Below are positions 1 to 38,557 of a DNA stretch of 38,557 nucleotides, piece after piece. The notes under the pieces were generated by a model. The model ran no database searches and had not been told where the DNA came from. It was given only the letters and a program-made list of their open reading frames with translations. Numbering within the stretch: position 1 is the stretch's first letter; each line of letters opens with the position of its first letter. Both the position numbers and the translations under genes were made by a program. Source of the stretch: an uncultured Clostridia bacterium. Lineage in GTDB: Bacteria; Bacillota; Clostridia; TANB77; CAG-508. The stretch is taken from positions 1 to 38,557 of the forward strand of contig CALXCA010000019.1 of the NCBI GenBank assembly GCA_944386685.1. The letters are read 5' to 3'.

Positions 1-87
1 ATTATTTTAGAAATTCTTATATTTCCGTATTGAGTCGAAAAATTTATGCAATTATTAATATATCAAAATTTCTCACTGAACTATAAC
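1..87 (-). repeat. Family-1 inverted-repeat element, partial copy cut by the window start
   Basis: Read on the minus strand, this matches the left arm of the elements at 34804 and 38363: the GTTATAGTTCAGTGAGAAA end, the ATTAATAATTGCATAAATTT block and the TTTCGACTCAATACGGAAAT block. It differs from the 38363 copy by about one base over the shared 87 bases. The remainder of the element lies outside the window. Confidence 0.85.
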
Positions 88-115
88 ATTAATGATAGAA
101 ATATGTCAAAAAAGC

Positions 116-144
116 TTGATTTATGCAAAAAGATAATATATAAT
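116..144 (+). promoter_or_regulatory. Sigma-A-type promoter for the first beta-CASP nuclease gene
   Basis: A TTGATT -35 box (116-121) and a perfect TATAAT -10 box (139-144) are separated by 17 bases. The promoter sits about 50 bases upstream of the start at 198, just outside the repeat element. Confidence 0.6.
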
Positions 145-197
145 ATATACATAGTTCGCACCTTACTCAAAAGAATAATTATTCAAGGAGTGATAAA

Positions 198-1709
198 ATG
201 AGTTCGAAAAAAGGGTTTTTTTACACAATTACAGCATTACATCCAGAAGTTACTGGGTCGTGTTTGCTAGTAACTGTGCATTACCCTGATGGCAATACAA
301 TGATGTTTATTGTAGATTGCGGGCTTTTTCAAGAAAAGCCTTATACTCAGCTAAACAACCAAGTATTACCATTCACAAGTTCGAAAATTCAATTTGCATT
401 GATTACACACAATCATGCAGATCATAATGGAAGACTTCCGATATTAATGAAAGAAGGTTTTAAAGGTAAAATTTACACAACAGCAACAACAAAACGACAC
501 ATGCAATTTTCCCTTTTGGACGATTACAAAATTATGTTGATGAATGCCAAGGAAAAAAAGCAAAATCCTTGGTATAGCGAAACTGACATTCGGAATGCAT
601 TGGAATGCACTGAATGTTGCAATTTGGAAGAAACTGTATATGTTAACAAAAATGTAAAAGTTACGTTTTTGGATAATGGACATCTGTTAGGCTCTGCAAG
701 TATTTTTGTTCAGATAAGTTGTTATGGCGAAGAAGACTTAAATATTCTCTTTACAGGAGATTATAAGCCAACATCTATTTGGAAAGAAGTACGCAAAATT
801 CCTGAATGGATAAGAGAACTTCCCAAAACAGTAGTTACAGAATCCACATATGGATATATGGAGAGTAGCGAAGTTGAATGTCATTTTGAGAAAGACATTC
901 CAAAAATTTTGGGAGAAGGTAAGAGTATTACATGCTTTGTATTTGCTCAAGGTAGAGCACAAGAAGTATTGTATTTGCTCAAAAAAATGCAAGAAAGAGG
1001 AGAAATTAGCACAAAAATTCCGATTTATTTGGATGGAAATTTGGCACAAATTAATACTAAAATGTACCAAAATTCTGAAGAAATAGATGAAGAAAAAAGG
1101 GATTTTCTTCCTGAAAACTTTACCTATGTAAACAAAGAAAATCGGCAAAATGTAATTTCTGACTCTAGGCAAAAAATACTTTTGACTACTTCTGGAATGG
1201 CAGACCATGGTCCTGCATGTATTTATGTCCCGGAATTTGTTGCAAGAAAGGATATGGTGTTTTACTTTACCGGGTATGTTTCCAAGGATAGTTTTGCAGA
1301 CAAAATCAAAAATCCTCAAGAAGGGAAAATAAAAATAAAGGGGATAACTTATGAAGTAAATGTAGATGTTTACAGTACGTCCGAGTTTTCTTCTCATGCA
1401 AAAGCTGATGAGATTATTTCCATGCTTAGAGAAGCAGGAAATGTTCAGTTGATTTTGATTAATCATGGACAAAAAGAATCTCAACAAATTTTTGCACAAA
1501 AAATTATTGATGCAAGTTTTGTGAAAAAAGTAGAAATACTTAGTGAACATACTGCATTAGTTGGAAAGTTTGGACTAATTAAAATCATGGGCTCGAAACT
1601 TTATTGTATTAAGATGCCCAAAGAAGAGAATGCTACGACAAAAAATGAGGGTAGAATTCCTGTAAGAAGAAAGAGCTTTAAAAACTATTTAGTTTGTAGG
1701 CACAGGTAA
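198..1709 (+). CDS. MBL-fold / beta-CASP RNA-processing nuclease (YSH1/CPSF73-like)
   Basis: Predicted metallo-beta-lactamase-fold hydrolase with a beta-CASP cap, a family whose members cut or trim RNA. The 503-residue protein shows the zinc motif H71-x-H73-x-D75-H76, a GHLLGS motif with H162, a TGDY motif, the beta-CASP acidic motif in TESTYG, the TTSGM motif, and late histidines in SSHAKADE and INHGQ. It is divergent from the second beta-CASP protein of this window (19775-21418) and has a shorter, basic C-terminal tail. The start is ATG 198, preceded by AAGGAG about eight bases upstream. It is monocistronic: its own promoter lies upstream and a strong terminator follows. RNA as substrate is inferred from the family; nothing in the neighbourhood shows a specific target. 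Confidence 0.85.
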   Translation: MSSKKGFFYTITALHPEVTGSCLLVTVHYPDGNTMMFIVDCGLFQEKPYTQLNNQVLPFTSSKIQFALITHNHADHNGRLPILMKEGFKGKIYTTATTKRHMQFSLLDDYKIMLMNAKEKKQNPWYSETDIRNALECTECCNLEETVYVNKNVKVTFLDNGHLLGSASIFVQISCYGEEDLNILFTGDYKPTSIWKEVRKIPEWIRELPKTVVTESTYGYMESSEVECHFEKDIPKILGEGKSITCFVFAQGRAQEVLYLLKKMQERGEISTKIPIYLDGNLAQINTKMYQNSEEIDEEKRDFLPENFTYVNKENRQNVISDSRQKILLTTSGMADHGPACIYVPEFVARKDMVFYFTGYVSKDSFADKIKNPQEGKIKIKGITYEVNVDVYSTSEFSSHAKADEIISMLREAGNVQLILINHGQKESQQIFAQKIIDASFVKKVEILSEHTALVGKFGLIKIMGSKLYCIKMPKEENATTKNEGRIPVRRKSFKNYLVCRHR

Positions 1710-1736
1710 TTTAAGAAAGAGGTTGATAGAACTCAA

Positions 1737-1774
1737 ACACAAGAGGTCCCCTATGGGGATCTCTTGTGTTTTAT
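1737..1774 (+). terminator. Rho-independent terminator after the beta-CASP gene
   Basis: A 15-bp stem (1737-1751 with 1755-1769, one G-T pair) with a TAT loop is followed by a TTTTATA tract. Confidence 0.9.
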
Positions 1775-1813
1775 ATAAACTGTAACAGACCAAAGAAAAA
1801 ATAATAAAAATTA

Positions 1814-1842
1814 TTGCAATTTATGTTAATATATGTTACAAT
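1814..1842 (+). promoter_or_regulatory. Upstream promoter candidate for the 112-aa protein gene
   Basis: TTGCAA (1814-1819) and TACAAT (1837-1842) with a 17-base spacer. It lies 57 bases upstream of a second, similar promoter, so the small gene may have tandem promoters. Confidence 0.45.
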
Positions 1843-1898
1843 AAGCACAGATTAATTTTATGTAAAAATTTAATAATTACAAAAAATCTAAAAACACC

Positions 1899-1927
1899 TT
1901 GTTTTTTTACGAAAAATATGTTATAAT
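1899..1927 (+). promoter_or_regulatory. Proximal promoter candidate for the 112-aa protein gene
   Basis: TTGTTT (1899-1904) and a perfect TATAAT (1922-1927) with a 17-base spacer. The expected transcription start would leave a leader of roughly 45 bases containing a GAGAGGAG sequence. Confidence 0.5.
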
Positions 1928-1979
1928 AAAATATAGTATTTTAAGAGAGGAGATTCTAAGAAATTAGAATAAATAAATT

Positions 1980-2318
1980 ATGAAAGAATTAATTAAAAAT
2001 ATAAAAGATACACTATCACAATTATTTGGATTTAAGGAAGTAAAAGAAGTAAAAGAATGGAAACAATGTCTAGAGGGATTAGAAAAAAATGGATATTTTA
2101 CAGCAGAGCAGTTAGAAGCTTTTAAAGAAGCAGATTTAACAACTGCTAATTTAGTAAAGAGCTTAGAAGATGAAGAAAAAGGCAAATCAACAAAAGGCAG
2201 ACAAAATAAACCTGTTAAGCAAGAAACAAATCCACAAAAACTTCAATCTCAATCTAAAAATAAAGAGAAAACAGAACAACCAAACCCAAAGAAAGGAATA
2301 GATTTAGAACATGAATAA
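1980..2318 (+). CDS. Hypothetical 112-aa charged protein
   Basis: Not recognised. The first 70 residues look helical and hydrophilic with a few hydrophobic positions (for example LSQLFGF, WKQCLEGLEKNGYF); the last 45 are a disordered Lys/Gln/Asn/Pro-rich tail. There is no signal peptide or membrane segment, so it is probably cytoplasmic. The only strong ribosome-binding sequence (GAGAGGAG, 1945-1952) is about 27 bases upstream of ATG 1980. An in-frame stop at 1974-1976 rules out a longer frame, so initiation is either weak or needs leader folding. It has its own candidate promoters and a terminator overlapping its stop codon, which supports a real single-gene unit. Confidence 0.6.
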   Translation: MKELIKNIKDTLSQLFGFKEVKEVKEWKQCLEGLEKNGYFTAEQLEAFKEADLTTANLVKSLEDEEKGKSTKGRQNKPVKQETNPQKLQSQSKNKEKTEQPNPKKGIDLEHE

Positions 2319-2354
2319 AAACTATAAAAAGCTTTTAGCTTTTTATAGTTTTTT
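2317..2354 (+). terminator. Rho-independent terminator overlapping the stop codon
   Basis: A 15-bp perfect stem starts within the TAA stop codon (2317-2331 with 2338-2352), has the loop TTTTA and continues into a T-rich tail. Confidence 0.85.
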
Positions 2355-2488
2355 CTTATTTCTTTCGTAAAATTTTGCACGCGAACAATGACGAAAATGT
2401 TATAAATATATAAAATGTTCGCTATTATTCCACAAAAAAGTAACAAAAAATACATAAAAAAATAAAATAAAAATTTTTTCAAAAAATA

Positions 2489-2517
2489 TTTACAAAAATA
2501 TTTTTTTTGTATAAAAT
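2489..2517 (+). promoter_or_regulatory. Promoter candidate for the GT4 glycosyltransferase gene
   Basis: TTTACA (2489-2494) and TAAAAT (2512-2517) with a 17-base spacer, about 60 bases before the start at 2579. The surroundings are extremely AT-rich, so chance matches are likely. Confidence 0.35.
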
Positions 2518-2578
2518 ATAAAAAGAGAGAAGTTAGACATAAGAAAAATTTTTTAAACTTAAGAAAGGGGTACAATCA

Positions 2579-3874
2579 ATGAAAATATTGATGCTAACAT
2601 GGGAGTATCCACCAAGAGTAGTAGGTGGAATAGCAAGAGTAGTATATGACCTATCACACAGATTAATAAAAGATGGTCATGAAGTAACTGTAATAACATA
2701 CAGAGATGGGGAAGTTCCTTATTTTGAGGACGACAAAGGAGTAAAAGTTTATAGAGTAGACAATTACATGATACAATCAAATAACTTTATAGACTGGGTT
2801 TTACAATTAAACTTTAACATGATTGAAAAGGCAAGTCAAATAATAGGAGAACAAGGAAAATTTGATGCAATACATGCACACGATTGGTTAGTTGCAAGTG
2901 CAGCAAAAACATTAAAAAATGCTTTTGATATCCCGATAGTAGCAACAATACATGCCACTGAAGCTGGAAGAAATAGTGGAATTAGAGAACCTCAACAAAA
3001 ATACATAAATGATACAGAATGGATGTTAACATATGAAGCAAATGAAGTAATAGTAAATAGTAATTACATGAAAAATGAAATACAAAGGCTATTTGGATTA
3101 CCATTTGAAAAAATAAATGTAATACCAAATGGAGTAAACTTAAATAAATTTTCTGGAATGGATAGAGACTATTCATTTAGAAGAAGATACGCAATGGATA
3201 ATGAAAAAATAATTCTATTTATGGGAAGGCTAGTATATGAAAAAGGAATTCAAAATCTAATAGCAGCAATGCCAAAAGTACTATCATCATATCATGATGC
3301 AAAACTTGTTATAGCAGGAAAAGGTGGAATGCTAGATGAATTAAGAGCACAAGCAGATTATTTAGGAATTTCTAACAAAGTATATTTTGCAGGATATATG
3401 AATGGAAAAGATGTAGAAAGAATGTATAAAGCAGCAGATATATCTGTATTTCCAAGTTTGTATGAACCATTTGGAATAGTTGCATTAGAAGGGATGCTAG
3501 CAGAACGTCCAATTGTTGTATCAGATGCAGGCGGATTAGGAGAAATAGTAGAACATAGAGTTACAGGAATGAAAAGCTATTGTGGAAATCCAAATTCTAT
3601 TGCAGATTCTATACTAGAATTATTATTTAATCCAGAACTATGTGCTAATATTGTAAAAAAAGCAAAAACAAAAGTTAAAGAAAACTATAACTGGCAAAAA
3701 ATAGCACAAGATACACATTTTATATACCAAAAAGCAATATGCGAGAAAATGGCAGAAAGACAAAAAAGACAACTTGAACAAGAAAGAGCAAGAATTGCCA
3801 AAAAAGCAAATTCTTCAGAAAAAGAAGTTGCAACAAATATATTACCATTTAAAAAACGCCAAATATTTGCGTAG
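2579..3874 (+). CDS. GT4-family glycosyltransferase (glycogen-synthase-like)
   Basis: Retaining GT-B-fold glycosyltransferase of 431 residues, predicted to move a sugar from a nucleotide sugar. The N-terminal Rossmann half opens with MLTWEYPPRVVGGIA, the glycine-rich acceptor/donor loop typical of glycogen/starch-synthase relatives. The C-terminal half has FMGRLVYEKG and the E-x7-E motif in EPFGIVALEGM (E296 and E304). The last 40 residues form a charged, probably coiled tail not needed for the fold. The start at 2579 has AAAGGGG about ten bases upstream. The nearest relatives I can recall are the bacterial and archaeal glycogen-synthase-like GT4 enzymes; the GH15 glucosidase at 21541 would fit alpha-glucan metabolism. 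The exact substrate cannot be told from the sequence. Confidence 0.8.
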   Translation: MKILMLTWEYPPRVVGGIARVVYDLSHRLIKDGHEVTVITYRDGEVPYFEDDKGVKVYRVDNYMIQSNNFIDWVLQLNFNMIEKASQIIGEQGKFDAIHAHDWLVASAAKTLKNAFDIPIVATIHATEAGRNSGIREPQQKYINDTEWMLTYEANEVIVNSNYMKNEIQRLFGLPFEKINVIPNGVNLNKFSGMDRDYSFRRRYAMDNEKIILFMGRLVYEKGIQNLIAAMPKVLSSYHDAKLVIAGKGGMLDELRAQADYLGISNKVYFAGYMNGKDVERMYKAADISVFPSLYEPFGIVALEGMLAERPIVVSDAGGLGEIVEHRVTGMKSYCGNPNSIADSILELLFNPELCANIVKKAKTKVKENYNWQKIAQDTHFIYQKAICEKMAERQKRQLEQERARIAKKANSSEKEVATNILPFKKRQIFA

Positions 3875-4068
3875 AACCAAGTTATATAAAAACTTAATTT
3901 TAGTTAAATATAAAATAAATTTATATAAAAATATTAAAATAATATATAAAAATAAAATAGTAAGAATTTTCTTGCTATTTTTTTCTTTTTATTATAAAAT
4001 ATAAACGTAAAAAATGTTTATAGGTAGCAATAAAACCTAAATAAAGTACATAAGGTAAGGATTTATAT

Positions 4069-6546
4069 ATGGGAAATATAGTATTATTAGATGATTTAAC
4101 AATAAATAAAATAGCTGCTGGAGAAGTTATAGAAAGACCTGCTTCGGCGGTAAAAGAAATGTTAGAAAATTCTATTGATGCAGGAGCAACAAATATAATT
4201 TTAGAAATAAAAAATGGTGGTATATCCTATATTAGAATAACAGATAATGGAAAAGGAATTGCAAATGATGATTTAGACATGGCTTTTGAAAGACATGCAA
4301 CTAGTAAAATAAGAACAGCTGATGACTTAACAAAAGTAAAATCAATGGGTTTTAGAGGAGAAGCTCTAGCAAGTATTTCGGCAATATCAAAAGTAGAAAT
4401 GATTTCTAAAACAGTAGACGAACCAAATGGATATAAAATTGTTGTTGAGGGAGGAAAAATATTAGAAAAAACAGAAACAGGGGCACCAGTAGGAACAACA
4501 ATTATTGTAAAAGATTTATTTTTTAATACACCAGTAAGATATAAATTTTTAAGAAAAGATTTTACAGAAGCAGGATATATAGAAGATGCAGTATCTAGAG
4601 TAGCATTATCACATCCAGAAGTTGCAATTAAATTAATAAATTCAGGAAGAACAGTTATACAAACAAATGGAAGTGGAGATTTAAAAAATGTAATATATAG
4701 TATATATGGAAAAGATATAGCAAATTCAATTATTGATGTTAACTATACATTAGATGATATACATATTTTTGGAGTAATAGGAAAGCCAGAAATAGCACGT
4801 TCTAATAGAGCTAACCAAATATTTTTTATAAATAAAAGATATGTAAAAGACAAAACATTAACATCAGCAGTAGAAAAAGCATATAAAGATTTAATTCCAT
4901 TTGGAAAATTTGCATTTGCAGTGTTAAATATAGAAATGAACCCAAGTAAGGTTGATGTAAATGTTCATCCTGCAAAATTAGAAGTAAGATTTGAAGATGA
5001 AAATATAATATTTAAAGCAGTTTATCATGCAATAAAAGAAAATATAACAAAAGAAGAAGTAAATACATTTGAAAAAGAAGAAAATAATTTTTTAAATGAA
5101 AATAAAGAAAAAAATAATACAAATAAAAATAATAGCTTTGATATAAATAAAGAAACATATAATACAAATAAAAATAATAGTTTTGATATAAATAAAGAAA
5201 TAGATAATACAAATAAAAATAGCAGTTTTGATATATTTAATAAAAATAAGCCAGAAGAAAACAAAACAAATAATAATGAAGCTCTATTGCAAAGCCAAGA
5301 AGTTTTAAAAAAATTACAAGAGATAAAAGAAAAAATATTACAAGAAAACAGTGAATTTAAAGTTAATAATAATTTTATTAATTATGAAGAAAATAATGCT
5401 TACATAAAAAATACTGAAGAAGAAAGTAGAGAAGAAAATAATAACATAAAAAATATTGCAGAAGAAAGTAGAGAAGAAAATAATAATATAAAAAATACTG
5501 AAGAAGAAAGCAGAGAAGAAAATAATAACATAAAAAATACTGAAGACGAAAATAAAAAAATAAATAATGAGTTAAAAAATACTGAAGAACAAAAAATAGA
5601 ACCTAAAGGTGGAATAATTGAAGATATATTTAACAGTAGATTTAATAACAATTTAAATAATTTCAATGTTAAAGAAGTTCCAAAAGAAGAAGTAAAAAAA
5701 GAAGAAAACATATTAGAATTAGATAATAATAAAAATCAAGAAAATCAAATTAAATTAGAAGAAGAAAGTACTAATTACCAAAATACAAGCTATACTCCAG
5801 AATTTGAAGATATGTATATGAAAATGTTTGGAACAAAACCAATAAAAGAAGAGATTAAGAATGATGAAGAGCAAAAAAATCAAGATAATATGGAAAATTT
5901 AGAAGATGTAGTAAGTAATCCAGAAAACATTTCTATATTTGATAATAATACAGAAATACAAAAAATTGATTATAAATTTATTGGAATTGTATTTGATAAA
6001 TATGCAATATTTGAAATTAAAAATGAAATATACTTTTTAGATATATATCTAGCACAAGAAAGAATATTATATGAATCAATAAAAAATAATATTAAAGAAA
6101 ATAATGAAAATAGTATAAATTCACAATTATTATTAATACCAGATGTTATTACATTATCTCGCAAAGAAATGGAAATAGTAAAAGATAATTCAGATATATT
6201 TAAAAAAATAGGATTTATATATGATGATTTTGGGGAAAATACAATAAAACTTACAGAAGTTCCAGAGATTTGTGCAGATTTAGAAACACAAGAATTATTT
6301 TTAGAAATACTAAGTAAAATAAACTCTGTTGCAAGAACTCAAAAAGAAGAGATAGAGCAAAAAATTATACAAATTATAGCAGAAAATGTTATAAAAAAAT
6401 ATGATGTTTTAAAAGAACAAGAAGAAATAAAAACTTTAATGGATAGATTATTATCACTTAAAAATCCATTTATAACAGAAAGCGGAATATCTATAGCAAT
6501 GAAAATAACAAAATATGATATAGAAAGAAAATTTGCAAGAAAATAA
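4069..6546 (+). CDS. mutL: DNA mismatch repair protein MutL, endonuclease motifs lost
   Basis: MutL couples mismatch recognition by MutS to strand removal. The N-terminal GHKL ATPase half is well conserved: E33 in EMLENSIDAG, DNGKGI at 59-64, GFRGEALASIS, FFNTPVRYKFL and HPAKLEVRFE. Residues about 340-640 are an Asn/Lys/Glu-rich linker far longer than usual, with two tandem-repeat blocks. The C-terminal dimerisation domain (about 645-825) keeps its outline, but the metal-binding motif normally DQHAxxER reads DIYLAQER (658-665), and the position of the CPHGRP motif reads TESGIS (803-808). Family members from bacteria without MutH normally have both, so this protein looks endonuclease-inactive. 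Order mutL-miaA is typical; no mutS is present in the window. At 825 aa it is longer than the usual 600-650. Confidence 0.95.
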   Translation: MGNIVLLDDLTINKIAAGEVIERPASAVKEMLENSIDAGATNIILEIKNGGISYIRITDNGKGIANDDLDMAFERHATSKIRTADDLTKVKSMGFRGEALASISAISKVEMISKTVDEPNGYKIVVEGGKILEKTETGAPVGTTIIVKDLFFNTPVRYKFLRKDFTEAGYIEDAVSRVALSHPEVAIKLINSGRTVIQTNGSGDLKNVIYSIYGKDIANSIIDVNYTLDDIHIFGVIGKPEIARSNRANQIFFINKRYVKDKTLTSAVEKAYKDLIPFGKFAFAVLNIEMNPSKVDVNVHPAKLEVRFEDENIIFKAVYHAIKENITKEEVNTFEKEENNFLNENKEKNNTNKNNSFDINKETYNTNKNNSFDINKEIDNTNKNSSFDIFNKNKPEENKTNNNEALLQSQEVLKKLQEIKEKILQENSEFKVNNNFINYEENNAYIKNTEEESREENNNIKNIAEESREENNNIKNTEEESREENNNIKNTEDENKKINNELKNTEEQKIEPKGGIIEDIFNSRFNNNLNNFNVKEVPKEEVKKEENILELDNNKNQENQIKLEEESTNYQNTSYTPEFEDMYMKMFGTKPIKEEIKNDEEQKNQDNMENLEDVVSNPENISIFDNNTEIQKIDYKFIGIVFDKYAIFEIKNEIYFLDIYLAQERILYESIKNNIKENNENSINSQLLLIPDVITLSRKEMEIVKDNSDIFKKIGFIYDDFGENTIKLTEVPEICADLETQELFLEILSKINSVARTQKEEIEQKIIQIIAENVIKKYDVLKEQEEIKTLMDRLLSLKNPFITESGISIAMKITKYDIERKFARK
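5116..5247 (+). repeat. 45-bp tandem repeat inside the mutL linker
   Basis: About three units starting at 5116, 5161 and 5206 encode NTNKNNSFDINKE plus two variable residues. Copies are nearly identical at DNA level, suggesting recent in-frame expansion. Confidence 0.85.
5410..5592 (+). repeat. 42-bp tandem repeat inside the mutL linker
   Basis: Units begin at 5410, 5452, 5494 and 5536, with a partial unit at 5578. Each encodes a version of NTEEESREENNNIK. The first three are nearly identical; the fourth has diverged. Confidence 0.85.
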
Positions 6547-6577
6547 AAATTAATAATAATTTAAATAATAAGAATAT

Positions 6578-6637
6578 GTTACAGTTCAGTAGGAAATTTT
6601 GATATATTAATAATTGCATAAATTTTTCGACTCAATA
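6578..6637 (+). repeat. Family-1 element, solo left end
   Basis: Matches the first 60 bases of the elements at 34804 and 38363 (GTTACAGTTCAG, ATTAATAATTGCATAAATTT, TTTCGACTCAATA). No matching right arm follows, so it is a remnant. It lies 32 bases after the mutL stop codon. Confidence 0.8.
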
Positions 6638-6671
6638 TAGCAATAAAAATAAAAAACGAAAGGAAAAAATA

Positions 6672-7094
6672 ATGACAATATTTATAACACTAATTTCAAT
6701 TATATTGTTTATAATATTAATTGCATTAATATGGAATAGATTAAGTGATTTAGAGCCAAATCAAAAGATATTAACCTGTATAGCATCTGTAAGTATATGT
6801 ATAGTATTTACATTAATTATTTTTTCTATATCATCAAATGGAATAGAATATATAAATAAAGAGCAAAAGTCAATTATAACAAGAACTTTTGTTGCAATAT
6901 TTGCACCAATCAATGGAATAATTTTTATTCCATATCTAGCCAAAATAAGAAGTGAAGCACAATGTGGAAATATTGATAAAAAGCAAACCAAAAGAAGACT
7001 AATAATATTATTGATACTATTAATTTTAGGAACGATTATAGAAATAAATTATTTTAAAAGTATACAATTAGGAATTATAGATTATTCAAACTAA
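6672..7094 (+). CDS. Small integral membrane protein of unknown function
   Basis: Not recognised. The 140 residues contain four hydrophobic stretches of membrane-spanning length (about 2-24, 33-55, 68-90 and 108-128), separated by short polar or basic loops such as RSEAQCGNIDKKQTKRR. There is no cleavable signal peptide. The start is ATG 6672, preceded by AAAGGA nine bases upstream. It sits between mutL and miaA and ends 60 bases before miaA, so the three could be co-transcribed, but nothing links it functionally to mismatch repair or tRNA modification. Confidence 0.65.
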   Translation: MTIFITLISIILFIILIALIWNRLSDLEPNQKILTCIASVSICIVFTLIIFSISSNGIEYINKEQKSIITRTFVAIFAPINGIIFIPYLAKIRSEAQCGNIDKKQTKRRLIILLILLILGTIIEINYFKSIQLGIIDYSN

Positions 7095-7153
7095 ATATAA
7101 GGAAAGGAAAATGTATTAATACGAGTAAAACGTAGAAGATACTAAAAAGTAAA

Positions 7154-8071
7154 ATGCAAAAAGTAATAGTTATATGTGGTCCAACTGCATCAGGAAAAAC
7201 AAAATTATCTATAGAATTAGCAAAAAAAATTAATGGGGAAATTGTATCATGCGATTCTATGCAAATTTATAAAGACATGAATATTGGAACAGCAAAACCA
7301 ACATTTGAAGAAATGCAAGGAATAAAACATTATTTAATAGACTTTATTTCTCCAGATAAAAGATATAGTGTTGCAGAATATAAAATTGATGCAGAAAAAG
7401 CAATTGAAGAGATTTTAAATAAAGGAAAAATACCAATTGTTGTTGGAGGAACAGGTTTATATATAGATACAATTATTTATGGAATAGAATATCCTAAAAT
7501 TGAATTTGATGATAAATATAGAAAAGAATTAGAAAAAAGAGAAAAAAAAGAAGGGCTAATAAAATTATATGAAGAAGCAAAACAAATAGATGAAGAAGCA
7601 ATAAAAAAGATAAGTATAAATGATAAAAAAAGAATTCTAAGAATTTTGGAGATTTATCATGCAACAGGAAAAAACAAAACAGAACAAGAAATAATATCAA
7701 GAGAAAAAGGACCTAAATTTGATTACAAAGTTTTTGCAATAAATATGGATAGAGAAAAACTATATGAGAGAATTAATAAAAGAGTTGATATTATGATAGA
7801 TAATGGTCTAATAGATGAAGTAAAAAAATTATTAAATAAATACAAAGAATTTCCAACTGCAATGCAAGGATTAGGATATAAAGAAGTAAAAGAATATTTA
7901 GAAAATAAAATTTCTAAAGAAGAAATGATTGAAAAAATAAAGCAAGAAAGTAGAAGATATGCAAAAAGACAAATAACATGGTTTAAAAAGAATAAACAAA
8001 CAATATGGATAAATGGACTTAATAAAATTGAAGATAATATAAATTTAATATTAAATTCAAGTGGTATTTAA
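7154..8071 (+). CDS. miaA: tRNA dimethylallyltransferase MiaA
   Basis: Adds the dimethylallyl group to A37 of tRNAs that read codons starting with U. The 305 residues show the P-loop GPTASGKTK (8-16), DSMQIYKDMNIGTAKPT with the conserved Asp and the tRNA-binding loop, GGTGLYID, the QGLGYKE motif and the C-terminal RYAKRQITWFKK. Length is normal for the family. ATG 7154 starts directly at the conserved N-terminus but has a poor ribosome-binding site. The good one (GGAAAGGA, about 7101-7108) instead precedes a two-codon mini-ORF (ATG TAT TAA, 7111-7119). It follows the small membrane-protein gene and precedes the HlyD-like gene by 23 bases. Confidence 0.95.
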   Translation: MQKVIVICGPTASGKTKLSIELAKKINGEIVSCDSMQIYKDMNIGTAKPTFEEMQGIKHYLIDFISPDKRYSVAEYKIDAEKAIEEILNKGKIPIVVGGTGLYIDTIIYGIEYPKIEFDDKYRKELEKREKKEGLIKLYEEAKQIDEEAIKKISINDKKRILRILEIYHATGKNKTEQEIISREKGPKFDYKVFAINMDREKLYERINKRVDIMIDNGLIDEVKKLLNKYKEFPTAMQGLGYKEVKEYLENKISKEEMIEKIKQESRRYAKRQITWFKKNKQTIWINGLNKIEDNINLILNSSGI

Positions 8072-8094
8072 TCGTTTGCCTATAGTAAAAGGAG

Positions 8095-9327
8095 ATGAGA
8101 AAAACGAAGAAACTTAAGAAAATAATAGCTATAATTGTAATATCTGTAGTACTTATATATGTTGTTTATGCAATAATTCTATTATTGTTAAATCCTAATA
8201 ATGTGTATATTTTAACAAAAGGAGAATTATATGCTGAAGACGAGACTGTAGGATATATAATTAGAGACGAAAAAGTAATAAAAGATGATGAAAATACAAA
8301 TGGAATATATAAAATTGCAACAGAAGGTCAAAAAGTAGCTAAAGATGAATATGTTTTTAGATATTATAAAGAAAGTGAAAAAGAGTTAACAGACCAAATA
8401 GATGAAATAGACTATAAAATTCAAGAATTACTGGAACAAGAAAAAATTACACCATCAGCAGATATCAAAGTAATAGAAAATCAAATAGAAGAAAAATTAA
8501 TAAACCTTAATTCATTATTTAATTACCAAGAAATTATAGAATATAAAAATAATATTGAAGAACTTATTTCTAAAAAAGTTAATCATATTAGTCAACTTAC
8601 AAGTAACAATGAAATAAAAAAATTAATACAACAAAGAAATGAATATGAAAACCAATTAAAAAATGGCGCATCATACAAAACGGCAACCATAAGTGGAGTA
8701 GTTTCTTATAAAGTTGATGGATTAGAAGATCAGTTAAAACCAGACAATTTAGCAAATATTACAGATACATATCTAGAGAGTCTAGATCTTAAAACAGGAC
8801 AAATTATATCAAGTAGTACAGAATATGGTAAAGTAATTGATAATTTTAAATGTTATATAGCAGTAATTATAAATTCTGAATTAGCACAACAAGCAAAAAT
8901 AGGAGACAAGGTGACACTTAGAATTTCTACAACAGAAGAAGATGAGGCAGAAATTGTACAAATAAATGAAGGAAGCGGAACCAGAACAATTATATTTGAA
9001 TTAAATAATATGTCTCAAAACTTAATTAATTATAGAAAAATTGCAGTAGATATTATTTGGTGGCAAAAATCAGGATACAAAGTACCAAATCAAGCAATTA
9101 TTACTAAAAATGTAAATGGACAAGATTTAAATTATATTATAAGAAATAAAAATGGAGTTCAAACAGAAATTCTAGTAAAAGTGGAAAAACAAAATGATAA
9201 ATTTTCGATTATATCATCATATGAAACAAAGGAACTTCAAGAATTAGGATTTAATGAAGATGATATAAAGAATTATAAAAAAATATCAAATTATGATGAA
9301 ATAATTTTAAACAATGATAAAAAATGA
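8095..9327 (+). CDS. HlyD-family-like membrane-anchored adaptor protein
   Basis: A 410-residue protein with a basic N-terminus and one transmembrane segment (about 9-32), followed by an extracellular region. A lipoyl-like half (ELYAEDETVGYIIRDEKV...GIYKIATEGQKVAKDEYVF, given in parts), a coiled coil around 95-190, the matching second half (ATISGVVSYKVDGLED) and beta-barrel segments follow. This is the layout of HlyD/membrane-fusion adaptors. In Clostridia a gene of this type is commonly found just before sepF, as here, which suggests a cell-envelope role. No transporter partner is encoded nearby. The start is awkward: AAAGGAG abuts ATG 8095 with no spacer, but no better in-frame start is visible. 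Confidence 0.7.
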   Translation: MRKTKKLKKIIAIIVISVVLIYVVYAIILLLLNPNNVYILTKGELYAEDETVGYIIRDEKVIKDDENTNGIYKIATEGQKVAKDEYVFRYYKESEKELTDQIDEIDYKIQELLEQEKITPSADIKVIENQIEEKLINLNSLFNYQEIIEYKNNIEELISKKVNHISQLTSNNEIKKLIQQRNEYENQLKNGASYKTATISGVVSYKVDGLEDQLKPDNLANITDTYLESLDLKTGQIISSSTEYGKVIDNFKCYIAVIINSELAQQAKIGDKVTLRISTTEEDEAEIVQINEGSGTRTIIFELNNMSQNLINYRKIAVDIIWWQKSGYKVPNQAIITKNVNGQDLNYIIRNKNGVQTEILVKVEKQNDKFSIISSYETKELQELGFNEDDIKNYKKISNYDEIILNNDKK

Positions 9328-9415
9328 TGTTTAGATTTGTTAAAAATAAAATCTAAGCAAATTATTACAAGAATATTACAAACATATTAAATTTTTATAA
9401 CACGAGTAAAAACTA

Positions 9416-9444
9416 TTGACAAATAGAGAAAAAAGTTAGATACT
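9416..9444 (+). promoter_or_regulatory. Promoter candidate for sepF-divIVA
   Basis: TTGACA (9416-9421), 17-base spacer, GATACT (9439-9444), with TATAAA immediately after. It is about 90 bases upstream of sepF. Confidence 0.5.
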
Positions 9445-9530
9445 ATAAACAGATTTTTAAAGTTATATCCATACTTATGTAGATTTAACTTATATAAAAC
9501 AATATGTAAAATATTAGGAGGTTTAGAAAA

Positions 9531-10016
9531 ATGGCAGGAGCTATAATGGACAAAATTTGGGGAGTAATTGGAATGAATAATAATAATCAATCAGAGGCAG
9601 AAGAACCAGACAATGATGATTATGATGTAGATACATATGACAATTATGAAGAAGAAGAGGAAGATAGAAAATTTTTTGGAAGAAAAGGAAAAGTTGTACC
9701 TATATCACAAGCACAATCTGTGAAAATGGTTATATCACAACCAACTTCTTTTGAACAATCTGAAGAAATATGTAGTTTATTAAAAGAAAAAAAATCAGTT
9801 ATAGTAAATTTAGAATATGTAAGTAAAGAAGTTGCTAGAAGAATAGTAGACTTTATTAGTGGTGGAGTTTATGCATTAGATGGGCATATTCAAAAAATAT
9901 CAAATTCAATATTTTTAATAGCACCAACAAATTATGAAATTACAAATGAGATGGCAAGAGAAGAAATAAAAAATAAATTATCTGTTTCTTGGCTAAAAAA
10001 TAATAACATAAACTAA
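9531..10016 (+). CDS. sepF: Cell division protein SepF
   Basis: SepF binds FtsZ filaments and tethers them to the membrane at the division site. The 161 residues have the expected three parts: an N-terminal amphipathic membrane-binding helix (AIMDKIWGVIGM), an acidic disordered linker (about 20-50) and a C-terminal globular domain (about 60-145). The globular domain carries the signature stretches VVNLEYV-like (IVNLEYVSKEVARRIVDF), SGGVYALDGHIQKI and FLIAPTNYEI. AGGAGG (9513-9518) precedes ATG 9531 by 12 bases. It is followed 25 bases later by divIVA, the standard partner in the ylm division cluster, although ylmE, ylmG and ylmH are missing here. Confidence 0.95.
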   Translation: MAGAIMDKIWGVIGMNNNNQSEAEEPDNDDYDVDTYDNYEEEEEDRKFFGRKGKVVPISQAQSVKMVISQPTSFEQSEEICSLLKEKKSVIVNLEYVSKEVARRIVDFISGGVYALDGHIQKISNSIFLIAPTNYEITNEMAREEIKNKLSVSWLKNNNIN

Positions 10017-10041
10017 AACTTGCAGAATGGAGGGCTCTAAC

Positions 10042-10530
10042 ATGATTACACCTTTAGATATTGAAAATAAAAGATTTAGTAAACAAGTTGTAAATGGATA
10101 TAATGTAGAAGATGTAGATGATTTTTTAGATGAACTTGTTGAAGATTATGGAAAAAATTATAAAGATTTGGCAGAAGCAAATGAAAAAATTGAAAAATTA
10201 ACAAATGATTTAGAGCAATATAGAAACATAGAAGCAACATTAAAAAATACATTAGTTGTTGCACAATCAACAGCTGATGAAGTAAAAAGTGTTGCAAAAC
10301 AACAAGCAGAGCAAATTATAAATGATGCCAAAGCACAAGCAGAAGAAATTTTAAAACAAGCAAAAGGGAATTCAGAACGTAGATTAACAGAAATAGAACA
10401 ACAAATATCAATAAAAGAAAGAAGAATGGAAGAAGTAAAAAAACAATTTGATGTTTATAAAGCAAAGATGGAATCACTTTTGATTTCACAAGAAGAATTA
10501 ATTAAAGAAATAAATAAAGATGATGAATAA
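10042..10530 (+). CDS. divIVA: DivIVA-domain protein
   Basis: DivIVA binds negatively curved membrane at poles and septa and recruits other proteins. The first residues (MITPLDIENKRFSK...GYNVEDVDDFLDEL) are the conserved DivIVA membrane-binding domain; the remainder (about 35-160) is a continuous coiled coil rich in Ala, Gln, Lys and Glu. I start it at ATG 10042 rather than the in-frame ATG 10027. The GGAGGG at 10029-10034 then serves as ribosome-binding site, and the protein begins at the conserved MITPLDI. Length is 162 residues, normal for short DivIVA proteins. It is co-directional with sepF and only 25 bases before the island gene at 10556. Confidence 0.92.
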   Translation: MITPLDIENKRFSKQVVNGYNVEDVDDFLDELVEDYGKNYKDLAEANEKIEKLTNDLEQYRNIEATLKNTLVVAQSTADEVKSVAKQQAEQIINDAKAQAEEILKQAKGNSERRLTEIEQQISIKERRMEEVKKQFDVYKAKMESLLISQEELIKEINKDDE

Positions 10531-10555
10531 AATTTTTAGATAGGGGAAATTAAAT

Positions 10556-11953
10556 ATGATACAAAAGAAATCAAAAAGAGGAGTTACATTAATAGCTCTT
10601 GTAATTACTATAGTAGTTGTATTTATTATTGCTGGTATTTCTATATCAGCCATAACAGGTCAAATGAATGGAATTACAAAAGGAGAAGAAACAAAAACAG
10701 AAGTAAATGTTGATGAAGAAAGAAACGCACTTAGTATAGTTGTACAGGAAACTATGAATTCTAATAATAAGGGAGAAATAGAAGAAGAACCATTAAGAAA
10801 CCATTTAGATGAACATATTTATCCTGAAAATTATACAAATTTTGAACATAGAGAAGAAAGCCGTTCATACATATTACAAATGGTGCCAACACAAAATTGG
10901 TATACAATAACAAAAGATGGAGAAATTTTAGATGGTATTGTAAATTTACCAATGATAGTTCTAGACAAAGATAATGCAGAACTAAATTGGAGAGAAACAT
11001 TACAATTAAATGCGATAATGAGATCAGATGAGGGGGATACTCCTATAACTGATGCAATATGGAGAAGTGACGATTTATCAATAATAGTTGTTGACGATAA
11101 TGGTTTAGTTACTGCTCAAGAAAAAAGTGGTGTTGCAACTGTAACTGTTGAAAAAGATGGATTAAAAGCAGACTGTGTTATAGTAGTTAAAAATACAGTA
11201 ACAATGTTAGAATTAAGTGAATCAGATGTTACTATAGATTTAAGTGTAGAAAAGACACATCAAGTAACTGGAAAATATTATCCAGAAGATGCTGATACAG
11301 GAATAAATTTAACTTATACAATAGCAGATACTAGTATAGCAACAGTAGACCAAAATGGACTAATAACAGGTTTAAAGAATGGTGAAACAGAATTAACTTT
11401 ATCTAATGATATGGGAATTTCAACAAAAGCAACTATAAAGGTTGTTACATCTCCTACAGGAATTAAATTAGATAGAGAATCAGTTACAACTACAGGATCA
11501 TTCCAATTACATGCTACTATTATACCAGAAACAGCAAATGTAAATACTGATTTAACATGGTCAAGTTCAAATAATAGAATTGTGAAAGTTGATGATTCTG
11601 GATATGTCAGAAAAGCTGGAAGTGGATATGCTGTTATAACTGTAAAAACAGAAAATGGAAAAACTGCAACTTGCCAGGTAACAATAAAATCTACAAATAC
11701 AAATAGACCATCTGGAGGAGGAGGATCTTCTGGTGGAGGTGGATCATCTTCCGGAGGTGGAGGATCAAGTTCAGGATCAAGTGGATCAGGAGGAAGTTCA
11801 AGCTCTTCAAGTAGTGGAGGATTTTTGGGAGAGGCAATTATAGCAGTAGGTGCAGGTGCAGGAATTGGAGCTGCTGTAGCAGGACCTGTTGGTGCAGTTG
11901 TTGGTGGAATTATAGGAGCAATTGGAGCAATTGGCTCATGGCTTGGATTCTAA
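10556..11953 (+). CDS. Pilin-like-anchored BIG2/Ig-like surface protein, current C-terminal version (glycine zipper)
   Basis: A 465-residue protein predicted to be exported. Residues 5-36 (KKSKRGVTLIALVITIV and so on) resemble a type IV prepilin leader, but the usual Glu at +5 is Ala. A globular part follows (about 40-130), then three bacterial Ig-like BIG2 domains (about 130-212, 213-298 and 299-377), each ending in NGLVTA-, NGLITG- or SGYVRK-like signatures. A Gly/Ser linker spans about 383-425 and a glycine-zipper hydrophobic tail GIGAAVAGPVGAVVGG (about 440-455) ends the protein. AGGGGA precedes ATG 10556. The linker contains the left 28-bp inverted repeat, so everything after residue 416 lies on the candidate invertible segment. 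It is probably transcribed from the sepF-divIVA promoter. Function is unknown; adhesion or envelope interaction is only suggested by the domains. Confidence 0.85.
   Translation: MIQKKSKRGVTLIALVITIVVVFIIAGISISAITGQMNGITKGEETKTEVNVDEERNALSIVVQETMNSNNKGEIEEEPLRNHLDEHIYPENYTNFEHREESRSYILQMVPTQNWYTITKDGEILDGIVNLPMIVLDKDNAELNWRETLQLNAIMRSDEGDTPITDAIWRSDDLSIIVVDDNGLVTAQEKSGVATVTVEKDGLKADCVIVVKNTVTMLELSESDVTIDLSVEKTHQVTGKYYPEDADTGINLTYTIADTSIATVDQNGLITGLKNGETELTLSNDMGISTKATIKVVTSPTGIKLDRESVTTTGSFQLHATIIPETANVNTDLTWSSSNNRIVKVDDSGYVRKAGSGYAVITVKTENGKTATCQVTIKSTNTNRPSGGGGSSGGGGSSSGGGGSSSGSSGSGGSSSSSSSGGFLGEAIIAVGAGAGIGAAVAGPVGAVVGGIIGAIGAIGSWLGF
11775..11802 (+). repeat. Left 28-bp inverted repeat of the candidate DNA-inversion switch (IR-L)
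   Basis: A perfect 28-base match, in inverted orientation, to 13023-13050. It begins GATCAAGTGG and ends GGAAGTTCAAG, and encodes part of the Gly/Ser linker (residues 407-416 of the + strand protein). The matches stop sharply at both ends: 11774 is G where the other copy has T, and 11803 is C where the other has T. Confidence 0.95.
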
Positions 11954-11973
11954 AAAATATTATTTTTAATTAA

Positions 11974-12040
11974 ATAAAAAAACAATAATTGTATTTTAAA
12001 ACCACTAAAGTTTTTTATTACAATTATTGTTTTTATTTTT
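11974..12040. terminator. Bidirectional terminator between the two convergent cassettes
   Basis: A long AT-rich hairpin pairs the AAACAATAATTGTA region (about 11979-11992) with TTACAATTATTGTTT (about 12018-12033). It is flanked by an A-tract on the left and a T-tract on the right, so it can end transcription in both directions. Lying inside the segment, it would serve whichever cassette is in the expressed position. Confidence 0.75.
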
Positions 12041-12046
12041 TATTTA

Positions 12047-13048
12047 CTAAAATAATGAAATATGTTTTTTTATTAATTTATCAATATTTTCATGATAATA
12101 TTGAATTAAGAAATCAATTTCATTCTGCGTTATATAACCTTTTGACATAGGTATTTTTAAATATTGAACATTATATAACTCAAATGCTTCTTCAGGAATG
12201 TATTGTTCAAAGTCTTCATAAGTAAATAATCCATATTTATCTACATCTGCTTCCATTTTTTCTTGATTATAGCTAATTGTTTCTCTATCAATTTCAAAAA
12301 TATTGCAGAATTCTTCTATCATTGCTGAAACTGATAATATATCATTTGTGAAGCATGTTAAATGTTTATTTGTTACAACTTCATAAACACCAGTATATTT
12401 TTCTTCTATTATTACATTAACTAATTGTATTTTTTCTAATTGATTATTAGAAGTTTGTTTTACAAAATGATGTCCTATATATTCTTTATAATTTGTCTCA
12501 GTTAATGAAATGTATTTATTTAATTCAATATCATAGAATCCATGGTCTTTTATTATTTCTATATCTGTTCCATCTGAGAAATATGCATGTATTATTTTGT
12601 GTTTACTATGTTCTCCATCATGATTTATTATATATCCTATACTTGCTTCATCATATTCTCCTGTAAACATATTCCATACAAGTAATGTTTCATCACCTGT
12701 TAAATCTTCAACTTTTACTTTTTCTCCATTTGCTAGAGTTATTAATGTTCCATCTGCAACACAACTTGACCCTCCAGAACTAGAAGAACTACTTGAGCTT
12801 GAACTTGAGCTTGATGAACTACTAGATGAGCTTGATGAAGAGCTTGAGCCTTTATTGCTAGATGTATTTCCTGTTGCCCACGCTACTAAACCAGCTACAG
12901 CACCAATTACACCACCAACAACAGCACCTACTGGACCTGCTACAGCTGCACCTATTTGTGCTCCTGTATAAGTTAAAACAACTTCATCTACCCATGGAAA
13001 TGCTCCATTACTATTATTAGAACTTGAACTTCCTCCTGATCCACTTGA
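12047..13048 (-). CDS. Silent alternative C-terminal cassette: glycine zipper, poly-Ser linker and Hint domain; no start codon
   Basis: An open frame of 333 codons on the minus strand, closed upstream by TGA (13051-13049). Its first in-frame ATG is only at 12670, inside the Hint domain, and no ribosome-binding site or promoter is visible, so it is not expressed as it stands. Residues 1-10 are the Gly/Ser stretch encoded by the right inverted repeat. Residues 30-50 are a glycine zipper nearly identical to that of the + strand protein (IGAAVAGPVGAVVGG). Residues 68-91 are 24 consecutive serines using four codons. A Hint (hedgehog/intein) domain runs from about 96 to 241: nucleophile-position C96 in CVADGTLITL, VEDLTGDE, the block-B-like histidine H169 in KDHGF, and the ending VYEVVTNKHLTCFTNDIL. 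About 92 further residues follow, of unknown role. Hint domains cleave or splice proteins at the N-side of that Cys; activity here is inferred. An annotation beginning at 12670 would miss the catalytic Cys. Confidence 0.8.
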   Translation of the reverse strand, partial: SSGSGGSSSSNNSNGAFPWVDEVVLTYTGAQIGAAVAGPVGAVVGGVIGAVAGLVAWATGNTSSNKGSSSSSSSSSSSSSSSSSSSSSSSSGGSSCVADGTLITLANGEKVKVEDLTGDETLLVWNMFTGEYDEASIGYIINHDGEHSKHKIIHAYFSDGTDIEIIKDHGFYDIELNKYISLTETNYKEYIGHHFVKQTSNNQLEKIQLVNVIIEEKYTGVYEVVTNKHLTCFTNDILSVSAMIEEFCNIFEIDRETISYNQEKMEADVDKYGLFTYEDFEQYIPEEAFELYNVQYLKIPMSKGYITQNEIDFLIQYYHENIDKLIKKHISLF

Positions 13049-13050
13049 TC
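13023..13050 (-). repeat. Right 28-bp inverted repeat of the candidate DNA-inversion switch (IR-R)
   Basis: Reverse complement of 11775-11802 without a mismatch. On the minus strand it starts the Hint cassette; the base just outside it (T instead of G) turns the preceding codon into TGA, closing the frame in the silent position. Confidence 0.95.
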
Positions 13051-13065
13051 ATACTTAAATTTTAG

Positions 13066-13127
13066 AACAAATACAAATTAATATTTATATGTAAAAAACT
13101 ACTTTGCACAAACAAATACAAATTAAT
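13066..13127. repeat. Two 17-bp direct repeats between the switch and the recombinase gene
   Basis: The sequence AACAAATACAAATTAAT occurs exactly at 13066-13082 and again at 13111-13127, 45 bases apart. They lie in the 224-base gap between IR-R and the recombinase start and could be binding sites for the recombinase or a regulator. The low complexity of the region tempers this. Confidence 0.55.
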
Positions 13128-13167
13128 TGGCAGTAAAAGAATATATTCAGATTGCATACAATTTATG

Positions 13168-13196
13168 TTGACAAATAGAAAACTAAAATATATAAT
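13168..13196 (+). promoter_or_regulatory. Consensus promoter for the tyrosine recombinase gene
   Basis: A perfect TTGACA (13168-13173) and a perfect TATAAT (13191-13196) with the ideal 17-base spacer, leaving a leader of about 70 bases before the recombinase start. It lies outside the invertible segment, so recombinase expression should not depend on orientation. Confidence 0.75.
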
Positions 13197-13274
13197 TTTT
13201 TAAATCTAAAAGTATTATAAATAATATCAAATTTTGCAAAAATAATTTACAAATTTATATAATTTAGGAAAGGA

Positions 13275-14312
13275 ATGAAGTTTAATATGAGAACTAAAAA
13301 ATATATGTTAATAGCATATATTATAAACATTAGAAAAAATATTAAATTAAAAAAAGAAAAGAAAACTATAATTAGCATTGCACAAGAAATAGAAGAATAT
13401 AAATATAAAATAGGAAAAACTAAAGATAATTCATATTTAACAAATATTGCTACATTGGAAAGGATTAAAAAAAGTGACTTTGCTAATATTTCAATAAATA
13501 AAGTAACCAAAGTTCAAATAGAAGAATTTTTACAAAAAGAAAGAATAAAATCTAATGCAACAATAAAAAAAGAGTATAGAATGCTAAAACATGTATATGA
13601 ATATGCAAAATATAATAATTATATTTCAAATAACTATTTTGAGGGAATTAATTCAATTGAGAAACCTAAAAGTTTTAAAGAAGATAGGGATGTTATTGCA
13701 CTTACAATCTTTGAACAAAACAAATTAGAAAATTATTTAAAAAAACATGAGTCAAAATTTAATAATATTATATTATTATGTCTATACACAGGTATGAGAA
13801 TAGGAGAAGTTTTAGCTTTAAATTATGAAGAAGATATTGATTTTGAAAACAAAATGATAAAAATTACAAAAACATTAACAAAAAATATAAATAAAAAAAC
13901 AATTATAGGACCAACAAAAACAAAATGTGGAAAAAGAAATATAGAAATAAATGAATTAACAGAGGAAATTATAAAAAATTCTTTAAAAAACAAAATTGAA
14001 AATAAAAATAAAGTTTTATATTGTAAAAATGATGGACAACTATATGCAGATAATACAATAAATTCAGCATTTAAACGAATATGTAAAAAAGCTGGTATTG
14101 ATAGAAATGTAAATACACATATGTTAAGACATACATTTGCAACTAGATGCATAGAAGCTGGTGTAGATTTGCCTGTATTACAAAAAATAATGGGACATGC
14201 CAATATATATACAACCATTGATATTTATGGTGATATCTTTAATTATTATAAACAAGAAGAAACTAAAAAGGTAATAGAATATTTAAAAAGAAAAGAAATG
14301 CTTTTGGCATAA
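13275..14312 (+). CDS. Tyrosine recombinase (phage-integrase family), candidate invertase
   Basis: Site-specific DNA strand exchange enzyme of 345 residues. The N-terminal SAM-like core-binding domain (about 60-150) is followed by the catalytic domain (about 160-335) with the family residues: Arg in TGMRIGEVLAL, Lys near TKTKCGKR, the H-x-x-R box in HMLRHTFATR, His in MGHANI and the Tyr nucleophile in TTIDIYGDIF. All catalytic positions appear present. It lacks the tight size and neighbours of the chromosome-dimer enzymes XerC/XerD, and no phage or transposon genes surround it. Lying 225 bases outside a 28-bp inverted-repeat pair, it most likely acts on that pair (inference). ATG 13275 almost abuts its AGGAAAGGA; ATG 13287, four codons in, has more normal spacing and may be the real start. 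A housekeeping Xer role cannot be excluded. Confidence 0.9.
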   Translation: MKFNMRTKKYMLIAYIINIRKNIKLKKEKKTIISIAQEIEEYKYKIGKTKDNSYLTNIATLERIKKSDFANISINKVTKVQIEEFLQKERIKSNATIKKEYRMLKHVYEYAKYNNYISNNYFEGINSIEKPKSFKEDRDVIALTIFEQNKLENYLKKHESKFNNIILLCLYTGMRIGEVLALNYEEDIDFENKMIKITKTLTKNINKKTIIGPTKTKCGKRNIEINELTEEIIKNSLKNKIENKNKVLYCKNDGQLYADNTINSAFKRICKKAGIDRNVNTHMLRHTFATRCIEAGVDLPVLQKIMGHANIYTTIDIYGDIFNYYKQEETKKVIEYLKRKEMLLA

Positions 14313-14377
14313 AAGAGTAAGATTAGGCTTAAATATTACGAAATTGTTAAATGTATGTTACAATTTCGTTAATACTA

Positions 14378-14405
14378 TTGACAATATACAAAAAAAGTAT
14401 AAAAT
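14378..14405 (+). promoter_or_regulatory. Promoter candidate for rsmD
   Basis: TTGACA (14378-14383), 16-base spacer, TAAAAT (14400-14405), about 45 bases before the rsmD start. Confidence 0.55.
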
Positions 14406-14446
14406 AATTATATATAAAATGCATAAGAAAGGTAAATTCAAAAATA

Positions 14447-15010
14447 ATGAGAATAATAAGTGGAACTGCAAGAGGAACAAAACTATATACACTAGATGGT
14501 TTAGAAACAAGACCAACATTAGATAGAGTAAAAGAATCTTTATTTAATATTATACAAAGCGAAATAAAAGATAGTGTAGTTTTAGACTTATTCTCAGGAA
14601 GTGGTGCAATAGGATTAGAATTATTAAGTAGAGGAGCAAAAAAAGCTATTTTATGTGATAAATCTAAAGAAGCAATACAAATTATAAATAAAAATGTTCA
14701 AAAAACACATTTACAAGATAAAGCAGAAATATATAATATGGACTTTAAAACAGCCATCAAAAAGCTAAAAAATCAAGAATTTGATATTATTTATATTGAC
14801 CCACCATATGTAACAGACTATGTTAAAATTGCAATAGAAGAAATAGTAAAAAACAAATTAGTTAACACTAACACAAAAATAATTATAGAAACAGATGATG
14901 AAGAAAGAATATTAAAACAAATAGAAAATATAAATGTTAAAGTAGTTGATAAAAGAAAATATGGAAGAGCTACTATAATATTCTTAGAATACATTAGAAC
15001 TGATACCTAG
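14447..15010 (+). CDS. rsmD: 16S rRNA (guanine(966)-N(2))-methyltransferase RsmD
   Basis: Methylates G966 of 16S rRNA using S-adenosylmethionine. The 187 residues start with the family signature MRIISGTARGTKL, followed by TRPTLDRVKESLFNI, the SAM-binding loop DLFSGSGAIGLELLSRGA, and the catalytic motif DPPY in IIYIDPPYVTDY. Length is normal. ATG 14447 has AAAGG about 12 bases upstream and begins precisely at the conserved MRI. The next gene (15024) follows after 13 bases; this pairing of rsmD with a small coiled-coil protein recurs in Clostridia, where coaD is often also adjacent, but coaD is missing here. Confidence 0.95.
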   Translation: MRIISGTARGTKLYTLDGLETRPTLDRVKESLFNIIQSEIKDSVVLDLFSGSGAIGLELLSRGAKKAILCDKSKEAIQIINKNVQKTHLQDKAEIYNMDFKTAIKKLKNQEFDIIYIDPPYVTDYVKIAIEEIVKNKLVNTNTKIIIETDDEERILKQIENINVKVVDKRKYGRATIIFLEYIRTDT

Positions 15011-15023
15011 AAAGGGGTAGAAT

Positions 15024-15527
15024 ATGGAAATATTTACATTATTAGAAACATTAGAAGATATTTTAGAAAATAGTAAAGGCTTACCTTTTACAAGTAAAAC
15101 AATGGTAGATAAAGATGAGATACTTGATATTATTAAAGAAATTCGAATAAAACTACCAGATGAATTAAAACAAGCAAAATGGGTAAAAGAAGAAAGACAA
15201 AGAATATTAGCAGAAGCTCAAAAAGAAGCAGATGGAATTGTAAAAGAAGCAGAAAATAGAATTATAGCAATGATTGATGAACACGAAATAACAAGAAAAG
15301 CATATGAACAAAAAGCAGAAATAATAGAAACAGCAAATGAAATGTCTAGAGAAATATCTCAAGGAACAAAAGAATATGCAAATAGTTTATTAAATTCTAC
15401 AGAAAGTGTTCTTACAGATGCATTATCTAAATTAGAAAAAGATATTAGTGAAGCAGCAAATATGATGCAAATGTCATTAGAAGGAACAATAAAAACTATT
15501 CAAAACAGTAAAAAAGAATTACAATAA
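15024..15527 (+). CDS. Coiled-coil protein of the ATP-synthase-subunit-like / DivIVA-like type
   Basis: A 167-residue soluble protein, almost entirely helical. It has a short N-terminal part (about 1-50, LLETLEDILENSKGLPF), a long charged coiled coil (about 55-110, rich in AEAQKEADGIVKEAE), then amphipathic helix to the end. Genes like this just after rsmD in Clostridia are often annotated as ATPase or V-type ATPase subunit H-like, purely from coiled-coil similarity; no nucleotide-binding motif is present, so that name should not be trusted. AAAGGGG precedes ATG 15024. The resemblance to DivIVA coiled coils suggests a scaffold role, which is only an inference. Confidence 0.75.
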   Translation: MEIFTLLETLEDILENSKGLPFTSKTMVDKDEILDIIKEIRIKLPDELKQAKWVKEERQRILAEAQKEADGIVKEAENRIIAMIDEHEITRKAYEQKAEIIETANEMSREISQGTKEYANSLLNSTESVLTDALSKLEKDISEAANMMQMSLEGTIKTIQNSKKELQ

Positions 15528-15529
15528 AA

Positions 15530-15577
15530 GGGGGACACCCCTTATGTTATATTACATAAGGTTGTGTCCTTATTTTA
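15530..15577 (+). terminator. Terminator-like hairpin after the coiled-coil gene
   Basis: The outer stem GGACAC/GTGTCC (15533-15538 with 15564-15569) and the inner stem CTTATGT/ACATAAG enclose a TATATT-type loop. A short T-rich tail (TTATTTT) follows. Confidence 0.7.
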
Positions 15578-15714
15578 AGATTTTATAAAAATATGTAACT
15601 AAATAAACTAAAATAAAAACTAATTTTATATACAAATTTATATACAATAAAAAATCTTTAATTAATAAAAATTACATTATTATTGTTTATTTAAAGAGAG
15701 GAATGTGATAAATT

Positions 15715-18102
15715 GTGGCTAAAAAAAGAAGTAAAAAAAAGAAAAAGCAAAATAATACTCAAGATATTGGCTTAGTACTTGTAATTATTTTAAGTATATT
15801 ATTAACAGTTTTAATATATACTCAATCAGGGACAGTTGGAATTGCATTAAGTGATTTTTTTGGTGGAATGTTTGGATTTTTAAAATATATTTTACCAATA
15901 GGGTCTTTTGCAGTAGCAATAAAAATGGCTTGTGTTGACGAAGATGGCTATATATCATCAAAAATTTTTCAGTATACATTATTATTAATATTTATAGCTG
16001 TAATATTAAGTGTTATTCAAATATATAACGGAGAAATAAATATAGAACAAAATATATCAGAAATTGTAAAAGACGCATATCAACTTGGAGAAAATAATAT
16101 TGGAGGAGGAGCATTAGGAACAATTGCAGCAGTTCCACTATTTAAGTTATTTGGAAAAATTGGTACAATTATATTAAGTATAGGTGCAGCAATTATTTTA
16201 TTTGCAACAACATTTGGAATAAATGTATCAGAAATTATAAGAAATATGATGCAAAATGCTGTTGATAATAGTAAAGAAAAACATGAACAAAAACTAGAAG
16301 AAAGAGAAGAAAAAAATAATAGAAGAAGAGAAAAAATTGCTGTTGCAAGAGAACAAGCGGAAAAAGAAAAATTAACCTTAAAAGAAAAGAAAGCAAAATT
16401 AAGAGAAGAAAATAGAAGAGCTTATTTAGATGTAGATGACCAAGAAAAAGAAGAACAAATAAAAATTAATTTAAATGGAAGAATAAATTCAGAAAACCAA
16501 CAACCAGCATCAGAGCCAGATTTTATAGAAAATGATTTATTTAAAAAAGAGGAAGAAAAAAAAGAAGACAAAACAAAACAAGTTTTACAATTAGAACATG
16601 CAATATCTGTTGAAGATGAAAATTATCAATACCCACCAATAGAATTATTAAGTAAAGGTGAGAAAAAAGCAATAAAAGGTGGAGCTAAGGCGCTAGCAGA
16701 TGTTGCAACAAAATTACAAAAAACTTTATATAGTTTTGGAGTACAAGCAAAAGTAGAAAATGTTACAGTTGGACCTGCTATAACAAGATATGAATTAAAA
16801 CCAGCAGAGGGAGTTCGCGTTAGTAAAATTGCAAATTTAGCTGATGATATAGCATTAAATTTAGCAGCAGAAACTATTAGAATAGAAGCTCCAATTCCAG
16901 GAAAACAAGCTGTTGGAATAGAAGTACCAAATCAAGAAAAAGAAATGGTACATTTAAGAGAAGTATTAGAAAGTGATGAATTTGAAGATAGTAAATCTAA
17001 AATGAGTGTAGCACTTGGAAAAGATGTTGCAGGAAAAGTAATAATTGCAGATATGGCAAAAATGCCACATACATTAATTGCTGGTTCAACAGGTTCTGGT
17101 AAGAGTGTTTGTATTAATACAATAATAACAAGTATTATTTATAAGGCAAAACCAAGTGAGGTTAAACTTGTTATGGTTGATCCAAAAGTAGTTGAATTAT
17201 CTGTTTATAATGGTATACCACATTTATTAATTCCAGTTGTTACAGACCCAAAAAAAGCAGCAGGGGCTTTGGCATGGGCAGTACAAGAAATGGATAATAG
17301 ATATAATTTGTTTGCACAAAAAGGTGTTAGAGATTTAAAAGGATATAATGCATTAGTAGAAAAAGAAGAAGGAACGGGAAAATTACCACAAATATTAATT
17401 ATTATAGATGAGTTAGCAGATTTAATGATGGTTGCAGCAAAAGATGTAGAAGATTCTATATGCCGTTTAGCACAAAAGGCAAGAGCTGCTGGAATGCATT
17501 TAATAATTGCTACACAAAGACCTTCTGTTGATGTTATTACAGGTATTATTAAAGCAAATATTCCATCAAGAATAGCATTTGCGGTATCATCACAAGTAGA
17601 TTCTAGAACAATACTAGATCAGGTTGGAGCAGAAAAACTATTAGGAAAAGGTGATATGTTGTTTTATCCAACAGGTGCAACAAAACCAACAAGAATACAA
17701 GGTGCATTTGTATCTGATGAAGAAGTAGAAAAAATAGTTTCATTTGTTAAGTCAAATGGAGAGGCTACATATAATGAAGATATTTTAGATACAATAGAAA
17801 ATAGTGGTAAACCAGATAAAGAAATTCAAGAAGTTAATTCTAAAGAATCTGGAGATAAAACAGATGAACATTTAATGGAAGCTATTGAACTAGTAATAGA
17901 AACTGGTCAAGCATCTACATCATTTATTCAAAGAAGATTTAATGTTGGATATGCACGTGCAGGAAGAATAATTGACCAAATGGAAGAAAGAGGAGTTATT
18001 TCTGGATATCAAGGTAGCAAGCCACGTCAAGTATTAATGTCAAAAGAACAATGGGAAGAACTTAAAATGGGAACAGCACCTGTAGAAGAAAATGTAAATT
18101 AA
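15715..18102 (+). CDS. ftsK: DNA translocase FtsK/SpoIIIE
   Basis: Membrane-anchored hexameric motor that pumps chromosomal DNA through the division or sporulation septum. The 795 residues show a Lys-rich N-terminus, about four transmembrane segments (about 18-38, 45-70, 82-105 and 140-172), and a charged linker to about 300. The motor follows, with the Walker A motif GSTGSGKS (457-464), Walker B IIIDELADLM (about 562-571) and ATQRPSVDVITG. A C-terminal winged-helix gamma domain (LIQRRF-like SFIQRRFNVGYARAGRIID) reads polar DNA sequences. The start is GTG 15715; the AGAGAGGA 12 bases upstream is followed first by an ATG-TGA dead end (15704). Whether it acts in division, sporulation or both cannot be told from the sequence. 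Confidence 0.93.
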   Translation: MAKKRSKKKKKQNNTQDIGLVLVIILSILLTVLIYTQSGTVGIALSDFFGGMFGFLKYILPIGSFAVAIKMACVDEDGYISSKIFQYTLLLIFIAVILSVIQIYNGEINIEQNISEIVKDAYQLGENNIGGGALGTIAAVPLFKLFGKIGTIILSIGAAIILFATTFGINVSEIIRNMMQNAVDNSKEKHEQKLEEREEKNNRRREKIAVAREQAEKEKLTLKEKKAKLREENRRAYLDVDDQEKEEQIKINLNGRINSENQQPASEPDFIENDLFKKEEEKKEDKTKQVLQLEHAISVEDENYQYPPIELLSKGEKKAIKGGAKALADVATKLQKTLYSFGVQAKVENVTVGPAITRYELKPAEGVRVSKIANLADDIALNLAAETIRIEAPIPGKQAVGIEVPNQEKEMVHLREVLESDEFEDSKSKMSVALGKDVAGKVIIADMAKMPHTLIAGSTGSGKSVCINTIITSIIYKAKPSEVKLVMVDPKVVELSVYNGIPHLLIPVVTDPKKAAGALAWAVQEMDNRYNLFAQKGVRDLKGYNALVEKEEGTGKLPQILIIIDELADLMMVAAKDVEDSICRLAQKARAAGMHLIIATQRPSVDVITGIIKANIPSRIAFAVSSQVDSRTILDQVGAEKLLGKGDMLFYPTGATKPTRIQGAFVSDEEVEKIVSFVKSNGEATYNEDILDTIENSGKPDKEIQEVNSKESGDKTDEHLMEAIELVIETGQASTSFIQRRFNVGYARAGRIIDQMEERGVISGYQGSKPRQVLMSKEQWEELKMGTAPVEENVN

Positions 18103-18126
18103 CAAAAGAAAGGTGGGGAAGATTTT

Positions 18127-19653
18127 ATGCTAGACAAAATAAGAAAAATGGATAGAAATGAAGCTTTAGAGATGGTTTTAGAACAAAAAGATATTGACGA
18201 AAAGACAAAAAATCTTCTCCAAGGAATTTTATATAAAATAGAAGTATCTTATAGTGATTATAAAAAAGCAAAAGTAATAAATAAAACCGAAAAACAATAT
18301 ATAGATGAAATAATTGGAAATATTAATAAAAAATGCAATAAAATAATCACAATAAGCTTTAATGATAAGATTGAAAACTCAGAAATAATGGAACAATTAG
18401 AAAAAAACAAATTTTATGTTGATGAAAAACAAATTATTACATATCCAATAGAAGAAAAATTATTATATGCTATAGAAAAAAGTATAAATAAGAAAAAAAT
18501 TGTAAGTGGAAAATATGGTATATTTGCAAATACTATTTCAAATTTTATTATAACTGGTAAAAATATTGATAGAGTAGAAGTTTTAAGAGATTTTAATGGT
18601 TGGTCATGGACAACAATAAAACAAGAAATAGAAAATATAAAAGCAAATTTAGTTTATCAAACATTGCAGATATTGTTTGGTGAAGAATTTATGCAAAATT
18701 GGACATTAGACACAGATGGAATTATTGGATATTTTGAGATTTTAAAAACTAAGATAAGTGAAAAATATGGTGAAGATATTTCAGAAAAATTTGAAAAAAT
18801 ACTAGAAAAAATATCAATATTAAATGAAACAAAATTTGACTATAATTTTAAAAAAGAAAATATAAAAAAATTAAATGAATTACAAGAAAAAATTAAATTA
18901 ATGAATATTGTTCCTGAATATGTTACTGCACAAACAGAAGAAAAGAAAAAAATAGAAAAAGAAATTGCTGAGCAACAAAAATTTTTAAACTCTGAAAAAT
19001 TGGTACTAGAAGAATACAACAAAATGAATAAAAAGGCAGAACTACAAAATAAAATAATAAGTATAAATGCAATAAAAAAGAAAATAAGATTAGAAATATT
19101 AGAATTATTAAATAAAATTGAAGAAATAAATAATGGCTTAATGCCCAATAATTTTATGCAATTAAAAGAACAAATTAGTAAAGACAAATATTTATATGAA
19201 ACAATTTATTATACAAAAGATGAAGAAGATGATTTATATATTGAATTTGAGAAGATTTTCTTACAATGTTTTGAAAGACAAATAAAAGATGCAAAATCAG
19301 AGGATTTAATAAAATTAATATACAAATTTAGATATTTTAATTTATTACCATTTGATGAACTAAGAGCAATAAAAGAAATAAATGAGCTAGAAGAAAAAAC
19401 TACAGAAATAAAAAAAGAATTATTAAAACAAGCAAAAAAATTAAAAATTATTTCAAATAATGTTCCATTCGAAGTTTGGACTCATATTTTTGAAACTAGA
19501 ATAATAGAACTTAACCAATTATATTATAAAATTTTTAATGAATATGATAAAAAATATGTTCAAATTTTTGATGAAAAAATATCAGAAGAAAAATTTTTAA
19601 TAAATAATATTGAAAAAAATAAACTAAATAAAAAGATAAAAATATTTATTTAA
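18127..19653 (+). CDS. Hypothetical 508-aa coiled-coil protein downstream of ftsK
   Basis: Not recognised. The protein is soluble, very rich in Lys, Glu, Ile and Asn, without signal peptide or membrane segment. Residues 1-100 are helical and charged. About 105-200 form the most distinctive, probably globular part (KYGIFANTISNFIITGKNIDR, DFNGWSWTTIKQEIENIK and LVYQTLQILFGEEFMQNW, quoted in parts). About 230-350 and 410-470 are predicted coiled coils. Near the end is a small hydrophobic segment VPFEVWTHIFETRI. It begins 24 bases after ftsK with AAAGGTGGGG upstream of ATG 18127, so it is probably in the ftsK operon and may act at the septum or on DNA, but that is only suggested by position. Confidence 0.7.
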   Translation: MLDKIRKMDRNEALEMVLEQKDIDEKTKNLLQGILYKIEVSYSDYKKAKVINKTEKQYIDEIIGNINKKCNKIITISFNDKIENSEIMEQLEKNKFYVDEKQIITYPIEEKLLYAIEKSINKKKIVSGKYGIFANTISNFIITGKNIDRVEVLRDFNGWSWTTIKQEIENIKANLVYQTLQILFGEEFMQNWTLDTDGIIGYFEILKTKISEKYGEDISEKFEKILEKISILNETKFDYNFKKENIKKLNELQEKIKLMNIVPEYVTAQTEEKKKIEKEIAEQQKFLNSEKLVLEEYNKMNKKAELQNKIISINAIKKKIRLEILELLNKIEEINNGLMPNNFMQLKEQISKDKYLYETIYYTKDEEDDLYIEFEKIFLQCFERQIKDAKSEDLIKLIYKFRYFNLLPFDELRAIKEINELEEKTTEIKKELLKQAKKLKIISNNVPFEVWTHIFETRIIELNQLYYKIFNEYDKKYVQIFDEKISEEKFLINNIEKNKLNKKIKIFI

Positions 19654-19755
19654 AGCACAAATGATATTAAAATATATAAAAAGAAAAATGTCTGCTATTA
19701 AAAAAAGAGCTTTGGCTCAAACAGAATTAATTATTAATATAATAATTTGTGCTTT
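19652..19755 (+). promoter_or_regulatory. Inverted-repeat leader between the coiled-coil gene and the second beta-CASP nuclease
   Basis: AAAGCACAAAT (19652-19662) and ATTTGTGCTTT (19745-19755) are exact 11-bp complements about 80 bases apart, starting in the stop codon of one gene and ending two bases before the GGGAAGGA ribosome-binding site of the next. Between them lie AT-rich complementary stretches and a small GAGC-TTTG-GCTC hairpin. It could be a weak terminator with read-through or an RNA leader controlling the nuclease. Confidence 0.55.
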
Positions 19756-19774
19756 TGGGAAGGATAATTAATAT

Positions 19775-21418
19775 ATGAAAATTACTTTTTTAGGTGCAAC
19801 ACAAATTGTAACAGGCTCAAATTTTTTAGTTGAAGCCGCAGGAAAAAGATTTATAGTAGACTGTGGAATGTATCAAGGAAAAGCACAATTAGAGGAACAA
19901 AATTTTAGAGAATTTGACTATAATCCAGCAGAGTTAGATTTTATGTTATTAACACATGCACATATAGATCACTCTGGTAGAATTCCTAAATTATATAATG
20001 AGGGTTTTAAAGGACCAATTTATGCACATAAAGCAACATGTGATTTGTGTAGTATAATGTTACCAGATAGTGGACATATACAAGAAATGGAAGCTGAATG
20101 GAAAAATAAAAAAAGAATAAGAAAAGGTGAAGAACCTAGACCACCACTTTATACAGCTGATGATGCTACAAAATGTATGGAAATATTTGTGCCAGTAAAA
20201 TATGATGAAATAATTCAAGTTGATGAAAATATATTTGTTCGTTTTAATGATGCAGGACATATGTTAGGTTCAAGTATAATAGAGGTTTGGGCTAAAGAAG
20301 ATGGAAAGCAAACAAAGGCTGTTTTTTCTGGAGATATTGGAAATAATGATATACCACTTTTATCAGAACCAACAATGATAGATTCTTGTGATTATTTAGT
20401 TATGGAATCTACATATGGAAGTAGACTTCATATGCGTAATGACCAAAAAGCAGAATTATTTTTGGATATTGTATCTGAAACAATTGATAATGGAGGAACA
20501 GTTGTAATTCCATCATTTGCAGTTGGAAGAACACAAGAAATTTTATATGAAATTAATAAAATAAAAGAAAATAGACATGACGAAGAATTTATGAGAAAAT
20601 ATGAAACATTAATGAAAGTTCCTGTATATGTGGATAGTCCTCTTGCAATATCTGCAACACAGATATTTAGAGAAAATACAGAATTATTTGAACAAGAAGT
20701 ACAAGAAGAAATGAACAGAGGAAATAATCCATTAGAATTTCCAGGATTAAAGTTTACACAAACAGCTGATGAATCTAAAGCTTTAAACGAAAGTACAGAA
20801 CCATCAATTATAATTTCTGCAAGTGGAATGTGTGATGTTGGAAGAATAAAACATCATTTAAAACATAATATTTGGAATCCAAAAAGTACAATACTTTTTG
20901 TAGGATATCAAGCACCTGGAACACTAGGATATGAAATAGTTAATGGTGCAAAAAAAGTTACAATATTTGGAGAAGAATTTGCAGTAAATGCAAGAATTGA
21001 ATATATAGAGGGATATTCTGGACATGCAGACCAAGATGGTTTAATGAATTTTATTTATTCATTTTATTCAAAACCAAAACATATATTTTTAGTACATGGT
21101 GAAGAAGATTCACAAGAAACATTAAGAAATAAAATTTTAGAAGAAACAGGAATAGGGGTATCTATTCCAGAATATGGAGAGACATATCAATTAGACGATG
21201 AATTAAGAATAACTAATAAGATTAAATTAGGAAAATCTGAATTATTGAGAAGAGAAGTTATGAATAGATTAGAAAAATTACATGATGAATTTGAAGATAT
21301 GCAAATTATGGTTAAAGAAGATGTTGGAAGTAATGAACTTCGTGATGAAGATATATTCAGAATTAATGAAAAAATTAAAGATTTGGAAAAACAAATTTTA
21401 TATGTTATAGAGGGTTAA
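19775..21418 (+). CDS. MBL-fold / beta-CASP RNA nuclease (YSH1/COG1236 type)
   Basis: Predicted RNA-processing exonuclease/endonuclease of 547 residues. Zinc-site motifs are complete: T60-H61-A-H63-I-D65-H66, DAGHMLGSS and SGDIGN, followed by beta-CASP motifs MESTYGSR, VIPSFAVGRTQEILYEI, ISASGMCDVGRIKHHL, GYSGHADQDGL and VHGEEDSQ. This is the standard, widespread bacterial form; the N-terminal MKITFLGATQIVTGS is conserved. GGGAAGGA precedes ATG 19775. It is the closer relative of typical Clostridia proteins than the divergent paralogue at 198-1709. An unusual inverted-repeat leader lies directly upstream. Confidence 0.9.
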   Translation: MKITFLGATQIVTGSNFLVEAAGKRFIVDCGMYQGKAQLEEQNFREFDYNPAELDFMLLTHAHIDHSGRIPKLYNEGFKGPIYAHKATCDLCSIMLPDSGHIQEMEAEWKNKKRIRKGEEPRPPLYTADDATKCMEIFVPVKYDEIIQVDENIFVRFNDAGHMLGSSIIEVWAKEDGKQTKAVFSGDIGNNDIPLLSEPTMIDSCDYLVMESTYGSRLHMRNDQKAELFLDIVSETIDNGGTVVIPSFAVGRTQEILYEINKIKENRHDEEFMRKYETLMKVPVYVDSPLAISATQIFRENTELFEQEVQEEMNRGNNPLEFPGLKFTQTADESKALNESTEPSIIISASGMCDVGRIKHHLKHNIWNPKSTILFVGYQAPGTLGYEIVNGAKKVTIFGEEFAVNARIEYIEGYSGHADQDGLMNFIYSFYSKPKHIFLVHGEEDSQETLRNKILEETGIGVSIPEYGETYQLDDELRITNKIKLGKSELLRREVMNRLEKLHDEFEDMQIMVKEDVGSNELRDEDIFRINEKIKDLEKQILYVIEG

Positions 21419-21540
21419 AATTCAATAAATTATAAGCTTTTTTGAATTGTTAAAATTGTAATAACTTATATTATTGAAAATACTAGAATAACAAACATTT
21501 AAAATTAAAGAAACAAGAGAAAAGAAAGGGAAAAATAACA

Positions 21541-23436
21541 ATGGACAAATATTTAAATGAAGCGATTATAGGTAATGGAAGAATACTTGCAACATATTCT
21601 TATAAAGGAGAAATGCTAAGATTATCATATCCAAATTGTGATAACAGACAATACTTAAATTATTTTCACACTGGAGTAAAAGTAAATGACTCAAATATAA
21701 TTTATTTACATGATGATATTAATAATACATATGTACAATATTATGATGTAGACACAAACATTTTAAATACAGAAATAACAAATACATATTTTAATTTAAA
21801 AATTGTGCAAACAGATTTTGTGTCTATAAAAGAAGATGTATTAATAAAAAAATATTCTTTTATTAATGAAAGTAATATAGAACAAGATGTAAAGTTCTTA
21901 ATACATTCAGAATTATTATCAGATCAAAATAATTTTATTAGCGGACTAGAAATTGATAATGGGATGGTACAATTTGCACATGACTTTTCTGTTGCAACTT
22001 TTGCTAAGGGAGAAAATCCATTTATTTGTCAAATAAATAATAGTAATAATAATTTTTATACAGGAATTATAGGTGGAAAAGATTATATTGGAATGTCTAA
22101 AGATTCAAGCATAAGTTTTGATTTAGGTGTAATTCATCCTGGTGAAAGAAAAGATATAGATATATGTATATGTATTGATGAATACAAAAAAACTATGAAT
22201 AAATTTATAGATGAAATAGAGAGAATTAAAAAAATTGATTTTGCTAAAGAATATAATGATGTAAAAGCATATTGGAGAAAATATGTAAAAGAACATGATG
22301 GATTAAAACTAAGTGAACCACAAAATAGTTATGAAGAAAAAATGGTACAAATATATAAAAGAAGTATATTGTTATTTCCACTATTAACAAATCAAGAAAC
22401 TGGTGGAATTATTGCAGGAGCCGAAGTAGATGAACATTTAACTCAATGTGGTAGATATGGATATTGCTGGCCAAGAGATGCAGTATTTATTACAAAAGCA
22501 TTAGATATACTAAAAATGACGGATGTAACAGAAAAATTTTATAATAAGTTTTGTAAAATAACACAAAGTAAAAATGGAATGTGGGAGCAACGTTTTTATA
22601 CAGATGGTAGATTAGCTCCGTCATGGGGTTATCAAGTAGATGAAACTGCAAGTGTTGTATATGGAGTTTATAATCATTATGAATATACAAAAAATGAAGA
22701 GTTTTTAAAAGAAAATTTACATATGTGTGAAATGGCAATAAACTTTTTAAAAAAATATGTGTATGATATATTAGAAAAAACAGGAAAATTTCATATAAGC
22801 TATGATATTTGGGAAGAAAATGATAAAGGAGCACACTTTTATTCATTAGCAAGTATAATTTGTGCATTTGAGAGCATTAAAAAGATATATAATGTATTAG
22901 GAAAAAATGTATCAGATTTTGAAAATAATAGGTTAAAAGAAGAAAAAATTAATAAAAATGTAAATGAAATTACAAAATTACAAGTAGAATTAAAAAAGTT
23001 TATTGAAGAAAATTTATATGATGAAAATAGAAAATCATTTGTTAGAAATACAGAAGATAGAAGAATAGATATAAGTTTACTTGGAGGAGTTTATCCATTT
23101 AATGTTTTTTCTCCAAAAGAAAAAAATATTTTAAATACAATAGAAAATATTAACTTAACACTTAGAACCTATACAGGTGGATATCAAAGATATGAACACG
23201 ATGGTTACAGAAATGGTGCTCCATGGGTTATTTCTAATTTATGGATGACATTATATTATTTAGAAATTGGAGAAAAGAAAAAGGCAAAAGAAACATTTGA
23301 CTTTGTTATAAAAACAATGGGAAAACACAGCTTTTTAGGAGAACAGATTGATAATTCTACTTTAAAACCAAATTGGGTTATAGGACTTGGTTGGTCACAT
23401 GCAATGTTTATAATTGTTCTAGAAAAATTGACATGA
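21541..23436 (+). CDS. GH15-family glucoamylase-type glycoside hydrolase
   Basis: Inverting exo-glucosidase predicted to release glucose from alpha-glucans or oligosaccharides. The 631 residues contain an N-terminal beta-sandwich (about 1-240) and an (alpha/alpha)6 barrel (about 265-631). Catalytic-domain signatures are YCWPRDAVF, APSWGYQVDETASV, SYDIWEEN with the likely general acid at E425/E426, TGGYQRYEHDGY, and LGEQIDNS with the likely general base E601, followed by NWVIGLGWSHA. There is no signal peptide, so it should act inside the cell, for instance on stored glycogen; this fits the glycogen-synthase-like GT4 at 2579. AAAGGG lies about seven bases before ATG 21541. Substrate (maltodextrin, trehalose or isomalto-type) is not determined by the sequence. 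Confidence 0.88.
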   Translation: MDKYLNEAIIGNGRILATYSYKGEMLRLSYPNCDNRQYLNYFHTGVKVNDSNIIYLHDDINNTYVQYYDVDTNILNTEITNTYFNLKIVQTDFVSIKEDVLIKKYSFINESNIEQDVKFLIHSELLSDQNNFISGLEIDNGMVQFAHDFSVATFAKGENPFICQINNSNNNFYTGIIGGKDYIGMSKDSSISFDLGVIHPGERKDIDICICIDEYKKTMNKFIDEIERIKKIDFAKEYNDVKAYWRKYVKEHDGLKLSEPQNSYEEKMVQIYKRSILLFPLLTNQETGGIIAGAEVDEHLTQCGRYGYCWPRDAVFITKALDILKMTDVTEKFYNKFCKITQSKNGMWEQRFYTDGRLAPSWGYQVDETASVVYGVYNHYEYTKNEEFLKENLHMCEMAINFLKKYVYDILEKTGKFHISYDIWEENDKGAHFYSLASIICAFESIKKIYNVLGKNVSDFENNRLKEEKINKNVNEITKLQVELKKFIEENLYDENRKSFVRNTEDRRIDISLLGGVYPFNVFSPKEKNILNTIENINLTLRTYTGGYQRYEHDGYRNGAPWVISNLWMTLYYLEIGEKKKAKETFDFVIKTMGKHSFLGEQIDNSTLKPNWVIGLGWSHAMFIIVLEKLT

Positions 23437-23471
23437 ATTATTGTATTTTTTACAAGAAAGGATATAAGAAG

Positions 23472-23696
23472 ATGGAACAAAGTAAATGGATTATGGTTAG
23501 AAGAGAAACTGCTTTTGAAAAATTTAAGAGAAAAATTAAAAACTTTATTTTTAACTTTTTTGGAATTGAAGTTATAAATGAAGAAAAAAATAAAATAAAT
23601 AGAGATAAAAATACAACAAATTCAAATATTAAAAATAATATAAAAGATGTTAATAAAAATGACGAAATTACAATAGAAATTTTATTAGAAAAATAG
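23472..23696 (+). CDS. Small basic hypothetical protein (74 aa)
   Basis: Not recognised. The N-terminal half is a basic amphipathic segment (MVRRETAFEKFKRKIKNFIF) ending in FNFFGIEVI; the C-terminal half is Asn/Lys-rich and probably disordered. I start it at ATG 23472, which has AGAAAGGA about ten bases upstream, rather than at the longer frame starting inside the GH15 gene at 23373. It follows the GH15 gene by 35 bases and may be co-transcribed. A membrane-surface-binding helix is possible from its character. Confidence 0.55.
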   Translation: MEQSKWIMVRRETAFEKFKRKIKNFIFNFFGIEVINEEKNKINRDKNTTNSNIKNNIKDVNKNDEITIEILLEK

Positions 23697-23705
23697 AAAA
23701 AATAC

Positions 23706-23734
23706 TTGAAAAAAATTTATTTAATTTATATAAT
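23706..23734 (+). promoter_or_regulatory. Promoter for the DUF975 membrane protein gene
   Basis: TTGAAA (23706-23711), 17-base spacer, perfect TATAAT (23729-23734), about 55 bases before the start at 23789. Confidence 0.6.
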
Positions 23735-23788
23735 AATTATGATAAAATATTTATCAAATAAATTTACAAAAGAGAGAGGAGTAAAAAA

Positions 23789-24556
23789 ATGGTAGCAACA
23801 GATATAAGAAAAAACGCAAGAAAAGCACTTAAAGGAAAGTGGAACAAAGGAGCAATTATTGCTTTTATAGTAATTTTGGTTTCTGTTGGAATTAATTTAT
23901 TAGCTTGGAAATTGCAAGAAAATGTAATTTTAGTAAATGTAATTTCTGCAATATATGTATTAATAGGTGTTCCATTAAGTATTGGAGTTGTATATGGCTT
24001 TTTAGAATTGAAGAGAAAGAAAGATTCAAAAATTTTTGACTTTTTAAAACTTACATTCAAAAATTTTGCAAAATCTTGGGCAGTATCATGGATGATTATT
24101 TTAAAAATGATATTACCAATAATATGTGTTGCAGTTGCAATTATATTATATGCAACATTAATGTTTACATCAAATGAAATTAGTTTTGGATTTATGTTAT
24201 TAGGAGTTGCTGTATTTATGGCAGCAATTGTATATGCAGTTGTAATTGGATTATTATATGTACTAGCATATTATATTGCATATGATCATCCAGAAATGGG
24301 AATAAGACAAGTAGTAAATGAAAGTGCAAGATTAATGAGAGGACATAGAGGAGACTATTTTGTTCTTATGCTATCTTTTTTAGGATGGGCAATACTATGT
24401 GTATTAACAGTAGGAGTGGGCTTTATATGGTTAGCACCATATATGCAAACAGCCATGATATGTTTCTACGAAGAAGTTATTAAATTAGATAAAAAATCTA
24501 AAAAAGAAACAAAAACAGAAAAAGTAGAAGAAACAAAAGAAGATAATAAAGAATAA
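23789..24556 (+). CDS. DUF975-family integral membrane protein
   Basis: A 255-residue membrane protein of unknown function. The N-terminus (DIRKNARKALKGKWNKGAI) and the C-terminal block (ESARLMRGHRGDYFVLMLSF, then LGWAILCVLTVGVGFIWLAPY) are the two signatures of the DUF975 family. Five to six membrane segments are visible: about 22-40, 48-70, 100-125, 130-165 and 198-222. The last 30 residues are a charged Lys/Glu tail, presumably cytoplasmic. AGAGAGGAG precedes ATG 23789. It stands alone with its own promoter and is followed by a palindromic repeat element. Confidence 0.8.
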   Translation: MVATDIRKNARKALKGKWNKGAIIAFIVILVSVGINLLAWKLQENVILVNVISAIYVLIGVPLSIGVVYGFLELKRKKDSKIFDFLKLTFKNFAKSWAVSWMIILKMILPIICVAVAIILYATLMFTSNEISFGFMLLGVAVFMAAIVYAVVIGLLYVLAYYIAYDHPEMGIRQVVNESARLMRGHRGDYFVLMLSFLGWAILCVLTVGVGFIWLAPYMQTAMICFYEEVIKLDKKSKKETKTEKVEETKEDNKE

Positions 24557-24604
24557 CATTTAGATTTGTTGGTATTTTGTTAGGGTCGACCACTTTTGCG
24601 ATTA

Positions 24605-24836
24605 GGGTCGGTCCCTTTTTTTGTTGGGGTCGGTCCCAAATCAAACCAATATATAAAGTGTTTTTTATACCTTGTGTGTCGCAACCTACAAAAGAATTTT
24701 AATAAGTAGGTTGCTCCAAATCGCATTCGCTACGCTCATTTGGTCGCTTACGCGGTATTGCAAAACACTTTATATATTGGTTTGATTTGGGACCGACCCC
24801 AACAGCAAACGCCAAGCACGGGAAAAGGACCGACCC
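24605..24836. repeat. Palindromic repeat element (family 3) with 42-bp perfect inverted arms
   Basis: A perfect 42-bp inverted repeat (24623-24664 with 24762-24803) encloses about 97 bases containing another 9-bp hairpin (GCAACCTAC 24681-24689 with GTAGGTTGC 24706-24714) and a GC-richer core (CGCATTCGCTACGCTC). Outside the main arms a further pair, GGGTCGGTCC (24605-24614) and GGACCGACCC (24827-24836), continues the palindrome. Nothing in it is coding. Base composition differs clearly from the surrounding AT-rich DNA, which points to a mobile (MITE- or REP-like) origin. It fills most of the 424-base gap before ruvB and would fold into a very stable hairpin in RNA. Confidence 0.9.
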
Positions 24837-24980
24837 CAGACAAAAGCTGTACTATTTTAAATTTTTTATTTATATAGAAAATTTATATTAAATGTGATAT
24901 ACTAAAAAAGTATTATTTAAAAACTTAAATTTTATTAAAATAACAAATAATAGATAGTTAAGTATAGAAAAAGGAGTAAT

Positions 24981-25991
24981 ATGGAAGAAGAATTTAATAT
25001 AAGACCAGAAATAGAAAATCCAATAGAAGAAAAACTGGAGAAATCACTTAGACCACATTATTTAGATGAATATATTGGACAGACTAAGGTAAAAGAAAAT
25101 ATGAAAATATATATAGAAGCTGCAAAAAAAAGGGGTGAACCATTAGACCATTGTCTATTTTATGGACCACCAGGTCTAGGAAAAACAACCATTGCAAATA
25201 TTATAGCAAATGAAATGAAATCAAACATAAAAATTACATCAGGACCAGCAATAGAAAAACCTGGTGATTTAGCAGCAATTTTAACAAATTTATCAGAAAA
25301 CGAAGTTTTATTTATAGATGAAATACATCGTCTAACTAAAAATGTAGAAGAAATATTATATCCAGCATTAGAAGATTTTACGTTAGATATAGTAATAGGA
25401 AAAGGTCCAAGTGCAAAATCAATAAGAATAGATTTACCAAAATTTACTCTAATAGGGGCAACAACAAGAGCAGGATTATTAACAACGCCATTAAGAGATA
25501 GATTTGGAATTATACATAAATTAGAATTATATTCTCCAGAAGATTTAAAAACAATAGTAACAAGATCTGCTAAAATTTTAAATATAAATATAGATGATAA
25601 TGCTGCATATGAAATTGCAAGACGTTCAAGAGGAACACCTAGAATTGCAAATAGACTTTTAAAAAGGGTAGGAGATTATGCATTAGTATTAGGTGATGGA
25701 GATATAACATTAAAAATTGCAAAACATGCCCTAAATCAATTAGAAATTGATGAATTAGGATTAGATGAAACAGATAGAAGAATTTTAGAACTTATGATAA
25801 CACAATATAATGGACGTCCAGTTGGCTCAGAAACAATTGCAACATCTTTAGGAGAAGAAGTAGACACAATAGAAGATGTATATGAACCATATTTAGTACA
25901 AATAGGATTTATATCTAGAACGCCAAGGGGAAGACTTGTTATGCCTTCTGCTTATGAACATTTAGGATATAATTATAATAATAAAACTTAA
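24981..25991 (+). CDS. ruvB: Holliday junction branch migration ATPase RuvB
   Basis: Hexameric AAA+ motor that drives branch migration of Holliday junctions with RuvA. The 336 residues show [11 protein letters not shown], Walker [10 protein letters not shown] (about 63-71), Walker B DEIHRL, the arginine-finger/sensor stretch [18 protein letters not shown], and the C-terminal winged helix with [12 protein letters not shown] and ISRTPRGR. Length is standard. AAGGAG precedes ATG 24981. The usual upstream partner ruvA is not adjacent; a repeat element occupies that position. Confidence 0.96.
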
Positions 25992-26020
25992 CTAAAACGT
26001 ACAATAAAAAAATGTTGGAC

Positions 26021-26213
26021 AGGAAACAATATGAAAATTAAACTCTATATAATTTGTGCTGTAACAGAAAATTTTTATATTGTTTCCTAAGTTCATCTGC
26101 TTGAACGAAGCTCTTTTATTGAATAGGAAACAATATGAAACTTTAAGTTAATTAGGCTCAAAGTGAAAATAAAATTTTAAATATAAAAATTTTATTTTCA
26201 AAGGAAAAAGCAA
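26021..26213. repeat. Family-2 repeat region (AGGAAACAATAT element)
   Basis: AGGAAACAATAT occurs at 26021-26032, inverted at 26077-26088 (perfect 12-bp arms), and again direct near 26125. From there about 90 bases match the element at 37641-37759 almost base for base: the GAAACTTTAAGTTA, TTAGGCTCAAAGT and AAATAAAATTTTAAATATA stretches, the last part of a hairpin. The region looks like two overlapping or partly deleted copies between ruvB and the tRNA promoter. Confidence 0.75.
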
Positions 26214-26247
26214 TAAAAAAATTTTTAAAAAAATTTTAAAAAAAGTA

Positions 26248-26276
26248 TTGACAAAGTTAAAACATAGTACTATAAT
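26248..26276 (+). promoter_or_regulatory. Consensus promoter for tRNA-Gly
   Basis: Perfect TTGACA (26248-26253), 17-base spacer, perfect TATAAT (26271-26276), about 29 bases before the mature tRNA 5-prime end, as expected for a stable RNA gene. Confidence 0.85.
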
Positions 26277-26304
26277 AATAAATGTCTTAGGGAGATGAAA
26301 ACAT

Positions 26305-26378
<74 letters not shown>

Positions 26379-26420
26379 ATAAAATGAAACAAACGATAAT
26401 ATCGTTTGTTTCTATTTTAT
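26379..26420 (+). terminator. Terminator after tRNA-Gly
   Basis: A perfect 12-bp stem GAAACAAACGAT/ATCGTTTGTTTC (26386-26397 with 26401-26412) with loop AAT is flanked by further A/T pairing and a T-rich tail. Confidence 0.85.
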
Positions 26421-26421
26421 T

Positions 26422-26575
26422 ATTGTATAAGAAAAAATGATTTCTCATATAAAAATAAATTTTTAAACATTAATGTTCTTATTATAATTAATAATATTAA
26501 TAAATAAAGTTTTATAATATTTCTTATACAATATTAAAGTGAGAAATCACTACCTTACTCATTTATAAAAATGGG
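26422..26575 (+). promoter_or_regulatory. Structured leader upstream of rpsF with crossing complementary segments
   Basis: Segment A (26422-26434) is a perfect 13-bp complement of A-prime (26520-26532). Segment B TGATTTCTCA (26438-26447) is a perfect 10-bp complement of B-prime (26540-26549). The order A-B-A'-B' means both pairs can form together only as a pseudoknot, or as alternatives. A further hairpin ACTCATTT/AAATGGGT (about 26557-26576) lies just before the AAAGGAGGTG of rpsF. Autoregulatory leaders that bind the S6:S18 complex are known upstream of rpsF; I do not see their CCG signature clearly, so this assignment is tentative. Confidence 0.5.
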
Positions 26576-26602
26576 TTATTTATCCAAAAGGAGGTGAAAA
26601 TA

Positions 26603-26887
26603 ATGAATAATTACGAAAGTGTTATCATTATTAATCCAAATGTTGATGAAGCTGGACTAAAAGCTTTAGAAGACAAATTTACTGGATTAATTAATGGAAA
26701 TGGAAAAGTAAATGAAGTTGTAAACATGGGTAAAAAGAAATTAGCTTATGATATACAAAAAAACAAAGAAGCATATTATATGGTATTTAAATTTGAAGCT
26801 AACCCAACACTTATAGCAGAATTAGAAAGAGTTTACAGAATAACAGATGAAATATTAAAATTCATTACAACAAAAAATATTGACTAA
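26603..26887 (+). CDS. rpsF: 30S ribosomal protein S6
   Basis: Component of the small-subunit platform that binds 16S rRNA together with S18. The 94 residues (MNNYESVIIINPNVDEAGLK, VNMGKKKLAYDIQKNKEAYY, ELERVYRITDEILKF) match the family over its full length. I start at ATG 26603, seven bases after the strong AAGGAGGTG site, rather than at GTG 26594, which lies inside that site. It heads the classical rpsF-ssb-rpsR unit; the leader upstream is structured. Confidence 0.96.
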   Translation: MNNYESVIIINPNVDEAGLKALEDKFTGLINGNGKVNEVVNMGKKKLAYDIQKNKEAYYMVFKFEANPTLIAELERVYRITDEILKFITTKNID

Positions 26888-27043
26888 TTTTTAATAATAA
26901 ATTAAATAATTTTTTTATAACAATATTAAAAAATTTTAAAATAAGAGTTAAAAGTTAAATAGTCAACAAATATCAAAAATTAAACATTAAGAAATTCAAT
27001 AATAAAGGGGCCGAATTAAAGTAGAAAGGTAAAGGGATAAAAT

Positions 27044-27478
27044 ATGAATAAAGTAATTTTAATGGGTAGATTAACAAGAGACCCAGAAATAAGATATACA
27101 CAAACAAGTAATACAGTTGTTGCATCATTTTCACTAGCAGTTAATAGAAGATTTGCAAAACAAGGAGAAGAAAGACAAGCAGATTTCATAAATATAGTTG
27201 CTTGGAGTAAACTAGGGGAATTTTGTAGCAAATACTTTAAGAAAGGTCAACAAGTAGGAGTTGTTGGAAGAATTCAAACAAGAACATGGGATGATGACCA
27301 AGGTCAAAAACACTATGTTACAGAAGTTGTTGCAGAAGAAGCATATTTTGCAGATAGCAAAAAAGAAGCAGAAGCTGGAAGTAGTTCTTTTGAGAACACA
27401 TTTGGAAACTCTATTCCAGGAACAACAACAGGAGGATCTGATTTTGAAATATCTTCAACTGATGACTTACCATTTTAG
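27044..27478 (+). CDS. ssb: Single-stranded DNA-binding protein
   Basis: Homotetrameric OB-fold protein that coats single-stranded DNA during replication, repair and recombination. The 144 residues begin MNKVILMGRLTRDPEIRYT, with NTVVASFSLAVNRRF and ADFINIVAWSKLGEF in the OB fold (1-105). A short Gly/Ser/Thr linker and the acidic tip DDLPF, which binds partner proteins, end the protein. AAAGGT lies about ten bases before ATG 27044. It sits between rpsF and rpsR; the gap to rpsF (156 bases) is longer than usual. Confidence 0.96.
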   Translation: MNKVILMGRLTRDPEIRYTQTSNTVVASFSLAVNRRFAKQGEERQADFINIVAWSKLGEFCSKYFKKGQQVGVVGRIQTRTWDDDQGQKHYVTEVVAEEAYFADSKKEAEAGSSSFENTFGNSIPGTTTGGSDFEISSTDDLPF

Positions 27479-27498
27479 GAACAAGGAGGAAATTAAAA

Positions 27499-27786
27499 AT
27501 GGCAGATAAAAGCAAAAAAAGAAATAACATGAGAAATAAAGACTATGATGATGATTTTAATCCAAAAATGAAAAAAATCAAGAAAAAAGTTTGTCCATTA
27601 TGTGGTGATAAAAACTTTGTTTTAGATTTTAAAAACGCAGACCAATTAAAAAAATTCATCAATGATAAAGGAAAAATTTTACCAAGAAGAACAACAGGAG
27701 CATGTGCAAAACATCAAAGAGATATCACACTTGCTGTAAAAAGAGCTAGACATATTGCAATATTACCATATGCAGCAAAAGACTAA
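27499..27786 (+). CDS. rpsR: 30S ribosomal protein S18, zinc-motif form
   Basis: Platform protein of the small subunit, partner of S6. The 95 residues carry the signature NADQLKKFINDKGKILPRRTTG and HQRDITLAVKRARHIAILPY. Cysteines in VCPLCGD and GACAKH suggest the zinc-binding (C+) form of S18. The N-terminal 30 residues are a longer than usual charged extension. ACAAGGAGG lies just before ATG 27499, 20 bases after the ssb stop, so translation is probably linked to ssb. Confidence 0.95.
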   Translation: MADKSKKRNNMRNKDYDDDFNPKMKKIKKKVCPLCGDKNFVLDFKNADQLKKFINDKGKILPRRTTGACAKHQRDITLAVKRARHIAILPYAAKD

Positions 27787-27857
27787 TTAATGTATAAAGA
27801 TTATGGATTAATGTCAAAAGCTGGGTTGGAAAGCTTTAAAAAGGGTTGAATGTCAAT

Positions 27858-27910
27858 AGTTGGAGCGGAAAACTTTAAAAAGTTTTCTGCTTCAGCTTTT
27901 TTTTTAGTAT
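27858..27910 (+). terminator. Terminator after rpsR, in an imperfect tandem duplication
   Basis: The hairpin GAAAACT/AGTTTTC (with outer GTTGGAGC/GCTTCAGC pairing) is followed by nine T residues. The preceding 39 bases (from about 27812) are an imperfect copy of the same unit (AATGTCAA, GG, CTTTAAAAAG in register), suggesting the terminator region was duplicated. Confidence 0.75.
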
Positions 27911-27963
27911 AAAAAAAATAATTAAGAGCAGAAAAAATTTTTAAAGTAAAATAAAATTTTTTG

Positions 27964-27992
27964 TTGACAAAAAAAATACAGTATGATAAAAT
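27964..27992 (+). promoter_or_regulatory. Promoter upstream of the surface-protein gene
   Basis: TTGACA (27964-27969), 17-base spacer, TAAAAT (27987-27992). It is followed by a leader of about 210 bases that contains a 44-codon frame and a mini-ORF before the start at 28208. Confidence 0.6.
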
Positions 27993-28043
27993 ATATTCAG
28001 TTAAACGTAGGAAAAATATAGAAAATAGAAAGGAAACCAAAAA

Positions 28044-28178
28044 ATGCAAGAACTTGAAACCGTTGGGGCTGTACACACAGGGTATATTATAAAAAACATA
28101 AAAAGTCCACAGTTATCACATATAGATTATATTAAATATTTTAAGATAAATAAAGAAAGGAGTCGTATGGTTATTTAA
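28044..28178 (+). CDS. Possible 44-aa leader peptide or small protein
   Basis: An open frame starting at ATG 28044, with AAAGGA about 11 bases upstream. It encodes MQELETVGAVHTGYIIKNIK and then a Lys/Arg/Ile-rich end (ERSRMVI). It is not recognised. It lies between a good promoter and the surface-protein gene, so it may be a small protein or a regulatory leader peptide. Codon content resembles the neighbours less clearly at the start (ACC GTT GGG GCT GTA CAC), which is GC-richer than average here. Confidence 0.35.
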   Translation: MQELETVGAVHTGYIIKNIKSPQLSHIDYIKYFKINKERSRMVI

Positions 28179-28201
28179 GTTATTAAATATATCATACAAG
28201 G
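28156..28201 (+). promoter_or_regulatory. Mini-ORF leader with a recurring 21-bp element (copy 1)
   Basis: AAAGGAG (28156-28162) precedes the short frame ATG GTT ATT TAA (28167-28178). A 21-base stretch at 28181-28201 (beginning TATTAAATATATC, ending CATACAAGG) is identical to 37809-37829 upstream of trmL. The real gene starts seven bases later. Confidence 0.6.
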
Positions 28202-28207
28202 ATATAT

Positions 28208-30949
28208 ATGTATATAAAAACAAAGAAAACAAAAAATAAAATGATTTTAACAATAGTTATATTAATTATTGCATTAGCAATTATAACTTTATGTGTACAA
28301 ACAATTTTAAAAAATAATTTAACAAATAAATCAATTATAGCGGGAAGAGATATTGCAAAAAATGAAGCAACAGAAGAGTTAGAACAAATTGATTGGATTG
28401 AAGTTATCAATGCACCTTTTTGGGATGGATCAATTACCTATAGTAATCCTGTAACGATAGAGAATAATGGCAAAACAGTACAAATACGTGGAAATTATAA
28501 CTGCCCTGGAAGTAATTTGATATACTATATTCCAGAGGAGAAGCAACAACAAAGTTTTAGCTTTAATTATGATATTGACTTTGGAGATAGTTTTAATTCA
28601 GCAGGTTTTTTAATAGGAGCGAAAAAAGTAGATAACACATTACATGGATATATGATTAGTTTTAATCATGATGGATGGCATCCTTCTATATATCAGTGTA
28701 AGCCTGAATTTAGTTGGTTCACTGAATGCGGAAATAAAACTGGAGCTATATGGAAATTTTCATTTCCTATTTTGGAATATAATTCTTTTAATGAAATGCT
28801 TGAATTAAATTCAGACAAATGGCAAAATGGAGATTATTCTTATGGTATTCAAAAGACTTTACTACAAGTATTTGATTTACCAGATTATAGTACACCAACA
28901 TTTCTTCAATCTGCACATAGTAGTGGTATTATAAAAATAACATCTACTCCAAATCAAATAATTATTTCATGCGAAGGAGTTTCTAATGAAGATTCTTCTG
29001 AAGCTGAATGTTTTAATACAACTATTGATATATCACCAGACGATGAAATCGGTAATGGTTTTGGTTTCTTTTCAACTCATTACATACATGGTTGTAACAG
29101 ATATGGAAAGTTCGAGATAAATAATTTTAATGCCAAATTTGAAGACTTAGAACCACATAATTTACGAGTAGATCCAAATGGAGGAACATGGAATGGGGCA
29201 TCAGCAGTCTCAACAGTAGAAGGAGAATATGGAGATGAAGTAGAAATACCACTACCAACAAGACCAGGGTATAATTTTGCAGGATGGACACAAACAGGAA
29301 ATAGTGGAAGTATTTCATCATTAACAGAAGATGCAATTTATACATTTGGAGAAGATGCAGAAACAGATGATACCATAACAGCACAATGGACGAAAGTTGA
29401 TGTAAGTAAAGAATGTAGAATAGACACAGGAGAAGACTATGGAGATATAGTAGAGCCAGGAAATACAGAACCAGTAAAATATGTAGTAGAAGGACAACAA
29501 ATAATATATGAATTAACAGCAACAAATACAGGAACAGTAGATGCAACAGCATTAATAAAAGACTCAGCACCAGAAGGAACAACGTTTGTAGAAGATAGTA
29601 TAAAATTAAATGGAAGTCCATATACCAAAGAAGATGGAACAGCTTATACAGAGGAAGATTTAGAAAATGGAATAGAAATACCAGTGTCGAAGGATACAAG
29701 TTCAACACTATCATTTAAAGTAAAAATAAATGAATTAGAAAATGGAACAATGATAGAAAATACAGGAAAGTATAAAGATATAACAATAACACAAGAAACG
29801 GAAGAAAAAGAAACAAATGAAGTAGAATTCATGTATTTTAATACATATGGAGAGCCAATAGTAACCCAATCCAAAACAATGGAAACAGAAACAGGAGAAA
29901 GCTATGTAGTAAGTGGAGAAAAAATAATATATAAAATAATAGTAAAAAATAATGGATTACTACCAGAAGATGTAATAATAAAAGATACTGTGCCAGAAGG
30001 AACAACATTTGTAGAAGGAAGTATAAAATTAAATGATTCAGAATATACAGAAGAAGATGGAACAGCACCAACAGAAACAGAACTACAAAGTGGAATAATA
30101 TTAAGCATACCAGCAGAGACAAGTTACACATTAAGTTTTGAGGTAACAGTAAATGAAGGATTAGAAGATGGAACAAAAATAGAAAACACAGCAACAGTAA
30201 ATGATTTATCAACAAATACAGCCTCAATTGAATATTCAAATCCATATGATGATCCAACTACGGATCCAGACGAAAACCCAGACGACAATCCAGACGACAA
30301 TCCAGATGAAAACCCAGATGAAAATCCAGATGAAAAACCAGACGACAATCCAGATGAAAATCCAGATGAAAATCCAGATGACAACCCAGACGAAAACCCA
30401 GATGAAAATCCAGATGACAACCCAGACGAAAATCCAGATGACAACCAAGATGACAACCCAGACGAAAACCCAGATGAAAACCCAGATGACAACCCAGACG
30501 AAAATCCAGATGACAACCAAGATGACAACCCAGACAAAAATCCAGACGAAAATCCAGATGAAAACCCAGATGAAAACCCAGACAAAAATCCAGACGAAAA
30601 CCCAGACGAAAACTCAGACGACAACTCAGATGATAATCAAGATGATAACTCAGATAATAACTCAAATAATAACCAAAACAATGATAATACAAACAATAAT
30701 CAAAATAACAATTCAAATAATAATACTGGAAATAATTCAAATAACACGAACAATAACGGAAGCACAACAAACAACGGAAATAAAACCAATAATGGAAATA
30801 CAACAGGAAAAGGAGACACAACAACAGCACAGGAGAACATACCAAAAACAGGAGGAATAAGAAATACATTAATAATAATTGTAGCAATGTCATTAGGAAC
30901 AGCAATATTTTATATAAGATACAAAAAACTAAATTCATATGTAAAATAA
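28208..30949 (+). CDS. Sortase-anchored surface protein with InlB-type repeat, two DUF11 domains and an NPDE repeat stalk
   Basis: A 913-residue cell-wall protein. Domains in order: an N-terminal membrane/signal segment (about 12-34); a unique region about 55-315 rich in aromatic residues, possibly a binding domain, not recognised; an InlB/Listeria-Bacteroides-type repeat (about 318-397: VDPNGGTWNG, RPGYNFAGW, ITAQWTKV). Two DUF11-type repeats follow (about 398-545 and 548-678), each with APEGTTFVEDSIKLN- or VPEGTTFVEGSIKLN-like cores. Then a stalk of about 32 Asn-Pro-Asp-Glu/Asp units (681-806) and an Asn-rich spacer. The sorting signal is IPKTGG (878-883), a hydrophobic segment and a basic tail. 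IPKTG is a recognised variant of the LPxTG motif; no sortase gene is in the window. Position of the start rests on ATG 28208 with CAAGG upstream; initiation may depend on the mini-ORF leader. Confidence 0.88.
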   Translation: MYIKTKKTKNKMILTIVILIIALAIITLCVQTILKNNLTNKSIIAGRDIAKNEATEELEQIDWIEVINAPFWDGSITYSNPVTIENNGKTVQIRGNYNCPGSNLIYYIPEEKQQQSFSFNYDIDFGDSFNSAGFLIGAKKVDNTLHGYMISFNHDGWHPSIYQCKPEFSWFTECGNKTGAIWKFSFPILEYNSFNEMLELNSDKWQNGDYSYGIQKTLLQVFDLPDYSTPTFLQSAHSSGIIKITSTPNQIIISCEGVSNEDSSEAECFNTTIDISPDDEIGNGFGFFSTHYIHGCNRYGKFEINNFNAKFEDLEPHNLRVDPNGGTWNGASAVSTVEGEYGDEVEIPLPTRPGYNFAGWTQTGNSGSISSLTEDAIYTFGEDAETDDTITAQWTKVDVSKECRIDTGEDYGDIVEPGNTEPVKYVVEGQQIIYELTATNTGTVDATALIKDSAPEGTTFVEDSIKLNGSPYTKEDGTAYTEEDLENGIEIPVSKDTSSTLSFKVKINELENGTMIENTGKYKDITITQETEEKETNEVEFMYFNTYGEPIVTQSKTMETETGESYVVSGEKIIYKIIVKNNGLLPEDVIIKDTVPEGTTFVEGSIKLNDSEYTEEDGTAPTETELQSGIILSIPAETSYTLSFEVTVNEGLEDGTKIENTATVNDLSTNTASIEYSNPYDDPTTDPDENPDDNPDDNPDENPDENPDEKPDDNPDENPDENPDDNPDENPDENPDDNPDENPDDNQDDNPDENPDENPDDNPDENPDDNQDDNPDKNPDENPDENPDENPDKNPDENPDENSDDNSDDNQDDNSDNNSNNNQNNDNTNNNQNNNSNNNTGNNSNNTNNNGSTTNNGNKTNNGNTTGKGDTTTAQENIPKTGGIRNTLIIIVAMSLGTAIFYIRYKKLNSYVK
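30253..30628 (+). repeat. 12-bp coding tandem repeat (NPDE/NPDD stalk)
   Basis: About 32 units of the type AAYCCAGAYGAM encode Asn-Pro-Asp-Glu or -Asp. A higher-order unit of 72 bp (six tetrapeptides ending in NQDD) is repeated exactly around 30419 and 30491, showing recent duplication. Unit number is likely to vary between strains, changing stalk length in steps of four residues without a frameshift. Confidence 0.9.
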
Positions 30950-31017
30950 CAATAATAATCTTTAATATATAAAAAGCTATAACTTATTATCAACAAATAA
31001 AAGTATAATTCAAAAGT

Positions 31018-31066
31018 AAAAAAATAAGGATGGAAATCAAAAAAATTTCACCCTTATTTTTTTCAT
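31018..31066 (+). terminator. Terminator after the surface-protein gene
   Basis: AAAAATAAGG pairs with CCTTATTTTT around an inner GAAAT/ATTTC stem, followed by a T-rich run; a small bulge and mismatch are present. The rest of the gap to dnaE (31067-31234) shows only AT-rich DNA and a lone TATAAT (31136-31141) without a convincing -35 box. Confidence 0.75.
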
Positions 31067-31234
31067 AATCTATTTTTTTAAACTAATAAGTTTATACTTT
31101 TTTATTTAACTCTATCAATTCAAATCAAACTATGATATAATACACACATGTAATAAAAAATGACATAATTAAAGTTATAATAGCAATAAAAAAACATATA
31201 ATATATAAATAGCAAGAAAAGGAGAAATAAACTT

Positions 31235-34200
31235 ATGTCAGAATTTGTTCATTTACACATACACAGTGAATTTAGTTTATTAGATGGAGCAAATAGAATA
31301 AAAGATTTGCCAGTAAGAGCAAAAGAATTAGGAATGAAAGCAATGGCAATAACAGACCATGGAGTAATGTATGGTGTTATTGATTTTTATAAAGCATGCA
31401 AAAAAGAAGGAATAAAGCCAATTATTGGTTGTGAAGTATATGTTGCACCACGTTCTAGATTTGATAAAGAGCCTGGAATAGACAAGCAATATTATCATTT
31501 AATTTTACTTGCAAAAGATACACAAGGATATAAAAATTTAAGTAAATTAGTTTCATTAGGATTTACTGAGGGGTATTATTATAAACCACGTATAGATTTG
31601 GAGATTTTAGAAAAATATCATGAAGGACTAATCTGCTTAAGTGGATGTTTAGCAGGAGCAGTAAATCAAGCTTTAATGAATGGACAAACAGAAAAAGCAG
31701 AAGAAATTGCTTTATGGCATAAAAAAGTATTCGGAGAAGATTATTATATAGAAATACAAAATAATGGAATTAATGAACAAGTTTTAGCAAATCAAAAGTT
31801 AGTACAATTGGCAAGAAAACTAGATATACCACTAGTTGCAACAAATGATGCACATTATTTAAAAAAAGAAGATGCATATAATCATGAAATTTTATTATGT
31901 ATTCAAACAGGGAAAAGAATGAGTGATGAAGACAGAATGAAATTTGATACAGATGAATTATATGTTAAATCTCCAGAAGAAATGAGTGAATACTTCTCTG
32001 CTTTCCCAGATGCAATAGAAAATACAGTAAAAATTGCAGAAAAATGTAATGTAGAATTTGAATTTGGACATACAATACTACCTAATTATGATGTACCAGA
32101 ACAATATGCTACACACTATGATTATTTAAAAGAATTATGTGATAATGGATTAAAAGAAAGATATGGAGAAAATTTATTAGACGAAATAATTAAAAGAGCT
32201 GAATATGAAATAGGTATAATCAAAAAAATGGGATATGTAGATTATTACCTAATTGTATGGGATTTTATACATTATGCAAAAAGCCATGGAATTCCAGTAG
32301 GGCCAGGTAGAGGGTCAGGAGCAGGTTCAATACTTGCATATGCAATAGGAATTACAGATATTGACCCAATGAAATATGGATTACTTTTTGAAAGATTTTT
32401 AAATCCAGAAAGAATAAGCATGCCAGATTTTGATGTTGATTTTAGTGATGAAAAAAGACAAGATGTAATTGATTATGTTGCAAATAAATATGGACATGAC
32501 CATGTATCACAAATTATCACATTTGGAACGATGGCTGCAAAAATGGTAATTCGTGATGTAGCAAGAGTGTTAGATTATCCATATGCAGAAGCAGATAAAC
32601 TTGCAAAAATGATTCCAAATGAAGTACATATTACAATAAAAAAAGCTTTAGAACAAAACAAAGAGTTAAAGGATTTATATGAAACTGAAGAAAATGTAAA
32701 AAAACTTTTAGATATAGCAATGGCATTAGAAGGAATGCCAAGACAAGCTTCAACACATGCATGTGGAGTTGTTATAACAAAAGAACCAGTTGATACATAT
32801 GTTCCATTATATGTAAGAGATGGACAAATATCTACACAATATATAATGACAACACTTGAAGAACTTGGACTTTTAAAAATGGACTTTTTAGGATTAAGGA
32901 CATTAACAGTTATTCAACATACAATAAAATTAGTAAAAGAAGGCAGAGGGATAGATGTACAATTTGATAAAGATATGTCAGACCCTAAAGTTTACAAATT
33001 ATGGCAAGATGGATTTACATCAGGAATATTCCAATTTGAATCTCAAGGTATGACAAACTTTATGAAAGAATTAAAGCCAGACTGTTTAGAAGATTTAATA
33101 GCAGGAGTTTCTTTATATAGACCTGGGCCAATGGATCAAATTCCAAGATATATTAAAGGAAAACAAAACCCAGGACACAATGAATATACACACCCAAGCC
33201 TAGAGCCAATTTTAAATGTAACATATGGATGTATGGTATATCAAGAACAGGTAATGCAAATTGTAAGAGATTTAGCAGGATATTCTTTAGGTAGAGCAGA
33301 TTTAGTACGTAGAGCAATGGGAAAGAAAAAACTTGATGTAATGGCTAAAGAAAGGGAAGTATTTATAAATGGTCAAGTTGATGAGAATGGAAGTGTAATA
33401 GTTCCTGGTTGTGTAAGAAATGGAATAGATGCAGAATCTGCAAATAAAATATTTGATGAAATGGCAGAGTTTGCAAAATATGCATTTAATAAATCTCATG
33501 CAGCATGTTATGCTGTAGTTGCTTACAGAACAGCTTATTTAAAAGCATATTATCCAGCAGAATTTATGGCATCTATGTTAAATAGTTTTTTAGGAAATCT
33601 AGATAAAGTGCCTGAATATATAGAAGAATGTAAAAGACTTGGAATAGAAATTTTAAAACCAGAAATAAATAGTAGTAGTGCAAAATTTACAGTAGAATAT
33701 GATAATACTGAAAAATGCAAAGATATAGGAAAAATTCGTTTTGGATTAGGAAGTATAAAAAATGTTGGTCTACAACCTATATCAAGCATAATAAATGAAA
33801 GAAATGAAAATGGAAAATTTAAAGATTTTGTCGATTTTTGTGAAAGAATGTCAGGAGAAGCTGTAAATAAAAAATGTATTGAAAGTCTAATAAAAGCAGG
33901 AACTTTTGATGAATTTAAAGAAAATAGAGCAACACTTTTAGCATCATATGAAAATATAATAGATGTAATACAAAGTGATAATAAAAAAGGAATAAATGGT
34001 CAAGTTTCCATGTTTGATATTGGAAATACACAAGACAACAAAATAAAATATGAATTTAATGAAAAAGAAGAAATGAGTGAAAAAGAAAAATTTTCAATGG
34101 AAAAAGAAATGCTTGGAATATATATTACCGGCCATCCATTAGAAAAAATGAGAGAACAAATTTTAAAATTAACAAATATTTCTTCTAAGGAAATGAAAGA

Positions 34201-34795
34201 AATTGATGAGCAGAATGTTTCTGCTAATGAAGATGTAGAACAACAAGTTCAAGAGAATATTAAATACAGGGATGGTCAAGAAGTTATAATTGCTGGAATA
34301 GTTACATCTGTAAAAAAGAAATATACTAAAAATAATAAAATTATGGCATTTGTTAATATTGAAGATTTAAATGGAACAGCTGAATTAATTGTATTTGAAT
34401 CTACATATTTAAAATATCAAGACAAATTAATAGAAGAAAATATTATTATTGTAAAAGGTAGATTAAGTATTAGAGAAGATGATGAAACAAAAATTGTTGC
34501 ACAAGATATAAAAAACTTTGGAGAGGGTTTTAATGATATTACAAAAGAAAATATAGTGAAAACAGAAATAAAAAGACCTAAAAAAATAGTTTTTGATATT
34601 ACAAATGTTTCTGAAGAGCAAAAAGATAAATTAAGAGGTGCAATTCGCTATTTTAATGGAGATAGAAACAATGTTGCAATTGCTATAAAAATTGGAGAAG
34701 AAATTAAACCTTGTGGTGCAATATATTTAACAGACGAAATTTTGAAAGAATTTATAGAAATTTTAGGTAACTCCAAAAACGTAATAACTCAATAA
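31235..34795 (+). CDS. dnaE: DNA polymerase III subunit alpha (DnaE)
   Basis: Replicative DNA polymerase subunit. The 1186 residues contain an N-terminal PHP domain (FVHLHIHSEFSLLDGANRI, ITDHGVMYG), and the C-family polymerase core with the metal-binding pair D400 and D402 in PDFDVDFSDEKR and GPGRGSGAGS just before. Further core and tau/DNA-binding regions follow (SLYRPGPMDQIPRYI, KKLDVMAKERE, NKSHAACYAVVAY), then an HhH region (AVNKKCIESLIKAGTFD) and a C-terminal OB fold (about 1015-1090). Length is typical of DnaE1-type proteins; it has no inserted proofreading domain, so it is not PolC. AAAGGAG lies about 12 bases before ATG 31235. It is transcribed as a single gene, ended by a hairpin-rich repeat element. 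Confidence 0.96.
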   Translation: MSEFVHLHIHSEFSLLDGANRIKDLPVRAKELGMKAMAITDHGVMYGVIDFYKACKKEGIKPIIGCEVYVAPRSRFDKEPGIDKQYYHLILLAKDTQGYKNLSKLVSLGFTEGYYYKPRIDLEILEKYHEGLICLSGCLAGAVNQALMNGQTEKAEEIALWHKKVFGEDYYIEIQNNGINEQVLANQKLVQLARKLDIPLVATNDAHYLKKEDAYNHEILLCIQTGKRMSDEDRMKFDTDELYVKSPEEMSEYFSAFPDAIENTVKIAEKCNVEFEFGHTILPNYDVPEQYATHYDYLKELCDNGLKERYGENLLDEIIKRAEYEIGIIKKMGYVDYYLIVWDFIHYAKSHGIPVGPGRGSGAGSILAYAIGITDIDPMKYGLLFERFLNPERISMPDFDVDFSDEKRQDVIDYVANKYGHDHVSQIITFGTMAAKMVIRDVARVLDYPYAEADKLAKMIPNEVHITIKKALEQNKELKDLYETEENVKKLLDIAMALEGMPRQASTHACGVVITKEPVDTYVPLYVRDGQISTQYIMTTLEELGLLKMDFLGLRTLTVIQHTIKLVKEGRGIDVQFDKDMSDPKVYKLWQDGFTSGIFQFESQGMTNFMKELKPDCLEDLIAGVSLYRPGPMDQIPRYIKGKQNPGHNEYTHPSLEPILNVTYGCMVYQEQVMQIVRDLAGYSLGRADLVRRAMGKKKLDVMAKEREVFINGQVDENGSVIVPGCVRNGIDAESANKIFDEMAEFAKYAFNKSHAACYAVVAYRTAYLKAYYPAEFMASMLNSFLGNLDKVPEYIEECKRLGIEILKPEINSSSAKFTVEYDNTEKCKDIGKIRFGLGSIKNVGLQPISSIINERNENGKFKDFVDFCERMSGEAVNKKCIESLIKAGTFDEFKENRATLLASYENIIDVIQSDNKKGINGQVSMFDIGNTQDNKIKYEFNEKEEMSEKEKFSMEKEMLGIYITGHPLEKMREQILKLTNISSKEMKEIDEQNVSANEDVEQQVQENIKYRDGQEVIIAGIVTSVKKKYTKNNKIMAFVNIEDLNGTAELIVFESTYLKYQDKLIEENIIIVKGRLSIREDDETKIVAQDIKNFGEGFNDITKENIVKTEIKRPKKIVFDITNVSEEQKDKLRGAIRYFNGDRNNVAIAIKIGEEIKPCGAIYLTDEILKEFIEILGNSKNVITQ

Positions 34796-34803
34796 TTAGT
34801 ACT

Positions 34804-35173
34804 GCTACAGTTCAGTGAGAAATGGTGATATATTAATAATTGCATAAATTTTTCGACTCAATACAGAAATATAAGAATTTCTAAAATAATTTTATGGCAC
34901 CCTTTCACTTAGTCCTCGCTGTCGCTTGGGCGCGAACATTTTCTAGAACAAATAAGAAAAATCTTTGATTTTTATTTAATTTGTACTCGCCCGATTTGAG
35001 TTTTCGACTGAAAGGAGAAAATCTCAAAGGGCTAGCGATTGTAGCATTTTATACAATAGGAAAGTATAACTTTCCTATTGTATAAAATTAATTTAAGAAA
35101 TTCTAAATTTCCTCCAATCGTATTCAAAATTTATTTATTATTAATATATCACCATTTCTCACTGAACTGTAGC
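34804..35173. mobile_element. Family-1 MITE-like element, complete copy
   Basis: Perfect 37-bp terminal inverted repeats (34804-34840 with 35137-35173), continuing imperfectly to arms of about 90 bp (for example AGAATTTCTAAAATAATTTT on the left against its near complement around 35080-35105). The 370-bp element has no coding capacity. Its middle (about 34945-35081) is absent from the copy at 38363 and holds three further hairpins. No target-site duplication is obvious. It starts nine bases after the dnaE stop and takes up most of the gap before the nucleoside kinase. Both arms share the variants GCTACAG and GGTG not found in other copies, which points to arm-to-arm conversion or co-evolution. 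Confidence 0.85.
35046..35088. repeat. Perfect 20-bp hairpin nested in the family-1 element
   Basis: 35046-35065 pairs without mismatch with 35069-35088 around a three-base loop (ATA). The arm contains ATACAATAGGAAAG, which resembles the terminal TATAGGAAAC of family-2 elements, so this may be a relic of one repeat inside another. Confidence 0.8.
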
Positions 35174-35202
35174 TTTTTATTTTGGCTCTTGTTATTTTTT
35201 TC

Positions 35203-35231
35203 TTGACTTTTGCATAAAATTTATATAAAAT
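35203..35231 (+). promoter_or_regulatory. Promoter candidate for the nucleoside kinase gene
   Basis: TTGACT (35203-35208), 17-base spacer, TAAAAT (35226-35231), located 30 bases outside the right end of the family-1 element. It would leave a leader of about 110 bases. Confidence 0.55.
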
Positions 35232-35348
35232 TAATCCTGGTTTAAAGATTAGCCATAAAAAATCTAAATTTATATTTAAATTAAGACAAGGTTGAAAAAT
35301 AATTATTTTTCGACTGATTTATGCATTAAGAAAGGAAATATAAGAAGT

Positions 35349-36992
35349 ATGGAAGAAAATCAAAAGAAAAAAATTATAGTAAAATCACAAAAAAATGTAA
35401 AAATTTCGGAAATAGCCAAAAAGCAAATAGAAGAAAGTAAATATCCAGTTGTTGGAGCAATTTTTAATAATGAATATAAAAATTTAGATGATAAATTATA
35501 TGAAGATGGAAAATTAGAACTAATAAATATAGCATCAAAAGAGGGAATGAAAATATATAGAAGAACTTTAACATATATTATGGGAATGGCATTTTGGAAA
35601 TTATACCCAGAATTACGTGTAAATGTAAATTATCAATTATCAAATGCAATGTATTGTGATATAGAGAAAACAAAAGTAACAGAAGAGATATTGCAAAAAG
35701 TTCAAGAAAAAATGCAAGAAATTATAGAAGCAGACTTAAAAATAGAAAAAAAGTCAATGACAAGAGAAGAAGCAGAAAAGTTTTATGAAGAAACAAACAC
35801 AGGAAAAGGAAGACTACAATTTGATCTAATAACAAATGAAAAAATTAATATGTACTATTGTGATGATTATTTTAACTATTTTTATGAAACTATTGCAACA
35901 CATACAGGTGCAACAAGAATTTTTGAACTAAAAAAATATTATGACGGATTTTTAATAAGATATCCACATACATCAGATGTAAATAATTTGCCAGAATATA
36001 AAGATACAAAAAAATTATCATGGGCATTACACGAATATGAAACAATATATAAAGTATTACATGTTGGAACTGTATATAGATTAAATAAATTAATAAAAGA
36101 AAATAAAATAAAAGAATTAATATTACTTTCAGAAGCATTACATGAAAAGAAAATTGCTCAAATTGCAGATAAAATAGCTAATAGAAAAGGAATTAAAATG
36201 ATATTAATTGCAGGACCTTCATCTTCTGGAAAAACTACTTTTGCACAAAGATTAGGATTACAATTAAAAATTAATGGTATAAAGCCTGTTACAATATCTG
36301 TAGATAATTATTTTGTAGAAAGAGAACAAACACCTAGAAATGAAGAAGGCGAATATGATTTTGAAAATATAAATGCAATAGATATAGATTTATTTAACAA
36401 TCATTTATTATCTTTATTAGATGGAAAAGAAGTCGAAATGCCAGAATTTGACTTTAAATTAGGTACAAAAAAATATAATGGAAATAAAATAAGATTAAAA
36501 GATGATGAAGTATTAGTTATAGAGGGAATTCATTGCCTAAATGATAAATTAACAGAAAAAATACCACAATCACAGAAATATAAAATATATATAAGTGCAT
36601 TAACAGTATTAAATTTAGATTCATTTAACAGAATTTCTACAACAGATACAAGATTAATAAGAAGAATTGTAAGAGATAATCAATTTAGAGGTTATACTGC
36701 TGAAGATACAATATCAACATGGGATAATGTAAATGAGGGGGAAAATAAAAATATTTTTCCATTTCAAGAAGAAGCTGATAGTATATTTAATACATCATTA
36801 ATATATGAACTTGCCGTTTTAAAAGATGAAGCAATTCCATTATTAGAAAAAATAAATCATGAAGAGCCAGAATATGCTGAGGCACAAAGATTGATAGAAA
36901 TACTAAGATATTTTGAACCAATTCCAAAAGAAATGGTACCATCAAATTCATTACTAAAAGAATTTATAGGAGGAGGAGATTTTAAAGGATAA
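35349..36992 (+). CDS. Nucleoside (uridine-type) kinase with ThrRS-like N-terminal domain
   Basis: A 547-residue protein of the Clostridia type in which a uridine-kinase/phosphoribulokinase-like P-loop domain is fused behind a region related to the second additional (editing-type) domain of threonyl-tRNA synthetase. The N-terminal part (about 1-270) shows LTYIMGMAFWKLYPELRV and EADLKIEKKSMTREEAEKFY. The kinase part has the P-loop GPSSSGKTT (289-297), TISVDNYF, INAIDIDLFNNHL, VLVIEGIHCLN and TRLIRRIVRDNQFRGYTAE. It is expected to phosphorylate a nucleoside with ATP or GTP; the exact substrate is not known. I start at ATG 35349 (AAAGGA upstream) instead of the in-frame TTG 35292, which has no ribosome-binding site. 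Its stop overlaps the next start by one base. Confidence 0.85.
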   Translation: MEENQKKKIIVKSQKNVKISEIAKKQIEESKYPVVGAIFNNEYKNLDDKLYEDGKLELINIASKEGMKIYRRTLTYIMGMAFWKLYPELRVNVNYQLSNAMYCDIEKTKVTEEILQKVQEKMQEIIEADLKIEKKSMTREEAEKFYEETNTGKGRLQFDLITNEKINMYYCDDYFNYFYETIATHTGATRIFELKKYYDGFLIRYPHTSDVNNLPEYKDTKKLSWALHEYETIYKVLHVGTVYRLNKLIKENKIKELILLSEALHEKKIAQIADKIANRKGIKMILIAGPSSSGKTTFAQRLGLQLKINGIKPVTISVDNYFVEREQTPRNEEGEYDFENINAIDIDLFNNHLLSLLDGKEVEMPEFDFKLGTKKYNGNKIRLKDDEVLVIEGIHCLNDKLTEKIPQSQKYKIYISALTVLNLDSFNRISTTDTRLIRRIVRDNQFRGYTAEDTISTWDNVNEGENKNIFPFQEEADSIFNTSLIYELAVLKDEAIPLLEKINHEEPEYAEAQRLIEILRYFEPIPKEMVPSNSLLKEFIGGGDFKG

Positions 36993-37312
36993 TGTTACAA
37001 TCAAGTAAATTTACAAAAATAGATGAAGAATTTATTTGTGAACATTGTGGTAAATTAGTTCCAAAACTTAAATATTCATGTAGAAATCATTGTCCATATT
37101 GTTTATATTCAAAACATGTAGATATAAATCCAGGAGACAGATTAGAAGAATGCCATGGATTATTGGAGCCAATTGGATTAGAGACAAATTCTAAAAAGGG
37201 ATATGTTATAGTTTTTAAATGCCAAAAATGTGGTGCAATTAGGAAAAATAAAGTTGCTGAAGACGATGACATGAATAAGATTATTGAATTAAGCAATAAA
37301 AATTTAATTTAA
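36992..37312 (+). CDS. RNHCP-domain zinc-ribbon protein
   Basis: A 106-residue protein whose motif RNHCPYC (about 31-37), with upstream CEHCG and downstream CQKCG, defines the RNHCP family; the four Cys pairs suggest two zinc ribbons. Its function is unknown, though RNA or protein binding would fit. ATG 36992 overlaps the stop of the nucleoside kinase (TAATG), and GGAGGAGG lies upstream within that gene, so the two are translationally coupled. Confidence 0.85.
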   Translation: MLQSSKFTKIDEEFICEHCGKLVPKLKYSCRNHCPYCLYSKHVDINPGDRLEECHGLLEPIGLETNSKKGYVIVFKCQKCGAIRKNKVAEDDDMNKIIELSNKNLI

Positions 37313-37415
37313 ATATTTTGAAATTTTTTATTGTAAACACTTGTATTTTTGGAAAATATATGATAAACTTTAGTATAGTCGAATTAAAAAGAAAAATTAG
37401 GAGGTGCTATTTATT

Positions 37416-37616
37416 ATGGCAAAATGTGAAATTTGTAACAAAACAGCTATTCATGGAAATAAATTAAGCATAACTCGTTCTCATATAAGTAAAAGAGCTC
37501 CACGTACATGGAAGCCAAACTTAAGAACAGTTAAAGCTGATGTAAATGGAGAAATTAAAAGAATTCATGTATGTGCAAAATGTTTAAAAAACGGAAAAGT
37601 TAAAAGAGCACAATAG
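37416..37616 (+). CDS. rpmB: 50S ribosomal protein L28
   Basis: Large-subunit protein of 66 residues: MAKCEICNKTAIHGNKLS, ITRSHISKRAPRTWKPNLRT and HVCAKCLKNGKVKRA. The cysteines in CEIC and CAKC give the zinc-binding form of L28. I start at ATG 37416, nine bases after AGGAGGTG (37399-37406), rather than at GTG 37404 inside that site. It is followed directly by a terminator. Confidence 0.96.
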   Translation: MAKCEICNKTAIHGNKLSITRSHISKRAPRTWKPNLRTVKADVNGEIKRIHVCAKCLKNGKVKRAQ

Positions 37617-37620
37617 AAGA

Positions 37621-37643
37621 AACGCTTTGAAAGGCGTTTTTTT
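37621..37643 (+). terminator. Terminator after rpmB
   Basis: The stem AACGCTTT/AAGGCGTT (37621-37628 with 37631-37638, one G-T pair) is followed by a run of T. The T-run is also the left end of the family-2 element. Confidence 0.8.
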
Positions 37644-37759
37644 CTTGTATAGGAAACAATAAGAAACTTTAAGTTACTTAGGCTCAAAGTTAAAATAAAA
37701 TTTTAAATATAAAAATTTTATTTTTAAAAGAAAAAATCAAGTTTTTCCTATACAAGAAA
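37641..37759. repeat. Family-2 repeat element with 16-bp terminal inverted repeats
   Basis: TTTCTTGTATAGGAAA (37641-37656) is perfectly inverted at 37744-37759. The 119-bp element contains an AAATAAAATTTT/AAAATTTTATTT hairpin and has no coding capacity. About 90 bases match 26122-26213. It is MITE-like, inserted between the rpmB terminator and trmL. Confidence 0.8.
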
Positions 37760-37782
37760 AGAGATTCACTTAAAAATAGTAA

Positions 37783-37829
37783 GAAAGGAGAGTATGTTGT
37801 ATTTAATATATTAAATATATCATACAAGG
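37783..37829 (+). promoter_or_regulatory. Mini-ORF leader with the recurring 21-bp element (copy 2)
   Basis: AAGGAGAG precedes a six-codon frame (ATG 37794 to TAA 37814) that overlaps the 21-base stretch 37809-37829, identical to 28181-28201. The trmL start follows after six bases. Apart from the element and the mini-ORF arrangement, the two downstream genes are unrelated. Confidence 0.6.
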
Positions 37830-37835
37830 TAAAAA

Positions 37836-38339
37836 ATGAAATTAAATATAGTTATGTGTGAACCAGAAATACCGCAAAATACTGGAAATATAGCAAGAAC
37901 TTGTGCAATAACAGGTGCAAAATTACATTTAATATATCCATTAGGTTTTAGTTTAAATGATAAATATCTAAAAAGAGCAGGATTAGACTATTGGGATAAA
38001 TTAGATATAGAAAAACATGATAGTTTAGAAAAGTTTTTAGAAAAATATAATCCTTTAGAACATAACATGTTTTTTGCAACAACAAAAGGAGAACATTGTT
38101 ATTCTGATGTGGATTATAGTAAATTTAAAGATGAAGAAATTTTTGTTCTTTTTGGTAAGGAAACAAAAGGATTGCCAGAAGATTTATTAAAAAAATATAT
38201 AGAAAAAACAATAAGAATTCCAATGAGACCTGTATTAAGATCTTTAAATTTAGCAAATTCTGTATGTATTATTGCATATGAAATATTAAGACAAAACAAT
38301 TTTGATGGATTGCAAGAAATTAGTACATATTTAGAATAG
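37836..38339 (+). CDS. trmL: tRNA (cytidine(34)-2'-O)-methyltransferase TrmL
   Basis: SPOUT-fold methyltransferase that modifies the wobble position of certain leucine tRNAs. The 167 residues match the family throughout: LNIVMCEPEIPQNTGNIART at the N-terminus, KRAGLDYWDK, LFGKETKGLPE, and the SAM-binding knot IPMRPVLRSLNLANSVCIIA. ATG 37836 begins exactly at the conserved N-terminus; only CAAGG lies upstream, while the stronger ribosome-binding site is used by a mini-ORF. It stands alone between two repeat elements. Confidence 0.94.
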   Translation: MKLNIVMCEPEIPQNTGNIARTCAITGAKLHLIYPLGFSLNDKYLKRAGLDYWDKLDIEKHDSLEKFLEKYNPLEHNMFFATTKGEHCYSDVDYSKFKDEEIFVLFGKETKGLPEDLLKKYIEKTIRIPMRPVLRSLNLANSVCIIAYEILRQNNFDGLQEISTYLE

Positions 38340-38362
38340 AAAAAAATTAAGCTACAGTCTAG

Positions 38363-38557
38363 GTTATAGTTCGGTGAGAAATTTTGATATATTAATAATT
38401 GCATAAATTTTTCGACTCAATACGGAAATATAAGAATTTCTAAAATAATTTTATGGCGCCCTTTCACTTAGTCCTCGCTGATGCTCGACGCGAACATTTT
38501 CCATAAAATTAATTTAAGAAATTCTAAATTTCCTCCAATCGTATTCAAAATTTATTT
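38363..38557 (+). repeat. Family-1 element, shorter variant, cut by the window end
   Basis: Begins GTTATAGTTCGGTGAGAAA and follows the complete copy at 34804 closely to CGCGAACATTTT. It then lacks about 140 internal bases and resumes at ATAAAATTAATTTAAG up to AAAATTTATTT, where the window ends just before the right terminal repeat. It starts 24 bases after the trmL stop. Confidence 0.85.

Follow-up and report, generated by a model that had tools for sequence, protein, structure and literature searches.

A likely DNA-inversion switch with a predicted Hint module as the alternative end of a surface protein in an uncultured clostridial bacterium

Introduction

Known inversion switches act by toggling promoters or by trading one recognition domain for another, and bacterial intein-like and Hedgehog-type Hint domains are normally fixed parts of proteins. 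The locus described here raises the question of whether inversion of a short DNA segment could give one surface protein either of two carboxyl ends, one of them with a Hint domain. It lies in the window, the whole stretch of 38,557 nucleotides that was analysed (contig CALXCA010000019.1 of assembly GCA_944386685.1, an uncultured Clostridia bacterium). An earlier note, made from the sequence alone, had proposed such a switch.

Results

The surface protein gene and its two cassettes

In the orientation found in the window, the locus encodes a predicted pilin-like, Ig-like surface protein, the gene for which faces a second, silent cassette on the opposite strand. The features are as follows.

10556..11953, + strand: short-form gene, 465 aa (ORF; Big_2 PF02368, E = 3e-18; N_methyl PF07963, 14.7 bits, under the cut-off of 21.2)
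11775..11802, + strand: left copy of the inverted repeat (repeat search; exact copy at the same joint in the related genome G136)
11803..11953, + strand: short C-terminal cassette, here the expressed one (glycine-zipper-like tail ending in a stop; similar short tail in the related genome G109)
11954..12046, no strand: spacer between the convergent cassettes (long A/T-rich imperfect palindrome, 11958-12054)
12047..13022, − strand: silent C-terminal cassette (hydrophobic glycine-rich stretch, Ser-rich linker, Hint domain, helical tail)
12326..12763, − strand: predicted Hint fold in the silent cassette, from Cys96 of P0001 (AlphaFold2, Foldseek)
13023..13050, − strand: right copy of the inverted repeat (repeat search; in-silico inversion)

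The 465-aa protein comprises, in order, a pilin-like N-terminal hydrophobic segment, bacterial Ig-like domains, a Gly/Ser linker and a glycine-rich hydrophobic tail, and a prepilin peptidase (PF01478) is encoded elsewhere in the window's genome. The palindrome between the cassettes probably ends transcription from both sides, a role that we only infer because a terminator scan of it gave no consensus site.

The inverted repeat and the reading frame

A repeat search paired 11775-11815 with 13010-13050 as an inverted repeat of 41 nt at 88% identity, the outer 28 nt of which are identical. In 40 dinucleotide shuffles of the window, the longest exact inverted repeats within 3 kb reached 13-19 nt at most, and the 28-bp repeat is therefore beyond chance; the one longer inverted pair in the window is MITE-like (43 nt, 24622-24804). 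The perfect 28-bp repeat joining two convergent cassettes, as described in the earlier note, was thus recovered. When four genomes were searched for the 28-mer with up to 3 mismatches, the window's own genome held two exact copies, both at this locus, and G136 held one, at the joint between constant and variable coding sequence. G109 and a further relative, G083, held none, with only the first 14 bases in common in G083.

In-silico inversion of 11803-13022 produced a single 740-aa ORF in place of the 465-aa one, in agreement with the claim that the frame is continuous through the repeat. The left copy, where the constant coding sequence ends, is predicted to serve as a crossover site. The outer flank of the right copy is unlike that of the left, and an in-frame TGA arises there.

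Because the repeat encodes a Gly/Ser linker, its low complexity is a concern. Compared between cassettes, 8 of 8 codons within the repeat are identical, whereas 12 of 20 same-residue codons differ in the neighbouring homologous stretch (Fisher P = 0.008; P = 0.02 on adding a ninth codon, which lies partly outside the repeat and is different). Since these adjoining codons have diverged, common protein sequence alone leaves the DNA identity of the repeats unexplained; identical repeat codons are as expected if exchange homogenises the repeat or if the repeat is kept as a site.

The silent cassette

Read in phase from 13048 to 12050, the minus-strand cassette is open for 333 codons, for which the chance is about 8e-16 at the window's base composition. 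Its first ATG, GTG or TTG is codon 127, and the open frame is preceded directly by the TGA from the outer flank of the repeat, which bears out the description of a start-less cassette with a stop at its border. The accompanying claim that it has no promoter fared less well: the 300 bp upstream on that strand hold 9/12 matches only, and the scan returned 40 sites against 31.7 (sd 6.0) expected, which makes absence unprovable.

The cassette is 91% identical to the C-terminus of the long form in G136. Its Hint part has a dN/dS of 0.14 to G136, and the window's own branch carries 6 nonsynonymous and 8 synonymous changes (P = 0.006 against neutrality, with a transition/transversion weight of 2 assumed for the neutral expectation), which are signatures of purifying selection at the sequence level. 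All dN/dS values given here are NG86 estimates; YN00, applied to the genes other than the recombinase gene, gave larger dS (0.36-1.09) and smaller ratios. On the intact frame and the selection counts, we reject a pseudogene reading of the cassette.

An AlphaFold2 model of the Hint part had ten-residue blocks at pLDDT 72-98, and Foldseek matched it to an intein (E = 1.5e-8), a C. thermocellum BIL domain (1.6e-7) and Hedgehog (5.1e-7); the cassette is thus predicted to carry a horseshoe Hint fold. Sequence profiles matched less: Pfam Hint matched 8 of 25 alignment members, P0001 not being among them, and NCBIfam intein_Nterm scored 15.3 bits on the cassette (cut-off 24.5). Like bacterial Hint domains, the module combines the predicted fold with a Cys at its first position (Cys96, kept at ≥90% in 25 sequences) and a conserved His (His169, invariant in the same set), which we take to be the position 1 nucleophile and the block-B His. 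Unlike them, it lies near the C-terminus of a protein, on a putatively invertible cassette, and no HN pair closes the fold. The C-terminal His-Asn and C-extein nucleophile of a splicing intein are both missing; the fold ends ...NDILSVS and is followed by a helical tail that is conserved across the family. The statement that inversion adds a Hint domain holds for the gain of Hint itself, but the change would be an exchange, in which one glycine-rich hydrophobic tail is swapped for another such stretch plus the Ser-rich linker, Hint domain and helical tail. In polymorphic toxins, HINT comes directly before the toxin (PMC3482391). Here the Hint domain is followed solely by the conserved helical tail, and a polymorphic-toxin reading was set aside.

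The adjacent recombinase

Three further features lie beyond the right repeat.

13066..13127, + strand: two exact direct repeats, AACAAATACAAATTAAT (13066-13082 and 13111-13127), past the right repeat and ahead of the putative recombinase promoter
13168..13196, + strand: putative sigma-70 promoter TTGACA-17-TATAAT (12/12 consensus match; faces the recombinase gene; outside the putatively invertible segment)
13275..14312, + strand: tyrosine recombinase, 345 aa, likely invertase (PF00589, E = 3.8e-32; catalytic residues; dN/dS 0.17 to G136)

The recombinase gene begins 224 bp from the right repeat, and its PF00589 match upholds the earlier assignment of an adjacent tyrosine recombinase. Alignment with a homologue (C45) placed the catalytic set at R175, K217, H282, R285, H308 and Y318, residues whose roles we assume from the family motif set R, K, H, R, H, Y. 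The dN/dS of 0.17 is a signature of purifying selection, and an ortholog (83%) stands before rsmD in both the window's genome (G000) and G136. Its dS of 0.57, compared to 0.15-0.38 in five neighbouring coding stretches, means that the history of the recombinase may differ from that of the locus. The direct repeats are possibly accessory binding sites; at up to 2 mismatches, the window holds 3 matches to the unit, the third at 16454, where 0.29 were expected.

Like the integrases of Tn916 and Tn1549, the enzyme has the catalytic R, K, H, R, H and Y, and its nearest solved structures by sequence (6emy, 6en0 and 6emz, all 'Int protein') are presumably Tn1549 Int. Unlike homologues of this type, it is alone at the proposed switch. 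Its closest homologues carry an N-terminal Cys-rich region of roughly 100 residues that the enzyme does not have and that we take to be the arm-site binding domain. A tblastn search of 11951-14320 with the first 140 aa of the C45 homologue returned the recombinase's own start (residues 124-140) and one 14-residue match (E 3.1). The best NCBIfam matches were XerA, XerC and XerD models, all under cut-off. Within the window's genome, the closest homologue of the recombinase (75%) is a longer integrase next to which lies a small putative excisionase (assigned by eye), in the manner of a mobile element; the closest in related genomes are also longer integrases. Plasmid sequences (tblastn, 5000 records) yielded, among the matches listed, solely distant integrases below 60% identity.

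Long and short forms in relatives

An ortholog of the N-terminal part was present in 4 of 210 genomes of the genus, and the complete arrangement of repeats, both cassettes and recombinase in one genome only. The earlier note had named as a test the finding, in relatives, of the cassette as an independent gene with its own N-terminus; this failed to refute the switch, as G136 and G083 both carry the cassette as the in-frame C-terminus of the same protein's ortholog. In G136, whose N-terminus is 97% identical, a single ORF of 738 aa at this locus encodes the long form, and the exact 28-mer lies at the joint. G136 showed no second repeat and no short cassette in reverse, their expected place being an assembly gap: one contig stops in IS-like sequence 436 bp past the Hint stop, and the next starts inside the recombinase gene. 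In G083, a Hint form of 729 aa occupies the same locus with neither a recombinase ortholog nor the full repeat. The short and Hint forms were thus both seen, but between relatives only; for example, P0002 (short, 455 aa) and P0004 (Hint, 725 aa) are 97.4% identical over 380 residues.

For the window's own species, the 740-aa Hint-attached form was absent from 22 protein-database matches and from the best 120 of 278; in the database, the cassette is found as an ORF of its own, 207 aa long, in a 12-member cluster (P0143) marked as encoded in the window. This single state, together with the short form in G109, which has no recombinase ortholog, is what would be seen if the segment had flipped once or rarely, via the recombinase or the repeat, with the short state then fixed and the Hint cassette heading to decay. 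We consider such a frozen inversion unlikely, given that the cassette is fully open, with purifying selection along the window's branch, that the two repeats have stayed identical, and that the recombinase keeps its catalytic residues and a low dN/dS.

The Hint form in G083 and the short form in G109, both found with no recombinase ortholog, indicate that C-terminal forms are exchangeable by other routes, and glycine-rich stretches vary on otherwise near-identical proteins (P0004 and P0006 have N-termini 99.2% identical and different glycine-rich stretches). Ordinary homologous recombination, of the kind that acts at polymorphic toxin and adhesin loci, could accordingly have left an orphan C-terminal module here, the repeat being a common linker and the recombinase an unrelated integrase remnant, in keeping with the mobile-element-like setting of its 75% homologue. 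This is very improbable for an orphan that is inverted, convergent and in the right phase and that stops precisely at the repeat, beside a recombinase whose ortholog is held at the locus in two species under purifying selection. That strain mixture or a repeat-induced misjoin created a false inverted cassette is hardly credible, although the window makes up an entire contig of a draft genome in 49 contigs, since no foreign second N-terminus accompanies the cassette, the representative of the 12-member cluster has 2 differences from the window in its 207 residues and so comes from another sequence, and 28 bp is less than the usual length of assembly k-mers.

Wider searches

When 55 related genomes were searched for the cassette, only two besides the window's, G036 and G050, gave a match, weak in both. 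A Hint profile matched 14 of 385 genomes of the order, the window's included. In 12 stretches from 11 of these 14, no inverted repeat of ≥17 nt joined two cassettes; the inverted repeats present were close-set palindromes or hairpins, N runs, a distant A/T-rich pair, and one pair upstream of a gene with 139 nt between its arms. ORF arrangement was read in 4 of the 12 stretches, the motif filter recognising no Hint ORF in the other eight. Separate Hint ORFs in G368 and G419 proved to be same-strand frame splits, not inversions, and P0144 and P0153 (207 aa, internal start) were for that reason dropped as silent cassettes elsewhere. P0003/P0142, two protein sequences compared with each other, likewise looks like a frame split. 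P0005, in which transporter sequence follows the hydrophobic stretch, is probably a chimeric assembly; it was left out of the argument and kept in the identity table. Viral contigs contained neither a relative of the locus nor the 28-mer, and there is thus no sign of a phage-borne version. Among the matches listed in a search of open-licence papers (titles and the starts of abstracts), a Hint domain switched by inversion was not found.

Discussion

Taken together, these results indicate that the locus is probably a two-state, shufflon-like C-terminal DNA-inversion switch, with an arm-less integrase as the likely invertase. The repeat at the joint, the 740-aa frame, the 738-aa form in G136 and the tails of P0002 and P0004 support this reading, as do the identity of the repeat codons, selection on cassette and recombinase, the catalytic set, the promoter and the Hint fold. 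Against it stand the restriction of the species, among the matches listed, to the separate 207-aa ORF state, the single genome with the full arrangement, the G136 sequence with neither second repeat nor reversed cassette, the frame splits in G368 and G419, the 12 stretches in which no repeat joins two cassettes, and the dS of the recombinase. The earlier proposal of a C-terminus-swapping inversion is supported in part, on its anatomy, frame, intact cassette, recombinase and the relatives' long form, and is weakened by the different C-termini of G083 and G109, which have no recombinase ortholog.

In the proposed mechanism, the predicted tyrosine recombinase would act on the identical inverted 28-bp repeats and flip the 1.2-kb segment between them, in an inversion that may be frequent and reversible. 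The convergent cassettes would share a terminator, so that one would be expressed at a time. In the state of the window, the surface protein would end in a short hydrophobic tail, membrane-inserting or free; in the inverted state, it would end in a second hydrophobic stretch and a predicted self-processing Hint domain. There, Cys96 would form a thioester in the way that Hedgehog and intein-like domains do, and a cut after the Ser-rich linker would release the protein or pass its carboxyl end to a nucleophile. The displayed form would be set by a population split rather than by regulation.

In intragenic invertons, which Chanin et al. are said to have described in 2024, inversion inside a coding sequence reportedly alters the protein; here, by contrast, the cassette holds an entire alternative module, stop codon included, and a recombinase gene lies beside it. 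The R64 shufflon (Rci, PilV) has a tyrosine recombinase adjoining invertible cassettes with alternative C-termini of a pilin-type protein, and asymmetric sites conserved on a core and one arm (PMC11852207). Here too, inverted sites lie in frame at the constant/variable coding joint, with 28 bp in common and outer flanks that differ. Unlike the shufflon, with its seven sites and four segments, this locus has two sites and two cassettes, lies on a clostridial-lineage chromosome and offers a Hint module as alternative end; none of the profile matches listed was to a model named for Rci. In the PsrA system of pneumococcus, a chromosomal tyrosine recombinase gene likewise lies next to short inverted repeats (IR1, 15 bp), by which an expressed hsdS gene is linked to silent copies, but that system concerns restriction specificity subunits and three repeat pairs (PMC7096588), whereas the present protein is predicted to be secreted.

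With rather more doubt than confidence, we further suggest that an integrase of a mobile element, domesticated by loss of its arm domain, has placed a self-processing Hint domain under inversion control. Clonal cells would then vary in post-translational fate and not in antigenic sequence or expression level, displaying one Ig-like pilin-type protein either with its hydrophobic tail free or as a precursor able to cleave off its C-terminus or to attach it covalently. The exchanged end being a predicted autoprocessing domain, inversion would set the maturation or anchoring of the surface protein. If true, the locus would amount to a shufflon-like switch of C-termini with two sites, on a clostridial-lineage chromosome and with a recombinase resembling a tamed integrase, and it would offer a natural setting for clostridial Hint function, namely the same protein with and without Hint in one clone.

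Organisation of the candidate inversion locus

The locus lies on contig C19 of the 1.93-Mb draft genome, which the window spans in full, and comprises the following features.

Features of the candidate inversion locus
10556-11953: surface-protein gene (465 aa) with a pilin-like N-terminal hydrophobic segment, bacterial Ig-like domains, a Gly/Ser linker and a glycine-rich hydrophobic tail
11775-11802: 28-bp repeat, left copy, within the Gly/Ser linker codons
11803-11953: short tail cassette, between the repeats, convergent with the minus-strand cassette
13022-12047, minus strand: silent cassette, tail to tail with the short tail
13023-13050: 28-bp repeat, right copy, exact reverse complement of 11775-11802
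13275-14312: tyrosine recombinase (345 aa; PF00589, E = 3.8e-32)

The perfect inverted repeat and the adjacent recombinase described in the earlier note were both recovered, as was a start-less silent cassette, which has 333 open codons in the phase of the repeat, an earliest start codon at codon 127 and a TGA bordering the cassette upstream. In silico inversion of the segment gave a single 740-aa ORF, in agreement with the continuous protein that had been predicted. The 224 bp between the right repeat and the recombinase gene contain a sigma-70 consensus promoter (12/12 match). Between the right inverted repeat and this promoter, a 17-bp sequence occurs twice in direct orientation without mismatch, the copies 45 bp apart (13066-13127); they may be accessory or regulatory sites.

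The 28-bp repeat exceeds chance expectation: when the window was dinucleotide-shuffled 40 times, the longest exact inverted repeats spaced within 3 kb reached 13–19 nt. The 28-mer was absent from the rest of the genome at ≤3 mismatches. Because the repeat encodes Gly and Ser, homology between the cassettes could account for part of it. However, all 8 repeat codons are identical between the two cassettes, whereas 12 of 20 same-residue codons differ in the neighbouring homologous stretch (Fisher p = 0.008; p = 0.02 with a ninth codon).

Short and Hint forms among close relatives

Orthologs of the N-terminal part were found in 4 of 210 genus genomes: that of the window (G000), G136, G083 and G109. 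G000 carries the short form, ending in the hydrophobic tail, as does G109 (455 aa). In G136, whose N-terminus is 97.4% identical to that of the window, the same locus holds one continuous 738-aa ORF with the Hint cassette attached and the exact 28-mer at the joint, while G083 has a 729-aa Hint form in which the match to the 28-mer stops after its first 14 bases. Among G109-like proteins from metagenomes, the short P0002 and the Hint-bearing P0004 were 97.4% identical over 380 N-terminal residues, and the N-termini of P0004 and P0006 were 99.2% identical with different hydrophobic stretches. Short and Hint ends thus occur on near-identical N-termini, and the end of the protein therefore varies among very close relatives. 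The glycine-rich hydrophobic stretch varied among the near-identical P0002, P0004, P0006 and P0009 (P0004 and P0009 being of one type), was found both with and without a subsequent Hint domain, and looks as if it were an exchanged payload in itself.

G136 has the Hint-attached ORF, but its second repeat and alternative cassette were unseen because the stretch from the Hint gene to the recombinase is an assembly gap, beside an IS-like multi-copy sequence. No short cassette was found elsewhere in the G136 assembly. Counting against a switch, the 207-aa ORF stands on its own in a 12-member protein cluster, whereas no 740-aa protein of the window's species was found among 22 hits of one protein-database search or the best 120 of 278 in another. 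In addition, 12 stretches from 11 genomes having Hint matches contained no comparable inverted repeat. No recombinase ortholog was found in G083 or G109 (best matches 38% identity over ~245 residues), and C-terminal exchange by other routes therefore also occurs; in G109, a multi-copy IS-like end precedes rsmD. Separate Hint ORFs in two other genomes were frame splits. At these loci (L155, G419:C1, 7515-9247; L154, G368:C25, 3-3424) a pilin-like ORF is followed by a Hint ORF on the same strand in a different frame, which we read as frameshift or decay within a related system.

The silent cassette as a predicted Hint module

Modelled with AlphaFold2, the cassette (mean pLDDT 73.7) had all ten-residue blocks over residues 101–320 at pLDDT 80–98, with residues 7–93 (hydrophobic stretch and Ser-rich linker) at <50. 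The model matched the Ssp DnaB mini-intein (E 1.5e-8), a bacterial intein-like (BIL) domain of C. thermocellum (E 1.6e-7) and Hedgehog (E 5.1e-7), and on this modelling the cassette would be a Hint module. The Pfam Hint model matched 8 of 25 aligned relatives and did not match the window's own cassette. The Hint part shows conservation of both its position-1 Cys and its block-B His and, unlike splicing inteins, has no C-terminal His-Asn; cleavage after the linker, rather than splicing, is therefore predicted. One source describes cleaved products as predominating for BIL domains, and only the first acyl shift as being in use in Hedgehog (PMC7664689). Related Hint domains occurred in many proteins, the best 120 of 278 matches including some that carry subtilase (PF00082), List-Bact repeat (PF09479) or leucine-rich (PF13306) domains. 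In another genome (L156, G381:C6), a 19-nt A/T-rich inverted repeat (9214-9232/9371-9389) precedes a pilin-like Hint gene, intact over 572 codons, by ~100–275 bp, possibly as an invertible promoter or possibly by chance.

Relative to G136, dN/dS (NG86) came to 0.10 across the N-terminal part and 0.14 across the Hint part; the recombinase had 0.17. With G083 as outgroup, the Hint part had accumulated 6 nonsynonymous and 8 synonymous changes along the window's own branch, and 5 and 8 along that of G136, with 3 unassigned. Under neutrality, ≤6 nonsynonymous among the 14 changes on the window's branch has P = 0.006, on small counts. The silent cassette thus appears to be maintained by selection, although selection acting before the last inversion would have produced this signature too.

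The recombinase

The closest homologues among 55 related genomes were integrases, one 75% identical, encoded on this genome's contig C45 and adjoining a small putative excisionase, and one 67% identical in G048. An N-terminal Cys-rich region present in the two integrases is absent from the window's recombinase, in which the catalytic residues are in place. The G136 ortholog (83% identical) lies before rsmD, as in the window's genome; the G136 contig begins inside this gene, and the Cys-rich region falls outside that comparison. The nearest solved structures were 6emy and its kin, 'Int protein' entries that we take to be Tn1549 integrase. We infer that the recombinase is an integrase retained for a local task and probably domesticated.

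Other elements

A 43-bp perfect inverted repeat (24622-24664/24762-24804), intergenic before ruvB and with GGGTCGGTCCC motifs within and next to it, resembles a MITE or a comparable small element rather than a promoter switch. The window also encodes a 913-aa surface protein (28208-30949) whose repetitive region holds 23 NPD[E/D] motifs and whose C-terminus shows, by eye, an IPKTG-type sortase-like signal. Elsewhere in the genome (L093, G000:C3, 3000-6505 and 9116-11137), a large ORF, serine-recombinase-like by eye, directly adjoins, on its 5' side, a pilin-like Ig paralog missing its first ~25 codons, as if an element had inserted into the signal-peptide codons; a second paralog lies nearby (92% DNA identity over 1.3 kb).

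A probable shufflon-like C-terminal switch

A two-site shufflon-like inversion switch is the simplest explanation of this locus, and a likely one. The recombinase would exchange strands inside the 28 bp, the segment between the repeats would flip, and the constant part would then read into the other cassette. On the right side, either cassette has TGA instead of GGA as its junction codon, and the silent cassette is therefore closed to read-through. The two copies in the window share the 28 bp and differ in their outer flanks; R64 shufflon sites are likewise described as conserved only over the core and a single arm (PMC11852207). Inversion between 15-bp repeats is described for pneumococcal PsrA (PMC7096588), and one survey reports inversions in Clostridia (14 of 15 signature-positive Firmicutes samples; PMC5903667). 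Shufflon-like C-terminal switching is already known; the payload here is unusual, in that one state would present a hydrophobic tail and the other a self-cutting Hint precursor.
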